DNA from: Gemmatimonadota bacterium
Lineage (GTDB): Bacteria; Gemmatimonadota; Gemmatimonadetes; Gemmatimonadales; Gemmatimonadaceae
Direction: 5' to 3'
Length of the DNA: 64,000 bases
Assembly (NCBI GenBank): GCA_027307165.1
Contig: DAHUXM010000021.1
Location: 186,001-250,000 of the forward strand
A program made the translations under genes and the position numbers. A model generated the notes under the pieces. The model was given only the letters and a program-made list of their open reading frames with translations, ran no database searches and had not been told where the DNA came from. Positions within the stretch are counted from its first letter, which is position 1, and the number at the start of each line of letters is the position of its first letter. This document shows positions 1 through 64,000 of the stretch, in pieces.

Positions 1-252
1 GAACTGGTCGGCGTGACCTATCTCATGGGCGACGACGAGTTGCACGCGCGCGCGGTGCGGATGCACGCGCAATTGATCGGGCCGGGATTGGACGTGGACG
101 CGAGGCCGCTCGCGCGTGCGGTTGTTCCCCGACTGAGTGACATCGAGGCGCGCGGAGCGGTCGACCTGGATTCATGGGAGCCGACCTATGGGAGGCTCGC
201 GGAGGCGCAGGTCAAGTGGGAGGCGGCGCACGGACGGCCGCTGACGACGTGA
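1..252 (+). CDS. tsaB: TsaB, tRNA threonylcarbamoyladenosine biosynthesis protein (C-terminal fragment)
   Basis: The reading frame is open from base 1, so the N-terminal ASKHA-type nucleotide-binding part lies outside the window. The visible 83 residues end in the motif EPTYGRLAEAQVKWE, which is typical of TsaB C-termini. In the family, TsaB is the non-catalytic partner of TsaD in making t6A37 on ANN-decoding tRNAs. The stop overlaps the GTG start of rimI (GTGA), and tsaB-rimI adjacency is common in bacteria, which supports the call. What remains uncertain is only that most of the protein cannot be seen. Confidence 0.85.
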   Translation, partial: ELVGVTYLMGDDELHARAVRMHAQLIGPGLDVDARPLARAVVPRLSDIEARGAVDLDSWEPTYGRLAEAQVKWEAAHGRPLTT

Positions 253-803
253 CGGCAACGGTGCGTGTCGCCGCGCGTTCGGATCTTGGGGCGGTCATCG
301 CCATAGAACGTGTTTCGTTCGGTGATCCGTGGACACGCGGGATGTTTGGCGCACACCTGACGTCAGAGGGCGGCAATAACTTTCTTGTCGCCGAACAGGC
401 CGGAAGCGTGGTTGGCTACGCCATCACGGTGGCCGTGTCGGACGAATCGGAGCTGCTGAACATTGCCGTGGATCCCGAGCACCGAGGTCAGGGTCTCGGC
501 GCATTGCTGCTGGACGCTGCGATGGAGCTTTGCCGCATAAGCGGTGCGAAGGAGATGTGGCTGGAAGTGCGTGCGTCGAACGCTGGGGCGCGCACGCTGT
601 ACAGCAGTCGCGGATTCGCCGAAATGGGGGTTCGCAAGCGATATTATCATGCGCCGCGAGAGGACGCGATCGTGCTTCGATCGGATCTTCGCTCACTCGT
701 GCGCAATGAAACGGTAACAGAAACGGCGACCGGCTTTCCCGCTGGAGTCCGAGATCCCATACTTTCATCGGCGAGCCACTTTCCTCGCCAGGAGAACAAA
801 TGA
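249..803 (+). CDS. rimI: RimI-like ribosomal protein S18 N-alpha-acetyltransferase (GNAT)
   Basis: A 184-residue GNAT acetyltransferase. The acetyl-CoA pyrophosphate-binding loop is seen as PEHRGQGLGALLL, followed by the usual EVRxSNxxAxxLYxxxGF strand-helix, here EVRASNAGARTLYSSRGF. RimI acetylates the N-terminal Ala of ribosomal protein S18; some homologues have broader N-alpha targets. The GTG start at 249 overlaps the tsaB stop and is preferred over an in-frame ATG at 174 inside tsaB, which would add residues with no GNAT similarity. The tail beyond the GNAT fold (about 30 residues) is unremarkable. The stop overlaps the ssb start (ATGA), so tsaB-rimI-ssb are probably co-transcribed. Confidence 0.88.
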   Translation: MTATVRVAARSDLGAVIAIERVSFGDPWTRGMFGAHLTSEGGNNFLVAEQAGSVVGYAITVAVSDESELLNIAVDPEHRGQGLGALLLDAAMELCRISGAKEMWLEVRASNAGARTLYSSRGFAEMGVRKRYYHAPREDAIVLRSDLRSLVRNETVTETATGFPAGVRDPILSSASHFPRQENK

Positions 804-1309
804 GCCGAAGCCTCAATAAAGCGATGTTGATCGGGAATGTCGGGCAGGACCCGGAAGTTCGTTCGACCACCAACGGTGGCCGCGTAGCGACGTTCTCGCT
901 CGCGACGTCTCGTACCTGGAACGGGCCGTCGGGCGACCGTCAGGAAAAGACGGAATGGCACCGCTGCGTCGTCTGGAACGCCGGACGCGGCCAGGGTGCA
1001 GAAAAGGGAATGGGACTCGCCGACGTGGTCGAGAAGTACGTCAAGAAGGGCGACAAGCTGTACGTCGAAGGGCCCATCGAGTACCGCCAGTGGCAGGACA
1101 AGGAGAACCAGACGCGCTACACGACCGAGATCCGCGTTCGCGAGCTCGTCATGCTGAGTTCGCGCGGCGGCAGTGATTTCGACGGCGAGGCTCCGCCGGC
1201 ACGCGCTTCACGTCCTGCGGCCGCCAAGAGCGGTGCAGGGCAGAGCGGTGGCGAGTTCGAGGATTTCCCGGCGGCGTTGCAGGACGAGGACGACGACCTA
1301 CCGTTCTAG
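800..1309 (+). CDS. ssb: Single-stranded DNA-binding protein
   Basis: A 169-residue SSB. The N-terminal OB fold (about residues 1-115) begins SRSLNKAMLIGNVGQDPEVR. A Gly/Ala/Ser-rich linker leads to the acidic tip DEDDDLPF, the conserved docking peptide for RecA-associated and replication partners. It binds ssDNA as a tetramer during replication and repair. The ATG overlaps the rimI stop by four bases. The gene is followed within ten bases by a strong hairpin, so it is probably last in its transcript. Confidence 0.96.
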   Translation: MSRSLNKAMLIGNVGQDPEVRSTTNGGRVATFSLATSRTWNGPSGDRQEKTEWHRCVVWNAGRGQGAEKGMGLADVVEKYVKKGDKLYVEGPIEYRQWQDKENQTRYTTEIRVRELVMLSSRGGSDFDGEAPPARASRPAAAKSGAGQSGGEFEDFPAALQDEDDDLPF

Positions 1310-1317
1310 AGTCGCTT

Positions 1318-1356
1318 GTTCAGCCGTCGACTCCAGTACGGAGTCGACGGCTGAAC
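1318..1356. terminator. Perfect 17-bp hairpin after ssb
   Basis: GTTCAGCCGTCGACTCC (1318-1334) is matched by its exact reverse complement at 1340-1356, with the 5-nt loop AGTAC. No T-run follows on the plus strand, so this is a strong stem without a classic U-tract. It lies between the convergent ends of ssb and the S9 peptidase gene and could stop transcription from both sides. Confidence 0.7.
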
Positions 1357-1414
1357 CACTCTCGCAGTTCCGAACGCGGGTAGTATGTCGTGCGTCGCGA
1401 AACTCCCGGCGCTG

Positions 1415-3616
1415 TTACTTGACGCCGAACTGCTTGTTGAAGTAGCTGACCGTCGCCGAGTCAGCGCTCGCCCAGGACGCGTGTCGCAAGAAGCCATGGA
1501 TCTCGTCCGGGATCACCATTTCCTCGTAGCTCACTCCGGCGGTGGAAAGGCGGCGCGCAAGGTCGACTGTTTCGTGAAAGTGCACGTTGCGATCGTCGTC
1601 GCCCTGGATCAACAACACCGGACTCTTCCACGTTGCAATTGCCGACACCGGCGATGAAGTCCACGCGACGTCAAGCGCCTTCTTGATGTCACTCTTCTCG
1701 TAACGCAGCTGTGCGTTGAGGAGCCTGCTGCCAGATTCGTCCAGCCAGTTGTGAACGCCGTGCATGTCGACGCCGGCCTTGAAGATGTCGGAGTTGTGCG
1801 CGAGCGCCATTGCGGTCAGGAAGCCGCCGTACGATCCTCCCCAGATTCCGATGCGCCGCGAATCGACCGACGCGAGCAAGCGCAGATACTCGCCACCCGC
1901 CTTCACGTCCTGATACTCGGACGCGCCAGCCGATCCAGCGTGCGCCGGATGGTGGAAGTTGTGTCCGTAGCCAATTCCCAGTCTGTAGTTAACCGACAGC
2001 ACCACGTAGCCGTGATTCGCGAGATACTGATTGACCGCGTACGAGTTCGAGTAGTAATCCATGTAATGCCAGCCGAGCATCATCTGGCGTGGAGGACCGC
2101 CGTGCACGAAGACGATGCCCGGCTTCTTCGCGGATCCTGCGTCGTTGCGGTCGAACAGCTGACCATGCACAACGGTTCCGTCGGCAGCCCTGAAGGTGAC
2201 AGGCTTCGGGATCACGAGATCCGCCGTTGGGAACGACGCCGGAATCGCTTCGTCTGCAATGCCGCGGGGAGAGCCACTGCTGGTTGGAATCACCATCGGC
2301 AGAGGCGGCCTCTGCGCACCCGCACCGACGAACGCAATCGTGCTTCCGTCGCCTGTTACGAATGGCGTCCACTCCAGACCGGTGCCAGACGTGAGCGCGA
2401 CGGGCGTGGCTCGATCGACCGGCACGCGGAAGATGTGACGCCGGTCGCCGTCGCCCGGTGTGTTCCCCGTGTTGGCGCTGTACACCAGCGATTGGCCATC
2501 CGGCGAGAGAGTGATGAACTCCGCCATGAACGATCCCGGCGTGAGCAGCAATGGCGTCCCGCCCGTTTCGGCGACTGAATACAGATGCGGCCATCCGTCC
2601 GTATCGTTCAGGAAGACGATGCGTCCGCCGGCCGCCCACGAAAGGTTGGTACCTCCGTCAGTGGTCGGTACGGAGCTCAACAACGTCTTGGCGCTCTGCC
2701 ACACGAGTCGCCCCAAACCTGTTGAAGCATCGGCGGTCCAGATCGACCAGGGCCGCGGATGCAGTTCCAGTACTGTTTCCGGCGCACCACCAGTGCCCGG
2801 CGTGCGCACGAACGCGATGCGCGTTCCATCCGGCGACCATTTCGGTGACCGGTCGTGCGACGTCGACGGAGCGAGGTAACGGATCGGCGTCGAGTCCGAC
2901 GTAAAGATGCCGATGAAGCTGTGGTCGCCACGGTTGGAAACGAAGGCGAGCCGGTCGCCCTTCGGTGACCACGTGGGCGATCCATTGCTCCCTCGCGCGA
3001 AGAAGAGCTGCTTCGCCGCCGCCGATCCGTCGATCGGCACTGTCCAGATCGCCTGGCCTTTCGTGAATGCGACGCGATCGCCGCGCGGGGAGATCACGGG
3101 CTCGTCACCCTCTGCGAGCAGTTTCGGCGGCTGGTTCGACGCGCCATCCGCGTGCACCGCCCATATCTCGACCTTGGGCTTGACCGGCGAATGATCCGGA
3201 TCCGGCGGCAGCCCGCCCTCGGCGGCCCAGTTTGCGTCGTGGTCACCGCCCCGCACATATACCACCCACCTGCCGTCCGGCGATACAGCGAGATTCGTGA
3301 GCTCCTGTCCGTCGTCCGCACGATAATCCGTGATTGCGTGCGCCTTGAAGTCGGGCTCCTCAGCGGTCCAGATGTTCCGCACGCCGGATGCGTCGATGAC
3401 CCACGCAATTCGCGACGATTTCGGCGAAGCCGTCAGTCCCGTCGCGAACGGGTAGCTCAGCACCTGTTCCAGCGTAAACGACCCGCTTGGCGCCGCGGCG
3501 CCATTCGCCTGTGCACCGGCGGCGATGGTGATCGCTGCCGACAGGCAAAGCCCGGCGACGGACATGGCAATGGCGTTACGTATCCCAGCACGACTTCTTG
3601 GACGGAGAGCCAACAT
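1415..3616 (-). CDS. Secreted S9-family (prolyl oligopeptidase/DPP-like) serine peptidase
   Basis: A 733-residue protein with a hydrophobic N-terminal signal sequence ending near AGAQA. An N-terminal beta-propeller with WD40/TolB-like SPDGxxxxY blades runs to about residue 440. The C-terminal alpha/beta hydrolase carries the triad: Ser595 in GGSYGG, an Asp at about 675 in QGDDDRNV, and His707 in DEIHGF. S9 enzymes of this layout are exported peptidases that release dipeptides or acyl-amino acids. The ATG has an upstream AGAGGA on its own strand. It is divergent from the blaI-like gene and shares a 200-bp intergenic region with it. The exact substrate cannot be read from sequence. Confidence 0.9.
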   Translation of the reverse strand: MLALRPRSRAGIRNAIAMSVAGLCLSAAITIAAGAQANGAAAPSGSFTLEQVLSYPFATGLTASPKSSRIAWVIDASGVRNIWTAEEPDFKAHAITDYRADDGQELTNLAVSPDGRWVVYVRGGDHDANWAAEGGLPPDPDHSPVKPKVEIWAVHADGASNQPPKLLAEGDEPVISPRGDRVAFTKGQAIWTVPIDGSAAAKQLFFARGSNGSPTWSPKGDRLAFVSNRGDHSFIGIFTSDSTPIRYLAPSTSHDRSPKWSPDGTRIAFVRTPGTGGAPETVLELHPRPWSIWTADASTGLGRLVWQSAKTLLSSVPTTDGGTNLSWAAGGRIVFLNDTDGWPHLYSVAETGGTPLLLTPGSFMAEFITLSPDGQSLVYSANTGNTPGDGDRRHIFRVPVDRATPVALTSGTGLEWTPFVTGDGSTIAFVGAGAQRPPLPMVIPTSSGSPRGIADEAIPASFPTADLVIPKPVTFRAADGTVVHGQLFDRNDAGSAKKPGIVFVHGGPPRQMMLGWHYMDYYSNSYAVNQYLANHGYVVLSVNYRLGIGYGHNFHHPAHAGSAGASEYQDVKAGGEYLRLLASVDSRRIGIWGGSYGGFLTAMALAHNSDIFKAGVDMHGVHNWLDESGSRLLNAQLRYEKSDIKKALDVAWTSSPVSAIATWKSPVLLIQGDDDRNVHFHETVDLARRLSTAGVSYEEMVIPDEIHGFLRHASWASADSATVSYFNKQFGVK

Positions 3617-3733
3617 TTGCTTCCTCTGTTCAGACTGGAGAATCCTGCTTCAGGCATGCATGCCCACGGCGAATGTGGCGCTAGCGGTGCGAACCGCAAG
3701 ATCCGGGGATTGGGCAGTTCCGGATGCTTCCCC

Positions 3734-3761
3734 TTGACAGCCGGGAAGCAATGGTGAAAAT
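3734..3761 (+). promoter_or_regulatory. Sigma-70-like promoter of the blaI-like gene
   Basis: A perfect -35 box TTGACA (3734-3739) is followed 16 bases later by the -10-like GAAAAT (3756-3761, 4 of 6 consensus positions). Transcription would start near 3768, inside a long palindrome. This favours the ATG at 3819 over the TTG at 3771 as the translation start. Confidence 0.65.
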
Positions 3762-3781
3762 TCAACACAGTTGATTTTTCA
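3755..3781. promoter_or_regulatory. Near-perfect 27-bp palindrome, candidate BlaI-type operator
   Basis: The left arm TGAAAATTCAAC and right arm GTTGATTTTTCA are separated by ACA; 11 of the 12 base pairs are complementary. The palindrome covers the -10 box and the predicted transcription start of the BlaI-like gene. BlaI/MecI dimers are known to bind dyads of about this size at their own promoters. Autorepression through this site is therefore likely, but inferred. Confidence 0.65.
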
Positions 3782-3818
3782 GCACGACCAGGCCGCCCTT
3801 CATCAGTCGAGCATTCGC

Positions 3819-4226
3819 ATGGCTTCCAGGCGCACCGCAACAGCTGCTCCCGCCCCTTCGTTCTCCCGCCGCGAACGGCAGGTAATGGACATTCTGCACC
3901 GGCGCGGCGAGGCGACAGTCGCGGAAATCATGAACGATCTTCCCGATCCCCCGACCTATTCTGCAGTGCGCTCGGTGTTGCGCATACTCGCGGAGAAGGG
4001 CGCCATCCGCCATAAGGAAGATGGCCCGCGCTACGTCTACTCGCCGGCGCGGCCTACCGAAACAGCGCGCGAGGACGTTCTCGCACACGTCGTCAGAACT
4101 TACTTCGCGGGATCTCCGGAACAGGCGGTCACAGCGTTGCTCCGCATGTCCGACACTGACATGACCGAAGATGACGTGCAGCGCCATCGCGAAACGATTC
4201 GCCGCGCACGCCTGGAGGGAAGATGA
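3819..4226 (+). CDS. blaI: BlaI/MecI/CopY-family transcriptional repressor
   Basis: A 135-residue protein with a winged-helix N-terminus: SRRERQVMDILHRRGEATVAEI, then SAVRSVLRILAEKGAIRHKEDG. This is the penicillinase-repressor pattern. The C-terminal helix region would hold the dimer interface and the protease-sensitive segment. In the family, the repressor is inactivated when a BlaR1/MecR1-type M56 protease is triggered. The partner follows directly here: its ATG at 4223 overlaps this stop. The ATG at 3819 was chosen; a TTG at 3771 would lie within the operator and practically at the transcription start. No clear Shine-Dalgarno precedes 3819. Confidence 0.88.
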   Translation: MASRRTATAAPAPSFSRRERQVMDILHRRGEATVAEIMNDLPDPPTYSAVRSVLRILAEKGAIRHKEDGPRYVYSPARPTETAREDVLAHVVRTYFAGSPEQAVTALLRMSDTDMTEDDVQRHRETIRRARLEGR

Positions 4227-6403
4227 TCATGTCGCCACTTTCTCCTGCCAGCGTTGGACCTTTCCGCGGGGAAAACCTCTCACTGCTGATACTCATCGTG
4301 AAGGCGACGCTGATCCTGATCGGCGCGCTCGGGGTTACGCTCGCGATGCAACGCGCGGCGGCGGGCGCACGTCACCTCGTCTGGCTCGTTACGCTTGGTG
4401 CGCTGTTGCTCATTCCCGCGCTCACAGTGTGGGCACCGATCCATCTTCGGATTCTCCCGCCTCTGCATGCGACGAGCGGCGTGGTGTCGGATGCGGGCGT
4501 TACAGCCACGCGGCACGCTTCTGCGCTGCCGGGTGACGAGTCGGCAGCGGCAACGAAGCCGCTCGATCTCGCAGCGTCGCAACACGCCGTCGCTCCCGAG
4601 ACATCGCCGACGACTGAGACGTACAGCATTGCCGACCGTATACGCAACACAGATCTGTTGACGATCTTGCTCATCACCTGGCTCGCAGTCGTACTCGTGA
4701 TCACAGCCTCGCTCGCATTTGCAGCGCTGTCCCTGCGACGCATCGTTCGAAACAGCGTTCCTCTGACCGGGAGAGAATGGCTCGACACGGTGTGGGAGAT
4801 CTCCGATCGCATCGGGCTCGAGAAAGCGCCGCGGTTGTTGCAGAGCAGGGAAACGAAGATGCCATTCGCATGCGGTACGCTGCACCCGACTATCGTTCTT
4901 CCGGTCGAGAGCGAGGGATGGTCGCCGGAGCGGCGCAGTGCGGTACTGCTGCACGAGCTCGCGCACGTGCGCCGCAGGGATCTGGTCGGTCATACGCTCG
5001 GCCGCATCACGTGCGCGGTGTACTGGTTTCATCCTCTGGTCTGGACGGCAGCAAAGCGACTACGCTCCGAGAGCGAGCGTGCCTGCGACGATCTGGCCCT
5101 GATGTGTGGCACGCGTGCCGCGGATTACGCCGAGCATCTGCTCGACATCGTTACTTCCGTGCGCGGCGATCGCACGCCGATGGTCGCGCTCGCCATGGCG
5201 CGAAGGAAGGAATTCGAGGGTCGCATGCTCGCGATCCTCGATCCGCAGGCGCGGCGTTCGACGCCGGGTCGTTGGAAGACGGCTGCGCTCGTTGGTGCGC
5301 TCGGCACGCTTTCCATTGTAGTCGGTGCAGCTGCACCCATGCCGCGCGTCGCTCCTGCGACGCCATCACCGATCGTGCGTGCGCCTCTCGCCGACGCATC
5401 GCACGCCGCGATGACGCAGCAGGGTGTGACGTCGCCTCGCGGCGCGCTCCAATCAGCAGGCTCCGATCGGGCGGAAGACCACGGTGCGAGCAGCACGCTC
5501 GCTGACGCTGCGGCGCGATTCGGAATGAAGGTAGCTTCCAGCGTATTGTCAGACGCACAGTCCGGGTTGTCGACTATCGCGCCGAAGGTGAGCGTGCGCG
5601 CTTCGGATTCCGACGGTCGGACGAGCGAGATCGTGGTCAAGCCCGCCTTTTCGTTCGATGCGACCTTCGATTCGAAAACCCCGGACGAGCGTGCAGATCT
5701 GCTCGCGAAGGTTCTTGCGACCGACACGAACGCGGAATTGCGCAGAACGGCCGCGTGGGGACTCGCGAAGTACATCGAAAACCCGGTTGCATCCGCGGCG
5801 TTGACGCGTGCACTGCTCCACGATGCAAGCGCGTCGGTGCGGGAAACGGCAGCCTGGGCGCTCGCCCGCGATCATCGCAACGCCCCGCAGTCGGCCGTCA
5901 GTGCGCTCACGTCCGCGCTTCGCTCCGACGCCAGCGACTCAGTTCGCGCCACCGCTGCGTGGGCGCTGGGCAGCATTCACGATGACGCGGCAATTCCTGC
6001 GCTCACTGCGGCACTCGCCGACAGGAACGCCGACGTGCGTAGCAGGGCGGTGTGGGCGCTTGGGAGTGTGCGGCCGCGATCAGCGCCGAGCGCGCTCGTT
6101 GCGAAGCTGCACGATAGCGATCCGGATGTGCGGGCGCTCGTTGCATGGGCATTGTTCACGATCCGCGATACGACTTCCATTCCCGCACTGCAGGCCGCGC
6201 TCCGTACCGAGACCAACAAGGACATCCAGGTCGATTACATCCGCGCGCTCGGCGCGATGGGTGAACAGTCGCTGAGCGCCATTCGGAATCTGCTCGAGTC
6301 GTCGGATCCCAAGGTCAAGTCGATGGCGGTGGATGCGCTGGCCGGCGGTAATGCGACCGGCCCGTGGCCGTGGCCATGGCCGCAGCCGCGACCGTTCCCG
6401 TAG
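4223..6403 (+). CDS. M56 (BlaR1-like) membrane metalloprotease with C-terminal HEAT repeats
   Basis: A 726-residue protein. Hydrophobic segments lie at about residues 20-40, 48-70, 140-163 and 355-370. The M56 zinc motif HELAH is at 244-248, followed by WFHPLVW and ESERACDDLA, as in BlaR1/MecR1. The usual penicillin-binding sensor domain is absent. After a low-complexity linker, about six HEAT/PBS-lyase-type repeats with the core VRxxAAWALG occupy about residues 500-715. The last 14 residues are GPWPWPWPQPRPFP. The gene overlaps blaI, so repressor and protease form a translational pair. By analogy, signal binding outside the membrane would activate cleavage of the repressor; the ligand is unknown. 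See the findings on the shared tail. Confidence 0.85.
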   Translation: MIMSPLSPASVGPFRGENLSLLILIVKATLILIGALGVTLAMQRAAAGARHLVWLVTLGALLLIPALTVWAPIHLRILPPLHATSGVVSDAGVTATRHASALPGDESAAATKPLDLAASQHAVAPETSPTTETYSIADRIRNTDLLTILLITWLAVVLVITASLAFAALSLRRIVRNSVPLTGREWLDTVWEISDRIGLEKAPRLLQSRETKMPFACGTLHPTIVLPVESEGWSPERRSAVLLHELAHVRRRDLVGHTLGRITCAVYWFHPLVWTAAKRLRSESERACDDLALMCGTRAADYAEHLLDIVTSVRGDRTPMVALAMARRKEFEGRMLAILDPQARRSTPGRWKTAALVGALGTLSIVVGAAAPMPRVAPATPSPIVRAPLADASHAAMTQQGVTSPRGALQSAGSDRAEDHGASSTLADAAARFGMKVASSVLSDAQSGLSTIAPKVSVRASDSDGRTSEIVVKPAFSFDATFDSKTPDERADLLAKVLATDTNAELRRTAAWGLAKYIENPVASAALTRALLHDASASVRETAAWALARDHRNAPQSAVSALTSALRSDASDSVRATAAWALGSIHDDAAIPALTAALADRNADVRSRAVWALGSVRPRSAPSALVAKLHDSDPDVRALVAWALFTIRDTTSIPALQAALRTETNKDIQVDYIRALGAMGEQSLSAIRNLLESSDPKVKSMAVDALAGGNATGPWPWPWPQPRPFP

Positions 6404-6471
6404 CAGCCGTACAAGTGCGCGCGTAACCGGGCCCGAAGCGGCCACGCGCGCATGCTTTTGACCTGAAGTGC

Positions 6472-6481
6472 TGATTTTTCA
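6472..6481 (+). promoter_or_regulatory. TGATTTTTCA element matching one half of the blaI palindrome
   Basis: This 10-mer is identical to bases 3772-3781 of the blaI operator candidate. A TTGACC hexamer lies just upstream at 6458-6463. The opposite arm of the palindrome is not recognisable here, so it may be a half-site or coincidence. Confidence 0.3.
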
Positions 6482-6527
6482 CCATACAGCCCGGTACGCA
6501 GACATGGGCAATCACGGAGGAGGAACG

Positions 6528-7895
6528 ATGTTGAGAGTCATTGGAGCGGTTGCTGCCGCAGCGTTCGTGTCGACCGCAACTGCGGTCAGACACGACCATT
6601 CATCGCTCGCCGGCGTAGCCGGCGACACCGCGTCGTTCGACGTGAGCGCGCTGCTCACCGCTGCGCGCGGCGTTTCACCAAACGTATGCGCGCTCGCGGC
6701 GAGGGCCGTCGGCAACGGTAGTTGGGGGCGCTCCAGCGACGCGCCGGTGACACCGCTTGGCACGTCGGCGGACCTTCACGGTATGCTGGACTCCCGCGAT
6801 CTTCCTGCTGTCGACGTCACGAGGCTGATGGGTGCGCTCGGGTCGGACGATCCATGCGTGCGCGAGCTCTCGGTCCGTCTCATCGGCACCCAGAACAATT
6901 CGAGCGTCGCGCCCGAACTGCTCACGCGGCTCACATCGAGCAATGCGTCGCTCCGTGCGATGGCGGCATTCGGACTTGGTCTCGTGGATGCCAGGACCTC
7001 AGTGGATCAGCTCATCCACGCGCTCGGCGACGCAACGGCCGACGTGCGCGCCAACTCCGCGTGGGCGCTTGGCAGAATCGAGGATGGTCGCGCGCTGTCG
7101 TCGCTGGTCTCGCTGTTCAACGATGCGTCACCCGTAACTCGCGAAGCGGCGGTCATTGCCGTTGGCCGAATGGATTCCACGAGCACGTCGGCAGCCCTCA
7201 TACGCACGCTGCAACATGATGACGTCGCCTCCGTGCGCCGCGCAGCCGCATGGGCGCTCGGAACGCTGGACGCGAAAGATGGCGTAGCCGCACTCTCCAC
7301 GACGCTCGCCGACGACAGCGATGCGCGAGTGCGCGAGATGAGCGCATGGGCGCTTGGCAACCTCGACGACAACGCTGGTGCGAGCGCGCTGCAGCGTGCG
7401 CTGCAAAAGGATTCTGATGACAGGGTGCGTGAATCCGCCGCGTGGGCGCTCGGGGAGCTCGGGGACGCATCCTCCACCGACGCCCTTGCAAGTGCCACCG
7501 AGTCAGACAAGAGTGTGAGGGTGCGTGGTACAGCGGCGTGGGCAATCGGTCAGATCGGACATGCCGATCGTCGTGCGGTTGCGGGCCTGACGCATCTGCT
7601 CAAGGAGTCCGATGACAACGTACGGCTCCGCGCGGCGTGGGCGCTGGGCCAGATCGAGGACAGTACTGCACTTCCGGAGATCGATTCCGCCCTCGGCGTC
7701 GAAAAGAACTCCGACGTGCGGCGGGCGCTGATTCGCGCTCTCTCCAAATCGGGCGGCAATACCGCCGCGAGAATGCGCGCGCTGATCGACTCGAAGGATC
7801 CGCAGGTGCGCGAGGCCGCCGTTCGCTCGCTCGCTGGCGGGCGCGCATTCGGCCCATGGCCGTGGCCGGCGCCGCGACCGCGGCCATGGCCGTAA
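6528..7895 (+). CDS. Secreted HEAT-repeat protein with Trp-Pro-rich C-terminal tail
   Basis: A 455-residue protein. The ATG at 6528 is chosen because GGAGGAGG lies five bases upstream and it gives a clean signal peptide (MLRVIGAVAAAAFVSTATA); a GTG at 6468 has neither. From about residue 80 the protein consists of about ten HEAT repeats of roughly 31 residues, most with the core VRxxAAWALGxL. It ends GPWPWPAPRPRPWP, almost the same as the tail of the preceding M56 protease, and both are preceded by a LAGG sequence. HEAT solenoids usually bind proteins or peptides. Function is unknown; the shared repeats, tail and operon position suggest a partner or decoy of the M56 sensor. Confidence 0.85.
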   Translation: MLRVIGAVAAAAFVSTATAVRHDHSSLAGVAGDTASFDVSALLTAARGVSPNVCALAARAVGNGSWGRSSDAPVTPLGTSADLHGMLDSRDLPAVDVTRLMGALGSDDPCVRELSVRLIGTQNNSSVAPELLTRLTSSNASLRAMAAFGLGLVDARTSVDQLIHALGDATADVRANSAWALGRIEDGRALSSLVSLFNDASPVTREAAVIAVGRMDSTSTSAALIRTLQHDDVASVRRAAAWALGTLDAKDGVAALSTTLADDSDARVREMSAWALGNLDDNAGASALQRALQKDSDDRVRESAAWALGELGDASSTDALASATESDKSVRVRGTAAWAIGQIGHADRRAVAGLTHLLKESDDNVRLRAAWALGQIEDSTALPEIDSALGVEKNSDVRRALIRALSKSGGNTAARMRALIDSKDPQVREAAVRSLAGGRAFGPWPWPAPRPRPWP

Positions 7896-7984
7896 ACCCG
7901 CAGCGGGGCAAGCAACCTTTTGACTGCTGGCGCCATCTAACCACGCGATGGTTGAAACCAGACACTCTCCTGACACAACTTCCA

Positions 7985-10726
7985 ATGCACGTATATCGGT
8001 CCGCAGGTGTGGCGTTGCTCGCCCTCGCACCAGTCGCAGTTCACTCTCAGGAAACTGCCACGTCGTCGATTCATCCGCGCACACCGCCGGTGGCGGTCGC
8101 GGCGCGGCGCGAAGGACCCATCACACTGGACGGGAAGCTTGACGACGCTGCATGGAAGGCAGCGACACCGATAACAAAGTTCATACAGCAGCAACCGCAC
8201 GAAGGCCTGCCCGCGACTCAAGCCACCGAGATTCGCATTCTATATGACGATCAGGCCCTGTATATCGGAGCGCGCGTGAACGACTCGCTCGGGGCGAAGG
8301 GAATTCGCGCTCCGCTGGCGCGACGCGACCAGCTGCTGGATGCCAATGGCAACAACGGCTCGTTCAATTCGTTGACGACGGACAAGATCATAGTTGTGCT
8401 CGACCCGTACCACAATCACATCGACGAGGCCTGGTTCGAGGTGAATCCGCAGGGCGTCAAGGGCGATCAGTTCGACGGCGATCCGTCCTGGGATCCCATA
8501 TGGGAGGCCGCGACGCACGTCGATTCACTCGGCTGGACCGCGGAGATGCGTATCCCGTTTTCGCAGCTGCGATTCTCGCGTGACTCTGTGCAGACGTGGG
8601 GAATGGAAGTCTGGCGCTACGTGGACCGGCTCAACGAGCAGGATATGTGGGCCTACTGGAAAACGAGCGAGTCTGGAGGACCGGCGTTCTTCGGTCATCT
8701 CACGGGTCTCAAGATCGGCGCGCAGCCGCGTCAATTCGAGCTGCTGCCGTACGTCCTGAGCGGTGTGCACTCCAAGTACGCGCCGCCCGCAGATCCATTC
8801 CACAAGTCGACGTCGACCAACCTCGCGACGGGCATGGACCTCAAGTATCTGTTGACATCCAATCTCACGCTCGATGCAACGGTCAATCCCGACTTCGGTC
8901 AGGTGGAAGTCGATCCCGCGACAATCAATCTGTCCGCGTACGAAACGTACTACGACGAGAAGCGCCCGTTCTTCGTGTCGGGTAGCAGCGCATTCGACTT
9001 CGGCGGAATGAACTGCAACTTCTGCAGCAATACTTCCAATCTCGGCCTCTTCTATTCCAGACGCATTGGCAGAGCGCCGCAGCTGAACAGCTTCGTCAGC
9101 GGTCTCTCGGCGTTCAGCGACCTGCCCAATACCACGTCGATACTTGGCGCTGCCAAGATTACTGGCCGCACCGGGGGTGGCATCACCGTCGGCATGCTCG
9201 ACGCGCTTACAAACCGGGAGAGCGCCGAGTACATCCCGACGCCAGGCGGACCCACGCTGACGCAGCCGGTCGAGCCGCTCAGCAACTATTTCGTCGGCAG
9301 GGCGAAGAAGGACCTGCGTGAGGGAGCAACGACCATCGGCGGAATGTTCACGTCCGTCGCGCGGCAGATGAACGACACGATTCTGTCCGATCGTCTGCGC
9401 AGTCATGCCGAAGCCGTCGGACTCGATTGGGATCATCGATGGAGTCATCGTGACTACGACTGGATGGGATCGATTGCCGCGTCCAACGTCGCCGGATCGA
9501 CACAGGCGATCGGACTGACCGAGCAGTCGAGCGCACATTACTTCCAGCGGCCGGACCGCCGGGTTCGGAGCGACGGACTGTTCGGTGCGGCTTACGACAG
9601 CAATGCGACGTCGCTGCGCGGATATGGGCTGTATACGCGCGTCGCAAAGACCAGCGGCGACTGGTTCTGGGAAACGGCCCAGAACTGGCGCAGCCCCGGG
9701 TTCGAAGTGAACGATCTGTCGTATCTCGACCGCGCCGACTACAAGTGGATGAACTTCAACGTTGGTCGCAACTGGAGTCTCCCGGGAAGCTGGTATCGCA
9801 GCGCCATGCTCATGGCGGGCGGCCAGCAGCAATTCAACTACGACGGTGATCGCACGGATCAGCAAGGGCAGGTCTTCACACAGATCAATTTTCTCAACTA
9901 CTGGAGACTGCGCAGCTTCTACATATATCATCCGGCTGTAATGGATGATCGCCTGACGCGTGGTGGACCGGTGGTCATGCGTAGCGGCTACAAGGTCATG
10001 ATGGGTCAGGTCTCGACAGATCCTCGCGCGCGCGCCGTGTTCGACGTCTCCGTTCAGGGCGGGCCGAGCGTCGGTGGCAAGGGTCACCAGCTGTCGATCG
10101 CTCCCGGAATCGCACTCAAGCCGGCGTCCAGCATCTTCGTCAGCCTTACGCCGACGTTCAGCTCGAACGAGGACGACGCGCAGTACGTGACCACGGAGAC
10201 CGACCCGACGGCGACGGCGTTTTACGGCCATCGCTACGTGTTCGCCTATCTCAGGGCTGAGACATGGTCGCTCGACACGCGCATCAACTGGACCTTCACC
10301 CCGAATCTCACGCTGCAGCTGTACGCGCAGCCCTACTTCTCGAGCGGCGACTACGCGTCGTTCCGTGAATTCGCGGCGCCCCGTGCACTCACGAAAGTCA
10401 TCTACGGCAAGGATGCCGGCACCATCGTACGCACGCCGGCAACTGCGACGTCCGGAGCGACGTACACCGTCGATCCTGACGGCGCGGGACCAGCGAAGCC
10501 CTTCAGCTTCGGCGATCCGAACTTCGCGTATCGCTCCCTGATCGGAAACGCGGTGCTGCGGTGGGAGTACCGTCCAGGCTCGACAGTGTTCTTCGTCTGG
10601 ACTCAGACGCGCTCCGGCACAAATGACGTCGGAAATTTCGACTTCACACGCGATCGCACTGCACTTCTGAGCGACAGACCGACGAACATTTTCCAGATCA
10701 AGGTGAATTACTGGTTGGGAAGATAG
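7985..10726 (+). CDS. DUF5916 outer-membrane protein with CBM9-like N-terminal domain
   Basis: A 913-residue exported protein. The signal sequence ends near VAVHSQ. The next about 180 residues form a carbohydrate-binding family 9-like domain starting ITLDGKLDDAAWKAA. The remaining about 690 residues are rich in alternating aromatic/polar strands, as in the DUF5916 beta-barrel family, which is frequent in Bacteroidota and Gemmatimonadota. The molecular role of the family is not established; a surface glycan- or peptide-related function is only a guess. The ATG at 7985 was chosen to give the signal peptide; the frame extends further upstream into the HEAT gene. An 89-base gap separates it from that gene, so co-transcription is possible. 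Confidence 0.85.
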   Translation: MHVYRSAGVALLALAPVAVHSQETATSSIHPRTPPVAVAARREGPITLDGKLDDAAWKAATPITKFIQQQPHEGLPATQATEIRILYDDQALYIGARVNDSLGAKGIRAPLARRDQLLDANGNNGSFNSLTTDKIIVVLDPYHNHIDEAWFEVNPQGVKGDQFDGDPSWDPIWEAATHVDSLGWTAEMRIPFSQLRFSRDSVQTWGMEVWRYVDRLNEQDMWAYWKTSESGGPAFFGHLTGLKIGAQPRQFELLPYVLSGVHSKYAPPADPFHKSTSTNLATGMDLKYLLTSNLTLDATVNPDFGQVEVDPATINLSAYETYYDEKRPFFVSGSSAFDFGGMNCNFCSNTSNLGLFYSRRIGRAPQLNSFVSGLSAFSDLPNTTSILGAAKITGRTGGGITVGMLDALTNRESAEYIPTPGGPTLTQPVEPLSNYFVGRAKKDLREGATTIGGMFTSVARQMNDTILSDRLRSHAEAVGLDWDHRWSHRDYDWMGSIAASNVAGSTQAIGLTEQSSAHYFQRPDRRVRSDGLFGAAYDSNATSLRGYGLYTRVAKTSGDWFWETAQNWRSPGFEVNDLSYLDRADYKWMNFNVGRNWSLPGSWYRSAMLMAGGQQQFNYDGDRTDQQGQVFTQINFLNYWRLRSFYIYHPAVMDDRLTRGGPVVMRSGYKVMMGQVSTDPRARAVFDVSVQGGPSVGGKGHQLSIAPGIALKPASSIFVSLTPTFSSNEDDAQYVTTETDPTATAFYGHRYVFAYLRAETWSLDTRINWTFTPNLTLQLYAQPYFSSGDYASFREFAAPRALTKVIYGKDAGTIVRTPATATSGATYTVDPDGAGPAKPFSFGDPNFAYRSLIGNAVLRWEYRPGSTVFFVWTQTRSGTNDVGNFDFTRDRTALLSDRPTNIFQIKVNYWLGR

Positions 10727-10732
10727 GCCTTC

Positions 10733-10768
10733 TACCAGTGGATCTGGCGAGCGCTAGATTCACTGGTA
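10733..10768 (+). terminator. 16-bp stem, GAGC tetraloop after the DUF5916 gene
   Basis: The arms are 10733-10748 and 10753-10768 (outer part TACCAGTG / CACTGGTA), with two G-T wobbles. The hairpin starts six bases after the stop codon. No T-run follows, so termination efficiency is uncertain. Confidence 0.6.
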
Positions 10769-10791
10769 TAACCGCCAGTCGGGAGGGGGAC

Positions 10792-11136
10792 ATGCAGCAC
10801 GTCGCACCTTTGGCCTCGCCGCGCGAGAGCATCTTCGCGGTTCTCGCGTCGGCCGCTCGGAGACTGTCGTACGGCGATCTGTCAGTGATAGCGGCCGCCA
10901 GCGGAGCCGTTGCGCTGGCGGCCGCCGCAGTCGACCGCGCATCGTGGATGCTGCTCTCTGCATGCTACGTCGTCTGGTGTTTCGCGGGGTGGGGGATTCT
11001 GTTTCACACCTCGACGCCGCGGACCGCTCGCTGGAAAGCCTTCCAGTGGACCATCGTCGGGTCGGCCAGCGTCGTCGCGGTCATCCTCGGCGTGGCTGTC
11101 TTTTTCTGGGCTCTGGGTCCGAGCTGGAAGTTGTAG
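10792..11136 (+). CDS. Small integral membrane protein, hypothetical
   Basis: A 114-residue protein with three hydrophobic stretches, at about residues 33-50, 52-72 and 88-110. It is preceded by the purine-rich GGGAGGGGG ending two bases before the ATG at 10792. An in-frame ATG-like start further upstream (10738) would lie inside the terminator hairpin and is less likely. I do not recognise a family. It stands alone between two hairpins (10733-10768 and 11151-11176), so it may be a monocistron. Confidence 0.6.
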   Translation: MQHVAPLASPRESIFAVLASAARRLSYGDLSVIAAASGAVALAAAAVDRASWMLLSACYVVWCFAGWGILFHTSTPRTARWKAFQWTIVGSASVVAVILGVAVFFWALGPSWKL

Positions 11137-11150
11137 CACCGCCAGGATAG

Positions 11151-11176
11151 GGTACCGGCGGATGACGTCCGGTACC
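11151..11176. terminator. GGTACCGG/CCGGTACC hairpin after the small membrane protein
   Basis: There are eight perfect base pairs (11151-11158 with 11169-11176) around a 10-nt loop, 15 bases after the stop codon. There is no T-run. It is a possible terminator or mRNA 3'-end stabiliser. Confidence 0.4.
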
Positions 11177-11251
11177 TCGCGAACGCATCGCTGGTCGTAG
11201 GTTGGGCGCAGGTCAAAGTTGCCGCTTCACTCGCCCGGTCGTCCTCCAACG

Positions 11252-12379
11252 ATGCCAAACAGACACGCGAGAGCCACACGCGCGGCCGTAATCGTCGCGT
11301 CCCTTCTAGCCGTCACCGCGCCCGCGCTTCACGCGCAGGCGGTGCCGCCCAAGAATGCGCAGGCTGCCAGAGCAACCCCATCGGTCGTCAAGCACACAGT
11401 CAAGCCGGGCGACACACTATGGGACATCGCCAAGTTCTACCTCAAGGACCCGTTCAGGTGGCCTGAAGTCTTTCACGCGAATACGAACATCGTCAAGAAC
11501 CCGCACTGGATCTATCCCGGGCAGGTTCTCACCATCGACGGATCGGCGGTCAAGCCGGAAGTCGCGGCCCGGGTGGATTCCACAGGCTTCGTCGTCGCCC
11601 AGATCCAGACACGCGCGCAGGCGCCGACCGTATTCGCCGAGCACCAGAGCACAGTCGACGAAAGACTTGCCGCCGCAACGGCGATGCCGCCGGCCCTTAC
11701 GGTGCGTCCCGGCGAATACGAAGCGGCTCCGTACGTGGTAGCCGAGAACGGACGGCTCGAAGCGGGCCGCGTCATCGGACCCGTTGACCGGCCAGCGCTC
11801 GGGCTTTCATCCGACGCAGGCTTCCGCCTGTTCGACCGGATCTACGTAACCATCCCCGCGGGTGTGAACGTCGGCGACAAGGTGGTCGTCGCCAAGACCG
11901 GCGAAACCATCGCCGATGTAGGGCGCGTTATCGAGCCGACGGCCGTCATGCGCATCGACTCGCTGGCCGGCAAGTCTCAGGCGATCGGCACTATCGTCAA
12001 GCAGTTTGGAACAGTCGTTCCGGGACAGGGAATTGTACTACCCGGACGAACGTTCGAAAGCACTTCCACGCGCCCGGTTAACGGCAGTTACCCACTCACG
12101 GCCAAGCTGGTCTGGGTGCAAGGGTCGCCCAGGCTTCCGTCGGTGCAGACGTACGTGATTTTCGCTGCGGGCGAGGCGAAGGGTGTGCGGCCGGGAGACC
12201 AGTTCACGCTGCTCAGCGATGGCCAGTTCAGTGATGGAACGCCGGCCCCTCTGAGCGCCACGGCGCGAGTGACGATCGTTCGCGTGACTCCGTTCGGTGC
12301 CAGTGGAATCGTCGTACATCAGGATCAACCCGAGATCCAGACGGGAATGGCGGCTCGTCTCACAGCGAAGATGCCATAA
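11252..12379 (+). CDS. Secreted LysM peptidoglycan-binding protein
   Basis: A 375-residue protein with a signal peptide ending ALHAQA (about residue 30). One LysM domain at about 45-95 reads HTVKPGDTLWDIAKFYL with the closing YPGQVLTI. LysM domains bind N-acetylglucosamine chains of peptidoglycan. The remaining about 270 residues lack a family I can name and look like a beta-rich extracytoplasmic module. The ATG at 11252 was preferred over an upstream TTG at 11219 because it gives a typical signal peptide. It sits directly before the tolQ operon, consistent with a cell-wall/outer-membrane linking role. No SD is obvious. Confidence 0.85.
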   Translation: MPNRHARATRAAVIVASLLAVTAPALHAQAVPPKNAQAARATPSVVKHTVKPGDTLWDIAKFYLKDPFRWPEVFHANTNIVKNPHWIYPGQVLTIDGSAVKPEVAARVDSTGFVVAQIQTRAQAPTVFAEHQSTVDERLAAATAMPPALTVRPGEYEAAPYVVAENGRLEAGRVIGPVDRPALGLSSDAGFRLFDRIYVTIPAGVNVGDKVVVAKTGETIADVGRVIEPTAVMRIDSLAGKSQAIGTIVKQFGTVVPGQGIVLPGRTFESTSTRPVNGSYPLTAKLVWVQGSPRLPSVQTYVIFAAGEAKGVRPGDQFTLLSDGQFSDGTPAPLSATARVTIVRVTPFGASGIVVHQDQPEIQTGMAARLTAKMP

Positions 12380-12451
12380 CCGGATGTCGTAATAACGATG
12401 TCACTATGCACGACGCCGGCTTAGATTTGGCGTTTTGCCGACGGAGTTGTA

Positions 12452-13171
12452 GTGATTCAGATATTGGCTTGGGCACAGGTCGGCGTGGTGCCGACCACGC
12501 CTCTCGATATGGTGGTCAGCGCGACCGCGCCTACGAAGATCGTACTCGGCGTTCTCATCGCGTTGTCGCTGGTCAGCTGGGCGATCATGTTCGCGAAGTG
12601 GGCGCAATTCCGCGGAATAACGCGCAAGTCGAGTGCGTTCATGCTGAACTTCGAGCGCGCGTCGTCGTTCGAGGCGGCAGTGGATGCCGCGCGACAATCG
12701 AGTGATCTTCCGCACGGTCGCGTACTACGCCGTGCGAGCGAGTTCCTGCGCGAGGTAACGCCCGCGCTCGCGGCCACTGCGGGTCGCGCAGCGAAATTCA
12801 GCGGATCACAGGTCGAAGCTCTCCGCCTCGTGCTCGACGCGGAGACCAACGCCGCGCGAGACAGACTCTCGCGCTACGTCCCCTCGCTCGGCACCATCGG
12901 GTCGGTGAGCCCGCTCATCGGGCTCTTCGGCACTGTGCTTGGCGTGATCGAGGCGTTCATCGGAATCGCGTCGCAGGGCTCGGGCAACATCGGTGCTGTT
13001 GCGCCCGGTGTCGCAGAGGCACTGATAGCGACCGCCGCCGCGCTTGCCGTCGCAATCCCCGCCGTGTTCGGCTACAACCTGTTCGCAAACCGGTTGAATC
13101 GGATCGACAGCGAGCTCGAGGGCTTCGGCACGGAGCTCATCGCGCTTCTCGTGCGCGAGGGACGGATCTAG
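12452..13171 (+). CDS. tolQ: TolQ, proton channel subunit (MotA/TolQ/ExbB family)
   Basis: A 239-residue inner-membrane protein with three membrane segments (about residues 30-50, 140-165 and 180-205). The conserved family block reads LGTIGSVSPLIGLFGTVLGV and AxxPAVFGYN. With TolR it forms the ion-driven motor that energises TolA. The GTG start at 12452 has GGAG six bases upstream. The stop is immediately followed by the GTG of tolR with zero spacing. It is the first gene of a complete tolQRAB-pal-cpoB operon. Confidence 0.93.
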   Translation: MIQILAWAQVGVVPTTPLDMVVSATAPTKIVLGVLIALSLVSWAIMFAKWAQFRGITRKSSAFMLNFERASSFEAAVDAARQSSDLPHGRVLRRASEFLREVTPALAATAGRAAKFSGSQVEALRLVLDAETNAARDRLSRYVPSLGTIGSVSPLIGLFGTVLGVIEAFIGIASQGSGNIGAVAPGVAEALIATAAALAVAIPAVFGYNLFANRLNRIDSELEGFGTELIALLVREGRI

Positions 13172-13594
13172 GTGGCGAACCGCGGCCGTCGGCGTGGTGA
13201 GCGTCTTCCAATCAACGCCGAGATCAATGTTGTGAGCCTGATCGACGTGATGATGCTGCTGATGGTCATCTTCATGATCACAGCACCCATCATGCAGGGC
13301 GGCGTCGATGTGGCGCTTCCAAAGGCCGAGGCGCGGCCGCTCGAAGCCAAGAGTGGATTGGTTGTGACGGTGAATCGTGCCGGTGAGATATTCGTCGACA
13401 AGGACAAGCTTACCTACGAGCAATTCCGGGCGAGCTTCAAGGCCCTGGCGAGCCAGCACGGAAAAAACGGCGTGTATCTTCGTGCCGATCAGGGTGTACC
13501 GTATGGCATGGTGGTGCGAGTACTGGCTGTAATGCGAGCGAGCGGGTCCACCGACGTCGGCCTCGTCGCCGAACCGGAGGACATGCCGCGTTGA
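13172..13594 (+). CDS. tolR: TolR (ExbD family)
   Basis: A 140-residue single-pass inner-membrane protein. The membrane segment VVSLIDVMMLLMVIFMITAP includes the functionally essential Asp of ExbD/TolR proton pathways. The periplasmic domain ends in ASGSTDVGLVAEP, as expected for the family. The GTG start abuts the tolQ stop, and the stop overlaps the TTG start of the TolA-like gene (TTGA). Confidence 0.93.
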   Translation: MANRGRRRGERLPINAEINVVSLIDVMMLLMVIFMITAPIMQGGVDVALPKAEARPLEAKSGLVVTVNRAGEIFVDKDKLTYEQFRASFKALASQHGKNGVYLRADQGVPYGMVVRVLAVMRASGSTDVGLVAEPEDMPR

Positions 13595-14292
13595 ATAGTA
13601 GCGAGCGCGATGGTGGACTCACCGGATCGCTGGGTGTGTCCGCCGTGGTGCATCTGACGATTCTCGGGCTGGCTATCTGGGCACTCCGGCCAGGTCCGCC
13701 GGTGGTCCTTCCTCCGATCTACAAGGTCGATATCGTTGCGGCGCCGCCCGGCCCGCGAGCCATTGGCGAGGTCACTCGGGCTCCGGCGCCGACGAATCCC
13801 GCCCCGGCCCCGCAAAAGATGCGCGAGACACCGTCTTCGGTGCCGCCCGCGCCGAGCAAGGCCCCGCCAGCGCCTACTACGCGGGCGACGCCGGTGGAAG
13901 CTCCACCGAAGAAGGCCGCGCCGGCTACCAGGGCCCCAAAGGCCGGAGGTGGCCCTACAGGCGGCCGTGGTACTGACGTCGCTACCGTACAGACGGCTGG
14001 TATCGACTTTCCATTTCCCGGGTACCTCAACAACATCGTTCGGCAGATAGCGCTGAACTTTCGCGTCCAGAACCCGAACTCCCCCTTGAGCGCGACGATG
14101 TCATTTCTCATTCACCGCGATGGCAGCGTCACGGACGTGAAATTCGTCCACCGGTCCGGAGTCTACTCCTTCGATCTGGAGGCTCAGGGCGCCATCGAGC
14201 GGGCTTCCTCGTCGTTTGGTGCGCTTCCCGACGGTTTCCGGGATGACGTCCTCCCCGTAGTTTTCAGCTTCGATCCTCGTTTCCTGCAGTGA
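13591..14292 (+). CDS. tolA: TolA/TonB-type energy transducer
   Basis: A 233-residue protein with an N-terminal membrane anchor (about residues 13-33). A Pro/Ala/Lys-rich periplasm-spanning stretch (about 50-130) precedes a C-terminal TonB/TolA-like domain with SVTDVKFVHRSGVYSFDLEAQ, the TonB C-terminal pattern. Position between tolR and tolB argues for TolA; by sequence alone TonB is equally possible. The TTG start overlaps the tolR stop and is preceded by GGAGG at 13576-13580. The spacer is short compared with enterobacterial TolA, which has a long helical domain. Confidence 0.85.
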   Translation: MNSSERDGGLTGSLGVSAVVHLTILGLAIWALRPGPPVVLPPIYKVDIVAAPPGPRAIGEVTRAPAPTNPAPAPQKMRETPSSVPPAPSKAPPAPTTRATPVEAPPKKAAPATRAPKAGGGPTGGRGTDVATVQTAGIDFPFPGYLNNIVRQIALNFRVQNPNSPLSATMSFLIHRDGSVTDVKFVHRSGVYSFDLEAQGAIERASSSFGALPDGFRDDVLPVVFSFDPRFLQ

Positions 14293-15608
14293 TGCAACTC
14301 AAACAAATACTTATTGCCGCGGTCGCCAGCTCGGCGCTCGCGTTGACGCCGGCTGCGGCCCGCGCACAGAACCCGACGGTGCCCGAAGGCGTCCGCCTCG
14401 GACTCAACTATACGCTTGGCACCAAGCCCGGCGTGCTCGTGCTTCCCATGGATTCCACGGGCGGCGATTCCGTACGTGCGATACTCCAGCGCGACATCGA
14501 TTATGACGATCGAGCGACAGTCATAACTCTGGACGACCAATCGGCGCGCGCGATGATGCCCAAAACGGGTGACGACTTCAACTACCCGATCTTCGCCAAG
14601 CTCGGCGTCGTCGCCATTCTGCGCCCGCAGCGCTCGTTGACGGGGATCACGATCACGATGTATGACGTCGCGGCCAAAAAGCGAATTCAGATCGGTGGCT
14701 TTCCGCTCACGGACCAGGTCAACTCGCCCGCGTGGCGGATGGCCGTGCACCGCGCGAGCGATGAAGTCGAGCGCTGGATCTTCGGTACGCCGGGTGCAGC
14801 GGCAACGCGAATCCTGTTCAGCGGCGGCGACAAGCAGATCTGGGTGATCGACAGCGATGGCGAGAATGCGCGAAAGCTGACGTCCGTGACGCTCGCGATG
14901 TCGGCTGCATGGAGCCCGGACGCAACCAAGTTTGTCTTCTGCGGTTTCACGCCGAGCGGCTCGCAAATCGCCGTGTACAGCTTCATTACGGGCGATCTGC
15001 ACTGGTTGAGCGGAACCGCGCGCGGTCTTAACATCACGCCGGCGTACTCACCTGACGGACGAACCATCGCGTACGCCAGCGGAAGCGAAGGCGGCACCGA
15101 CATAATGGTCATGCAGGAGGGCGACGCGTCGCCGTCGCGCCGGATCACCGTCGGCAGGGGAAGCGATAATACGTCGCCTTCGTTCAGTCCGGACGGTCGA
15201 CAGATCGCGTTCATGTCCGGTCGTGCGGGCCATCCGGAGGTCTATACGATGGACGCGGACGGCACCAATCCTTCGTTGCTCACCGAATTCACGTACGGCG
15301 AGCAGGCCTATCGTGCGTCGCCGGACTGGGCGCCGGACGGCCGGCGGATTGCGTACGAATCGCGCATCGACGGCAACTTTCAGATCATGACGATCGATAT
15401 GCGGGACCGCTCGACCAAGCAGTACACGAGCGATGGCCAGAACGAAGATCCTTCGTGGGCGCCCGACTCGCGCCACATGGTATTCTCATCGACGCGTACG
15501 GGACCACGCCAGCTGTGGGTGCTCGATGCCGAGTCAGGACGCATGCGTCAGCTGACTCATGCCGCAGGTGCGCGGCTCGCAGCGTGGTCGCCGATCCTCA
15601 AACCCTAA
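14289..15608 (+). CDS. tolB: TolB periplasmic beta-propeller protein
   Basis: A 439-residue exported protein with signal peptide ending AAARAQ. The N-terminal alpha/beta domain is at about 30-160. The six-bladed propeller at about 165-435 has repeated SPDGRxIAxxSxRxG motifs. In the Tol-Pal system TolB binds Pal and is recycled by TolA. GTG at 14289 overlaps the TolA stop; ATG at 14292 is the next codon and equally plausible. The pal gene follows after 12 bases. Confidence 0.93.
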   Translation: MMQLKQILIAAVASSALALTPAAARAQNPTVPEGVRLGLNYTLGTKPGVLVLPMDSTGGDSVRAILQRDIDYDDRATVITLDDQSARAMMPKTGDDFNYPIFAKLGVVAILRPQRSLTGITITMYDVAAKKRIQIGGFPLTDQVNSPAWRMAVHRASDEVERWIFGTPGAAATRILFSGGDKQIWVIDSDGENARKLTSVTLAMSAAWSPDATKFVFCGFTPSGSQIAVYSFITGDLHWLSGTARGLNITPAYSPDGRTIAYASGSEGGTDIMVMQEGDASPSRRITVGRGSDNTSPSFSPDGRQIAFMSGRAGHPEVYTMDADGTNPSLLTEFTYGEQAYRASPDWAPDGRRIAYESRIDGNFQIMTIDMRDRSTKQYTSDGQNEDPSWAPDSRHMVFSSTRTGPRQLWVLDAESGRMRQLTHAAGARLAAWSPILKP

Positions 15609-15620
15609 CCCCTCGCGTCA

Positions 15621-16223
15621 ATGCATCCGAGCAAAATCATAATTGCAGTCGTTGCGGTGACACTTGTCGCCGCGTGCCACAAGATTCCGGCTCCGCTCTC
15701 TCCGTCTCCCGTTGCGGGGAACGATTCGCTGGATCGCGCACGCGCCGATTCCATCGCGCGCGCTAATGCTGCGCGGCAGGCCGAGATCGCGAGAGCGCAG
15801 GCGGAGCAGGACAGTCTGCGCGCAGTGCGTGAGCGCGAGCAGCGCGAGGCCGCTCAGAACGCGGACGCGATGAAGGTGCTTGCCGCGACCATCTACTACG
15901 ACTTCGACAAGGCCGATCTGACCGAAGCGGCGCGGTCGCTGCTTCTTGCCAAGGTTCCGGTGTTGCAGGCACAGCCAACGATCCATTTGCGCATTACAGG
16001 GCACACGGACGATCGTGGCTCGTCCGAATACAATCTCGCGCTCGGTCTCAGGCGCGCCGCTGAAGCCAAGGCGTTCCTGGTGAACAACGGCATCGACGCG
16101 AGCCGGCTCGAGATCACGAGCATGGGCGCGGAGCAGCCGGCGGTTCAGGGTGAGAACGAGGAAGCATGGTCGCGTAACCGTCGGTCAGAGTTCGCGCCGA
16201 CATCTGGAGGAGGCAGTCAGTGA
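15621..16223 (+). CDS. pal: Pal, peptidoglycan-associated OmpA-like lipoprotein
   Basis: A 200-residue lipoprotein. The signal peptide ends in a lipobox-like VAAC with the Cys at about residue 19. A charged Ala/Arg/Glu-rich coiled stretch (about 35-85) follows. The OmpA-C domain has YYDFDKADLT, ITGHTDDRGSSEYNLALG and RRSEF, the residues that bind diaminopimelate in peptidoglycan. It tethers the outer membrane to the wall. The stop overlaps the GTG of cpoB. Confidence 0.95.
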   Translation: MHPSKIIIAVVAVTLVAACHKIPAPLSPSPVAGNDSLDRARADSIARANAARQAEIARAQAEQDSLRAVREREQREAAQNADAMKVLAATIYYDFDKADLTEAARSLLLAKVPVLQAQPTIHLRITGHTDDRGSSEYNLALGLRRAAEAKAFLVNNGIDASRLEITSMGAEQPAVQGENEEAWSRNRRSEFAPTSGGGSQ

Positions 16224-16975
16224 GAAAGATGATTCTCGCGACGCCGCTGGCGATGTTGTTTGCCGGCTGCTTCGCAACACAATCGGACGTGCAGGTGCTG
16301 CAGAGCGACATCCGCACGCTGCGCGGAGAACAACTTGCCGCCGACTCCGCCCGGAAGATTCAGATGGATCGCGCGTTGGCTAGCATGCGCACCGCAAACG
16401 ACTCGCTCGATGCACTGAGCACGCGTCTCACGCGATTTCGTTCCGACATGACGTCCAGCATGTCGTCCGTGCAGCAGCAACTCCTGCAGGTGCAGGAGCT
16501 GACCGGGCAGAGTCAGCGCCGGATTCAGGAAGTGCGCGCGTCGCTCGAGGAGCGTCAGAGCGCGACCGCGCCGCCGGATTCGACCGGTGCGCCGGCAACA
16601 CCCGGACCCAATGCGTTGTTCCAGGTCGCGCGTGAGCAGATGATGCAGGGAAGCAACGCCGCTGCGCGTCAGGCCTTCCAGGATCTCATCACCAAGTATC
16701 CCAAGTCGGACGTGGCACCCGACGCGGCGTTCTACATCGCCGAGACGTACGCTGCGGAAAACAATACCGCGGCTGCGGATTCGGTATACGCACGGGTCGC
16801 GTCGCAGTATGCCGGTTCGCCGCGGGCGGCGACGGCGATCTACAAGCGCGGTGTTGCGGCGCAGGCGGCTGGCAACGGCGACAAGGCGCGTGACCTGTTC
16901 AACCAGCTCATCAAGAAATACCCGCGCTCCGACGAGGCTGCGCTGGCTCGCGACCGCATAAAGACGATCAAGTAG
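16220..16975 (+). CDS. cpoB: CpoB/YbgF, Tol-Pal-associated coiled-coil TPR lipoprotein
   Basis: A 251-residue protein. A signal with lipobox FAGC (Cys at about 14) indicates a lipoprotein, unlike the soluble E. coli CpoB. A coiled coil runs to about residue 105, and three TPR-like repeats follow from about 125 to 245 (for example AFQDLITKYPKSDVAPDAAFYIAET, shown here in part). CpoB links Tol energy to peptidoglycan synthesis at division in E. coli. It is the last gene of the canonical Tol-Pal operon. The GTG start overlaps the pal stop. Confidence 0.9.
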   Translation: MRKMILATPLAMLFAGCFATQSDVQVLQSDIRTLRGEQLAADSARKIQMDRALASMRTANDSLDALSTRLTRFRSDMTSSMSSVQQQLLQVQELTGQSQRRIQEVRASLEERQSATAPPDSTGAPATPGPNALFQVAREQMMQGSNAAARQAFQDLITKYPKSDVAPDAAFYIAETYAAENNTAAADSVYARVASQYAGSPRAATAIYKRGVAAQAAGNGDKARDLFNQLIKKYPRSDEAALARDRIKTIK

Positions 16976-16990
16976 CAGGCGGAGGCGATC

Positions 16991-17842
16991 GTGGCTAGGC
17001 GTCGCACGGCTGGCGGGATGGCCGAGATGGCGTTCCTCGATCACCTCGAGGAGCTGCGCCAGCGACTGTTCAGATGTGCCGCGGCGTTCGCGTTCGGCGC
17101 GATCATCGCGTTCGTTCTGTTCACACAGGTGCCGCACTTCGACGTGATCGAGTTCCTTTCGCGACCGATCACGCCGTACCTGCACGGCGCCAAGCTTATC
17201 TACCTGCATCCCGGCGATGCGTTTCAGATCGTGCTCGACGCCGGCTTTGCGCTGGCATTCATCATCGCGTCGCCGGTCATTCTGTACCAGCTGTGGGGAT
17301 TCGTCTCCCCCGCCATGTATTCGCACGAAAAGAAGCTCGTCCTCCCCGTACTCGGCGGTATAGTCGTGCTCTTCATCGCCGGTGTGGCGATGGCGTTCAC
17401 GCTGATCCTGCCGATGACGATCAAGTTCCTCGTCGGCGTCGAGTCAACCGCACTTCAACCCATGATCGCGGCGTCGGAATATTTCGGCTTCGCGATCTAC
17501 ATGTGTCTCGCATTCGGCGCGGCGTTCGAGCTTCCGATCGTGATAATGGGACTCACCGCACTTGGTCTGACCAACCCGAACTTCCTCGCCAAGTACCGGC
17601 GATACGCGGCAGTCGGCGGGCTGATCGTCGGCTGCTTCATCACGCCGGACCCGACCGCGATGTTCGCCATCGCGATCCCGATGTATGGACTGTTCGAGCT
17701 CAGCATCGTACTGTCACGCATGGTCTACAAGTGGCGCCAGCGAGGTGAGACGGGGGACGACAGCGGATCTGTCGATGAACCGCCGCCACCGCCACCACCG
17801 CCGGTACGGGATGCACCGCGCCGGCTGGGAGCGCCGGCGTGA
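16991..17842 (+). CDS. tatC: TatC, Sec-independent protein translocase core
   Basis: A 283-residue protein with six membrane segments. Family motifs include the N-terminal FLDHLEELRQRL and SPAMYSHEKK. TatC recognises twin-arginine signal peptides of folded proteins. The C-terminus carries an added Pro-rich tail (DEPPPPPPPPVRD) of about 40 residues beyond the last helix. GTG start 16 bases after cpoB. TatA lies about 7 kb downstream at 25.0 kb, and no tatB is visible. The stop overlaps the GTG of the LptD gene. Confidence 0.95.
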   Translation: MARRRTAGGMAEMAFLDHLEELRQRLFRCAAAFAFGAIIAFVLFTQVPHFDVIEFLSRPITPYLHGAKLIYLHPGDAFQIVLDAGFALAFIIASPVILYQLWGFVSPAMYSHEKKLVLPVLGGIVVLFIAGVAMAFTLILPMTIKFLVGVESTALQPMIAASEYFGFAIYMCLAFGAAFELPIVIMGLTALGLTNPNFLAKYRRYAAVGGLIVGCFITPDPTAMFAIAIPMYGLFELSIVLSRMVYKWRQRGETGDDSGSVDEPPPPPPPPVRDAPRRLGAPA

Positions 17843-20835
17843 TTCGGACATCGCTCTACGCGATCATTGTGGCCGCGCTCGGGATGAGCGCGGCTTCAGT
17901 CGTTGGCGCGCAGGGCGTCGATAACACCGCACGAAAGACGGTGCGCGATACTATCCCCAAAGCGGTGACGCGCGATACGACGCCAAGACGCGACACGACC
18001 GCCAGACGTGACACGGCCGCCCGCGACAGCACGCGTCGCGACACTGTTCCGCAGGCAGCGCCACTCGTCACCTGGTCGTCGGATTCCGACTCGGTTGCGA
18101 CGGCACTCATGAAGAGACCTGGGTTCCGCGCCACACGCTATCAGGGCGACAACGTCGTGTTCGACGCGCAGGCCAAGGCGCTCAGGATCAGGGGCAAGCC
18201 GGCGGCGGTCGGACGCGACCAGACGATCGTGATCGGTGACACGGTGCTGTACAATGATTCAACCAAGTTCGTCACTGCCATGGGCGACACGGTGATTCTG
18301 CACGATCCGTCGCAGCAGACCGCAGACGTGATTGCGAGGGGCAAGGTCACGTACAACACCGCGCAGGGCCGCGGCACCGCGACGAACATCAGCACGTCTG
18401 TCGAGAGCGGCCAGCGGTATTATCTGTCAGGCAAGGAGACAGCGTTCGTGCGCGATACCACGCCCGCGAAGCGCAGTGCCTACTACGTACGCAACGGCAT
18501 CATCACGAGCTGCGACGACAGCGTTCCGGACTATTACTTCAAGTCCAGCGAGATCAAGTTCGTCTCGAAGAACCTGCTCGTTGCACGTCCCGCCACTCTG
18601 TATGTCGGCGGCGTCCCGGTCTTCTGGCTTCCCTTTCTTTTCCAGGACGTGCGAAACGGCCGGCGCAGCGGTATTCTCACCCCACGCTTCGGACTCAGCG
18701 AGTTCGTTCGCAACAGCTCCGCCTACCGGCGTCACGTCGAGAACATCGGCTACTATGCAAACCTCGGCGATTACATGGACGCCGAGGCGTGGTATGACTG
18801 GCGAAGCAGTGCTCGCGGAACACTTTCGGATCCAGGCTTCTCGCGCATCAATGGTCAGTTCAGGTATCGCTGGCTGGACCGCTTCATCACTGGCGGAATC
18901 GCGGCGAACCACCTTGCACAACCGGGCGGGGCCAGCAACACCGCGGTCACGTGGTATCACTCGCAGGAATTTTCATCGACCAGCCGTTTCAGCGCGAACG
19001 TCAACTTCACCACCAACACCACGGTGCTGCAGCGAACCACGTTCAATCCGCAGCAGCAGCTCTCGGCGATCAGCTCCGACGTCCGTTACAGCAAGAAGGT
19101 TGGACCTTTTTCCATGGACCTCGGCGGACATCGCGATCAGTACTCCGGCCGCACGCAGATCCAGGAGAACTATCCAACGCTGAGCGTTACGAGTCCGACG
19201 ATTGCGGTCACGCACTGGCTCGACTGGACGCCGAGTCTGAGCTTTCAGCGTCAGGCCAAGGTGAACATGGATGAGTCGCAGGCGCTGTTCTATCACTATT
19301 TCACGAACGCTGCCGGAGTGTCGGATAGCTCGCGCGTCAAGGCTTCGGAGACCACTCAGTCGACGTCGTTCGCGACGCCGATAAGCATCCACGGATTCCG
19401 GCTCGATCTCTCGGCCAATGTGCAGAGCCTTGATCTCAACCACCCTGTAACGCGCACGTTCGTCAGTCAGACCGACACCAGCCAACGTTACAACCGGACC
19501 TTCGCACGATCGGCGACGAATCAGGCCGACTTCAATTTCGCATTCAGTCTGCCGGGTTTCTTTCCCGGCACGCTCAATCTCAACCCGTCCGTTTCATTCC
19601 AGAACGTGTACGGCGGATCGTATTGGGTTCAGTCCGAGTTTTCCAATGGCCAGTGGGTACATCAGAGCAAGCGCCCGACGTTTTCGCTCGGGATCTCTCC
19701 GACGTTGTTCGCGCTGTTCCCGGGCATCGGACCGATCACACGCATCAGGCACTCCATCACACCGCGTATCAGCTTCGGGTACTCACCGGCGGGCGAAGTT
19801 CCCGCTGCTTACCTTGCCGCGATCAACCATTCGGCCAGTGGCTTCCTCGGGAGTATGCCGCAGGAGCAGATCACGTTCGGTCTCACGCAGGTGTTCGAGG
19901 CGAAGATGCGCTCCGACACCGGATCGTCGGACGAAGGGCGCAAGATAAAGCTGCTGGGACTGGACTTCTCCGCAGCGACGTGGGATTTCGAGCGCGCCCG
20001 CGAAACGCATCGTACCGGGCTCACGACGAACTCCTTCACGTACAGCGCAACGTCGGATCTTCTACCGGGATTCAGCTTCAACAGTACCTATTCGCTCTTC
20101 CAGGGCGACACGCAGAGCGATACGGCACGGTTCAAGCCGTTCCGAGAGGGAATCAACGCGTCGTTCACGCTCAACGGGCAGACGGGGATTGTTGCTGCCA
20201 TCAGCAGACTGTTTGGCCACGGGCCAGCGGTGGCGACGCCCACGCCGACCGTGGAGCAGAGCGAACAGGATCAGCTCGCGGCGCGACTGTCGTCGATGCC
20301 GGTGGCGGGCAGCTACCGGCGCGACATGCAGTATGCGATCGACGATACACAGGGATGGTCGAGCCAGATCACATTCGCTTCGACCCGCCAGCGCCCACCC
20401 GTCGGCGGCCGCGTCATCAACTTCGATCCTACGCTGGTTTGCGCACCGTACTCGTCGAATCCGATCCTGTTCCAGCAGTGCCGGCAGACCACGCTCCTCA
20501 ATCCGCAGACGACGGTCAACAACACCAACGACCCGATCGGTGGCGGCGTCTTTGTCCGGGTTCCGCCACGCGAGACGTTGAACGCGAACACCACCTTCCA
20601 CATCACGCAGAAGTGGTCTGCAAGCTGGGGAACGCTGTATGACGTTGTAAATCACGCATTCGCGAGCAATCAGGTGACACTGCAACGCGATCTGCACGAC
20701 TGGCGCGCGATATTTTCGTTCAGCCAGAGTCCCAATGGCAACTCGTACTTCAGCTTCATGATTGGCAACAAGGCCCAGCCGGACCTCAAGTTCAACTACG
20801 ACAAGCCCACCTACCGGCAGCAGGACATTCGTTAA
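17839..20835 (+). CDS. lptD: LptD-like LPS/outer-membrane assembly barrel protein
   Basis: A 998-residue protein with a signal peptide ending VVGAQ. A striking Arg/Asp/Thr-rich stretch of repeated RDT units lies at about 35-70. An OstA/LptA-like periplasmic domain with two visible hairpin repeats is at about 90-200. From about 240 it has the barrel start seen in LptD proteins (VGGVPVFWLPFLFQDVRNGR, GILTPRFG). LptD inserts lipopolysaccharide at the outer leaflet. No lptE is visible nearby. The protein is longer than E. coli LptD (784 residues), mainly in the barrel loops. The GTG overlaps the tatC stop. Confidence 0.88.
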   Translation: MIRTSLYAIIVAALGMSAASVVGAQGVDNTARKTVRDTIPKAVTRDTTPRRDTTARRDTAARDSTRRDTVPQAAPLVTWSSDSDSVATALMKRPGFRATRYQGDNVVFDAQAKALRIRGKPAAVGRDQTIVIGDTVLYNDSTKFVTAMGDTVILHDPSQQTADVIARGKVTYNTAQGRGTATNISTSVESGQRYYLSGKETAFVRDTTPAKRSAYYVRNGIITSCDDSVPDYYFKSSEIKFVSKNLLVARPATLYVGGVPVFWLPFLFQDVRNGRRSGILTPRFGLSEFVRNSSAYRRHVENIGYYANLGDYMDAEAWYDWRSSARGTLSDPGFSRINGQFRYRWLDRFITGGIAANHLAQPGGASNTAVTWYHSQEFSSTSRFSANVNFTTNTTVLQRTTFNPQQQLSAISSDVRYSKKVGPFSMDLGGHRDQYSGRTQIQENYPTLSVTSPTIAVTHWLDWTPSLSFQRQAKVNMDESQALFYHYFTNAAGVSDSSRVKASETTQSTSFATPISIHGFRLDLSANVQSLDLNHPVTRTFVSQTDTSQRYNRTFARSATNQADFNFAFSLPGFFPGTLNLNPSVSFQNVYGGSYWVQSEFSNGQWVHQSKRPTFSLGISPTLFALFPGIGPITRIRHSITPRISFGYSPAGEVPAAYLAAINHSASGFLGSMPQEQITFGLTQVFEAKMRSDTGSSDEGRKIKLLGLDFSAATWDFERARETHRTGLTTNSFTYSATSDLLPGFSFNSTYSLFQGDTQSDTARFKPFREGINASFTLNGQTGIVAAISRLFGHGPAVATPTPTVEQSEQDQLAARLSSMPVAGSYRRDMQYAIDDTQGWSSQITFASTRQRPPVGGRVINFDPTLVCAPYSSNPILFQQCRQTTLLNPQTTVNNTNDPIGGGVFVRVPPRETLNANTTFHITQKWSASWGTLYDVVNHAFASNQVTLQRDLHDWRAIFSFSQSPNGNSYFSFMIGNKAQPDLKFNYDKPTYRQQDIR

Positions 20836-20838
20836 CCG

Positions 20839-21834
20839 TTGTTATCAGCTCGCTTCGCGCCGTGGGACGTACCGATTTTCCTGGCCAAATACGCATACCT
20901 CACACTGGTCCGGAAACCGATCCTCGTGCACTTCGAGGTGACTCTTCGCTGCAACGCGCACTGCGGTTTCTGCGATTACTGGAAGACGGACTCATCCGAG
21001 CGCGACAACGAGCTCAAGAGCTTCGCCGACGCCGCGCGCTTCTTCAATCCAATGATGATCACGTGGACGGGAGGCGAGCCGACGTTGCGACGCGACCTCG
21101 AAGATCTCGTATCGGCGGTCGACCGCGCGATTCGCGTGAAGTACATGACGCTCATCACCCATGGCGGGATGCTCACGCCCGAGCGCGCGCAATCCCTCTG
21201 GGATGCAGGAATAAACCAGTTCAACATATCGCTCGATTTCCTGGATGAGCGGCACGACGATGCCCGCGGCATTCCGGGGCTCGCCGACAGGATCATGCGC
21301 AACATTCCCGCGATGCGCGAGCGCGGCATCGACGCGATCCGCTTCAACACCGTCATCAAGCGGTCCAACGTCGGTGAGCTCGTTTCGATCGTGCGCCGCG
21401 CAGCCGAACTCGGCGTGGGAGTCAACTTCAGCTGCTACACCGACAGCAAGAACGGCAACGCCGAGGGGCTGATTCCGGAATCCGAAGTCCGGCAGCTCGA
21501 AGAGGTCATAGCCGAGCTCCTCGCGTTCAAGCGCGAGCGCCGCGGCATCATCACCAATTCGGATTATTACCTCGAGCAGATCCCCCGGTATGTCCGTGGG
21601 GAGACGTCCGAGCCATGCCGGTCTGGCATCCGAACCATCCATATCGACCCCGCCGGCTACGTGAAGCGCTGTCCGGATTTCCCGGTCGACTTCCACTGGC
21701 GTGACTTCCGGAAGTATGAACCAGTCAACTGCAATGCATGCTACTACGCGTGCCGCGGCGAGGCTCAGGCGCCATTGCGCCTCTCCCGGATACGCGATGT
21801 CATGGCATCTCCGCTCGATCACCAGACCACTTAA
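20839..21834 (+). CDS. Radical SAM protein with C-terminal Cys cluster (SPASM-like)
   Basis: A 331-residue protein. Cys38, Cys42 and Cys45 (CNAHCGFC) form the CX3CX2C [4Fe-4S]/SAM site, followed by TGGEP, the SAM-binding glycine motif. The C-terminal third has further Cys residues (SEPCRSG, VKRCPDF, VNCNACYYACRG), suggesting one or two auxiliary clusters as in SPASM/twitch enzymes. The substrate cannot be deduced; no peptide precursor gene or partner carrying a RiPP recognition element was recognised beside it. It uses a TTG start three bases after the lptD stop, so it is presumably in the same transcript as the envelope genes. A lipid or envelope-protein modification role is only contextual. 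Confidence 0.82.
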   Translation: MLSARFAPWDVPIFLAKYAYLTLVRKPILVHFEVTLRCNAHCGFCDYWKTDSSERDNELKSFADAARFFNPMMITWTGGEPTLRRDLEDLVSAVDRAIRVKYMTLITHGGMLTPERAQSLWDAGINQFNISLDFLDERHDDARGIPGLADRIMRNIPAMRERGIDAIRFNTVIKRSNVGELVSIVRRAAELGVGVNFSCYTDSKNGNAEGLIPESEVRQLEEVIAELLAFKRERRGIITNSDYYLEQIPRYVRGETSEPCRSGIRTIHIDPAGYVKRCPDFPVDFHWRDFRKYEPVNCNACYYACRGEAQAPLRLSRIRDVMASPLDHQTT

Positions 21835-21886
21835 GGGACCGGTCATTCTGGCCGACCTCACGCGTTCTCGTTAACTTCCCCTTGAA

Positions 21887-23662
21887 ATGTCCAAGTCCGC
21901 CCAGCTCAAGAGGAAAGCTGCCGAATTCGAGCAGAAGCGACAGTATGATCGTGCCCTCACGTCTTACGCGCAGGCCATAGAGGCTGCGGCCGGAATCCCC
22001 GACGAGCTGGATATTCCGCTCTACAACCGGGTCGGCGACCTCCACCTGCGTCTGGGCGAGCTGGACAGGGCCGTCGCCTACTACGAGACAGCTGTAGACC
22101 TGTATTCCGAGGGTGGCTTCTTCAACAACGCCATCGCTCTCTGCAACAAGGTGCTCCGCCACGCGCCTGACAGGTCGGTCATCTACTACAAGCTCGGGAA
22201 GATCAGCGCCAAGAAGGGCTTCAATTCCGATGCGAAGCAGAATTTCCTGGAATATGCCGCCAGGATGGAGAAGGCAGGCGACATCAGCGAGGCCTTCCGC
22301 GCCCTCAAGGAATTCGCCGATCTCTGCCCGGGACAGGACGACGTCCGTCTGATGCTGGCGGAGCAGCTGGGACGCGCCGGTCGTACGCAGGAAGCGCTCG
22401 AGCAGCTCCAGATCGTCTACGAGGCGATGCTATCGGAGGACCGCGGCGCGGAGGCCGCAGCAACGCTGGAACGTATTCGCACCCTCGATCCCGACTTTGC
22501 GCCGCAGATCGGAATGTCGCGTCAGGAAGCCAAGCGGGAAGGGCTGGTCTTCATCGACGTCGACTACGGTAAACATGGCGCAAAGCCGTCCGGTCCGACC
22601 GAGGAGGCGGCGTCCCGTCCCCTCTCCGCGCAGGGCTTCGACGACGTCGAACTGCCACCGCCGGCAGACATGCGTTCGGGTCGAACTCTCGATGAGTCGC
22701 CCCTCGCCGGGCTGACTCCTCTCGAAGACCCTCTGACGTCCATGATCTCGGAGCAGGCACGCGGGCCGGGACCGACTATGGACGAGTTCGAGGCGACATC
22801 GTTCGCTACGAGTGGCCCCGATCGCGAGATCGAACCGCTCGCGATCGAGCACACGTCGTACGACACGTTCTCGCCGCCGCCGGCCGAGGATGAGTCGGCA
22901 TTGGGCGCTGCGGCCGATCAGTTGGCCGCAGGCACCGAGGAGCCGCCGCGGGTAGCCGACCGCACCGACCCATCCATGGCCGACGCGCTTACCGGATATG
23001 TCGCGGCGCTGTCGAGCGATGTCGGTGAGATGCAGGGCGGATTGCCCGATGATCTCGGCGTTCTTCCCGTCGATGCAGTTCGTGAGGAGCAGGCGGCGTC
23101 GCAGAAAGCCCCACGCACCGATGATTATTTCGTCGATCTCAACGAATGGCTTCTGGAGGGCGAGCCGCCAAAGAATCCGCGCATGACCGCGGAGGAAGAA
23201 GCGAAGACACCGGGCGACGTGCAGACGGATTTCTCCGACATGCTCGAGACGTTCAAGGCCGGCGTCGCAGCCAATGTCGACGAGAGCGATTCCGACAGCC
23301 ATTACGATCTCGGCGTCGCGTACATGGAGATGGGATTGTTCGACGAAGCGATCGCGCAGTTCCAGAAAGCGATGCGCGGCGACGCGTCTCCCGAGCGACG
23401 CGTTCGCGCATACGAGTCGCTCGGACAGAGCTTCATCGAGAAGAACGAGTATCAGGTCGCGATCAGCTCGCTCGGCGGTGCACTCAAGGAATCCGGACTG
23501 AACGACACCAAGCTTGTCGGCGTGCTGTACCTGCTTGGCTACGCGAGCGAGAAACTGGAACTGTGGCAGAACGCTGAAGGCTACTACCGCCGTGTTTTCG
23601 CGGTTGACATTCACTTCCGCGACATCGATGAACGATTGAAACGCGCCGAGCAAATGGCGTGA
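21887..23662 (+). CDS. TPR protein with long acidic disordered middle
   Basis: A 591-residue cytoplasmic-looking protein with no signal peptide. About four TPRs lie in residues 1-200, an acidic Pro/Glu/Asp-rich low-complexity linker at about 215-440, and two or three further TPRs at about 455-580 (SDSHYDLGVAYMEMGLFDEA). It is probably a scaffold. Another TPR/low-complexity protein of similar build starts at 27.3 kb. The stop overlaps the GTG of the polyprenyl synthase, which suggests translational coupling. Confidence 0.82.
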   Translation: MSKSAQLKRKAAEFEQKRQYDRALTSYAQAIEAAAGIPDELDIPLYNRVGDLHLRLGELDRAVAYYETAVDLYSEGGFFNNAIALCNKVLRHAPDRSVIYYKLGKISAKKGFNSDAKQNFLEYAARMEKAGDISEAFRALKEFADLCPGQDDVRLMLAEQLGRAGRTQEALEQLQIVYEAMLSEDRGAEAAATLERIRTLDPDFAPQIGMSRQEAKREGLVFIDVDYGKHGAKPSGPTEEAASRPLSAQGFDDVELPPPADMRSGRTLDESPLAGLTPLEDPLTSMISEQARGPGPTMDEFEATSFATSGPDREIEPLAIEHTSYDTFSPPPAEDESALGAAADQLAAGTEEPPRVADRTDPSMADALTGYVAALSSDVGEMQGGLPDDLGVLPVDAVREEQAASQKAPRTDDYFVDLNEWLLEGEPPKNPRMTAEEEAKTPGDVQTDFSDMLETFKAGVAANVDESDSDSHYDLGVAYMEMGLFDEAIAQFQKAMRGDASPERRVRAYESLGQSFIEKNEYQVAISSLGGALKESGLNDTKLVGVLYLLGYASEKLELWQNAEGYYRRVFAVDIHFRDIDERLKRAEQMA

Positions 23663-24678
23663 CGGCGCGGTCAGTCGACGCGCCAGATGCGAGTGACGGT
23701 CTGCGCGCAGTGACGCTGGAAGAGGTGCAGGCGCCCGTGCGACACGATCTGGAGCAGGTCCGCGAGGAGATGGAGCAGGCCATCACGCGCGACATACCCA
23801 TGCTCGCTATCGCAGCGCGGCATCTCCTTGCAATGAAAGGTAAGATGTTTCGCCCCACGCTCGTGCTGCTCTCCAGTCACACCGCCGGCACTCCGACACG
23901 CGATGCAGTCGTCGTCGCATCAGTCGTCGAGATGGTGCACCTTGCCACCCTGGTGCACGACGATGCCGTCGATCATTCCATGCTGCGGCGAGGCATGCCG
24001 ACGATCAACTCGTTGTTCAGCGACCAGATCTCGGTGATCATGGGCGACTTCCTGTACTCGACCGCGCTCACACAGCTCGTCGCGCTCGATAACATGGCCG
24101 CGATACGCGCCCTCGTGGACGCATCGACGCAGATGTCGGTCGGCGAGCTGTCGCAGCTCTCGACGATCGAGCCGCTCAGCTTTTCCGAGCAGGATTACGA
24201 ATTTCTGATTCGCTCCAAGACTGCCTCGTTGATATCGGCGGCATGTCGCGTCGGCGCGATGTGCGGCGCTCCCGCACACGTGGACGCACTTGCCGAGTAC
24301 GGCGATGCGCTCGGAATGGTCTTCCAGATCACCGACGACCTGATCGACTACACCGAAGCGTCCGAAACGACGGGCAAGCCCAGTGGACTGGATCTGCGGG
24401 AGCACAAGGTCACGCTGCCGTTGATCGCCGCTCTTCGATCCATGTCGGCGACCGAGCGCAGTCGCGTCAATGCACTGTTCCAGGTAACCGATCCCGCAGA
24501 CGACGATGTCGCCGACGTGGCGCGCATCGTGGTAGAGCTGGGTGGGCTGGAGTACGCGCGCCAACGGGCCGCCGAGTATGCCGAAAAGGCGCGAACGGCG
24601 CTGCTTGGTCTTCCCGCAACGTCCGCCCGAGACGCCCTCGGCGCGGCCATCTTCTACGTAATGGAGCGACACGCCTGA
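23659..24678 (+). CDS. Trans-type polyprenyl diphosphate synthase
   Basis: A 339-residue enzyme of the octaprenyl/heptaprenyl synthase type. The first Asp-rich motif DDAVD is at 101-105 and the second DDLID at 226-230. GxKMFRPTL and RRGMPT are also present. It condenses isopentenyl diphosphate with allylic diphosphates to make long-chain prenyl chains, most often the side chain of menaquinone or ubiquinone. Chain length cannot be read with certainty. The GTG overlaps the TPR gene stop, and the stop overlaps the next ATG. Confidence 0.92.
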   Translation: MTARSVDAPDASDGLRAVTLEEVQAPVRHDLEQVREEMEQAITRDIPMLAIAARHLLAMKGKMFRPTLVLLSSHTAGTPTRDAVVVASVVEMVHLATLVHDDAVDHSMLRRGMPTINSLFSDQISVIMGDFLYSTALTQLVALDNMAAIRALVDASTQMSVGELSQLSTIEPLSFSEQDYEFLIRSKTASLISAACRVGAMCGAPAHVDALAEYGDALGMVFQITDDLIDYTEASETTGKPSGLDLREHKVTLPLIAALRSMSATERSRVNALFQVTDPADDDVADVARIVVELGGLEYARQRAAEYAEKARTALLGLPATSARDALGAAIFYVMERHA

Positions 24679-24959
24679 TGCCACCACGCGGAGCCGCCCG
24701 AAAGGGCGCATTCTTTTACGGGATGGTCCTGGCAACGGGATTCATCGCAGGTGGCCTGCTGACGCAGGTCTCCCGGCGTTTTCTTCCGCCCAGCGCGGTC
24801 AAGGAGTTCTTCACGACCGGAGTGACGCCTTCTTTCGGGCCGCTGACCGTGGACCTGGTGATCCTCAAGTTCGCCATCGGCCCGGTGGCGGTCGACGTGT
24901 CACTTTTGAGTCTCCTCGGGGTACTTCTGGCGTATCTGATTGCGCGTTCGTTATTTTAG
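24678..24959 (+). CDS. DUF4321-type small membrane protein
   Basis: A 93-residue protein with membrane segments at about 12-32 and 70-92, and the middle motif SRRFLPPSAVKEFF typical of small DUF4321 proteins. Function of the family is unknown. The ATG at 24678 uses the last base of the preceding TGA stop, so it is translationally coupled to the prenyl synthase. TatA follows 59 bases later. Confidence 0.75.
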   Translation: MPPRGAARKGAFFYGMVLATGFIAGGLLTQVSRRFLPPSAVKEFFTTGVTPSFGPLTVDLVILKFAIGPVAVDVSLLSLLGVLLAYLIARSLF

Positions 24960-25018
24960 AGCGGATATATTGTCGGACGTAGGCAGCGAACTTTTTTCCC
25001 CGTCAGGGAGTTATGGAA

Positions 25019-25282
25019 ATGCCGCATTTCAGTTTCATGGAACTGGTCATCATCATGGTGGTGATCCTGCTTCTATTCGGCGCCAAACGCATCCCTGAGA
25101 TTGCTGGCTCCGTAGGCAAGGGAATCAAGGAGTTCAAGAAGGAGATGAACGACATCGAGCGGAACGTGACCAATCGTGATCCCGGCCCTCCGCCGCGCCT
25201 TACCTCGGAAGATCTGCAGCGTCCATCGACATCTCAGACCAGCGACTCTGAATCGACGCGCGAGCCGCGCAGATTGATCTAG
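25019..25282 (+). CDS. tatA: TatA/E, Sec-independent translocase pore subunit
   Basis: An 87-residue protein: a short N-terminal membrane helix (FMELVIIMVVILLLFGAKRI), then the FGxKRIPE hinge and an amphipathic helix, then an acidic, disordered tail. TatA oligomers form the Tat conduit together with TatC, which is encoded at 17.0 kb. The AGGGAG at 25005-25010 is eight bases from the ATG at 25019 but only two from an in-frame ATG at 25013, so 25019 is preferred. A very strong terminator follows. Confidence 0.9.
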   Translation: MPHFSFMELVIIMVVILLLFGAKRIPEIAGSVGKGIKEFKKEMNDIERNVTNRDPGPPPRLTSEDLQRPSTSQTSDSESTREPRRLI

Positions 25283-25311
25283 CCCGCGTTAAGAAATAGG
25301 AAAGATTTTGC

Positions 25312-25353
25312 AAAAGGGGGGACGAGCGGCAATTCGCTCGTCCCCCCTTTTTT
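25312..25353 (+). terminator. Strong intrinsic terminator after tatA
   Basis: A 13-bp GC-rich stem (GGGGGGACGAGCG at 25316-25328 with its exact complement at 25335-25347) is extended by four A-T pairs and has a 6-nt loop and a T6 run (25348-25353). It is symmetric enough to act on both strands, as expected between convergent tatA and ppiD. Confidence 0.93.
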
Positions 25354-25367
25354 GTCCGCAGGACCGC

Positions 25368-25396
25368 TCATCCCCGCGTAAGGCGGGGATGACGAC
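25368..25396. repeat. REP-like hairpin, copy 1
   Basis: TCATCCCCGC (25368-25377) and GCGGGGATGA (25383-25392) form a perfect 10-bp stem with loop GTAAG, followed by CGACTG. It shares the tail ATGACGACTG with the hairpin at 62533 and most of it with one at 36425. It lies at the 3' ends of two convergent genes. Confidence 0.6.
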
Positions 25397-25405
25397 TGAG
25401 TCCAA

Positions 25406-27238
25406 TCATGAGGAGCTGCGCCGCATCGCCGCTTCGACTTCCTTGCGGCGGTCGGTGATCTTGGCAGCCGACTTGAGGTTCGCTACGAATTCCTGAATCC
25501 GACCCTGTTGCATGGAGCTCAGGTACTGGCCACGCAGCTGATCCTTGGCCGCGTCGAACGTCTTCCGATCGGCATCGACGCGTCGATTCACCTCTATCAC
25601 GTATACCGCCTCGTCCGTGACGATCGGCTCGCTCACCGTACCGACGGGAAGCGCAAACGCCGCGCCCACGATCCTGGATGCATTCGGTGCGTCGGGGATT
25701 CCCGAGACGCGGGTGAACGCGTCCGTCCTGACTACCCGGGTGTTCAGCAACTGACCGGCCTGCGCCAGTGAGCTTGCCGACGCCGCGATCGCGAACTTGC
25801 GAGCCGGATCGACCTGCTTCTGAACCGCCTTCTTGCGTGCGAGCAACAGCTTGATGTCGCGCTTTGCAGCATCGAGCGACGGTGTTCCACCGGGCGTCAG
25901 CGCATCCAGCCGGGCCAGATAATAACCAGCGTCGTCGTCGTACAAATCGCTGCTCTCGCCCACCTTCGCTCCACCGAACGCCCACGCAGAAACGCTCGGA
26001 ATCTGCTGCCCGTTGTACACGAGCGTCTGGCCTTCAGTCACGTCGGTCGTGTATGTCTTGAGACCGAGCGCCTTTACCGCCGCATCGAACTTGTCCGGCG
26101 TTTCACTGGACGCGCCCATTTTGGCGAGCGTGTCAGCCTTGCGGTCCGTGCGATCCGCATCCGAATCGCTCTGAGCGATGTGCAGCAGGATGTGGTGCAT
26201 CGCGAGCGTATCGCCGTTGCGCGAATCGAGGCGAATGAGATGATATCCGAACTGCGTGAGCACGGGAGGTGAAATCTCGCCCGGCTTGAGCGCCGCAGCA
26301 GCTGTCTCGAAGGCGGGAACGAATCGGCCCTTGACTCCCTTGCCGAGATCACCGCCGCGTACCGCCGACGCGGAATCGACGGATTCGGCCTTGGCTGCAT
26401 CTTCGAACTTCATCGCGCCACTGACGATGCTGTCGCGCAACGCGATGGCGTGATTTCTCACTGCCGCTGAATCGGCAGCTGTGACCGTTCGCGGAATTTC
26501 AGTGAACGTCACACGCGCACGTCCGGTGCGCGCCATGTCCTTCTTGTGCGCGTCGTAGTACGCGCGAATCTCCGCATCGCTCACAGGTTCGGCGGCGACG
26601 TCAGCATCGCTCGGCACGAACGCCGCATAACTGATCGCCGCACTGTCGTGCGCATCGCGGTAGTTCATCCACAGCGTCGCATCCGAGATCCAGAGCCCGG
26701 ACGTTATCTGCTGATACAGTTTCTGTTTTGGAATCGCGTCGCGATAATAACTCTCGAGCTGCAGCAACAGTCCGCTCTGCTTGGCCGTGGGGCTGGCGAG
26801 AAAGCGTTGATACTTCTCCAGATCGAACTGTCCGTTGGTCTGCAGCTCGGGGTCCTGCATGAGCTGGGGCGGCGGACTGTACTTGGCCGCGTTGGTGAGT
26901 TCGTCCACCGAAACGGTGATTCCGCGCCGGCGCATCTCCTGGCTCAGCAGTGCGTCGCTCACGAGCTGGTCGAAGGCCTGATTCTGAATCGCATCGCGCT
27001 CGTCCAGCGAGATCGACTCGCCGCTCGACGCGGTCCGCTGCTGTTCCAGCTGCGATGACAGTGCCTGCCAGGTGGTTACGAGGATGTCCTGCCCGTTGAC
27101 AGTCGCCACAGCCGTGGTCGATGTTATCGGGGCACTACCGAAGAGGCCGGACGATTCGTATAGAAGGAATCCGCCGATGAAAGCGACGGTGACGAAAATC
27201 CAGATGTATTTTGCGGAACTCCGCATCGATTGTAGCAT
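25406..27238 (-). CDS. ppiD: PpiD/SurA-type membrane-anchored peptidyl-prolyl isomerase
   Basis: A 610-residue protein with one N-terminal membrane anchor (about residues 10-28: YIWIFVTVAFIGGFLLY). A SurA_N-like chaperone region (about 40-220) is followed by a parvulin domain at about 225-365 (GGDLGKGVKGRFVPAFE, FGYHLIRL) and a second, degenerate one after about 370. PpiD is a periplasmic chaperone at the Sec exit. The C-terminal basic tail is short. It is divergent from the TPR gene at 27.3 kb, and the shared region holds repeated TTCCCCAA elements. Confidence 0.88.
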   Translation of the reverse strand: MLQSMRSSAKYIWIFVTVAFIGGFLLYESSGLFGSAPITSTTAVATVNGQDILVTTWQALSSQLEQQRTASSGESISLDERDAIQNQAFDQLVSDALLSQEMRRRGITVSVDELTNAAKYSPPPQLMQDPELQTNGQFDLEKYQRFLASPTAKQSGLLLQLESYYRDAIPKQKLYQQITSGLWISDATLWMNYRDAHDSAAISYAAFVPSDADVAAEPVSDAEIRAYYDAHKKDMARTGRARVTFTEIPRTVTAADSAAVRNHAIALRDSIVSGAMKFEDAAKAESVDSASAVRGGDLGKGVKGRFVPAFETAAAALKPGEISPPVLTQFGYHLIRLDSRNGDTLAMHHILLHIAQSDSDADRTDRKADTLAKMGASSETPDKFDAAVKALGLKTYTTDVTEGQTLVYNGQQIPSVSAWAFGGAKVGESSDLYDDDAGYYLARLDALTPGGTPSLDAAKRDIKLLLARKKAVQKQVDPARKFAIAASASSLAQAGQLLNTRVVRTDAFTRVSGIPDAPNASRIVGAAFALPVGTVSEPIVTDEAVYVIEVNRRVDADRKTFDAAKDQLRGQYLSSMQQGRIQEFVANLKSAAKITDRRKEVEAAMRRSSS

Positions 27239-27251
27239 AGCCCGGTAAGCT

Positions 27252-27335
27252 GTTCCCCAGAGTGGACAAAATCAAGGTTGGGGAAGTATCTTCCCAACTT
27301 CGCGCCGCAGTCGGCGAAACAAACGTTTCCCCAAC
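27252..27335. promoter_or_regulatory. Cluster of TTCCCCAA-type elements between ppiD and the TPR gene
   Basis: Four related words occur within 84 bases: GTTCCCCAG (27252-27260), GTTGGGGAAG (27277-27286), TTCCCAAC (27291-27298) and TTTCCCCAAC (27326-27335). The middle two form an inverted repeat across a short TATC spacer with one bulged base. They lie in the divergent promoter region, so they may be operator sites for an unknown regulator; this is an inference. Confidence 0.4.
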
Positions 27336-27347
27336 GAGAGGACGTTG

Positions 27348-28775
27348 ATGGCCGATACGGGCCGGCTGGACGAGCTAAAACACAAGTTCGACGAAAACCC
27401 AAAGCGCTACTTCGCGCCGCTGGCCAACGAGTATCGTAAGGCCGGAGACGCCGAGCACGCGATCGAACTCTGCAGGACCTACCTCCCGCAGCAGCCGAAT
27501 CACATGAGCGGCTACATCGTGTACGGCCAGGCGCTGCACGATGCGGGACAGACCGAGGAATCCGCCGCCGTCTTCAAGCAGGCGCTCAGTCTCGACCCGG
27601 AGAACATCATCGCCCTCAGGAACCTCGGCGACATCTCCCGAAACGCCGGCGACAACGTCGGCGCAATGCGCTGGTACGGCAAGGTTCTCGAGCTCGATCC
27701 GCGAAACGAGGAAATCTCGGCATTCCTCACCTCCCTCTCCGCGCCCGGCACCAGGGCGTTCTCACCTCCGGCCGCCACCACGCCCGAACGTCAGGCCCCG
27801 CCTACCATCCGTCCCGAACCGGCTCCGGATGCGTCGGCCGTGCGGCTGGAAGACATATTCTCCGAGCCCGACATGGCGCAGACTCCGTTCTCAGCTGAAG
27901 AACGGGCCGAGGCGGAGCCAATCGAGCTGGAATCCGAACAAGTGTTCGAGGACGTTACCAGCGAGGCGTTCGAGGTAACCGAATGGCCAGCCGCGACCCA
28001 CGCGGCAGCCAATCGCGAATCCGACTCGACCCCGGTCATCGAAGGTCCGTGGCACACTGCGTCCGCGGAAGAGCCGACCGGAGAGTCCGCGGCAGAGGCG
28101 ATGCACTGGTCCGACGAAAGCGAAGACGAGCGCACACCGCTTCGATTCGCCGAGTTCATGCCGGAAGAGGATGCCGCGTTCGCACCGACTCCCGAAGAGC
28201 TGGGGCAAACGGAGCCCGCGGCCGTACCCGACGTTGCCCAGGAACCCGCGACGGTGGCCCACGCTGCCCCGGAAATGGCGTCTGTTGCGGCTGAACCGGC
28301 AGAAGCTGGCCAAGGTGAGGAATCGGCGCCCGCGGCCGCTCAGGCGCAGGACGCAGCGCCGCAGCCGTTGCCTGAGCCGGCCGTTGCTCAGCAAGCCCCG
28401 ACGGCGGCTGATCGTGAGTCTTCTCCATTCGTCACCGAGACGATGGCGGAGCTGTATCTCAGCCAGGGGCTGCGCGGCGAAGCGCTTGCGATCTATCGTC
28501 AGCTCGCCATCCGACGCGACGATCCGGCGCTGCACCAGAAGATCGCCGAGCTGGAGGCTGCTTCTACACAACAGGCTCCCCGTGAAACGGTGCGCGCCTT
28601 CTTCGCACGGATCGGTGCGCGCCGGCCCAACGAAAAGGTCGAGATCGCTGCCCAGCACGGATCATCGCTCGCCGCACTTTTCGGATCTGCCCGGCAGGAC
28701 GCAAACGACGTGAGCGCTGCCCAGCGCCTCTCGGGTGCGTTCGGCAATCCGCAGTCCGGCGCTTCGCACTCCTGA
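27348..28775 (+). CDS. TPR protein with long Ala/Pro/Glu-rich linker
   Basis: A 475-residue protein without a signal peptide. Two to three TPRs occupy residues 5-135 (for example AGDAEHAIELCRTYLPQQP and NIIALRNLGDISRNAGDN). A long low-complexity acidic linker (about 140-355) leads to one TPR-like helical unit at about 365-405 (MAELYLSQGLRGEALAIYRQL). The ATG at 27348 has GAGAGG six bases upstream. Its build parallels the TPR protein at 21.9 kb. Role unknown. It precedes aroQ by seven bases and is probably in the same operon. Confidence 0.8.
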   Translation: MADTGRLDELKHKFDENPKRYFAPLANEYRKAGDAEHAIELCRTYLPQQPNHMSGYIVYGQALHDAGQTEESAAVFKQALSLDPENIIALRNLGDISRNAGDNVGAMRWYGKVLELDPRNEEISAFLTSLSAPGTRAFSPPAATTPERQAPPTIRPEPAPDASAVRLEDIFSEPDMAQTPFSAEERAEAEPIELESEQVFEDVTSEAFEVTEWPAATHAAANRESDSTPVIEGPWHTASAEEPTGESAAEAMHWSDESEDERTPLRFAEFMPEEDAAFAPTPEELGQTEPAAVPDVAQEPATVAHAAPEMASVAAEPAEAGQGEESAPAAAQAQDAAPQPLPEPAVAQQAPTAADRESSPFVTETMAELYLSQGLRGEALAIYRQLAIRRDDPALHQKIAELEAASTQQAPRETVRAFFARIGARRPNEKVEIAAQHGSSLAALFGSARQDANDVSAAQRLSGAFGNPQSGASHS

Positions 28776-28782
28776 CGCGACC

Positions 28783-29232
28783 GTGGGTACTCTGCGCGTC
28801 GCGGTCATCAACGGCCCGAATCTCAACATGCTCGGTATTCGCGAGCCCGCGATTTACGGAAGCGAGACGCTGGCGCAGATCGAGGCCAACCTGAAGAGTG
28901 TCGCGGCGGAGCTGGACGCAACGGTCGACTTCTTTCAGTCCAACAGCGAGGGCGACCTCGTCACCCAGGTGCAGAAGCTGCGCGGCGCGGCTGACGGCGC
29001 GCTCGTCAATGCAGGAGCGTACGCGCATTCCAGCCTGGCGCTGCGCGATGCGTTCGCCGCGGTGTCGGTGCCGTTCGTCGAAGTACATCTCTCAAACGTT
29101 CATGCGCGCGAACCCGAGCGTCATCGTCTCGTACTTGCCGGCGCAGCAATCGGTGTGGTGTGCGGACTGGGCAGTTACGGCTACGAGGCGGCGCTCCGCG
29201 GACTCGTTCGTAACCTGCGAGCGGTCAAGTAA
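28783..29232 (+). CDS. aroQ: Type II 3-dehydroquinate dehydratase
   Basis: A 149-residue enzyme of normal length for the type II family. The motif INGPNLNMLGIREPAIYGS contains the flexible-lid Tyr. FFQSNSEGDLV, NAGAYAHSSLALRDA and EVHLSNVHAREPER contain the catalytic Asn/His residues. It dehydrates 3-dehydroquinate in the shikimate pathway and forms a dodecamer. GTG at 28783, eight bases after the TPR gene stop, was chosen because it gives the usual length; an in-frame ATG at 28735 overlaps the upstream gene. The stop shares its last base with the next ATG. Confidence 0.94.
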   Translation: MGTLRVAVINGPNLNMLGIREPAIYGSETLAQIEANLKSVAAELDATVDFFQSNSEGDLVTQVQKLRGAADGALVNAGAYAHSSLALRDAFAAVSVPFVEVHLSNVHAREPERHRLVLAGAAIGVVCGLGSYGYEAALRGLVRNLRAVK

Positions 29233-30329
29233 TGCCGGATCGTCGTAGCGCTCGCGCGGCGCGGCTGGTGGACGCGTTGACCGAGCACCATCTCGATGCG
29301 CTGCTCGTCACCGGCCGCGCCAACATCCGCTACATCACGGGATTTTCGGGATCGTCCGCGCTGCTCCTCGTAACGGCGCGGGACAGCGTTCTCATTACGG
29401 ACTTCAGGTATCAGACCCAGGTGGGGACTGAAGTCGGCGATCTGGTGCGGGTGCGAGTGGAGGCGACGAGTCTCTGGGACGGATTGTGGGCGGAGCTCGG
29501 GCAGTTCCCCGGGCGCGCGGTAATCGGCTTCGGGTCTGCGCACGTCACGCATCGCGAGTTCCAGCGTTTTCTGGACGATGCGGCGGGTGCACGCTGGCAG
29601 TGGCGACCTCAGGGCGACATCGTCGAGGGCATGCGCGAATCGAAGGACGAGGGCGAAGTTGCGCTCATCGAACAGGCCGCCGGAATGGCGACGCGCGCTC
29701 TCGCGAATGCGTTGCAGCAGGTCCGCGCCGGAATCACCGAGCTGGAGATTGCGGGAATCCTCGAAAAGGCGCTGCGTGATGAAGGAAGCGAAGCGCATCC
29801 ATTCGAGACGATCGTGGCCTCGGGGCCTCGCTCGGCACAGCCGCATGCGCGCGCGAGCCGGCGCGTGATCGAGAGCGGCGATCTCCTGCTGCTCGATTTT
29901 GGCGCCGAATACGGCGGCTACTGCTCCGACGTGACGAGAACCGTCGTCGTCGGGCGCGCCAGCGACGAGGTGCGCGGGCTGTACGACATCGTCCGCGTGG
30001 CAAACGAGCGTGCGGCCAGGGCGGTGCACGCGGGAATGACCGGATCGGATGCCGATGCGGTTGCACGCGATTATATATCTGCCGCCGGCTTCGGCGGCGA
30101 CTTCGGGCACTCGCTTGGCCATGGGATCGGTCTGGAAGTGCACGAGGCTCCGCGGCTGGCACGTACTGCTGCCGCGAAACTCCCGGCCGACACGGTCGTC
30201 ACCATTGAACCGGGCATCTACCGTCCGGAGTGGGGCGGCGTTCGGATCGAGGATGACGTGTATCTCAGCGCGGATGGACCGCGCCTGCTCACCGATTTTA
30301 CCCACGAACTGCTGGAGCTGTCCGCGTGA
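29232..30329 (+). CDS. M24-family Xaa-Pro aminopeptidase
   Basis: A 365-residue cytoplasmic metallopeptidase. The creatinase N-terminal domain is at about 5-125 and the pita-bread domain at about 135-360. Metal ligands are visible as the Asp pair in LLLLDFGAEYGGYCSDVTR, the His in GHSLGHGIGLEVHE, and the Glu residues in TIEPGIYRPEWGGVRIEDD. It removes N-terminal residues before proline. The PepQ/YpdF-like short form is more likely than long PepP. aroQ-M24-accB-accC order is common in bacteria. The ATG overlaps the aroQ stop; the stop overlaps the accB GTG. Confidence 0.9.
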   Translation: MPDRRSARAARLVDALTEHHLDALLVTGRANIRYITGFSGSSALLLVTARDSVLITDFRYQTQVGTEVGDLVRVRVEATSLWDGLWAELGQFPGRAVIGFGSAHVTHREFQRFLDDAAGARWQWRPQGDIVEGMRESKDEGEVALIEQAAGMATRALANALQQVRAGITELEIAGILEKALRDEGSEAHPFETIVASGPRSAQPHARASRRVIESGDLLLLDFGAEYGGYCSDVTRTVVVGRASDEVRGLYDIVRVANERAARAVHAGMTGSDADAVARDYISAAGFGGDFGHSLGHGIGLEVHEAPRLARTAAAKLPADTVVTIEPGIYRPEWGGVRIEDDVYLSADGPRLLTDFTHELLELSA

Positions 30330-30820
30330 TAGATCTGCGCTATGTCAAGAAGCTGGTTGAGATGCTGGACGAGTCCACTGTCGACTCGATCGAGATCTCG
30401 ACAGAAAAGGGGATGAAGATACGAATCTCCAAGACACCGCAGCAGCGCGGCGGTGTATCCGTCGCCCAGCCGATGGCAATGCCCGTGGCGGCAGTACCGC
30501 AACCCGTGGTGTCCGCTCCGGCTGCGCCGAGCGCCGAGAGCGTGGCAGCAGCGCGCGCGGATGAAGCGCGGGCGAACTATCTGGAAGTCAAGTCACCGAT
30601 GGTCGGCACCTATTATTCGTCACCGGAGCCCGGAGCGAAGCAGTACGTGGCCGTCGGCGAGCGCATCACAAAGGGCCAGACGCTCTGCATCATCGAGGCG
30701 ATGAAGATCATGAACGAGATCGAGTCGGAGTTCGATGGTGTGGTGCGCGAGATTCTGGTGGACAACGCACAGCCGGTTGAATATGGCCAGGTACTCTTCC
30801 GCATCGACCCCAACGCGTAG
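30326..30820 (+). CDS. accB: Biotin carboxyl carrier protein of acetyl-CoA carboxylase
   Basis: A 164-residue protein. The N-terminal helical docking region precedes an Ala/Pro/Val-rich linker (about 50-85) and the C-terminal biotinyl domain with EAMKIMNEI, whose Lys127 is the biotin acceptor. The subunit carries carboxybiotin from AccC to the carboxyltransferase for malonyl-CoA synthesis. The GTG overlaps the M24 gene stop. Unusually, pilT lies between this gene and accC. Confidence 0.95.
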   Translation: MIDLRYVKKLVEMLDESTVDSIEISTEKGMKIRISKTPQQRGGVSVAQPMAMPVAAVPQPVVSAPAAPSAESVAAARADEARANYLEVKSPMVGTYYSSPEPGAKQYVAVGERITKGQTLCIIEAMKIMNEIESEFDGVVREILVDNAQPVEYGQVLFRIDPNA

Positions 30821-30828
30821 GCGGCACA

Positions 30829-31986
30829 ATGGGTAGCGCAGAAGCGGGGGCGCCAGCGGGCGCATCGTTGTTCGACTACAAGGCAATACTGCAGCAGATG
30901 GTGCAGCGTAACGCGTCCGATCTTCACATCAAGGTCGGCCGCCCACCGACGCTGCGCATCAACGGCAATCTGGTTCCGATGGAGCTTCCGGCCATCAGAC
31001 TGGAGGATGTGCGGCACATCGCCGAGCAGTCGATGACCGCGCGCCACATGAAGGAGTTCGCCGAGCTCAAGGAATGCGACTACGCACTTGGCGTTCCGGG
31101 TGTAGGGCGCTTCCGCGTCAACGCATATCAGCAGCGCGGGACCATCGCATATGCGTTTCGCGTGGTGCCGTTCCAGGCGCGCACGATCGGAGAGTTGAAT
31201 CTTCCTGCCGTGGCCGAGAAGATCGCGATGGCGCCACGTGGACTGGTTCTCGTGACGGGAATCACGGGGTCCGGAAAATCCACGGCGCTCGCGGCGATGC
31301 TGCAGCACATCAATCTCAATCGTTTCGCGAATGTCATCACGATCGAGGATCCGATCGAGTTCCTCCATCGTGACATCAATTCGCATATCAACCAGCGCGA
31401 AGTCGGCAACGACACGACGACGTTCGCGCAGGCACTTCGTCGCGTGCTTCGTCAGGACCCGGACGTGATTCTGGTGGGTGAGATTCGAGATCTGGAGACG
31501 CTCGACACCGCGCTACAGGCGGCTGACACCGGCCATCTCGTCTTCTCGACTCTGCACACGACGGACGCAACGCAGACCATCAATCGCATCCTGTCGTTCT
31601 ACCCGCCGAACCAGGCCGCCGAGGTGCGCTTCATGCTGTCGAGCGCTCTCCAGGCGATCCTGTCGCTGAGACTGGTGCCGAGAAAGGACGGTGCGGGCCG
31701 CGTGCCTGCGGCTGAAGTTCTGATCAATACACAGGCGGTCCGCGACAACATCCGCGACGTCGAGAAATCGCTAAACATCCCGGATCTAATCCGCGAAGGG
31801 ACGGTTCATTACGGAATGCAGAGTTTCGACCAGAGTCTCATGTACTGGTACACCAAGGGCGTCATTACGTACGAGGCTGCACTCGGTGCGGCAACGAGCC
31901 CGAGTGAATTTGCGCTGAGAGTGCAGGGAGTCGCAGGAGCAAGCGACACGCACTGGGACGCCTTCACTGAAGCCGGTGTTCAGTAG
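30829..31986 (+). CDS. pilT: PilT-type twitching motility ATPase
   Basis: A 385-residue hexameric secretion-superfamily ATPase. The Walker A motif GITGSGKST has its Lys at about 150. The Asp box [10 protein letters not shown], Walker [13 protein letters not shown] and His box STLHTTDA are all present. PilT powers type IV pilus retraction. It sits eight bases after accB and two bases before accC, without other pilus genes, so it is presumably transcribed with the fatty-acid genes. Confidence 0.93.
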
Positions 31987-31988
31987 CG

Positions 31989-33347
31989 GTGTTCAACAAG
32001 ATTCTCATTGCGAACCGCGGCGAGATCGCGCTGCGTGTAATTCGTGCGTGCAAGGAGCTGGGCGTACAGACAGTTGCAGTTTATTCCGAGGCTGATCGCG
32101 AATCGTTGCATGTGCGCTTTGCCGACGACGACGTCTGCATCGGACCGCCGCCTGCACGCGAATCGTATCTGAACATCCCGAGGTTGATCGCTGCCGCGGA
32201 GATAACCGGTGCGGACGCGATTCATCCGGGCTACGGATTCCTTGCCGAGAACGCGGAATTCGCGGAGACGTGCGCAGCGTCCAACATCGCGTTCATCGGT
32301 CCGACGGCGGAGCAGATCCGAGTCATGGGCGACAAGGCTTCGGCCCGCCGCGCGATGCAGGCCGTCGGAGTACCCATAGTTCCCGGCTCACCGGGCCCTG
32401 TCGACGATGTGGACGAGGCGCTCAGGTTTGCGGTCGAGATCGGATTCCCCGTCATCATCAAGGCCTCCGCCGGAGGCGGCGGAAAGGGAATGCGTGTCGC
32501 GGCGGATCCGGACGATTTTGCGCGCGCCTTCCAGCTCGCGCGATCGGAAGCGCTCTCGGCGTTCGGAAACGGCGACGTGTACGTCGAGAAATATCTCGCG
32601 CGGCCACGGCACATCGAATTTCAGATCATGGGTGACTCGCACGGCAACGTGATTCACCTCGGGGAGCGCGACTGCTCGGTACAGCGCAGACACCAGAAGC
32701 TGATCGAGGAGGCGCCGAGTCCGGCGATGACGCCGGAGCTGCGCCAGGCGATGGGCGACGCTGCGGTGCGCGGAGCCAAGGCGATCAACTACGTCGGCGC
32801 CGGCACCATCGAGATGCTGTTGAACGAGGACAAGTCGTTCTACTTCATGGAGATGAACACCCGGATCCAGGTCGAGCATCCTGTCACGGAGATGCTCACG
32901 GGCATCGATCTCGTGAAGGAACAGATACGGGTTGCATCGGGCGACCGGCTCAGCGTTACGCAGCTGCCGCCGCTGCGCGGACATGTGATCGAATGCCGTG
33001 TGAACGCCGAGGATCCAGCCCGCAACTTTCAACCGTCGCCGGGACGGATCGACGTATTCCATCCACCGGGAGGCCCGGGTGTGCGCCTCGACACGCATGT
33101 GTATACCGGCTACAGCGTGCCGCCGTACTATGACTCGCTGCTGGCGAAGCTGATTTGCCAGGGGCGCGATCGCGACGAGGCCATCCGGCGCATGCAGATC
33201 GCGCTCGAGAGCTTCATCGTGGAAGGCGTCACGACTACGATCCCATTCCTTGCGCGCGTGATGCACAACGCCGATTTTCAGGCGGGCGAGGTCGACACGA
33301 AGTTCCTCGAGCGCGAGGGTGCCGCGCTCATCGCGGAGCTCAACTAG
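31989..33347 (+). CDS. accC: Biotin carboxylase subunit of acetyl-CoA carboxylase
   Basis: A 452-residue ATP-grasp enzyme beginning [19 protein letters not shown]. It has the Gly-rich lid [12 protein letters not shown] and the active-site block [14 protein letters not shown]. It carboxylates biotin on AccB using bicarbonate and ATP. Length and order fit AccC exactly. GTG start, two bases after the pilT stop. Confidence 0.96.
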
Positions 33348-33358
33348 GACACAAGACA

Positions 33359-34105
33359 TTGCGGTTGGATGTATATCTTACGGCGGACGAGCTCGCGGAG
33401 ACCGATCGCGCAGGCCGCGTCATTGCCGTTATCGACGTTCTGCGAGCCTCGACGAGTATCGTCACTGCACTCGCCAATGGCGCTCGTGCAGTGGTCCCGT
33501 TCGAGGATGCAGATGAGCTGATGACCCGCGCGCGGCAGTTCGAGCGCGGCGACGTTCGTCTTGCCGGAGAGCGGAAGATGCTGCCCATCGATGGCTTCGA
33601 CATGGGCAACTCGCCGGCACAGTTCACGTCGGCTGCAATCGATGGACGCACGGTGCTGCTCACCACCACCAACGGCACGCGCGCGCTGATCGCCGCGCAG
33701 GGCGCAACGGACGTGGTGGTCGCCTCGTATGTGAATCTCTCCGCCACCACAGCCATGCTGCGTACCGCGCTGCGTGGCGGCAGCGACGTCGTGCTGGCGT
33801 GCTGCGGACAGGACGGACATTATGCGCTCGAAGACGCGGCATGCGCGGGCCGATTCGTTCGTACGGTGACCAGGCGTCTCTCAGGCGTAGCTATGAACGA
33901 CGCAGCGCATTCATGCGCGCTGCTCGCGCGCAGCTATGGCGACGAGATTGGCTCGATCTTCCTCGATTCGGCGCACGGACGCGCTCTGTCGCAGGCGGGA
34001 TTCCATGATGACCTTGCGCTGTGCGCGGCCGTCGATGCATATCCGATCGTGCCAGTATTTGCGGAGCGCCAGATAACCAGACTCGGCAGCGATCGGGAGC
34101 GATGA
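33359..34105 (+). CDS. ComB-like 2-phosphosulfolactate phosphatase family protein
   Basis: About 248 residues. Motifs of the ComB family are visible: AVIDVLRASTSIVTAL near the N-terminus, DMGNSPAQFT, TTTNGTRAL and ACCGQDGHYALEDAACAG. The archaetypal enzyme dephosphorylates 2-phosphosulfolactate in coenzyme M biosynthesis. In most bacteria the real substrate of this family is not known, and no comA or comC is visible here. Start uncertain: TTG at 33359 (AGGA about nine bases upstream) or TTG at 33365. It is tightly packed between accC and ftsK. Confidence 0.82.
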   Translation: MRLDVYLTADELAETDRAGRVIAVIDVLRASTSIVTALANGARAVVPFEDADELMTRARQFERGDVRLAGERKMLPIDGFDMGNSPAQFTSAAIDGRTVLLTTTNGTRALIAAQGATDVVVASYVNLSATTAMLRTALRGGSDVVLACCGQDGHYALEDAACAGRFVRTVTRRLSGVAMNDAAHSCALLARSYGDEIGSIFLDSAHGRALSQAGFHDDLALCAAVDAYPIVPVFAERQITRLGSDRER

Positions 34106-34106
34106 A

Positions 34107-36416
34107 GTGGCCGACGCGGCCCTGAAGCGGGAGGTGCAGGCGATTGCGCTGCTGCTGCTCGCGGTCTTTCTGGCGGGCGCGCTGATGCTGCACGGCTGGA
34201 GCGAGATGCGCGGCGTACCAGCCGCGGCCGGAAGCTTCGGATCCGTCGGGGCGATCGCCGCACGCTCGCTCATCGTCGTCTTTGGCTGGGTCGGGTCGTC
34301 GCTTCTTCCGGTCGCTCTCGCGGTGCATGCGCTGCGGGTGTTCGGCCGCATGAGCGGGGGCCGCGACCGTTCGTGGCTCATCTTTCTGCTCGGCATGGTG
34401 ATCGTGCTGCCGTTCGGCGTGGCGCTCGCGATGGGTGCAACCCGCGACGACAACGTCTTCTCCGGAGTCATCGGCGGGATACTCGCGTTCTACACCACGC
34501 AGCTCACGGGGCCGATTGGCGCGTGGCTGCTCTTCATGCTCGCACTGAGTGTGCTCGCCGCGGCGACGCTCTCGTGGAATCCGATCCGCATGCTGGTGGG
34601 GCGCGAGACAAAGCCGGTAGTTGCCTCTACGGAACAGGCTGCAGCGCTCGACGACACGTACAATCCGCCGCGCGTACGCAAGCAGAAGCTCCTCGCGCAG
34701 CAACTCGAGCCCGAGCCGGAAGAGATGCCCGTGATCGACGAGGCACTGTCGGCGCCGTTCGAGCTGCGCAAGGACCGGAGCCGTCGCCGTCGTGGCAAGG
34801 ATCGCGACGCGGCATCCGCCGAAGATCGTGTCGCCGCGGAGATCGAGGCGAGCGACGTAACGCATGAACGGTTCGACGATGAAGATCTCCCGACGCCGGA
34901 TCTGCTGACAGCGCCTGCGCCGCGCAACATGGACGCCAACCGGCGCGATCTCGACGCCGCGGGCCAGCGATTGATGGACGCGCTGCGCACGTTCCGCGTC
35001 GACGGCGAGCTGGTTGGCCGCACGACCGGGCCGGCCGTGACCCAGTTCGAGATCGAGCCTGCACCGGGCGTCAAGGTCCGCCAGATCGCGAATCTCGCGA
35101 ACGATCTCGCGCTTGCGATGCGCGCGCAGAGCATTCGTGTCGTGGCGCCGATTCCCGGGCGCGGAGCAGTCGGCGTCGAAGTTCCGAATCCGGTTCCCGA
35201 GATGGTCGCGTTCCGCGAGCTGCTGGAGTCGCAGGATTTTCAATCAGCGCGCGCCGCACTTCCGATCGCTCTCGGAAAGGATCTCGCGGGCAAACCCGTG
35301 ATCGCCGACCTCGCGAAGATGCCGCATCTCCTGATCGCCGGCGCAACAGGGTCCGGTAAGTCGGTTTGCGTCAACACGCTCATCACCAGCCTGTTGTACC
35401 GGCACACGCCACGCACGCTTCGCTTCCTGATGGTCGATCCGAAGATGGTGGAGCTGTCGGTGTACAACATGATCCCGCATCTCCGGCACAAGGTCGTCAC
35501 TGACAACCGCGACGCGGCGGCGGTACTCAAGTGGGCCGTGTACGAGATGCAGTCGCGTTACGAGTTGCTGGCGGCGAACAACGCGCGCAACATTCAGGAT
35601 TTCAATCGCAAGGTCACTGAAAAGGCACCGCTCAAGAAGCCAAAGACGCCGAACGTCGCGTTCGAGGACCTGGAGTACAAGGACGACGTCCTTCCGTACA
35701 TCGTCGTCATCATCGACGAGCTGGCCGACCTGATGATGACGGTCCAGGGCGAGGTCGAGACTCCGCTCGCGATGCTGGCTCAGAAGGCGCGCGCGATTGG
35801 AATCCATCTCATCCTCGCGACGCAGCGTCCGAGCGTCAACGTCATTACCGGTCTCATCAAGGCGAACTTCCCGAGTCGCATCGCGTTTCGCGTCGCGAGT
35901 CAGATCGACAGCCGGACGATCCTGGACGGAATGGGTGCGGAATCATTGCTCGGCAACGGCGACATGCTGTTCATCCCGCCGGGCAAGTCGGAGCCCGCGC
36001 GTCTGCAGGGTGCGTACATCTCGAGCGAGGACACCGAGCACCTGATGGGCTGGTTCGAGGCGAGGAAGAAGGCTCGCGCCGCTGGATTTGCGGCGGTCGA
36101 TGAAACGCCGGGCGAGAGTGACATTCTCGAAGCGGTGCGGAAGCTGGAGGCCGAGCGCGCTGGCGGCGGGGAGGACGGCGATAGCGGCGACGACGGCGAT
36201 CGTGACAAGCTGTTCCGCGAGGCCGCCGAAATCGTGATCCAGAACCAGAGCGGATCGACCTCGCTGCTCCAGCGTCGTCTGAAGATCGGGTATGGCCGCG
36301 CCGCGCGCATCATGGACCAGCTCCAGCTCGCCGGCGTACTCGGTCCGTCCGACGGTCCCCGCGGGAGAGACGTACTGGTGGGACTCGAAGATCTCGAGCG
36401 GATCGCGCCGCGGTAG
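34107..36416 (+). CDS. ftsK: FtsK/SpoIIIE DNA translocase
   Basis: A 769-residue protein. About four membrane segments lie in the first 160 residues. A charged linker (about 170-285) leads to the alpha/beta motor with Walker A GATGSGKS (Lys about 418) and Walker B VVIIDELADLMM. A C-terminal gamma winged helix at about 705-765 (LLQRRLKIGYGRAARIMDQL) is present for reading KOPS-like polar sequences. It pumps chromosome ends through the septum and activates XerCD. The linker is much shorter than in E. coli FtsK. GTG start one base after the ComB-like stop. Confidence 0.95.
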   Translation: MADAALKREVQAIALLLLAVFLAGALMLHGWSEMRGVPAAAGSFGSVGAIAARSLIVVFGWVGSSLLPVALAVHALRVFGRMSGGRDRSWLIFLLGMVIVLPFGVALAMGATRDDNVFSGVIGGILAFYTTQLTGPIGAWLLFMLALSVLAAATLSWNPIRMLVGRETKPVVASTEQAAALDDTYNPPRVRKQKLLAQQLEPEPEEMPVIDEALSAPFELRKDRSRRRRGKDRDAASAEDRVAAEIEASDVTHERFDDEDLPTPDLLTAPAPRNMDANRRDLDAAGQRLMDALRTFRVDGELVGRTTGPAVTQFEIEPAPGVKVRQIANLANDLALAMRAQSIRVVAPIPGRGAVGVEVPNPVPEMVAFRELLESQDFQSARAALPIALGKDLAGKPVIADLAKMPHLLIAGATGSGKSVCVNTLITSLLYRHTPRTLRFLMVDPKMVELSVYNMIPHLRHKVVTDNRDAAAVLKWAVYEMQSRYELLAANNARNIQDFNRKVTEKAPLKKPKTPNVAFEDLEYKDDVLPYIVVIIDELADLMMTVQGEVETPLAMLAQKARAIGIHLILATQRPSVNVITGLIKANFPSRIAFRVASQIDSRTILDGMGAESLLGNGDMLFIPPGKSEPARLQGAYISSEDTEHLMGWFEARKKARAAGFAAVDETPGESDILEAVRKLEAERAGGGEDGDSGDDGDRDKLFREAAEIVIQNQSGSTSLLQRRLKIGYGRAARIMDQLQLAGVLGPSDGPRGRDVLVGLEDLERIAPR

Positions 36417-36424
36417 TGCACCTC

Positions 36425-36451
36425 GTCATCCTCGCCTCGGGCTAGGATGAC
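36425..36451. repeat. REP-like hairpin, copy 2
   Basis: GTCATCCTCGCC (36425-36436) pairs with GGCTAGGATGAC (36440-36451), with one mismatch and loop TCG. The same ATGACGAC tail follows as in copies 1 and 3. It lies between convergent ftsK and the 69-residue gene. Confidence 0.5.
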
Positions 36452-36465
36452 GACGACTCGGTCTT

Positions 36466-36675
36466 TCAGTCGCCGCGCGGCTTGAGCAGATCGCTTGCGC
36501 GCAGGCCGTGGTACTCCTTCTGTTGCGCCTCCACCCAGACGTTGTACACGTAGGGATCGCTGCTGCCACCGCCTTTTTCGTCGGCCATCTTCTCGAAGCT
36601 CTTCGTGATTCTGCCGAGAGGCTTTCCGGGGACGCTCACGATGCGGACGTGGTCCCCAACTACGATACTTGCCAT
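36466..36675 (-). CDS. Small hypothetical protein (69 aa)
   Basis: A 69-residue soluble protein starting MASIVVGDHVRIVSV, with a beta-rich N-terminal half that looks like a small SH3/KOW-type barrel (VGDHVRI, GKPLGRI). A Lys/Gly-rich loop and a C-terminal DLLKPRGD follow. I do not recognise a family. There is no Shine-Dalgarno; TAGCTT lies six bases upstream of the ATG, a possible -10 box giving a near-leaderless message. It is bounded by ftsK (convergent) and yraN (divergent). It could be spurious, but the composition and clean boundaries favour a real gene. Confidence 0.55.
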   Translation of the reverse strand: MASIVVGDHVRIVSVPGKPLGRITKSFEKMADEKGGGSSDPYVYNVWVEAQQKEYHGLRASDLLKPRGD

Positions 36676-36813
36676 CCGAAAAAGCTAGCGACGGTGTCGG
36701 CTGTGCGCGCCTGGGAGTGCCCCGCGATTCGGGAATACATCGGTGCCGCGATTTGATTCCGCGCGAGGATGCGGGCTACGCCGCTCTCGACTGCGTGATG
36801 CTAGACTCGTCTC

Positions 36814-37206
36814 ATGCTCACCGGACGACAGCGGCTGGGAATCAGGGGCGAATCGATCGCTGCCCGGTGGCTGGTGCTGCGCGGGTGGGAGATTCTGGAC
36901 CGGCGGTTCCGGAGCGGCCATCGTGATATCGACCTGGTGGTTTGCAGGCCGGAGGAGGGGAGCGCGGGCCGGATAGTCGCTTTCGTCGAGGTCAGGACTC
37001 GATATTCGACCGATTTTGGGACGCCTGCCGAGACGGTCGGGTGGAAGAAGCAGCGTGAGTTGGCGAGGTCGGCGCGTGCCTGGGTGGCTTCGAACAGATG
37101 TTCGGGAGATCACTATCGGTTTGACGTCGTGGGGGTGATAGTGGGTACGGCGCGGGTTCAGATTCAGTATGTGCCGGACGCCTTCTGGTTGCGCTTCTTC
37201 GGTTGA
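36814..37206 (+). CDS. yraN: YraN/UPF0102-family nuclease-fold protein
   Basis: A 130-residue protein of the UPF0102 family. Motifs are RGESIAARWL, RFRSGHRDIDLVV, AFVEVRTR (the Holliday-junction-resolvase-like E-x-K position here reads EVR rather than the usual EVK) and KKQRELARSARAWV. The biochemical function of the family is not settled. recA follows 142 bases later, and the putative recA -35 box overlaps the yraN stop. Confidence 0.87.
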   Translation: MLTGRQRLGIRGESIAARWLVLRGWEILDRRFRSGHRDIDLVVCRPEEGSAGRIVAFVEVRTRYSTDFGTPAETVGWKKQRELARSARAWVASNRCSGDHYRFDVVGVIVGTARVQIQYVPDAFWLRFFG

Positions 37207-37231
37207 TTTTCGGTCTGGTAGTTCGTATTTT
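37203..37231 (+). promoter_or_regulatory. Putative recA promoter
   Basis: TTGATT (37203-37208), a 17-base spacer and TATTTT (37226-37231) make a good sigma-70-type match. No obvious LexA box of the E. coli or B. subtilis type lies in the 142-base gap. The distance to the recA ATG is about 117 bases, giving a long leader. Confidence 0.5.
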
Positions 37232-37348
37232 GTTCGGGGCCTCTGAGGTGCGAAAGAACCTGGGGAATCCCGGCGGTTTTGCCCGGAAACACGAATCCGG
37301 ATCGGGCAGTCCGGAGTTATCTTACATCAGCGAAAGGAAAAGGGACCA

Positions 37349-38401
37349 ATGGGTGCTTCCACCATGCAGGACGACAAGAAGAAGGCGTTGAACCTCGCGG
37401 TGGCGCAGATCGAGAAGAACTGCGGCAAGGGTTCAATCATGCGGATGGGGACGAGCACCGCTGGTGTGCGCGTTGACTCGATCTCGACAGGCGCCATCAA
37501 TCTTGATGCGGCGATTGGAATTGGTGGTATTCCACGAGGCCGAGTGACCGAGATCTACGGTCCGGAATCGAGCGGCAAGACGACGTTGTGTTTGCACGTC
37601 GTTGCGAATGCTCAGAAGAGCGGCGGCGTCGCTGCCTACATCGATGCGGAGCACGCGCTCGACACGGAATACGCAGGCAAGCTCGGCGTGGATGTGGAGA
37701 ATCTCCTGGTGTCGCAGCCTGATACCGGCGAGCAGGCGCTTGAGATCTGCGAGATACTCGTGCGTTCCGGTGCGGTTGACGTTGTGGTGATCGACTCGGT
37801 TGCGGCGCTTGTTCCGAAGGCCGAGATCGAAGGTGACATGGGTGACTCGCACGTCGGATTGCAGGCACGACTGATGAGTCAGGCGCTTCGCAAGCTGACT
37901 GGCGCGATCGCGCGATCCAACACTTCGGTGATCTTCATCAACCAGCTGCGCGAGAAGATCGGCGTGATGTTCGGCAATCCCGAGACGACGACGGGTGGAA
38001 AGGCGCTCAAGTTCTACGCGTCTGTTCGTCTCGACATTCGCCGCATCGGGCCGGTAAAGGACAAGGAGGACGTGGTGGGATCGCACGTTCGCGTGAAGGT
38101 CGTCAAGAACAAGGTCGCCCCGCCGTTCAAGCAGGCCGAGTTCGACATCATGTACGCGGAAGGGATCAGCCACTCCTCGCTGGTGCTGGATATTGCCGCC
38201 GAGAACGGCATAATTGACAAGTCGGGCGCCTGGTACAGTTATGGCAGTCAGAGGATCGGGCAGGGTCGTGAGAACGCCAAGCTCTACCTCAAGGACAACG
38301 CTGCCTTGATGTCGGAAGTAGAGATAAAGGTGAAGGCTCTGCTCGGAATTACCGCTACGACAGCGGTTGCAGCCGAGCCCGAGGCGGTCGAAGAGGTTTA
38401 A
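37349..38401 (+). CDS. recA: RecA recombinase
   Basis: A 350-residue RecA. Walker [10 protein letters not shown], the MAW-type region and loop L2 ([22 protein letters not shown], shown split as FINQLREK and GNPETTTGG) are present. The C-terminus is acidic (EPEAVEEV). It catalyses strand exchange and LexA-type self-cleavage. ATG at 37349 follows AAAGGAAAAGGGACC; an in-frame ATG at 37364 ([10 protein letters not shown]) would also fit the family start. recX follows after a 122-base gap containing a long inverted repeat. Confidence 0.97.
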
Positions 38402-38426
38402 CCTCTCTCGGTCCATAAACGGATGT

Positions 38427-38502
38427 GTCGCCGAGTTGGTGCGGTTTGTAGGAGATGGGGCCCGGACTCCCCGCCTAATGCGAATCGTATCGGCTCGGCG
38501 AC
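38427..38502 (+). other. Long-range inverted repeat in the recA-recX gap
   Basis: GTCGCCGAG (38427-38435) is the reverse complement of CTCGGCGAC (38494-38502). Between them GGGGCCC...TCCCC can pair internally. The RNA could fold into a closed structure separating recA from recX, for example to lower recX expression. It does not fold as a tRNA. Confidence 0.3.
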
Positions 38503-38523
38503 TGTCGTTTCCGGCTGACAGCT

Positions 38524-38988
38524 GTGGCACAGACGCCATATAACCGCGCGCTGGACCTGCTCTCCGCACGACCCTACACCGTGCGCCAGTTGCGTCGGAA
38601 GCTCGTCCAGAAGGAAGTACCGGCCGACGAGGCGGAGACGGTCATCCAGCGCTTGCTCGGTGCCGGTCTGCTGGACGATGAGCGGTATGCGCTTGGCTAT
38701 GCGCGGTCCAAGCTCGTGGGACAGGGCTCGTCGGTGCGTCGGATATCGCAGGAACTCGCCCGGAAGGGTGTGAGCACAGAGCTGAGCAAGCAGGCCATCG
38801 AGCAGGTTGTAATCGACGAGGAGATCGACACGCGAGCCGTCGTCGAGCGAGTAGCGCGCAAGAAGCTCGCGTCGATGGGTGATCTGGAGCCGGTTGTATT
38901 GCGGCGCCGACTGTTCGCGTTTCTGGCCCGCCGCGGATATGAGATGGACGAGATTCGCGAAGTCGTAGCTGCTGTGGGGAAGACATAG
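38524..38988 (+). CDS. recX: RecX regulatory protein
   Basis: A 154-residue, all-helical protein with three tandem three-helix units. Characteristic words include ALDLLSARPYTVRQLRRKL, LLDDERYALGYARSK and RRLFAFLARRGYE. RecX binds RecA filaments and limits their extension. It uses GTG at 38524. Position after recA is the usual arrangement. Confidence 0.93.
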   Translation: MAQTPYNRALDLLSARPYTVRQLRRKLVQKEVPADEAETVIQRLLGAGLLDDERYALGYARSKLVGQGSSVRRISQELARKGVSTELSKQAIEQVVIDEEIDTRAVVERVARKKLASMGDLEPVVLRRRLFAFLARRGYEMDEIREVVAAVGKT

Positions 38989-39013
38989 GGCGAGAGCGTG
39001 GACTCAGCCTGTC

Positions 39014-39019
39014 TATATT
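39014..39019 (+). promoter_or_regulatory. TATATT box ten bases before the alaS ATG
   Basis: The box lies in CTATATTT, ten bases before the ATG at 39030, leaving room for only a few untranslated bases. It is flanked by AGCCT (39006-39010) and AGGCT (39023-39027). No -35 match and no Shine-Dalgarno are visible. A nearly leaderless alaS mRNA is possible; the case is only positional. Confidence 0.35.
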
Positions 39020-39029
39020 TCAAGGCTAT

Positions 39030-41743
<2,714 letters not shown>

Positions 41744-41747
<4 letters not shown>

Positions 41748-42091
41748 CGGCGACGCCGGAGTCGCTGGGACCGTGGCTGGATGGCAAGCTCGAATCCGTG
41801 CCGCAGGAGCTGGCCGTGCGCATCCGCGCTGCGCTTCCGTCCGAGTGGCGCGCTGCGCCCATTGCAGATGCGGCGTCGTTGCTGACCGATGCCGCCTCGT
41901 GGGAGCTTCGCGGTTTGCTGGAACGCGGGTGCGAGGAACGCTGGGCGGCGCCCGGATTGCTCGTCGTGGATGCGCTCGTCACGTACGCATGCGAGCTCGT
42001 CGCGCTCTCGGGCGGTGACATGGACGCCGGCTCGGTTGCAATTCTCAACTCCGTGGTGGCGACGTTGGCGCCGGACGAGTCGGCCACGTGA
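41744..42091 (+). CDS. Hypothetical protein (115 aa) between alaS and asparaginase
   Basis: A 115-residue, Ala/Leu-rich, probably helical cytoplasmic protein. It overlaps both neighbours by four bases (GTGA at each end), which strongly suggests it is a real, coupled gene. I recognise no domain; the visible words LGPWLDGKLESVPQEL and VVDALVTYACELV do not identify a family. Its place suggests expression with alaS and ansA, nothing more. Confidence 0.6.
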
Positions 42092-43056
42092 TCGTCATCC
42101 TGTTCACTGGTGGCACGATTGCAATGCGGAACGATCCGACGGCGCGCGGCAACACGCCTGCGCTGACCGGTGCGGAGATCGTGAAGGCAACGCGTGGCAT
42201 CGACAATACCAGCGCGGTGGAGACCGAGGATTGGGGCCATTTCCCCGGGCCGCACATGAACGTTGCGCGGATCTGGGCCCTCCGGAATCGTATAGCGGAG
42301 CATCTCGCGCGCGACGAAGTCGCGGGTGTCGTCGTCACTCACGGTACCGATACGCTGGAAGAGTCGGCGTATTTCGCTGCGCGTGCACTGTCGTCGCCGA
42401 AGCCAGTCGTGTTCACTGGCGCGATGCGCACGCAGAGCGACCTCGGCTGGGACGGACCGGCGAACCTGTTCGAAGCGGTGCACGTAGCTGCGAGTCCCGC
42501 GTCGGTGGGGCAGGGCGTAATGGTCGTTCTGAGCGGGCAGATTTTCACGGCGCTCGACGTTACCAAGTCCAATACGCAGCTGCTCGATGCGTTCGAGAGT
42601 CCGGGGTTGGGTCCGATCGGATATCTCGACGAAGGCGAGGTTGTCTTCCGGCGCGAGCTGCCTGCGTTGATACCGCCAATCATACCGGTCGCGCCGGCGA
42701 CACCCGTCGACATTTTTTTTGCGTCCGCCGGCTGTGACTCCAGGTTGCTCGATGCGGTGCGCGACGAGTCGCGCGGAGCGGTGATCGCGGCGATGGGCCG
42801 CGGTAACGTGCCGCCGGAAATGGTGCCGGGGATCGGCCGCTACATCGCCGACGGGAAGCCCGTCGTGATAACGTCGCGTACGGGCGGCGGACGCGTAGGT
42901 CACACATACGCATATCCGGGTGGCGGGCGCACGCTGGAAGACATGGGCGCAATTCTGGCCGGCTCCCGTCGCTCGCAGCAGGCGCGCATCGATCTCATGC
43001 TGGCGCTGGGCGCCGGTGTGAGTGACGGGGAATTGCGCGCACTGTTCTCGAGCTGA
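42088..43056 (+). CDS. Type I/II L-asparaginase
   Basis: A 322-residue enzyme. The first nucleophile Thr is at residue 7 in FTGGTIAM, and the second catalytic cluster THGTDTLEE is at 84-92. It hydrolyses asparagine to aspartate and ammonia. There is no signal peptide, so it is a cytoplasmic type I-like enzyme rather than a periplasmic EcAII-like one. The GTG start overlaps the preceding gene's stop; the cca gene follows after six bases. Confidence 0.92.
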   Translation: MIVILFTGGTIAMRNDPTARGNTPALTGAEIVKATRGIDNTSAVETEDWGHFPGPHMNVARIWALRNRIAEHLARDEVAGVVVTHGTDTLEESAYFAARALSSPKPVVFTGAMRTQSDLGWDGPANLFEAVHVAASPASVGQGVMVVLSGQIFTALDVTKSNTQLLDAFESPGLGPIGYLDEGEVVFRRELPALIPPIIPVAPATPVDIFFASAGCDSRLLDAVRDESRGAVIAAMGRGNVPPEMVPGIGRYIADGKPVVITSRTGGGRVGHTYAYPGGGRTLEDMGAILAGSRRSQQARIDLMLALGAGVSDGELRALFSS

Positions 43057-43062
43057 GATCGC

Positions 43063-44346
43063 ATGCCGTTGATGCAACCGCCGGAAACCGTGGTCGAGAT
43101 CACGCGAGTACTCGAAGCCGCAGGTTACGAGGCCTGGTGCGTTGGCGGCGGCGTGCGCGACGCACTGCTCGGCATCCCCAACCTCGACTGGGATCTCACC
43201 ACCAGTGCCAGGCCGTTGCAGGTTCGCAAGTTGTTCAAACGCACGGTACCCGTCGGAATCGAATTCGGGACGATCGGCGTGCTGGATGAGACCAATGTCA
43301 TGCACGAGGTCACCACGTTCCGATCCGACGTTGAAACCGACGGGCGGCACGCAGTAGTGAAGTTCGGCGAATCTCTCGAGGAAGACCTCGCGCGCCGCGA
43401 CTTCACCATCAATGCGATTGCGTATTCGCCGTCGCGCGATGAGCTGCGCGATCCGTTCGGCGGGCAACGCGACCTCGCGGAGCGCGTTCTCCGCGCTGTC
43501 GGCATTGCCAAGGAACGTATGCGTGAAGATCGGTTGCGCGCTCTGCGCGCGATCCGATTCGCATCGCGTTTCGGCTTCACCGTCGATCCGGCAACGTGGC
43601 AGGCGATTCTCGTGAGTGCACCTCACCTGGGCAGACTTTCGCCAGAGCGCGTGCAGCAGGAGATCGTCAAGACGATGAATCAGGTTGCGTTGCCGAGCAC
43701 CGCATTCCGGATGTGGCGTGACAGCGGTGCGTTCGGAGAACTCGTTCCGGGTCTCGCTGGAATTACAGACGTCGAGCTTCTGGCGCTGGATCACCTGCGC
43801 CTGCCCCAACTTGCCAGGCGCCCGCAGCGCTTGCAGCTTCGCCTCGCGGGACTCTTTTCGGCAGCTCGTCCCGGCACGGTACACGCCATGCTCAAAGCGT
43901 TGCGCTTCTCGAATGCGGATGCCGCATGGGTCGGAGGCCTGGTTGAGCGCTGGCACGAGATGGGACGCGGAATGAAGAACGAGCTGATGCACCCCGAGGC
44001 ACCGACTGATTCAGTCTTGCGTTCATGGGCGGGCCAGGCTGGCCGCACGCAGCTCGCTTCATTGCTGCGCATCGCTGATGCTCACTGGTGGGCCGAGCGA
44101 GAACGGGGTAGGCCGGCACCATCGCGCGAGCGTGTGGAGTCCGTCTATCGCCGCGCGATTCGGATTGCATATCGCGATCCTGTTGAAATCTCGGACCTTG
44201 CTGTCAACGGCGACGACCTTCACGGGATAGGCATCACGGGAAAGCAGCTGGGCCAGACACTGCGTGCGTTGTTGCAGTACGTTCTTGAAGATCCGAGTCG
44301 GAACACGCCCGATGTGTTGTTGAGCCGTGCACGGGGAGACGCATGA
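43063..44346 (+). CDS. cca: CCA-adding enzyme/poly(A) polymerase family nucleotidyltransferase
   Basis: A 427-residue class II nucleotidyltransferase. The GGGVRDALLG motif is followed by the DWD metal-binding pair (Asp42, Asp44), then RRDFTINAIAY and the ERMREDRLRALRAIRFASRFGF helices of the neck. It adds or repairs the 3' CCA of tRNA; poly(A) polymerase cannot be excluded from sequence alone. It sits in a tight operon of RNA- and ion-related genes. The stop overlaps the ATG of the next gene. Confidence 0.9.
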   Translation: MPLMQPPETVVEITRVLEAAGYEAWCVGGGVRDALLGIPNLDWDLTTSARPLQVRKLFKRTVPVGIEFGTIGVLDETNVMHEVTTFRSDVETDGRHAVVKFGESLEEDLARRDFTINAIAYSPSRDELRDPFGGQRDLAERVLRAVGIAKERMREDRLRALRAIRFASRFGFTVDPATWQAILVSAPHLGRLSPERVQQEIVKTMNQVALPSTAFRMWRDSGAFGELVPGLAGITDVELLALDHLRLPQLARRPQRLQLRLAGLFSAARPGTVHAMLKALRFSNADAAWVGGLVERWHEMGRGMKNELMHPEAPTDSVLRSWAGQAGRTQLASLLRIADAHWWAERERGRPAPSRERVESVYRRAIRIAYRDPVEISDLAVNGDDLHGIGITGKQLGQTLRALLQYVLEDPSRNTPDVLLSRARGDA

Positions 44347-44876
44347 TCTTTCGCAGCCGACCGCAACAGGCAACCGTCTGGCGGAGATTCCGCTCCGGTC
44401 ACGACGGGTTCACCTTCGAGGAATCCCGGGAAGGTTACTTCGAGGCGCACGTCGCCGCGAACGCTGAACGCGCGGTCGATCTGACGCATCTGCTTGCAGA
44501 GCATCTTCCGCCGGCTGTTGACGTTGCGCTCACCGATCATCGCAGCAAGACCACGTGGAACGGCGTCGACATCGCGCTACCCGACGTCCGGGATGCGATC
44601 GCGCGGCTCAAGGTGCCGCTTGCGACGTATGCGGGCGTGGACATCGCGATCTTCACACCGGAAGATCAACTGTCGTTGACCGCGGAGCTGGATCTGTATG
44701 CGTTCGGCCGCAGTGACCGCTGGTTGTATCTGCTGCAGGCGCTTGGGCTTGAACAGTATGGTGCGGTGGCGGAAAGAGGCTGGCGCGGTCAGCCATGGGA
44801 TCGCTCGCCGGCCGCTGTGCTCACCACGGCTCTCGTTACCGCGGCCGAGCGGCTGTCACTCACGCGCGCACCGTGA
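44343..44876 (+). CDS. Hypothetical protein (177 aa)
   Basis: A 177-residue soluble protein with mixed alpha/beta composition. Visible parts include the Arg-rich start MIFRSRPQQATVWRRF and an Ala-rich C-terminus. I recognise no family. It overlaps cca (ATGA) and the ZIP gene (GTGA) by four bases each, which supports its reality and co-expression. Nothing indicates a membrane or secreted location. Confidence 0.65.
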   Translation: MIFRSRPQQATVWRRFRSGHDGFTFEESREGYFEAHVAANAERAVDLTHLLAEHLPPAVDVALTDHRSKTTWNGVDIALPDVRDAIARLKVPLATYAGVDIAIFTPEDQLSLTAELDLYAFGRSDRWLYLLQALGLEQYGAVAERGWRGQPWDRSPAAVLTTALVTAAERLSLTRAP

Positions 44877-45592
44877 GCGTTACCGCGCTGATTGCGGCGA
44901 TCGCTGCCGCACTCGCGAACGTGCTGGGCGCTGCACTCGTAACCGGCCGACGCGTATGGAGCCCCCGCGATCTCGACATGATGATCGCGTTCTCCGGCGG
45001 CTTCATGATATCCGTCGCGGTCGTGGACATGATCCCGGACGCGATTACCACGCACGGCGCGGCCGCGGGCTGGATGGTACTGATCGGATATCTCGCCGTT
45101 CATCTGACGCAACACACACTCATACCGCACTTCCACTTTGGCGAGGAGACTCACCAAGTCACGCGGGCGGTCGGCATCTCCGCGCTCATCGGCCTCATGC
45201 TGCACATGTTGATGGACGGCGTCGCGATCGCGAGCGGGTTTGCAGCTGGATCGACTGTCGGATCGCTGGTAGTTGCTGCGATCATTCTGCACAAGCTGCC
45301 CGAGGGATCGACGGTGTCGAGTCTGTTTCTGGCGGCCGGGTTCCATCGACGCAATGCGCTTGGTGCTGCCGCGCTACTCGGGCTCGCGACCGTGGTCGGC
45401 GCACTGCTCACGGTGAGCTTCGCGCCGCTGTCAGAGTATGGCCTCGCGCTGTCCGGTGGTGTAACGGTCTACGTGGCCGCGTCGAATCTGGTCCCCGAGT
45501 TCCAGCACAAGCATGGCTGGCGCTTCCCGGTCGCATTCTTTGGTGGGTGCGTGGCGTTCGGCGCGGGACATGCTTTGCTGGCGATGGTCTGA
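44873..45592 (+). CDS. ZIP-family divalent metal transporter
   Basis: A 239-residue membrane protein with about seven to eight membrane segments. The family signature is in HMLMDGVAIASGF and AAIILHKLPEGS (transmembrane helices IV and V with the metal-binding His and Glu). A His cluster in the loop reads PHFHFGEETH. ZIPs move Zn(II) or similar ions into the cytosol. The GTG at 44873 overlaps the preceding stop. Metal specificity is unknown. Confidence 0.88.
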   Translation: MSVTALIAAIAAALANVLGAALVTGRRVWSPRDLDMMIAFSGGFMISVAVVDMIPDAITTHGAAAGWMVLIGYLAVHLTQHTLIPHFHFGEETHQVTRAVGISALIGLMLHMLMDGVAIASGFAAGSTVGSLVVAAIILHKLPEGSTVSSLFLAAGFHRRNALGAAALLGLATVVGALLTVSFAPLSEYGLALSGGVTVYVAASNLVPEFQHKHGWRFPVAFFGGCVAFGAGHALLAMV

Positions 45593-45594
45593 CT

Positions 45595-46947
45595 ATGGAA
45601 AAGATGCCGAAGCCTCATCGCCGAAAATCCGAGCCGTCGCTGTTCGCGCCTCCGTCGTCCGCGCAACCGCTAGCGGCGCGCATGCGGCCACGGAGTCTCG
45701 ACGAGTTCGTCGGACAGGAGCATCTGCTCGCTGCCGGCAAGGCGCTGCGTACGGCGATCGAGCGTGGTACCATCGGCTCGATGATCTTCTGGGGCCCGCC
45801 CGGAACCGGCAAGACGACGCTCGGCCGGCTCATCGCCCAGTACACGGATTCCGAGTTCGTTCCGTTCTCCGCGGTGACCGAAGGTGTGCCGCGAGTGCGC
45901 GAAATCGTTGCAGAGGCCGAGGAGCGTCTGGAGCGGGGACGCGCGACCATTCTGTTCGTGGACGAGATTCATCGTTTCAATCGCGCACAGCAGGATGCGT
46001 TTCTGCCGCACGTGGAGCAGGGTACCATCACGTTGATAGGCGCGACGACCGAGAATCCGTCGTTCGAGGTGAACGGCGCGTTGCTGTCACGAATGCGCGT
46101 CTTCGTCCTGGAGTCGCTCACCGAAGGCGATCTCGTTGCGGTCATCGATCGCGCGCTTCACGACGCGGAGCGCGGACTCGGTGCGCGAAACATTTTGATT
46201 GCGGACGACGCGCGCTCGGTGTTAGCGCGTGAGAGTGACGGCGACGCGCGTCGTGCACTGACGGCACTGGAGGCGTCCGCCACTGACGTGGGTGACGGAG
46301 GCGTGATCACCGTCGACACCGTGCGCGACGCGCTGCAGAAACGGTTCGCGCTGCACGACAAGAGCGGCGAGGCGCACTTCAATCTGTTGTCCGCGCTGCA
46401 CAAGAGTCTTCGCGGAAGCGATCCCAACGCAGCGCTGTACTGGGCTGCACGAATGATCGAAGGCGGCGAGGATCCGATGACTATCTTCCGCCGGTCGATC
46501 GCGATGGCTGCCGAGGATATCGGCGTCGCCGACCCGCAGGCTCTGCAACTCGCAGTTGCCGCGCGAAACGCCTATCACGTGCTGGGACCGCCGGAAGGTT
46601 ACCTGCCGCTGGCTGAGATGCTGGTCTACCTGGCGACAGCCCCCAAATCGAATTCGGCATACCGGGCCCTCCGCGCGGCAATGGATGCCGCACGCGAAAC
46701 GCCGGGCGAGGGTCCGCCGATGAACATTCGTAATGCGCCTACCAAACTCATGAAGGAGCTCGGTTATCATGCGGGCTACAAGTACGCGCACGACAGCGAG
46801 GATGCGTACATCCCGCAGGAATATCTTCCCGAGAAATTGCGCGGATCAGTGTTCTATCAACCCGGCCCGTTTGGATTCGAGCGCGACATCGCGAAACGTC
46901 TTGCCTGGTGGGACGAGTTGAAGAAGAAGGCTCAGGACGGCGAGTAG
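45595..46947 (+). CDS. rarA: RarA/MgsA, replication-associated AAA+ recombination protein
   Basis: A 450-residue AAA+ clamp-loader-like ATPase. Walker A GPPGTGKTT has Lys73, Walker B ILFVDEIHRFN is followed by sensor GATTENPSFEV, and the C-terminal MgsA region contains GSDPNAALYWAARM. It acts at stalled forks with SSB. The ATG at 45595 lies two bases after the ZIP stop. The 3' end overlaps the convergent wecB gene by 16 bases. Confidence 0.94.
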   Translation: MEKMPKPHRRKSEPSLFAPPSSAQPLAARMRPRSLDEFVGQEHLLAAGKALRTAIERGTIGSMIFWGPPGTGKTTLGRLIAQYTDSEFVPFSAVTEGVPRVREIVAEAEERLERGRATILFVDEIHRFNRAQQDAFLPHVEQGTITLIGATTENPSFEVNGALLSRMRVFVLESLTEGDLVAVIDRALHDAERGLGARNILIADDARSVLARESDGDARRALTALEASATDVGDGGVITVDTVRDALQKRFALHDKSGEAHFNLLSALHKSLRGSDPNAALYWAARMIEGGEDPMTIFRRSIAMAAEDIGVADPQALQLAVAARNAYHVLGPPEGYLPLAEMLVYLATAPKSNSAYRALRAAMDAARETPGEGPPMNIRNAPTKLMKELGYHAGYKYAHDSEDAYIPQEYLPEKLRGSVFYQPGPFGFERDIAKRLAWWDELKKKAQDGE

Positions 46948-48056
46948 TGCTTGGTGGGGCGTTTTTCTTCCAGCGCCTTGACGATCCGCTCCGCCGCGTG
47001 GCCGTCCCAACCTGCGGGGCGCGGTGGTGTCGCCTGTGCAACCGCTGCAACAGAGTCGGCGTATGCACCCAGAATCCCGCGCGGGGTTAGCGGCCACGGT
47101 GCCATGTGGTTGGTACCGTGCGTGATCGTGACGGGCCGCTCAGTCTGTTCCCGCAATGTCACGCAGGGAACACCGAGCGCGGTCGTTTCTTCCTGGATGC
47201 CGCCTGAATCGGTGAGCACGCACTGAGCTCCATCGGTCAGGGCAAGCATCTGAGTGTATCCGAGCGGCTCCAGAACTGTGAGCGGAGTCAGCTTGGCACC
47301 GAGATGGAAGCGCTCGATGTTCTTGACCGTGCGCGGATGCAGCGGCAGAACTACGGGAAGCGATTCCGCAACGAGCGCAAGACCTTCGAGCACGGCCGCG
47401 AGCGCTGCGGCATCATCGACGTTCGACGGACGATGCAGCGTCGCGGCGACATAATGCCGGCGGCGAAGTCCGAGCCGCTCCAGCGTATTCGTTGCACGAG
47501 CAACAGGAAGCTGCAACATCAGGGTGTCGATCATCACGTTGCCGACGAAACGGATGTTAGCCTCGGAAATCCCTTCGGCAATCAGATTCGCCGCTGCATC
47601 TTCCGATGGCGTGAGCAGCAAGTCAGCAAGCCTGTCGGTGACCACGCGATTGATTTCTTCCGGCATGCGCCAGTCGCGGCTGCGCAACCCGGCCTCCACG
47701 TGCGCGATGTGCGCATGGGTCTCGGTGCGGACCTTGGATGCGACGAGCGTGGCCGCCATTGTGGAGTTCACGTCACCCACCACGACCACCCACTGCGGGT
47801 GTACCTTCATCAGAACCGGCTCGAACGCCTCCATGATCCGGGCGGTCTGCACAGCATGGCTTGCCGTCCCGACGCCGAGATGGAAGTCGGGCGCCTTTAT
47901 CCCAAGCTCCGTGAAGAAGGTGTCGGACATCGCGGCGTCGTAGTGCTGGCCCGTGTGGACCAGAATCGACTCGTGGCCAGCCACTTCGAGTGCGCGCAGA
48001 ATTGGGGCAACCTTCATGAAGTTGGGGCGGGCGCCCGCAACCACGAGAACTTTCAT
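46932..48056 (-). CDS. wecB: Non-hydrolysing UDP-GlcNAc 2-epimerase
   Basis: A 374-residue enzyme starting MKVLVVAGARPNFMKVAPIL. It has the motifs HTGQHYD, GDVNSTMA, HVEAGLRS (active-site region), TLHRPSNVD and TDSGGIQEET. It interconverts UDP-GlcNAc and UDP-ManNAc for surface polysaccharide. An in-frame ATG at 48071 would add five residues; it has TAGCTT eleven bases upstream and could serve a leaderless transcript, while neither start has a clear Shine-Dalgarno. It is a lone polysaccharide gene here. Confidence 0.92.
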   Translation of the reverse strand: MKVLVVAGARPNFMKVAPILRALEVAGHESILVHTGQHYDAAMSDTFFTELGIKAPDFHLGVGTASHAVQTARIMEAFEPVLMKVHPQWVVVVGDVNSTMAATLVASKVRTETHAHIAHVEAGLRSRDWRMPEEINRVVTDRLADLLLTPSEDAAANLIAEGISEANIRFVGNVMIDTLMLQLPVARATNTLERLGLRRRHYVAATLHRPSNVDDAAALAAVLEGLALVAESLPVVLPLHPRTVKNIERFHLGAKLTPLTVLEPLGYTQMLALTDGAQCVLTDSGGIQEETTALGVPCVTLREQTERPVTITHGTNHMAPWPLTPRGILGAYADSVAAVAQATPPRPAGWDGHAAERIVKALEEKRPTKHYSPS

Positions 48057-48146
48057 GTGATCAGTTGGCATTATGAGGGGTAAAGCTAGACATCGATGAG
48101 GCATTGTCCAACCGGCGGCACTTTCCGTGCAGGAGATAATCGGACC

Positions 48147-48611
48147 ATGAAGAAAACATTTGTGATATCGGCTATAGCGGCGCTTGCCGGATGCGCCTCG
48201 CTTGGAGTGGGTGGGTTCAAGCAACCCATCGTCAACTTCAACGACCTTCAGGTAGAAGGTGTCGGCACCAAGGGGGGAACGGTTGACGTGGTGCTGAGCG
48301 TCTACAACCCCAACGGCTACCGGCTGGACGCAACTCGGCTCACCTACAAGCTGCTTGTCGATACGAGTGCCGTGGGCGACGGGGTTTACAACACCAAGTT
48401 CACGGTTCAGAGCGGTGATTCCGCGCTCGTTCGGCTCCCCGTCCACCTCAGCTACGCCGGCCTGGCTGCGGCGGCGAAGCAGTTGCAGGAGAACGGATCT
48501 GTCAACTATCGAGTGATCGGCGACGTGACTGTCGCGACGCCAGTCGGTAACTTCACGAAGCCCTACGACCAGACGGGCCGTTTCTCAACCTTGTCGGGGA
48601 TCAAGCACTAG
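48147..48611 (+). CDS. LEA14/type 2 (water-stress/hypersensitive) lipoprotein
   Basis: A 154-residue lipoprotein: signal with lipobox LAGC (Cys at about residue 15), then one LEA_2/WHy-like beta domain (NDLQVEGVGTKGGTVDVVLSV, cut here, and YNPNGYRL). Such domains occur in desiccation and stress proteins, but a bacterial role is not established. AGGAGA lies ten bases upstream of the ATG at 48147. It is divergent from wecB and followed by hflX after three bases. Confidence 0.8.
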   Translation: MKKTFVISAIAALAGCASLGVGGFKQPIVNFNDLQVEGVGTKGGTVDVVLSVYNPNGYRLDATRLTYKLLVDTSAVGDGVYNTKFTVQSGDSALVRLPVHLSYAGLAAAAKQLQENGSVNYRVIGDVTVATPVGNFTKPYDQTGRFSTLSGIKH

Positions 48612-48614
48612 AGA

Positions 48615-49904
48615 TTGCCAAAAGAACTGATTGATCTGATCGCCCCGGTCGAGCGTGCGCTCCTGATAGGAGCGCCGCGCAAGGGGCGTAGCGCCAAGCA
48701 CCGGACTGCCGAGCACCTCGAGGAACTGGCGCGGCTCGCCGATACCGCAGGCGCCGAAGTCGTTGGCGAAGTCGTGCAGCAGATCGAGCGCCCCAATCCC
48801 GCGACATACCTGGGCAAGGGAAAGGTCGAGGAATTGACGCAGACGATAGCGGACAAGGATGCGACGCTGCTCCTGTTCGACGACGAGCTGAGCCCCTCGC
48901 AGGGAAAGAACATCGAGGACATCACGGGCAAGCGCGTGATGGACCGCGCCGAGCTGATCCTGGACATTTTCGCGACGCGCGCGCGCAGCGCCGAGGCAAA
49001 GATGCAGGTGGAGCTGGCGCAGCTGCAGTACATGTTACCGCGGCTCACGCGCATGTGGGCCCACCTCGAGAAATTCCGAGGCGGCATCGGTGTTCGTGGT
49101 CCTGGTGAAACGCAGCTGGAGACAGACCGTCGGCTCATCAACCATCGCATCAAGATCCTTACCCAGCGTTTGACGGAAGTTCAGAAGTCGCGTGAGGTGC
49201 AGCGTGGCTCGCGTCGGGGTGAATTCCAGGCGAGTCTCGTTGGCTATACCAACGCCGGCAAGTCGTCGATCCTGCGCGCGCTCGCGAGCGACAGCAGCAT
49301 CTTTGTCGAGAACCGTTTGTTCGCGACGCTCGATCCGCTGACTCGTGAGGTCGAGCTTGCGGACGGCGAGAGGATATTGCTTACCGACACAGTCGGATTC
49401 GTGCGCAAGCTGCCGCACCAACTGGTCGCGAGCTTCCGTGCGACGCTCGAAGAAGTACTCGAGGCGGACGTGCTGCTGCACGTGATCGACATTTCCGATC
49501 CGTTGTGGGAGGAGCATCGCGCAGTGGTCGTCGAGGTCCTGTCCGAGCTCGGCGCGAATCACAAGCCCGTGATCAACGTCTTCAACAAGTCCGACCTGCT
49601 TCCACCAGACGTTCTCGAGGCCCTGCGCGAGCGTATCGCCAACCTCATTCCAGACGCGGTATTCGCGAGTGCAGAAACCGATGGCGGTCTCGATGCGCTC
49701 AAGCGTGCGCTGCTGCGACGCCTCCGCGCTATGCGGCGAGTCGTCGAGCTGCGAGTGCCGTTATCCGACGGCCGTCTGCTCGCCGAGCTGCACCGCAATG
49801 GCGACGTGCTGGCGCAGCGAACCGACGGCGACGAGATGATCGTGTCCGTCCGCCTCACCCCGGAAGCACTGGGACGACTGGGCGCACGCGCGGTCGCGGT
49901 GTAG
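48615..49904 (+). CDS. hflX: HflX, ribosome-associated GTPase
   Basis: A 429-residue protein. The N-terminal HflX domain contains PNPATYLGKGKVEEL and RGPGETQLETDRRLI. A G domain follows with G1 GYTNAGKSS (Lys about 216), DTVGFVRKLP, and NKSD. It splits stalled 70S ribosomes in other bacteria. The TTG start, three bases after the upstream stop, has no strong Shine-Dalgarno and may rely on coupling. Confidence 0.94.
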   Translation: MPKELIDLIAPVERALLIGAPRKGRSAKHRTAEHLEELARLADTAGAEVVGEVVQQIERPNPATYLGKGKVEELTQTIADKDATLLLFDDELSPSQGKNIEDITGKRVMDRAELILDIFATRARSAEAKMQVELAQLQYMLPRLTRMWAHLEKFRGGIGVRGPGETQLETDRRLINHRIKILTQRLTEVQKSREVQRGSRRGEFQASLVGYTNAGKSSILRALASDSSIFVENRLFATLDPLTREVELADGERILLTDTVGFVRKLPHQLVASFRATLEEVLEADVLLHVIDISDPLWEEHRAVVVEVLSELGANHKPVINVFNKSDLLPPDVLEALRERIANLIPDAVFASAETDGGLDALKRALLRRLRAMRRVVELRVPLSDGRLLAELHRNGDVLAQRTDGDEMIVSVRLTPEALGRLGARAVAV

Positions 49905-49953
49905 CGGAGCACATACGAGCCACGCTTGCCGGATTCACGCGGCGATCTGCGTT

Positions 49954-52308
49954 GTGTTCGGCGCATGTGCAGGCGTGTCGGTGGCGTCTGCGCAGACGAT
50001 ACGCGGGACTGCGCGCGTCGCGGACACCAAGCAGGGCTCGGCGCAAACCACGATTGCTCTGGTCGATTCGCTCGGCGACATAGTTGCCGGCATCACCACG
50101 GGCGACTCCGGAATCTACATGTTGCGTGCGCCCCACGCGGGAACATATCGCGTGCGCGCACGACGAATTGGGTTCACACCAGATTCGTCGCGGGCAATCG
50201 TTGTAGCGAGCGACGCGACTGTTACGTTTGACCCGGTGATGGCACGCCTCACGACGCAGCTTGCGGCAGTCCGGGTGCAGGAGTCGCGCAGATGCGTTCT
50301 CGCCCCCCAGGCTGGCGCGGAGGCGCTCAGACTCTGGCAGGAAGCACAGAACGCACTCTCTGGCGCGGCGGTGAACATGGTTAGTGGCCGCAGCTCGTTC
50401 CTGCTCAACCGGTTTCAGCGTGAGTTGGACAGCCAGGGGAAGCGCGTGATCAGATCGACTCGCTGGCAACTAGCCACCCGCGGCTCAGAAACGTATGCAA
50501 GCATTTCCGCCGATTCTCTCGCGACGCAAGGGTTTGTGAAAATGATCGGAAGCGACGCCATCTATTACGCTCCCGATGCGCGTACGCTGCTGTCCGATGC
50601 TTTCGCGCGGACCCACTGCTTGCGCCCCGTTGCCGGAGCGACCGGATCGGACTCGGTTGGGCTCGCGTTCGAGCCGGTCGGCTCGGATCACCACACAGAG
50701 GTGGCGGGGACGTTATGGCTTGCCCGTTCGACTGGCAAGTTGATGTACCTGGAGTTCCGGTATGTCGATGCCACGGCTGGCGGTGCTACTGATCAAAAGG
50801 CTCCGCATGCCACAGGTCGTGTCGACTACCGAGAGCTTCCAGGCGGCGCGTGGATCATCAGCAGCTGGGTTATACGAGCGCCGTTGATGCGCGTTACTGC
50901 GGCCCGGAACGTCACGACTGCATTTGGCGCGGTCAGAACTGAGTCAGTGTCCTCCGTGACTGGATGGTGGGAGTTTGGCGGTGATGTCGCCGATGTCACA
51001 ACATCGCACTCCGACACCCCTCTTGGAACGCGCGCCGTGAACTCGGGGTCGCTTCGCGGCACCCTTGCCGACAGTGTCGCACATGCAGGCGTATCGCATG
51101 TGTGGGCGAGCGTTGAGACGGCCGATTCGCAAAAGGTCGTTGCACGGTCAATGACGGACGCTGCAGGGCGTTTTACGTTCGCCACCCTGCCAGCCGGTGC
51201 TTACGTTCTCGGCTTCGCGGCAGCGCGTCTCGACACTATCGGTGTGATCATCCCATCCGTGCCATTCGCGATAGTCCCTGGCAAGGACCTGACGATAACC
51301 ACAATCGTGCCCGAATCCGACGTCGTGCGCGCGTGTCCGGCGCAGCGGCCAGGTGAGCGTGTCCTGCACGGCGAGCTACGCGATAGCGCGAGTGGAGCAC
51401 CGTTGCCGTCGGTACCGGTTCGCGCGACATGGCTCACGCGAGCGTCAACACGAACCGGTACGCTCATGTGGCAATCGTCGGGAGCGGCCGTCGTCACCGA
51501 TACGCTGGGGCGGTACATCGTCTGCGGGTTGCCTCCAGGGGGCCTGGTGACGACAACAATAACAGAAGGGGGAGGGCGCCCGACGACGATCGTAATACCG
51601 GCGAACACTGACGCGGTGCTTCTCCGAAACGTGACGCTCGCCGTCGCTGGAACTGATTTCGGATTAGTCTCCGGAGTTGCACGCGCCTCGGACGGCTCGG
51701 GGATAATGGGCGCCGAAGTCTCGTCGTTGGACGATCCCACGACGCGCACTTTCACAGATTCCGTGGGCGCCTTCAAACTGTTCCACGTGCCTTCCGGATT
51801 TCACATACTGAGACTTCGCCGACTCGGGTTCGCGCCGTTCGTGGTGCAGGTGCGAGTTTCACGACGTGGCGTTACCACTGTCAATGCGGTGATGAGGTCT
51901 ACGGCGTCCGTCCTGAACACGGTAAACGTAAAGGCGCCGAGTGGGGAAGTCCTCAGTCTGCCCAGGGAAGTGGCGCGCCGCGTGAGCGGTGGACAGGGCT
52001 ACTACATCCTGTCGGGTGACGCAAGACTGCGCGACTCACACAATACGAGCGATGTCTTTCGGCGCCTGCAGGGCGTGACGATAAAGGGTGGCATCGCCGT
52101 CAGCACGCGAGGCATAAACTCTCTGCTCGCCGACCCGTGCCCTCTCGGAATGCCGCTGTATGTAAACGGCGCACCCATGGGCAACAACTTCCTTGACGTC
52201 GTCGCACCGTCCGAGATCGCTGCGATCGAGGTTTATCCGACCGCGGCTTCCATGCCGCCGTCGATGCCGGCATCTGGGTGCGGCGCGATCATGATATGGA
52301 CAAAGTGA
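49954..52308 (+). CDS. Exported carboxypeptidase-regulatory-domain protein with C-terminal TonB plug
   Basis: A 784-residue protein read from GTG 49954. Three Ig-like carboxypeptidase regulatory domains are visible (SLGDIVAGITTGDSGIYMLR; DAAGRFTFATLPAGAYVLGF; SVGAFKLFHVPSGFHILRL). A plug-like domain at about 640-784 (VFRRLQGVTIKGGIAVSTRG, PLYVNGAPMGNNFLDVV, IAAIEVYPTAASMP) ends the chain; no beta-barrel follows. The hydrophobic ACAGVSVASAQ looks like the end of a signal peptide, but no conventional upstream start supplies its positive n-region; a rare ATT at 49933 is possible. Function unknown. Confidence 0.75.
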   Translation: MFGACAGVSVASAQTIRGTARVADTKQGSAQTTIALVDSLGDIVAGITTGDSGIYMLRAPHAGTYRVRARRIGFTPDSSRAIVVASDATVTFDPVMARLTTQLAAVRVQESRRCVLAPQAGAEALRLWQEAQNALSGAAVNMVSGRSSFLLNRFQRELDSQGKRVIRSTRWQLATRGSETYASISADSLATQGFVKMIGSDAIYYAPDARTLLSDAFARTHCLRPVAGATGSDSVGLAFEPVGSDHHTEVAGTLWLARSTGKLMYLEFRYVDATAGGATDQKAPHATGRVDYRELPGGAWIISSWVIRAPLMRVTAARNVTTAFGAVRTESVSSVTGWWEFGGDVADVTTSHSDTPLGTRAVNSGSLRGTLADSVAHAGVSHVWASVETADSQKVVARSMTDAAGRFTFATLPAGAYVLGFAAARLDTIGVIIPSVPFAIVPGKDLTITTIVPESDVVRACPAQRPGERVLHGELRDSASGAPLPSVPVRATWLTRASTRTGTLMWQSSGAAVVTDTLGRYIVCGLPPGGLVTTTITEGGGRPTTIVIPANTDAVLLRNVTLAVAGTDFGLVSGVARASDGSGIMGAEVSSLDDPTTRTFTDSVGAFKLFHVPSGFHILRLRRLGFAPFVVQVRVSRRGVTTVNAVMRSTASVLNTVNVKAPSGEVLSLPREVARRVSGGQGYYILSGDARLRDSHNTSDVFRRLQGVTIKGGIAVSTRGINSLLADPCPLGMPLYVNGAPMGNNFLDVVAPSEIAAIEVYPTAASMPPSMPASGCGAIMIWTK

Positions 52309-52358
52309 GTAGTTGAAGCTCCCCGACGCGCCGGCGCCGATCGCCTAGTACCGCGCCA

Positions 52359-52393
52359 CATTGATGGAGAGGAGCATTTCGTCCCCATCAATG
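52359..52393 (+). terminator. CATTGATGG/CCATCAATG hairpin after the plug-protein gene
   Basis: Nine perfect base pairs (52359-52367 with 52385-52393) close a 17-nt loop, 50 bases after the stop codon. There is no T-run. It may be a terminator or 3'-end structure. The remaining bases to 52554 show no gene or clear motif. Confidence 0.4.
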
Positions 52394-52554
52394 CATTGTG
52401 TAAGATGCGCTCGAACGTGTTGCGACGCGCGGTCTGTTGACAATCCGATGCGCGCCGTCTTTCGCTACTGTGGCACCATCTGAATTATTTCGCTCTTGCG
52501 CGCGTTGAGAACGGTCAGATCCTGTGCGGAAAACAACCTGCCGATCTGGTCGGT

Positions 52555-53179
52555 CTAGTTCGCCTTGGCGTAAGGTGCGTACATCATCACTTTTTGTCGC
52601 ACAGTCATGTAATCGACCTTGCTCAGCCCGCTCGCTGCTTCACCGGCTGCGAGCGCTCCAGCCATGTCGCCCGTGTTCGTCTTGAGTCTGGCTTGCTCTG
52701 CAGCGAATCGCTGCGCGAACTGACCGAATTCCGCGTCGGTCATGAGAGCCACTCCGCCACGCGTGGGAGCCGCGCGTGTTGCCGTACGCGTGGCAGTGGA
52801 TGCCACTTTGGGAGCCGGCAGTGGGTGTGGAAGTTGGAGTGGGCGTCGCGGCCGCGCTTCCGTCGCTGGCGGCTGTTCCCGCAGCTCCGCCCATCATCCC
52901 GCTATGTCCCGCCGCGCTGCCCGATCCGCCGGATCCACCGGACGAGGCCGGCGGTGCCGCCGGCCCTCTGGTGCCCGTCATGACGTCCGCGGCTGCGGAT
53001 TTCGTAGCCGTAACGACGGTGCGCGTGGTGTCGACGACCGCCTTCGCCGAATCCACGTTGCTCCTGAGTGCCTTGGCTTTTTTGATCAGTGAGCCGAACT
53101 GAGCCTGCGTAGTAGCCGGCAACGCCAGGCCCAGTACGACGACTGCTAAGGAGCGATTTCGTCGTATCGACGTGATCAC
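52555..53179 (-). pseudogene. Exported protein gene with an internal +1 frameshift
   Basis: On the minus strand the first frame, from GTG 53179, gives a signal peptide (SLAVVVLGLALPATTQAQ), a helical segment (FGSLIKKAKALRS) and a Gly/Ala/Thr-rich low-complexity stretch. It continues meaningfully only in another frame from about 52810 onward, ending ASGLSKVDYMTVRQKVMMY with stop TAG at 52555-52557. Deleting one base in the A-run (plus-strand T-run 52807-52809) restores a single frame of about 207 residues. It is either a recent pseudogene, programmed slippage or a sequencing error. The GTG start has GGAGA nearly adjacent, so the exact start is uncertain. No family recognised. Confidence 0.55.
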
Positions 53180-53369
53180 TCTCCGAATCGCACGTTGTCC
53201 GAGGGCGAAAGACCCGGAGGCCCAACTCGCGAAATCTCCGTCGCGGAACTGCGCTGTCGAGTGAGCGGTGAGAATCATTCCGCTTCGACCTGCCAGGCGA
53301 AACGCCATTGCACTCCATCGCGTATGATACGCGTCGGGCTGAACCCCGCTTTCCCTCACTGGCACAGGC

Positions 53370-54953
53370 ATGACACTGGGACGTTACTCTCTCGCGCTCG
53401 CGACGGCGATGTCGCTCGGCGCTTCTCATCTTTGCGCGCAGCAGGCGCCGGCCACGCCGGCCACGCCGGCGGAGTCGGCCTGGTGGCACGACATAACCGT
53501 CATCGCCGATGACAGCATGCACGGCCGACGTACCGGCACCGCCGATTACGTCAAGGCGGCGCATTATGTCGCGGATCAGTTTGCGTCGATCGGCCTCCAG
53601 CCCGGCGGCACCGACGGGTTCTTTCAGACGGTGCATCTCGCGGAAGCCCGCATCGTGCCGGAAGGGTCGAGTATCGTGCTGCAAACCGGGACGAGCGCCG
53701 ATACGCTACCACTGACCGTGCAACTCAAGCCATCGACCGTGTCGGAAGCTGCCGGGCCGATGGTCTTCGTTGGCTATGGACTGAATCTGCCTAGCGCGCA
53801 CGACGATCTCGCCGGCGTCGATCTGCACGGCAAGGTCGCGGTATATCTCAACAGGATGCCTCAGGGGCTGGGCGCAACGATGTTCGCGCACGGCCGCGCC
53901 TCGCGTTGGAGAGAGCTGCAGCGGCTCGGCGCGGTCGCTGGAATCGCAATCGCGGATGTGCCGCCGGCCGGCCGTGCTCGCCCCGCGCGTCCCGCTGGCC
54001 GTCCCGTGACCGGCCTCGCCGAAGACCCGGCGGAACATGGTGTTCTGGTGAACGTAGCGGCGGATAACGCCGAGCGAATATTCGCCGGATCAGGTCACAC
54101 GTACGCCGAGCTGGTAGCGCTGGCCGACGCTAACAGGCCGCTCCCGACGATCCAGCTTCGACCGAGCTTCCACGCCAGACTGCAAATCGAGCGGACTCCC
54201 CTCGATGCGCCCAACGTCGTCGGAATACTGCGAGGTAGCGATCCCAGCCTGCGCGACCAGTATCTGGTGGTCAGCGCGCACCTGGATCACCTCGGAATCG
54301 GCCGGCCCGTGAATGGCGACAGCATCTACAACGGCGCGATCGACAACGCCTCGGGAATCGCGACTCTGCTCGAGACCGCGCGAGAATTCCACGACAGGAA
54401 GATGCGCGGGCGCCGCTCGGTCATCTTCCTCGCCGTAACCGGCGAGGAAGAAGGCGAGCTCGGCTCTGCCTATTTCGCTCTGCATCCGACAGTGCTGCAG
54501 AACCAGCTCGTCGCAGATCTGAATACCGACATGTACTTCCCGATCATTCCGTTCACCGGACTGTTCTCCTACGGATGGGATGAATCCGACCTCGGCAAGG
54601 ACATCATGCCGGTATTGAAGGCACACGGCATTGCCAACATGGAAGATCCCGAGCCTGAACAGGTTCGATTCATTAGAAGCGACCAGTACAGTTTCATCCA
54701 GCGCGGGATTCCAGCGCTGGCATTCAAGGTGGGCTACACCAAGGGCTCGCCCGAGATGAAAGTCGTGACGGATTGGGTGGCCAATCGCTATCACAAGCCC
54801 TCCGACGATCTCGCGCAGCCAATTGATTTCAAAACGGCTGTGTCGTTCGACTCGCTTTACTTCGACATCGTGCGCGCGATAGCGGATCGCGAGACGCGGC
54901 CGGCGTGGTACAAACAGAGCGTGTTCGCCTCGATTCCACGGGCAGGGCCGTAG
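53370..54953 (+). CDS. Secreted M28-family zinc metallopeptidase
   Basis: A 527-residue protein with a signal peptide ending SHLCAQ. A PA-type insert (about 120-200) precedes the peptidase domain from about 285. Candidate zinc ligands and catalytic residues appear in the order SAHLDHLG (His), YNGAIDNASG (Asp), EEEGELGS (Glu pair), NTDMYF (Asp) and RYHKPSDD (His). M28 enzymes release N-terminal amino acids or dipeptides. No strong Shine-Dalgarno. Divergent from the frameshifted gene across 190 bases. Confidence 0.9.
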   Translation: MTLGRYSLALATAMSLGASHLCAQQAPATPATPAESAWWHDITVIADDSMHGRRTGTADYVKAAHYVADQFASIGLQPGGTDGFFQTVHLAEARIVPEGSSIVLQTGTSADTLPLTVQLKPSTVSEAAGPMVFVGYGLNLPSAHDDLAGVDLHGKVAVYLNRMPQGLGATMFAHGRASRWRELQRLGAVAGIAIADVPPAGRARPARPAGRPVTGLAEDPAEHGVLVNVAADNAERIFAGSGHTYAELVALADANRPLPTIQLRPSFHARLQIERTPLDAPNVVGILRGSDPSLRDQYLVVSAHLDHLGIGRPVNGDSIYNGAIDNASGIATLLETAREFHDRKMRGRRSVIFLAVTGEEEGELGSAYFALHPTVLQNQLVADLNTDMYFPIIPFTGLFSYGWDESDLGKDIMPVLKAHGIANMEDPEPEQVRFIRSDQYSFIQRGIPALAFKVGYTKGSPEMKVVTDWVANRYHKPSDDLAQPIDFKTAVSFDSLYFDIVRAIADRETRPAWYKQSVFASIPRAGP

Positions 54954-55074
54954 GCCGCGGGGACGCCGGAACGATTAGTACGCGTTCCATTTCAAATCGC
55001 AGCCGATCACACCGGCACCGACAACAGCCACACAGGAACAGTTACCACGATATGACTCTGCTCGTCGAATATCG

Positions 55075-55854
55075 ATGGGTGTAGCACGAGCTCTTGCCTT
55101 GATTGCGGGATTCCAGACAGCGCTGATCAGCTGTGCTGGAAGTGCAATCTCACCGCGCGATGCAGTGGTCGTCGCCGTCTCGAGACAGTCGGGCGGGCGC
55201 GTCGCGCTGCGCACCGACTCCGTGGCTTGCGGCTCGGCCACCGCAGCTTCCGATGGCGCCGCACCGCGGGCTGTCCTGCATGCGGTTGCGAGAAGTGAAC
55301 GACGACAATTCGCTCCGCGCTGGCGTGAAGATCCGGCCCACGCGGTGACCGTCAGAATCGATGCCGCGACAACGCTGGCAGGATGGAGTCCCGCCTTTCG
55401 AACCGAAGTTGCCGCAGCACTTCAGGCATGGGAGATTGCAGGCTCACCGGTCAGGTTCGCGCTCGTCGATGGGAGCGCCGACGCCAACGTGCACATCCAC
55501 TGGATAGACAAGTTCGACGCGCACTACGAGGGCTGGACCACGGTCTCGTGGAATGACCGGGGCTGGCTCATCAGCGGCGACGTAACCCTGGCCCTTCACA
55601 GTCCGCAAGGACAACTTCTGACGCCCAACGAGCGCGCCCAGGTTGCAGTACACGAGGTCGGGCACGTCCTGGGACTCAGCCACAGCAGCAGCCCAGGCTC
55701 GATAATGTCGCCGACGGTCCATGTGAATACCATCGGAGCCGTTGACATCGAGGCGCTTCAGTCGCTGTACATGTTGGCCGAAGGGTCGTCGGTTGGGCGG
55801 AACATGGCGCAGGGCGGCACTTCGCCCAATCGGTGTCCCGAACCCAAACCTTAG
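55075..55854 (+). CDS. Matrixin-like exported zinc metalloprotease, probable lipoprotein
   Basis: A 259-residue protein. The metzincin zinc motif HEVGHVLGLSH (His193, Glu194, His197, His203) is followed by GSIMSP, the Met-turn. The N-terminus ends in LISC with Cys at residue 20, a plausible lipobox. A propeptide-like stretch (about 30-95) precedes the catalytic domain, and no cysteine-switch PRCGVPD was recognised. Substrate unknown. It follows the M28 gene by 121 bases and may share a secreted-protease role. Confidence 0.83.
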   Translation: MGVARALALIAGFQTALISCAGSAISPRDAVVVAVSRQSGGRVALRTDSVACGSATAASDGAAPRAVLHAVARSERRQFAPRWREDPAHAVTVRIDAATTLAGWSPAFRTEVAAALQAWEIAGSPVRFALVDGSADANVHIHWIDKFDAHYEGWTTVSWNDRGWLISGDVTLALHSPQGQLLTPNERAQVAVHEVGHVLGLSHSSSPGSIMSPTVHVNTIGAVDIEALQSLYMLAEGSSVGRNMAQGGTSPNRCPEPKP

Positions 55855-56036
55855 CGCAGCAGTCTCGAAAGCTGCCCGCCGGCGCCCGACGGCTCGCGTC
55901 CGCGTGTCGGCTCAATTCGGTAACACATTGTGCCCACGGATGTTACAGCGCTGAGTTAATGTGGTATGGGAGGTCTGCGCGCGGTATAGCTCGGTGTCAC
56001 GAGCGCGGACATTCGCCAGAATAATCGCGCGCATTT

Positions 56037-56042
56037 TATACT
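56037..56042 (+). promoter_or_regulatory. Putative -10 box of ppk2
   Basis: TATACT (5 of 6 matches) lies 35 bases before the ppk2 ATG; the best -35 candidate upstream is weak. The 222-base gap from 55855 otherwise shows no gene. Confidence 0.35.
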
Positions 56043-56076
56043 CAGTTTTTTCGGTCTTCGTGTCGTAACTTACGGG

Positions 56077-56886
56077 ATGCAACTCGAGCCAGTCGATCCT
56101 GAGCTTCCCATCAGCATTCGGGACGAAGATGCAGTCTCCGATGACGTACCGAACGCTCGCAAGATCAAGAACAAGACCGCGAAGCGCCTCGCAAAGCTGA
56201 CCACACTCCAGGCAAAGCTGTATGGCGATGGAAGGTACGCCGTGCTTGTCGTGCTCCAGGGGCGGGACGCGTCTGGCAAGGACGGGACGATTCGGACAGT
56301 GTTCGGCGCGTGCAATCCGCAGGGATGCGACGTCACGAGCTTCAAGGTGCCCACGCCGCTCGAGCGCAGGCACGACTTCCTTTGGCGCGTGCACAACGTC
56401 GTCCCGCCACGTGGAATGATCGGGATCTTCAACCGATCGCACTACGAGGACGTGCTTGCCGCACGAGTCCACGGCATCGTTGGAAAGCCGATCTGGATGT
56501 CGCGCTACGACCAGATCAACGACTTCGAGCGCATGCTGATCCAGAACAATGTGATTGTGCTCAAGTTCTTCCTGCACGTATCACGCGCAGAGCAGCGGCG
56601 CCGCTTGCTGAAGCGTGTCGAGGAAGAAGACAAGAACTGGAAGTTCCGCGAAGGGGATCTGGACGACCGGCGGCTCTGGGATGACTACACTGACGCCTAT
56701 CACGACATGTTGCGTCGCACGTCGACGAAGGAAGCGCCCTGGTACCTGGTCCCCTCCGACGACAACAAGGTTCGCAATTACTTTATAACGGGAATCATGG
56801 TGCGCGCACTCAGGAAGTTGAAGCTCCGTTATCCCAATGCAGATCCGAATGTTCTTCTCAGAGCGGAGCAGATTCTGACGGTATGA
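56077..56886 (+). CDS. ppk2: Polyphosphate kinase 2
   Basis: A 269-residue PPK2. Walker A is GRDASGKDG with Lys68; the lid/Walker B block is NRSHYEDVLAARVHG. PPK2 enzymes phosphorylate nucleoside mono- or diphosphates with polyphosphate; the class (I, II or III) cannot be fixed by eye. Polyphosphate storage is reported for Gemmatimonas, which fits the suspected lineage. The stop overlaps the next ATG. Confidence 0.93.
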   Translation: MQLEPVDPELPISIRDEDAVSDDVPNARKIKNKTAKRLAKLTTLQAKLYGDGRYAVLVVLQGRDASGKDGTIRTVFGACNPQGCDVTSFKVPTPLERRHDFLWRVHNVVPPRGMIGIFNRSHYEDVLAARVHGIVGKPIWMSRYDQINDFERMLIQNNVIVLKFFLHVSRAEQRRRLLKRVEEEDKNWKFREGDLDDRRLWDDYTDAYHDMLRRTSTKEAPWYLVPSDDNKVRNYFITGIMVRALRKLKLRYPNADPNVLLRAEQILTV

Positions 56887-57806
56887 CAGCTACAAGATCC
56901 CCCCAGCGTCCCAGGGCGGCCTTCATCGGCCTGGGTGCAATCGGCGCCCCGATCGCCCATCACGTCGCTCAAAACACCACATTGGCAGTCTGGAACCGTA
57001 CCCGCTCAGTCGCTGCGGAGTTTGCTGCCGAGACGGGCGCTCGCGACGCCGAGTCGCCGGGCAGCGCTGCGGCAGGCGTGGATTTCCTGCTCACGTGCCT
57101 CCCCACATCTGCTCAGGTCGAGGAGGTGCTGTTCGGGGTCAATGGAGCGGCGCCGAGTCTCGAGTCGGGCGCGATGGTAATCGATTGCACTTCCGGCGAT
57201 CCTGCAACGTCGCGGAAGATCGCCGCCCGTCTCGCACGCAGCGGCGTCGCGTTCATCGATGCCCCCGTGAGCGGTGGCGTATCCGGTGCCGTGGCCGGCA
57301 AGCTGACGGTGATGGTCGGCGGCGATGCGGGCGCCCTTGAGCGTGCTCGGCCGATTCTCGAGAGGTTCGCCGGCAAGATCGTCCACTGCGGCGCCGTTGG
57401 CACTGGCGACGCCGTGAAGGCGGTGAACAATGCGCTGTTGGCGGTGCACGTCTGGTCAACCGCCGAGGGGCTTTCAGCTCTCTCCAAGCTCGGCGTGGAT
57501 CCGGCCGTGGCGCTCGACGTGATCAATTCATCCAGCGGGCGCTCGAACACGTCGATCAATCTCTTCCCCGAGCGCGTGCTCAACCGGAGCTTTCCGCGCA
57601 CATTCAGGCTGGCACTGCTCGACAAGGATGTCGGGATTGCGGCAGGCATCGCCCGCGAAACAGGGACGCCGGCGCCGCTCCTGGATGAGACGTCCCGGTT
57701 GTTCGCCGAGGCACGTCGGGAACTGGGCGAGGAGGCCGATCACATCGAGGCGGTGAAGGTGGTCGAGCGGCGAGCCGGAACCACGATCGGCGGCCGAATC
57801 CAGTAG
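56883..57806 (+). CDS. 3-hydroxyisobutyrate dehydrogenase-family NAD(P) oxidoreductase
   Basis: A 307-residue beta-hydroxyacid dehydrogenase. The Rossmann signature is FIGLGAIGAPIA. The substrate-binding signature DAPVSGGVSGAVAGKL, and GDAVKAVNNALL with the catalytic Lys, are present. Substrate could be 3-hydroxyisobutyrate, tartronate semialdehyde or a related acid. It overlaps ppk2 by four bases, and the pyrR start lies 25 bases after its stop. Confidence 0.9.
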   Translation: MTATRSPQRPRAAFIGLGAIGAPIAHHVAQNTTLAVWNRTRSVAAEFAAETGARDAESPGSAAAGVDFLLTCLPTSAQVEEVLFGVNGAAPSLESGAMVIDCTSGDPATSRKIAARLARSGVAFIDAPVSGGVSGAVAGKLTVMVGGDAGALERARPILERFAGKIVHCGAVGTGDAVKAVNNALLAVHVWSTAEGLSALSKLGVDPAVALDVINSSSGRSNTSINLFPERVLNRSFPRTFRLALLDKDVGIAAGIARETGTPAPLLDETSRLFAEARRELGEEADHIEAVKVVERRAGTTIGGRIQ

Positions 57807-57813
57807 CCTGCAT

Positions 57814-57830
57814 CGGCTATATTTGAGCCG
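57814..57830 (+). promoter_or_regulatory. TATATT box inside a small hairpin directly before pyrR
   Basis: CGGCT (57814-57818) and AGCCG (57826-57830) enclose ATATTTG; TATATT (57818-57823) lies eight bases before the ATG. It is either a -10 box for a near-leaderless transcript or a small translational hairpin. It does not match the known PyrR-binding loop. Confidence 0.35.
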
Positions 57831-57831
57831 G

Positions 57832-58380
57832 ATGACAGAACACACTGAAACCATTCTGGATGCAAGCGCGGTGGAGCGAACGCTCCGCCGTATGGCTGGT
57901 GAGATAGTCGAAGCGAATGGCGGAACTGACAACCTCGTAATCGTCGGGATCCAGCGACGGGGAGTTCAGCTTGCCGATCGCATAGTTGCACTCATCAACG
58001 CAAGCGACGGTGTCGCAGTCCCGCGCGGAGCCCTCGACATCACCCTGTATCGTGACGATCTGCAGACAATAGGTCCGAGACCGGTGGTGGGGTCGACCGA
58101 GCTCCCGGGCTCCATCGATGGTTGCAACGTCGTCATCGTCGATGACGTCCTGTTCACGGGGCGAACGATCCGGGCTGCGCTAGACGAGCTGGCGGATTTT
58201 GGTCGTCCTGCCCGCATCGAGCTGGCCGTGCTGATCGATCGCGGTGGCCGCGAGCTGCCGATCCAGCCGGACATCGTCGGCAAAAAGGTGGCTGCGCGAG
58301 CCGGCGATCGGGTGGACGTCCAGGTGCACGAGATCGATGGCCAGTCCGCCGTGGTCCTCGTGTCCAAGCGGTTCGAATGA
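57832..58380 (+). CDS. pyrR: PyrR, bifunctional pyr regulator/uracil phosphoribosyltransferase
   Basis: A 182-residue type I PRTase. The PRPP-binding motif [18 protein letters not shown] is clear, with [13 protein letters not shown] near the N-terminus. In Gram-positives PyrR binds pyr mRNA under high UMP to cause attenuation; in other lineages it may act only as an enzyme. The ATG at 57832 has no room for a leader attenuator upstream. It overlaps pyrB by four bases. Confidence 0.93.
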
Positions 58381-59348
58381 CAGCAGCGGCGCCGCTCGGA
58401 AAGGATTTGTTGGGGCTGGAGCCCCTCAGCGGGGAACAGATCAGTCTCATTCTCGACACAGCAGAGCCGTTCAAGGAAATCAGCGAGCGCGCAATCAAGA
58501 AAGTGCCGACGCTGCGCGGCTCGACGGTGGTGAATCTCTTCTTCGAGAACTCCACGCGTACGCGTATCTCGTTCGAGTTCGCCGAGAAGCGGTTGTCCGC
58601 GGATACCGTGAACGTTTCGTCCAGCGGATCCAGCGTATCGAAAGGCGAGACGCTCGTGGATACGGCACGTAATCTCGAAGCGATGCGGATCGACATGGTG
58701 GTGATCCGCCACGGCTCATCCGGCGCGGCGAAGTTTCTCGCCGGCCGCATCGAATCCAACGTCATCAACGCGGGCGATGGCATGCACGAGCATCCGACGC
58801 AAGGACTGCTCGACCTGCTCACGCTTCGCGATCACTTCAAGCGAATCGAGGGACTGCGCGTCTGCATCTGCGGAGACGTGCTGCACTCGCGCGTCGCGCG
58901 CTCCAACATCTGGGGGCTGCGCAAGCTGGGTGCGGAGGTCGCGGTATGCGGTCCGCGCTCGCTCATGCCCAACGCGATCGACGAGATGGGTGTGACAGTG
59001 TTCTCGCGCATCGAAGAGGCGATCGAGTGGGCCGACGCGCTCAACATTCTGCGGCTGCAGCTCGAGCGCATGACGGCGGGCTACATACCTTCGTTGCGCG
59101 AATACAATCGTGTTTTCGGCGTGACGCGCGAGAGGCTCGAGCGCGCGCCACGCGATGTGCTAATCCTTCATCCGGGACCGATGAATCGCGGTGTAGAGAT
59201 CGATTCCGACGTGGCCGACGGGCCCCATAGCGTGATACTCCCACAGGTGACGAACGGAGTCGCCGTGCGGATGGCGGTGTTGTATCTCCTGTCGGGCGGG
59301 CGTCCCGAGCTGGCAGAGTCCGCCAAGGCCGGGAAGGGGGGAGCATGA
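58377..59348 (+). CDS. pyrB: Aspartate carbamoyltransferase catalytic subunit
   Basis: A 323-residue enzyme. The carbamoyl-phosphate motif STRTRISFE begins at Ser59, and [12 protein letters not shown] and [13 protein letters not shown] are present. It condenses carbamoyl phosphate with aspartate in pyrimidine synthesis. No regulatory pyrI follows. It overlaps pyrR upstream and pyrC downstream by four bases each. Confidence 0.96.
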
Positions 59349-60631
59349 CACGCCCGGTACTTCTCACAGGCGGGCGCGTTCTCGATCCGTCGCAGCAGAT
59401 GGACAGCGTCGCTGACGTGCTGCTCGTCGATGACACCGTCGCAGCAATCGGGCGTGACATCGGGCGGCCGGACGACGCACAAACAGTGGATTGTGCAGGG
59501 TTGATCGTGTCGCCGGGATTCATCGACGTGCACTGTCATCTGCGCGAGCCTGGACGCGCCGACGTCGAAACCATCGCGAGCGGCGCGCGTGCGGCGGCAG
59601 CGGGAGGCTTCACAGCCGTCTGTGCGATGCCCAATACGGATCCGGTCATCGACAATCCGGCGGCAGTCGGCTTCGTCGTGCGACAGGGGCTGCGCGCGGG
59701 CGCTGCACGGGTGTATCCAATCGGTGCAATTTCCGTAGGCCAGCGCGGCGAGGCGCTCGCGGAGTTCGGCGAGATGGTGGACGCCGGTGCGATCGGCGTG
59801 AGCGACGATGGCAAGCCCGTCGTGTCCGCCCAACTCATGCGCACGGCACTCGAATACGCGCGTACGTTCCAGATTCCGGTGATCGATCACTGTGAGGAAC
59901 CGACGCTTGCCGCCGGCGGTGCAATGAACGAGGGCATCGTCTCCGCTCGGCTCGGACTCAAGGGAATCCCGGACGAGGCCGAGGAGATCATGGCGATCCG
60001 CGACATACTGCTGGCGCGCCTGACTCGTGGCCACGTGCATCTTGCGCACATGAGCACCAAGGGCTCGGTCGAGCTGATTCGCTGGGGCAAGGATCGCGGC
60101 ATCAACGTCACGGCCGAGGTCTGCCCGCATCATCTCTCGCTCACCGAGGAAGCGGTCGAGGGCTACGATACGAACGCCAAGATGAATCCACCGCTCAGGA
60201 CAGCGGAGGACGTCGAAACGCTGCGCCAGGCCGTGCGCGATGGAACGATCGATCTGGTCGCCACGGATCACGCGCCGCACCATTATGACGAGAAGGAGCG
60301 CGAGTTCCAGAACGCTCCCAACGGAATCGTCGGACTGGAGACGGCGCTCTCCGTCGTGGTCGACAGCCTCGTCGTCCCGGGCCACATCGATTTCGGAACG
60401 CTGGTGGACCGCATGTCCTGCAGTCCGGCTCGACTGTTCGGGCTCCCCGGAGGTACTTTAAGAGTTGGATCGCCGGCCGACGTCACCGTTTTCGATCCGG
60501 CTCGTCGCTGGACGGTGGATCCCGACCTGTTCCTGTCCAAGGGGCGCAACACACCGTATGCGGGAATGACGCTGACCGGCCGAACGATCTGCACCGTCGT
60601 GGCGGGTCAGGTCGTCTACACTCTGAACTAG
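59345..60631 (+). CDS. pyrC: Dihydroorotase
   Basis: A 428-residue amidohydrolase of the type I dihydroorotase class. The zinc motif is [31 protein letters not shown] and ATDHAPHH carry the other metal ligands. It cyclises carbamoyl aspartate. The ATG overlaps pyrB. A zinc-ribbon protein gene follows after 14 bases. Confidence 0.95.
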
Positions 60632-60645
60632 CAGAGGAAAGGGGA

Positions 60646-61590
60646 ATGACAGCGACCGATACCGAAGCGATGTCGGCTCTGCACGAGTTGTTGGACGAGC
60701 GGCAGCGCTACCAGGGCTGGCTTGCCACACTCGAAGGCCGTCGCGGCTCGACTCCGCCGCACGTTTACGAGCGCGTGCAGCGCGATTACGCCGGGCGTCT
60801 CGACCGCGTGATGCAGACGCTCGCCGAGCGCGCGGGACAGTTGACGGGCACCATCGAGGCGATGAAGACGGATCTTGCAGCTCTCCGCGATCAGGAGTCC
60901 GATCGCACCGACGAGCGGAACGAGGCGGAGCTTCGCGCGGCGGTTGGCGAGTTTACGCCGGACGAATGGGAGCGGCGCAGGGTCGAAGTCGACAGCGAGA
61001 TCGAGCGCATCGCCGCCGAGCGGAGATCGGTCGAAGACGAGCTGCAGGAATTGCAGCGGATAGTCGCGCTTACAGCATCGGTCCAGCCCGCAGCAACGAC
61101 ATCCGAGCCGGCCGTGGAGCGGCCGCGCGAATCGCGGTCTGGCGACGGCGCTCAGCAAGCAGCGGAGCGCGACGCGTCTTCGCACGGGTCCGCGCGGGGA
61201 GCTCCACAGACGGCGCCATCGATCGAGGAGTTCGTGGCGGAGTGGCGTCCGTCGCAGGTGCATACGCAACATCCGGGAAGTTCGTCGCGCGAGCAGCACG
61301 ACAACATTCCCGACACGAGGGATCTGGAAGACCTCGTCATTCCGGCAGCACCGATGGGAGGGAATCCGGTTGGCGCAGCCGGCGCGGATTATGGAATCGC
61401 CAACGGTGTGACCGGTGTAGCGGCGGCGGCAGCATCAGCGCCGTCGCAAGCACGCACACCGCCGCCGATCCCCGCGCAGTCCGCCGACCGGGATACCGAC
61501 AAGACTCTGAAGTGTCCTGAATGCGGCGCGATGAACTACGCGACCGAGTGGTACTGCGAGCGCTGCGGCGGCGAGCTGTCGACGTTCTAG
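60646..61590 (+). CDS. Coiled-coil protein with C-terminal zinc ribbon
   Basis: A 314-residue soluble protein. A long coiled coil at about 10-145 (Arg/Glu/Leu-rich heptads) precedes an Ala/Pro/Ser-rich linker at about 145-280. The C-terminal zinc ribbon KCPECGAMNYATEWYCERCGG has two CxxC pairs. Partner unknown; zinc ribbons of this type often bind nucleic acid or a protein. A good ribosome-binding site (AGAGGAAAGGGGA) precedes the ATG. It is possibly co-transcribed with pyrC. Confidence 0.75.
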   Translation: MTATDTEAMSALHELLDERQRYQGWLATLEGRRGSTPPHVYERVQRDYAGRLDRVMQTLAERAGQLTGTIEAMKTDLAALRDQESDRTDERNEAELRAAVGEFTPDEWERRRVEVDSEIERIAAERRSVEDELQELQRIVALTASVQPAATTSEPAVERPRESRSGDGAQQAAERDASSHGSARGAPQTAPSIEEFVAEWRPSQVHTQHPGSSSREQHDNIPDTRDLEDLVIPAAPMGGNPVGAAGADYGIANGVTGVAAAAASAPSQARTPPPIPAQSADRDTDKTLKCPECGAMNYATEWYCERCGGELSTF

Positions 61591-61664
61591 GGCGCGGGAG
61601 GACGCTGCTGCGCGACGAGCGGCGTGACCGCGGCAGTACGCGCGACGGTCGTCAACGCGCGACG

Positions 61665-62447
61665 TTACACGATTTGACCGAAGTAGATGTCAGTGTCGTA
61701 CTGAATCGCGACTGAGCCGCCTTCCGCGTATTCATCGAAGATTCTCCTCAGCTCGCGCAGCATGGGCAGATAGCCTGGATGGCTCGCCGTGGGCGTGTAG
61801 GACGAAGAGAGCAACCGGCCGCGCAAGCCTTCGAAGTCGAAGCGTTGCTCGTTGTAAAGCTTGCGATGCTGAAATGCGCTGCCACGCTCTCCGTCGAACA
61901 GTGCGCGTAATCGCGTAGCGTCGAGGTGCTGGTGCCGAACCTGACGGTAGTCGGTACCGTACCGCTCGAGCATCGCGTCGTAATCCCGAAGAAATGGAGT
62001 GCTTTCGAGCTGTCGCGCATTCCACAGCAAGACCGTCCACCCGCCCGGACGAAGAATGCGCGCGAATTCTGCTCTCGCCAGCTGTGGATCGAACCAGTGG
62101 AATGCCTGGCCGGCGGTGACGTAATCGACCGACGCGGTGGGAAGCGTCGTGGCTTCGGCGCGCGCGGGCACGCTGTGAAAGCGCGGATACTCGGCCAGCA
62201 GTCGCTCGGCGGCCTCGCGCATCGCGGTGTTCGGCTCGACGCCGAACACGGTGTTGCCATTGCGCAGGAAGAGCTCTGATGAGATGCCGGTACCCGATCC
62301 CACGTCGGCGATTTCCGCATGCTCGGAAAGGCCCGTTTCGCGAGCCAGGACGTCGATTACTTCGGCGGGGTAGCCGGGGCGGTAACGGACATAATCGTCC
62401 ACGCGATCGGAGAAACGGCGCGTGGGGTCTGGCTGGCTGTCGGACAT
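61665..62447 (-). CDS. Class I SAM-dependent methyltransferase
   Basis: A 260-residue protein. Motif I DVGSGTGISSELFL is followed by VEPNTAMREAAE (ribose-binding acidic residue), AEATTLPTASVDYVTAGQAFHWF (split here: AEATTLP and AGQAFHWF) and LRPGGWTVLLWN. The AFHWF pattern is frequent in UbiE-like/type 11 methyltransferases acting on small molecules. Substrate unknown. It is convergent with the zinc-ribbon gene. Confidence 0.87.
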   Translation of the reverse strand: MSDSQPDPTRRFSDRVDDYVRYRPGYPAEVIDVLARETGLSEHAEIADVGSGTGISSELFLRNGNTVFGVEPNTAMREAAERLLAEYPRFHSVPARAEATTLPTASVDYVTAGQAFHWFDPQLARAEFARILRPGGWTVLLWNARQLESTPFLRDYDAMLERYGTDYRQVRHQHLDATRLRALFDGERGSAFQHRKLYNEQRFDFEGLRGRLLSSSYTPTASHPGYLPMLRELRRIFDEYAEGGSVAIQYDTDIYFGQIV

Positions 62448-62532
62448 CGTCAGCTTCGGTGCTCTCCGCTGCGGCGTCTCGCGCTATACGAAAGCTGAAA
62501 CTCAGATGGCAAGGCGAGCAGCGTCAACATGG

Positions 62533-62552
62533 ATTCCCGCGTTCGCGGGAAT
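62533..62552. repeat. REP-like hairpin, copy 3
   Basis: ATTCCCGCG (62533-62541) and CGCGGGAAT (62544-62552) form a perfect 9-bp stem with a 2-nt loop. It is followed by GACGACTG, the same tail as copy 1. It lies downstream of rpsT and upstream of the methyltransferase gene. Confidence 0.6.
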
Positions 62553-62566
62553 GACGACTGGTGGAG

Positions 62567-62815
62567 CTACGCGGTTGCTTTCTTCGCGGCCTTGGCCATG
62601 CGGCTCTTGCGGCGCGCAGCGGCGTTCTTGTGGACGAGGCCCTTGCGCGCTGCACGATCGAGCAGCGTGACGGCTTCGGCCATGGCTTCGGATGAAGCGT
62701 TTTCGGCTCTCGCCTTCTTGAGGGCGGTACGGAGCGTCGAGCGCTGCGCGCGGTTACGGACCTGCGCGGCACGGGACTTCCGCATATTCTTCTTCGCGGA
62801 CGCGATATTCGGCAT
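62567..62815 (-). CDS. rpsT: Ribosomal protein S20
   Basis: An 82-residue, very basic helical protein of usual length for S20, starting PNIASAKKNMRKSRAAQVRN and ending in Lys/Ala-rich helix (RKSRMAKAAKK). It binds 16S rRNA at the bottom of the 30S body. It is divergent from the M50 protease gene, with 87 bases between. No Shine-Dalgarno is evident before the ATG. Confidence 0.95.
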   Translation of the reverse strand: MPNIASAKKNMRKSRAAQVRNRAQRSTLRTALKKARAENASSEAMAEAVTLLDRAARKGLVHKNAAARRKSRMAKAAKKATA

Positions 62816-62902
62816 GACGGGGCTGGTTAACTCGATGAAGCGAAAGCGTTTCCGATTCGCGACTAGCCTCGTAAATTAGGTCATCCCCATAACCGAGTCA
62901 AG

Positions 62903-63586
62903 TTGGATAGCGTCACTCAGCTTCTACTAATAGGTCCAGTCCTGCTCTTCTCCATGGTCGCCCATGAGTACGCTCATGGGTGGGTAGCCATGAAGAACGG
63001 CGACCCCACCGCGTACCAGCTAGGCAGGCTCACCTGGAACCCGATCAAGCACATCGATCCGTTCATGACGATCCTGCTGCCGGTCTTCCTGGCCATTTCG
63101 CACGCCCCAATCCTTGGCGGGGCAAAGCCGATCCCGGTCAATCCGCGAAATTACCGTAACTTCAAGCAGGGCGACATCATGGTGTCGCTGGCAGGCGTCA
63201 CCACAAATGTGATCCTGGCCTTCGTTTTCACTGCTGTGGTTCCGCTGCTGTATTTCCCGGGTCGGGCCTTTCCGAACGCCGAGAACGGGTTCGCGATCCT
63301 GCAGCGCATGTTCATCTACGGAATCGAGATCAATCTCATTCTTGCTGCGTTCAACCTGCTTCCCATCCCGCCGCTGGACGGTTCGCACGTGTTCAAATAC
63401 GTGCTGCCGCCGGCGTGGGCGTTGTCCTATGAGCGCATCAGCCGTTTTGGCTTGCTGATCATCTACGCGTTGCTGTTCCTGGGCGGGCCGCTACTCACGT
63501 GGTGGCTGTTTCCCGCCGAGGCGATCACCAACTTCCTCGTTGGGACCGTCGGCGGGTTCATACTGCCGTGGCAGGGCGTGCTGTGA
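62903..63586 (+). CDS. M50-family (site-2-protease-like) membrane metalloprotease
   Basis: A 227-residue integral membrane protein. The zinc motif HEYAH is at 21-25 inside the first helix, and the second motif NLLPIPPLDG, with the third metal ligand Asp, lies in a later helix. About five to six membrane segments. This short group (SpoIVFB/YwhC-like, without PDZ) cleaves substrates within or near the membrane; its target is unknown. It uses a TTG start. Its position directly before scpA is a common bacterial arrangement. Confidence 0.9.
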   Translation: MDSVTQLLLIGPVLLFSMVAHEYAHGWVAMKNGDPTAYQLGRLTWNPIKHIDPFMTILLPVFLAISHAPILGGAKPIPVNPRNYRNFKQGDIMVSLAGVTTNVILAFVFTAVVPLLYFPGRAFPNAENGFAILQRMFIYGIEINLILAAFNLLPIPPLDGSHVFKYVLPPAWALSYERISRFGLLIIYALLFLGGPLLTWWLFPAEAITNFLVGTVGGFILPWQGVL

Positions 63587-64000
63587 TGACGGCTGTCGAT
63601 GTGCGCGACGGCGAGCGCTCGGCCGGTCAGCCGGAGGACGAGGAACAGCGCGGCTTCATCGTGGAGCTTCCGGAGTTTTCGGGGCCGCTGGATCTGTTGC
63701 TGTCGCTCATTCGCGACGAGCAGGTGGACATCTACGACATTCCGATCGCGCGGATAGCAGAGCAGTTTCTCGCGCGCATTCACGGGATGAGCATCGATGA
63801 TGCGGCGGACTACCTCGAGATGGCCGCGCGTCTGCTTCGCATCAAGGCGCAGATGCTGCTGCCGCGCCCCGAAGGTCTGGAAGCGTGGGAAGATCCGCGC
63901 GCCGAGCTGGTGCGGCGCCTGCTCGAATACCAGCAGGTGCGTGAAGTGGTTGACGTGCTCGAGCGCCTCGGCGACGATCGTCGCAACAGATTCGCTCGCT
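63586..64000 (+). CDS. scpA: ScpA, segregation and condensation kleisin (N-terminal part)
   Basis: The frame runs off the window end after 138 codons. The start ATG overlaps the M50 stop (TGATG); a GTG at 63583 is also in frame. After a short acidic N-terminus the kleisin block reads ELPEFSGPLDLLLSLI, then the SMC-binding helix region with IYDIPIARIAEQFL and AARLLRIKAQMLLPRP. ScpA bridges the SMC heads with ScpB. scpB presumably follows beyond the window. Confidence 0.93.
   Translation, partial: MTAVDVRDGERSAGQPEDEEQRGFIVELPEFSGPLDLLLSLIRDEQVDIYDIPIARIAEQFLARIHGMSIDDAADYLEMAARLLRIKAQMLLPRPEGLEAWEDPRAELVRRLLEYQQVREVVDVLERLGDDRRNRFAR

What the first reader, a model, noticed from the sequence alone, without database searches (positions are those of the whole stretch)
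3755..7895. BlaI/M56 signalling pair whose sensor part is HEAT repeats, followed by a free secreted HEAT protein
In BlaR1/MecR1 the M56 protease carries a penicillin-binding sensor domain. Here (seen) the same region is a linker plus about six HEAT repeats, with the repressor directly upstream and a second, signal-peptide-bearing protein of about ten HEAT repeats directly downstream. Established: M56 proteases inactivate BlaI-type repressors after an outside signal. Inference: the HEAT solenoid binds a protein or peptide ligand, perhaps an envelope component, and the free HEAT protein competes with or delivers that ligand. This would be a sensing pathway different from beta-lactam sensing.
Basis: partly seen in the sequence, partly recalled or inferred. 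Interest (0 to 1): 0.7.

Follow-up and report, generated by a model that had tools for sequence, protein, structure and literature searches.

The report
BlaI–M56 sensor with HEAT-repeat receptor
A soil bacterium of the phylum Gemmatimonadota carries a relative of the penicillin-sensing BlaI/BlaR1 switch whose receptor part has been replaced by a HEAT-repeat arm, and the DNA signature of its repressor indicates that the switch controls itself, a secreted HEAT protein and often a probable outer-membrane protein.

Summary
A BlaI-type repressor (3819-4226), an M56 protease with seven C-terminal HEAT repeats (4223-6403) and a secreted HEAT protein (6528-7895) are real and conserved across the family and order. 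The model matches the BlaR1 protease fold; no penicillin-binding domain remains.

A 16-bp dyad, TGYTGAWWWWTCARCA, occurs three times in the window (0 expected): twice on the blaI promoter, once before the free HEAT gene. It recurs before blaI in 19 of 19 and before the free HEAT gene in 23 of 23 assessable relatives, is otherwise rare in whole genomes, and its half-site follows the BlaI recognition helix. Other genomic sites point mainly to CBM9-DUF5916 genes (probable outer-membrane barrels); in the window one follows the free HEAT gene.

Both HEAT proteins share a tail, PWPWPxPRPRPFP, and an invariant Trp ladder at the position that forms the binding face of alphaRep HEAT binders.

Best reading: a BlaR1-like protease switch with a protein- or peptide-sensing HEAT receptor; the free HEAT protein is an induced soluble copy of the receptor, probably feedback. 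The signal is unknown. New variant of a known kind.

The parts
3734..3762 (+). Promoter of blaI-m56: TTGACA, then a -10 inside operator 1
   Evidence: best promoter-like site of the region, 10 of 12; same TTGACA plus operator layout in relatives
3752..3767 (+). BlaI operator 1, TGGTGAAAATTCAACA
   Evidence: 1 mismatch to TGYTGAWWWWTCARCA; 0.00 expected in shuffled window
3769..3784 (+). BlaI operator 2, AGTTGATTTTTCAGCA
   Evidence: tandem copies 17 bp apart in many relatives
3819..4226 (+). BlaI-type winged-helix repressor
   Evidence: Penicillinase_R E=6.6e-24; recognition helix PTYSAVRS goes with the operator type
4223..6403 (+). M56 membrane protease: four TM helices, HELAH at residues 244-248, long linker, seven HEAT repeats, tail GPWPWPWPQPRPFP
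   Evidence: 8ext BlaR1 Z 17.9 over model 18-332; alphaRep Z about 25 over 487-709
6469..6484 (+). BlaI operator 3, TGCTGATTTTTCACCA, just after TTGACC at 6458-6463, before the free HEAT gene
   Evidence: conserved at this place in 23 of 23 relatives
6528..7895 (+). Secreted free HEAT protein with an N-terminal hydrophobic signal-like segment, two invariant Cys, tail GPWPWPAPRPRPWP
   Evidence: HEAT_2 E=1.1e-84; alignment A4
7985..10726 (+). CBM9-DUF5916 protein, probable outer-membrane beta-barrel; 90 bp after the free HEAT gene with no operator of its own, so probably one transcript with it
   Evidence: DUF5916 E=5.6e-62 and CBM9_1 E=1e-8 (on an extended frame); homologues elsewhere carry the operator

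Best explanation
This is a BlaR1-like receptor-protease switch with a new kind of receptor. BlaI dimers sit on the dyad TGYTGAWWWWTCARCA and repress blaI-m56, the free HEAT gene (with the CBM9-DUF5916 gene behind it here) and, in this genome, a second CBM9-DUF5916 gene on contig C1 (wiring: inferred from conserved operators). The M56 protein spans the inner membrane four times with its zinc site inside and its HEAT solenoid in the periplasm (homology and model; the orientation follows BlaR1). When the HEAT solenoid binds its protein or peptide ligand, the M56 site inactivates BlaI and the regulon is switched on (inferred from BlaR1/MecR1). The receptor hangs on an about 100-residue flexible linker, so the signal is more likely passed by capture, clustering or docking on the membrane part than by rigid allostery (inferred). 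The free HEAT protein is an old duplicate of the receptor arm with the same Trp-ladder groove and the same PWPWPxPRPRPFP tail; being induced by the switch it most likely binds the same partner in the periplasm and dampens or buffers the signal (inferred, the weakest step, about 0.4 on its own).
For: Domains. BlaR1 cryo-EM 8ext matches the model over 243 residues at Z 17.9, rmsd 3.5; alphaRep HEAT proteins match residues 487-709 at Z about 25. Operator: 3 sites in the window against 0.00 expected; before blaI in 19 of 19 and before the free HEAT gene in 23 of 23 assessable loci, five of the latter at 2 mismatches. In the own genome the only other sites with at most 1 mismatch are three in front of a DUF5916 gene. 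24 relatives have only 2-7 sites each, with 8 hits in all for the reversed control pattern; two genomes with a different BlaI type have none. Operator half-site and recognition helix change together: PTYSAVRS with TGYTGA, PSYSAVRA with TGCTAG, PSYSTARK with TGCGAA. Of 7 out-of-locus tandem site pairs, 6 precede DUF5916 genes or a remnant of one, although a genome holds only about 2-16 DUF5916 matches. Sensor and free HEAT arms form separate branches, so they look like an old duplication kept side by side. Tails conserved in both; Trp ladder 24-25 of 25 and 22 of 22.
Against: No expression, binding or cleavage data exist. DUF5916 is a target in only about half of the genomes with the system; elsewhere only blaI-m56 and the free HEAT gene carry sites. 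The feedback role of the free HEAT protein is not tested and it could instead be an effector. Membrane orientation rests on homology.
Confidence: 0.72

Rival explanations
1. The system is an envelope-stress monitor of outer-membrane barrel assembly: the HEAT groove captures unassembled CBM9-DUF5916 protein or its C-terminal strand, and the free HEAT protein is a periplasmic chaperone for it.
For: DUF5916 genes are the main conserved target outside the locus and lie next to several BlaI-M56 pairs, even ones without HEAT; regulated DUF5916 proteins end in a strand such as NTFLVKxSYWLN; Foldseek hits of the weak model are nearly all outer-membrane barrels.
Against: About half of the genomes with the system show no DUF5916 target; DUF5916 linked to M56 proteins without HEAT suggests that DUF5916 is an output, not the ligand; the DUF5916 model is poor (pLDDT 49).
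Confidence: 0.2
2. The free HEAT protein is a secreted effector, for example an envelope-binding or inhibitor protein, and the receptor is tuned to the same target; tail and groove bind an outside partner.
For: It has its own operator-controlled promoter and is the most constant target besides blaI-m56 itself.
Against: It has no catalytic or known effector domain and is an old duplicate of the receptor arm with the same tail.
Confidence: 0.25
3. It is an ordinary beta-lactam responsive BlaR1 system with a divergent sensor.
For: Pfam M56 and BlaI hits; NCBIfam blaR1_generic at 93 bits. One relative has a single operator before a PF00144 serine hydrolase gene (L100).
Against: The blaR1_generic cut-off is 400 bits; the sensor part is fully explained by HEAT repeats, without K[ST]G or [SY]xN motifs; no beta-lactamase gene in the conserved regulon.
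Confidence: 0.04

Closest known systems
BlaI/BlaR1 and MecI/MecR1 of Staphylococcus (structure 8ext/8exs)
   Same: Repressor and M56 protease in one operon; four TM helices; HExxH zinc site; same protease fold (Z 17.9); operators on the promoter, autoregulation and a separately controlled target gene
   Different: Sensor is a HEAT solenoid on a long linker, no penicillin-binding domain; operator sequence is TGYTGAWWWWTCARCA; targets are a secreted HEAT protein and CBM9-DUF5916 proteins, not a beta-lactamase
alphaRep / HEAT_PBS repeat proteins (3ltj, 6gwc, 4jw2)
   Same: Same helix-pair repeats, Z about 25, 33-34% identity
   Different: alphaRep is artificial; the binding-face position 26 is varied there but is an invariant Trp in nearly every repeat here; the tail is absent
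Other Gemmatimonadota BlaI-M56 pairs (L157, L062, L063)
   Same: BlaI and M56 next to a CBM9-DUF5916 gene
   Different: No HEAT domain found by Pfam in L157 and L062; the L062/L063 type has another operator
Importin-alpha and armadillo peptide binders
   Same: Alpha-solenoid with a Trp ladder; comparable only as a way of binding extended peptides (own knowledge)
   Different: No shared family shown; periplasmic, bacterial HEAT repeats

Membership tests
BlaI/MecI repressors (PF03965) | Penicillinase_R winged-helix domain over the curated cut-off | tested here: met
   84.9 bits against 22.6
BlaI/MecI repressors (PF03965) | Dyad operators over its own promoter | tested here: met
   operators 3752-3784 over the -10, conserved in 19 of 19 loci; by sequence only, binding not tested
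BlaI/MecI repressors (PF03965) | Inactivated by the partner protease | not testable with these tools
   needs biochemistry
M56 peptidases (BlaR1 type) | PF05569 over cut-off, HExxH and BlaR1-like membrane protease fold | tested here: met
   120.8 bits against 31; HELAH and ESERACDD nearly or fully invariant; 8ext Z 17.9 over 243 residues
BlaR1/MecR1 beta-lactam sensors | C-terminal penicillin-binding sensor domain | tested here: not met
   HEAT only; no K[ST]G or [SY]xN motifs; blaR1_generic 93 bits against a cut-off of 400
HEAT repeat proteins | Tandem HEAT helix pairs over the Pfam cut-off | tested here: met
   HEAT_2 115.4 and 275.9 bits against 27.7; seven pairs in the model
Outer-membrane beta-barrels (for CBM9-DUF5916) | Closed transmembrane beta-barrel | tested here: inconclusive
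   model pLDDT 49, Foldseek list mostly outer-membrane barrels

The most novel reading that the evidence does not exclude
The circuit reads itself through a peptide code: the PWPWPxPRPRPFP tail of the free HEAT protein docks into the invariant Trp-ladder groove of the receptor arm (and the receptor's tail into the free protein's groove), so that the ratio of free to receptor-bound tails, displaced by a proline-rich envelope or neighbour-derived peptide, sets protease activity. It would be a bacterial transmembrane receptor that recognises a linear Pro/Trp/Arg motif by an alpha-solenoid.
Probability: 0.15. Interest if true: 0.85.

Novelty: new variant of a known kind. Interest (0 to 1): 0.62.

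Why it matters
M56 receptors are known almost only from beta-lactam sensing. Here the same protease-repressor chassis has a sensor suited to protein or peptide recognition, with a defined operator and regulon, so its signal can be hunted with a simple reporter. It also gives a first regulatory context to CBM9-DUF5916 proteins, for which no paper was found in the library, and shows a way by which BlaI-M56 systems diversify in a phylum with hardly any known signalling biology.

Tried and rejected
Hidden transpeptidase: rejected. Chance association of the free HEAT gene: rejected. The tail as a general sorting tag: the encoding pattern CCNTGGCCNTGGCCN occurs in the genome only in these two tails and once more, on the other strand of another contig, in a non-tail context, so it is specific to the pair. 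All DUF5916 genes as targets: rejected, 39 of 40 other upstream regions have best sites with 4-8 mismatches; only G016 contig C8 has a 2-mismatch site at its start. Locus-by-locus copying between receptor and free HEAT arms: not supported, they separate in the tree (support only 70/72). Trp ladder as a strict partner of the tail: not clean, tailless receptors L142 and L165 also have it while L146 and L150 mostly lack it. Sequence search of DUF5916 against solved structures gave nothing but a weak CBM9 hit. Literature: no paper on M56-HEAT or DUF5916 found. Classical terminator between m56 and the free HEAT gene: the scan found none; a GC-rich hairpin is only modestly better than shuffles (z -1.66).

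Full report
Observation. The window lies in a Gemmatimonadota genome (G000:C25:186001-250000; relatives with named records are Gemmatimonadaceae and Gemmatimonadales). The three genes of the finding are real. BlaI gives Penicillinase_R at E=6.6e-24; the next protein gives Peptidase_M56 at E=8.3e-35 followed by HEAT_2 at 1.4e-33; the third is HEAT nearly throughout, HEAT_2 E=1.2e-83. I place the starts at ATG 3819 and ATG 6528 because the longer ORFs run through the operators described below and a good ribosome-binding sequence precedes 6528.

Anatomy of the receptor. AlphaFold2 on 25 relatives gives mean pLDDT 76.7 with helices at 17-41, 47-70, 145-177 and 350-369 as TM candidates, a protease part between the third and fourth, a disordered linker at 385-484, and seven HEAT helix pairs at 489-708. 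VIA-align matches residues 18-332 to BlaR1 (8ext, Z 17.9, rmsd 3.5, 243 residues) and 487-709 to alphaRep HEAT proteins (Z about 25). HELAH and ESERACDD are nearly or fully invariant. There is no K[ST]G or [SY]xN motif beyond residue 372. So the chassis is BlaR1-like and the sensor is not.

Conservation. A search of 99 relatives finds full-length relatives in many genera, and in most of these the free HEAT protein follows directly downstream. In the loci that are not cut by a contig end, BlaI precedes M56. Both HEAT proteins end in a conserved tail, consensus GPWPWPWPxPRPFP in the receptor and PWPWPWPRPRPFP in the free protein. In this genome the coding pattern of that tail occurs nowhere else as a tail. 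The position between AA and AL of the repeats is Trp in 24-25 of 25 receptors in five repeats and in 22 of 22 free proteins in six. In alphaRep proteins this is variable position 26, part of the concave binding face (PMC3754942; I read the register off the alignments). A tree of the last 225 residues puts receptors and free proteins on two sides of one branch (support 70/72): probably an old duplication, both copies kept.

Operator and regulon. Upstream of blaI lie two dyads and upstream of the free HEAT gene one, TGYTGAWWWWTCARCA; three matches with at most one mismatch in 64 kb, 0.00 expected. The blaI pair overlaps the -10 of the best promoter-like site; the third lies just after a TTGACC, where a -35 hexamer would be. 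Among named-genome loci with the tail, 19 of 19 assessable have the site before blaI (a 20th is cut by the contig end) and 23 of 23 have it before the free HEAT gene, 18 with at most one mismatch and five with two. These loci are related, so they are not 23 independent events. In the own genome the only other sites with at most one mismatch are three clustered at C1:20433-20574, before a CBM9-DUF5916 gene. In 24 relatives there are 2-7 sites per genome; the reversed pattern gives 8 in all. Two genomes whose M56-HEAT is of another subtype and whose BlaI is of another type have none. Recognition helix and half-site change together. Together this makes BlaI the likely reader of the dyad.

Targets. 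Out-of-locus tandem pairs were found in seven genomes; six precede DUF5916 genes (one a remnant, in G002) and one precedes a 239-residue protein of no family. A single site precedes a further DUF5916 gene in G053, one in G017 and, with two mismatches, one in G016. In the window's own genus, in G033, G025, G075 and in L132 a DUF5916 gene directly follows the free HEAT gene. Genomes hold roughly 2-16 DUF5916 matches, and 39 of 40 other DUF5916 upstream regions have only background similarity. About half of the genomes show no DUF5916 target, so the core regulon is blaI-m56 and the free HEAT gene. The remaining single sites (MacB/FtsX permease, serine hydrolase, amidohydrolase, M1-like) are about as many as chance gives. 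DUF5916 also lies next to other BlaI-M56 pairs without HEAT (L062, L063, L157). The DUF5916 protein is probably an outer-membrane barrel, but my model is poor and the Foldseek list is only a hint.

Mechanism. Shown or strongly supported: gene order, domains, fold of the protease part, conserved operator and hence co-regulation of the free HEAT gene. Inferred from BlaR1/MecR1 biology: receptor outside, zinc site inside, BlaI inactivation on signal. Inferred by me: HEAT groove binds a protein or peptide; the long disordered linker argues for capture or clustering; the free HEAT protein, an induced soluble copy of the receptor arm with the same tail, works as feedback on the same ligand. Rivals are given in their field. 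The tail and Trp ladder suggest a direct tail-in-groove contact, which I offer only as the novel case.

Standing against known systems. It works like BlaI/BlaR1 and belongs to the PF03965 and PF05569 families; it fails the defining sensor test of BlaR1/MecR1. I therefore call it a new variant of a known kind.

Noticed in passing
window 1415-3616: A secreted S9 prolyl-peptidase-like gene is divergent from blaI and shares the operator-bearing intergenic region; found there only in the same genus, so it may be a genus-specific extra target.
   Followed up: partly
L092:8434-8575 (G000:C1:20433-20574): Three operators before a DUF5916 gene, arranged like a blaI promoter followed by a free-HEAT promoter about 100 bp later; looks like the scar of a lost blaI-m56 copy.
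   Followed up: partly
L061 (G003:C97): A same-genus relative keeps blaI, operators and DUF5916 but only fragments of M56-HEAT and no free HEAT gene: a decaying locus, or an assembly gap.
   Followed up: partly
L096:8127-8660 (G002:C5): Operator pair in front of a DUF5916 gene reduced to its two ends: an internal deletion.
   Followed up: partly
L097:8567-9324 (G025:C1): Tandem operator pair before a 239-residue protein with no Pfam family; an unexplained regulon member.
   Followed up: no
L157, L062, L063, L160: BlaI-M56 pairs, at least L157 and L062 without a HEAT sensor, that lie next to CBM9-DUF5916 genes, one in Candidatus Eisenbacteria (L160); BlaI-M56 control of DUF5916 may be wider than the HEAT version.
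   Followed up: partly
window 6528-7895, residues 54 and 110: Two invariant cysteines in the N-terminal part of the free HEAT protein, absent from the receptor arm; a likely disulfide and a domain of its own.
   Followed up: no
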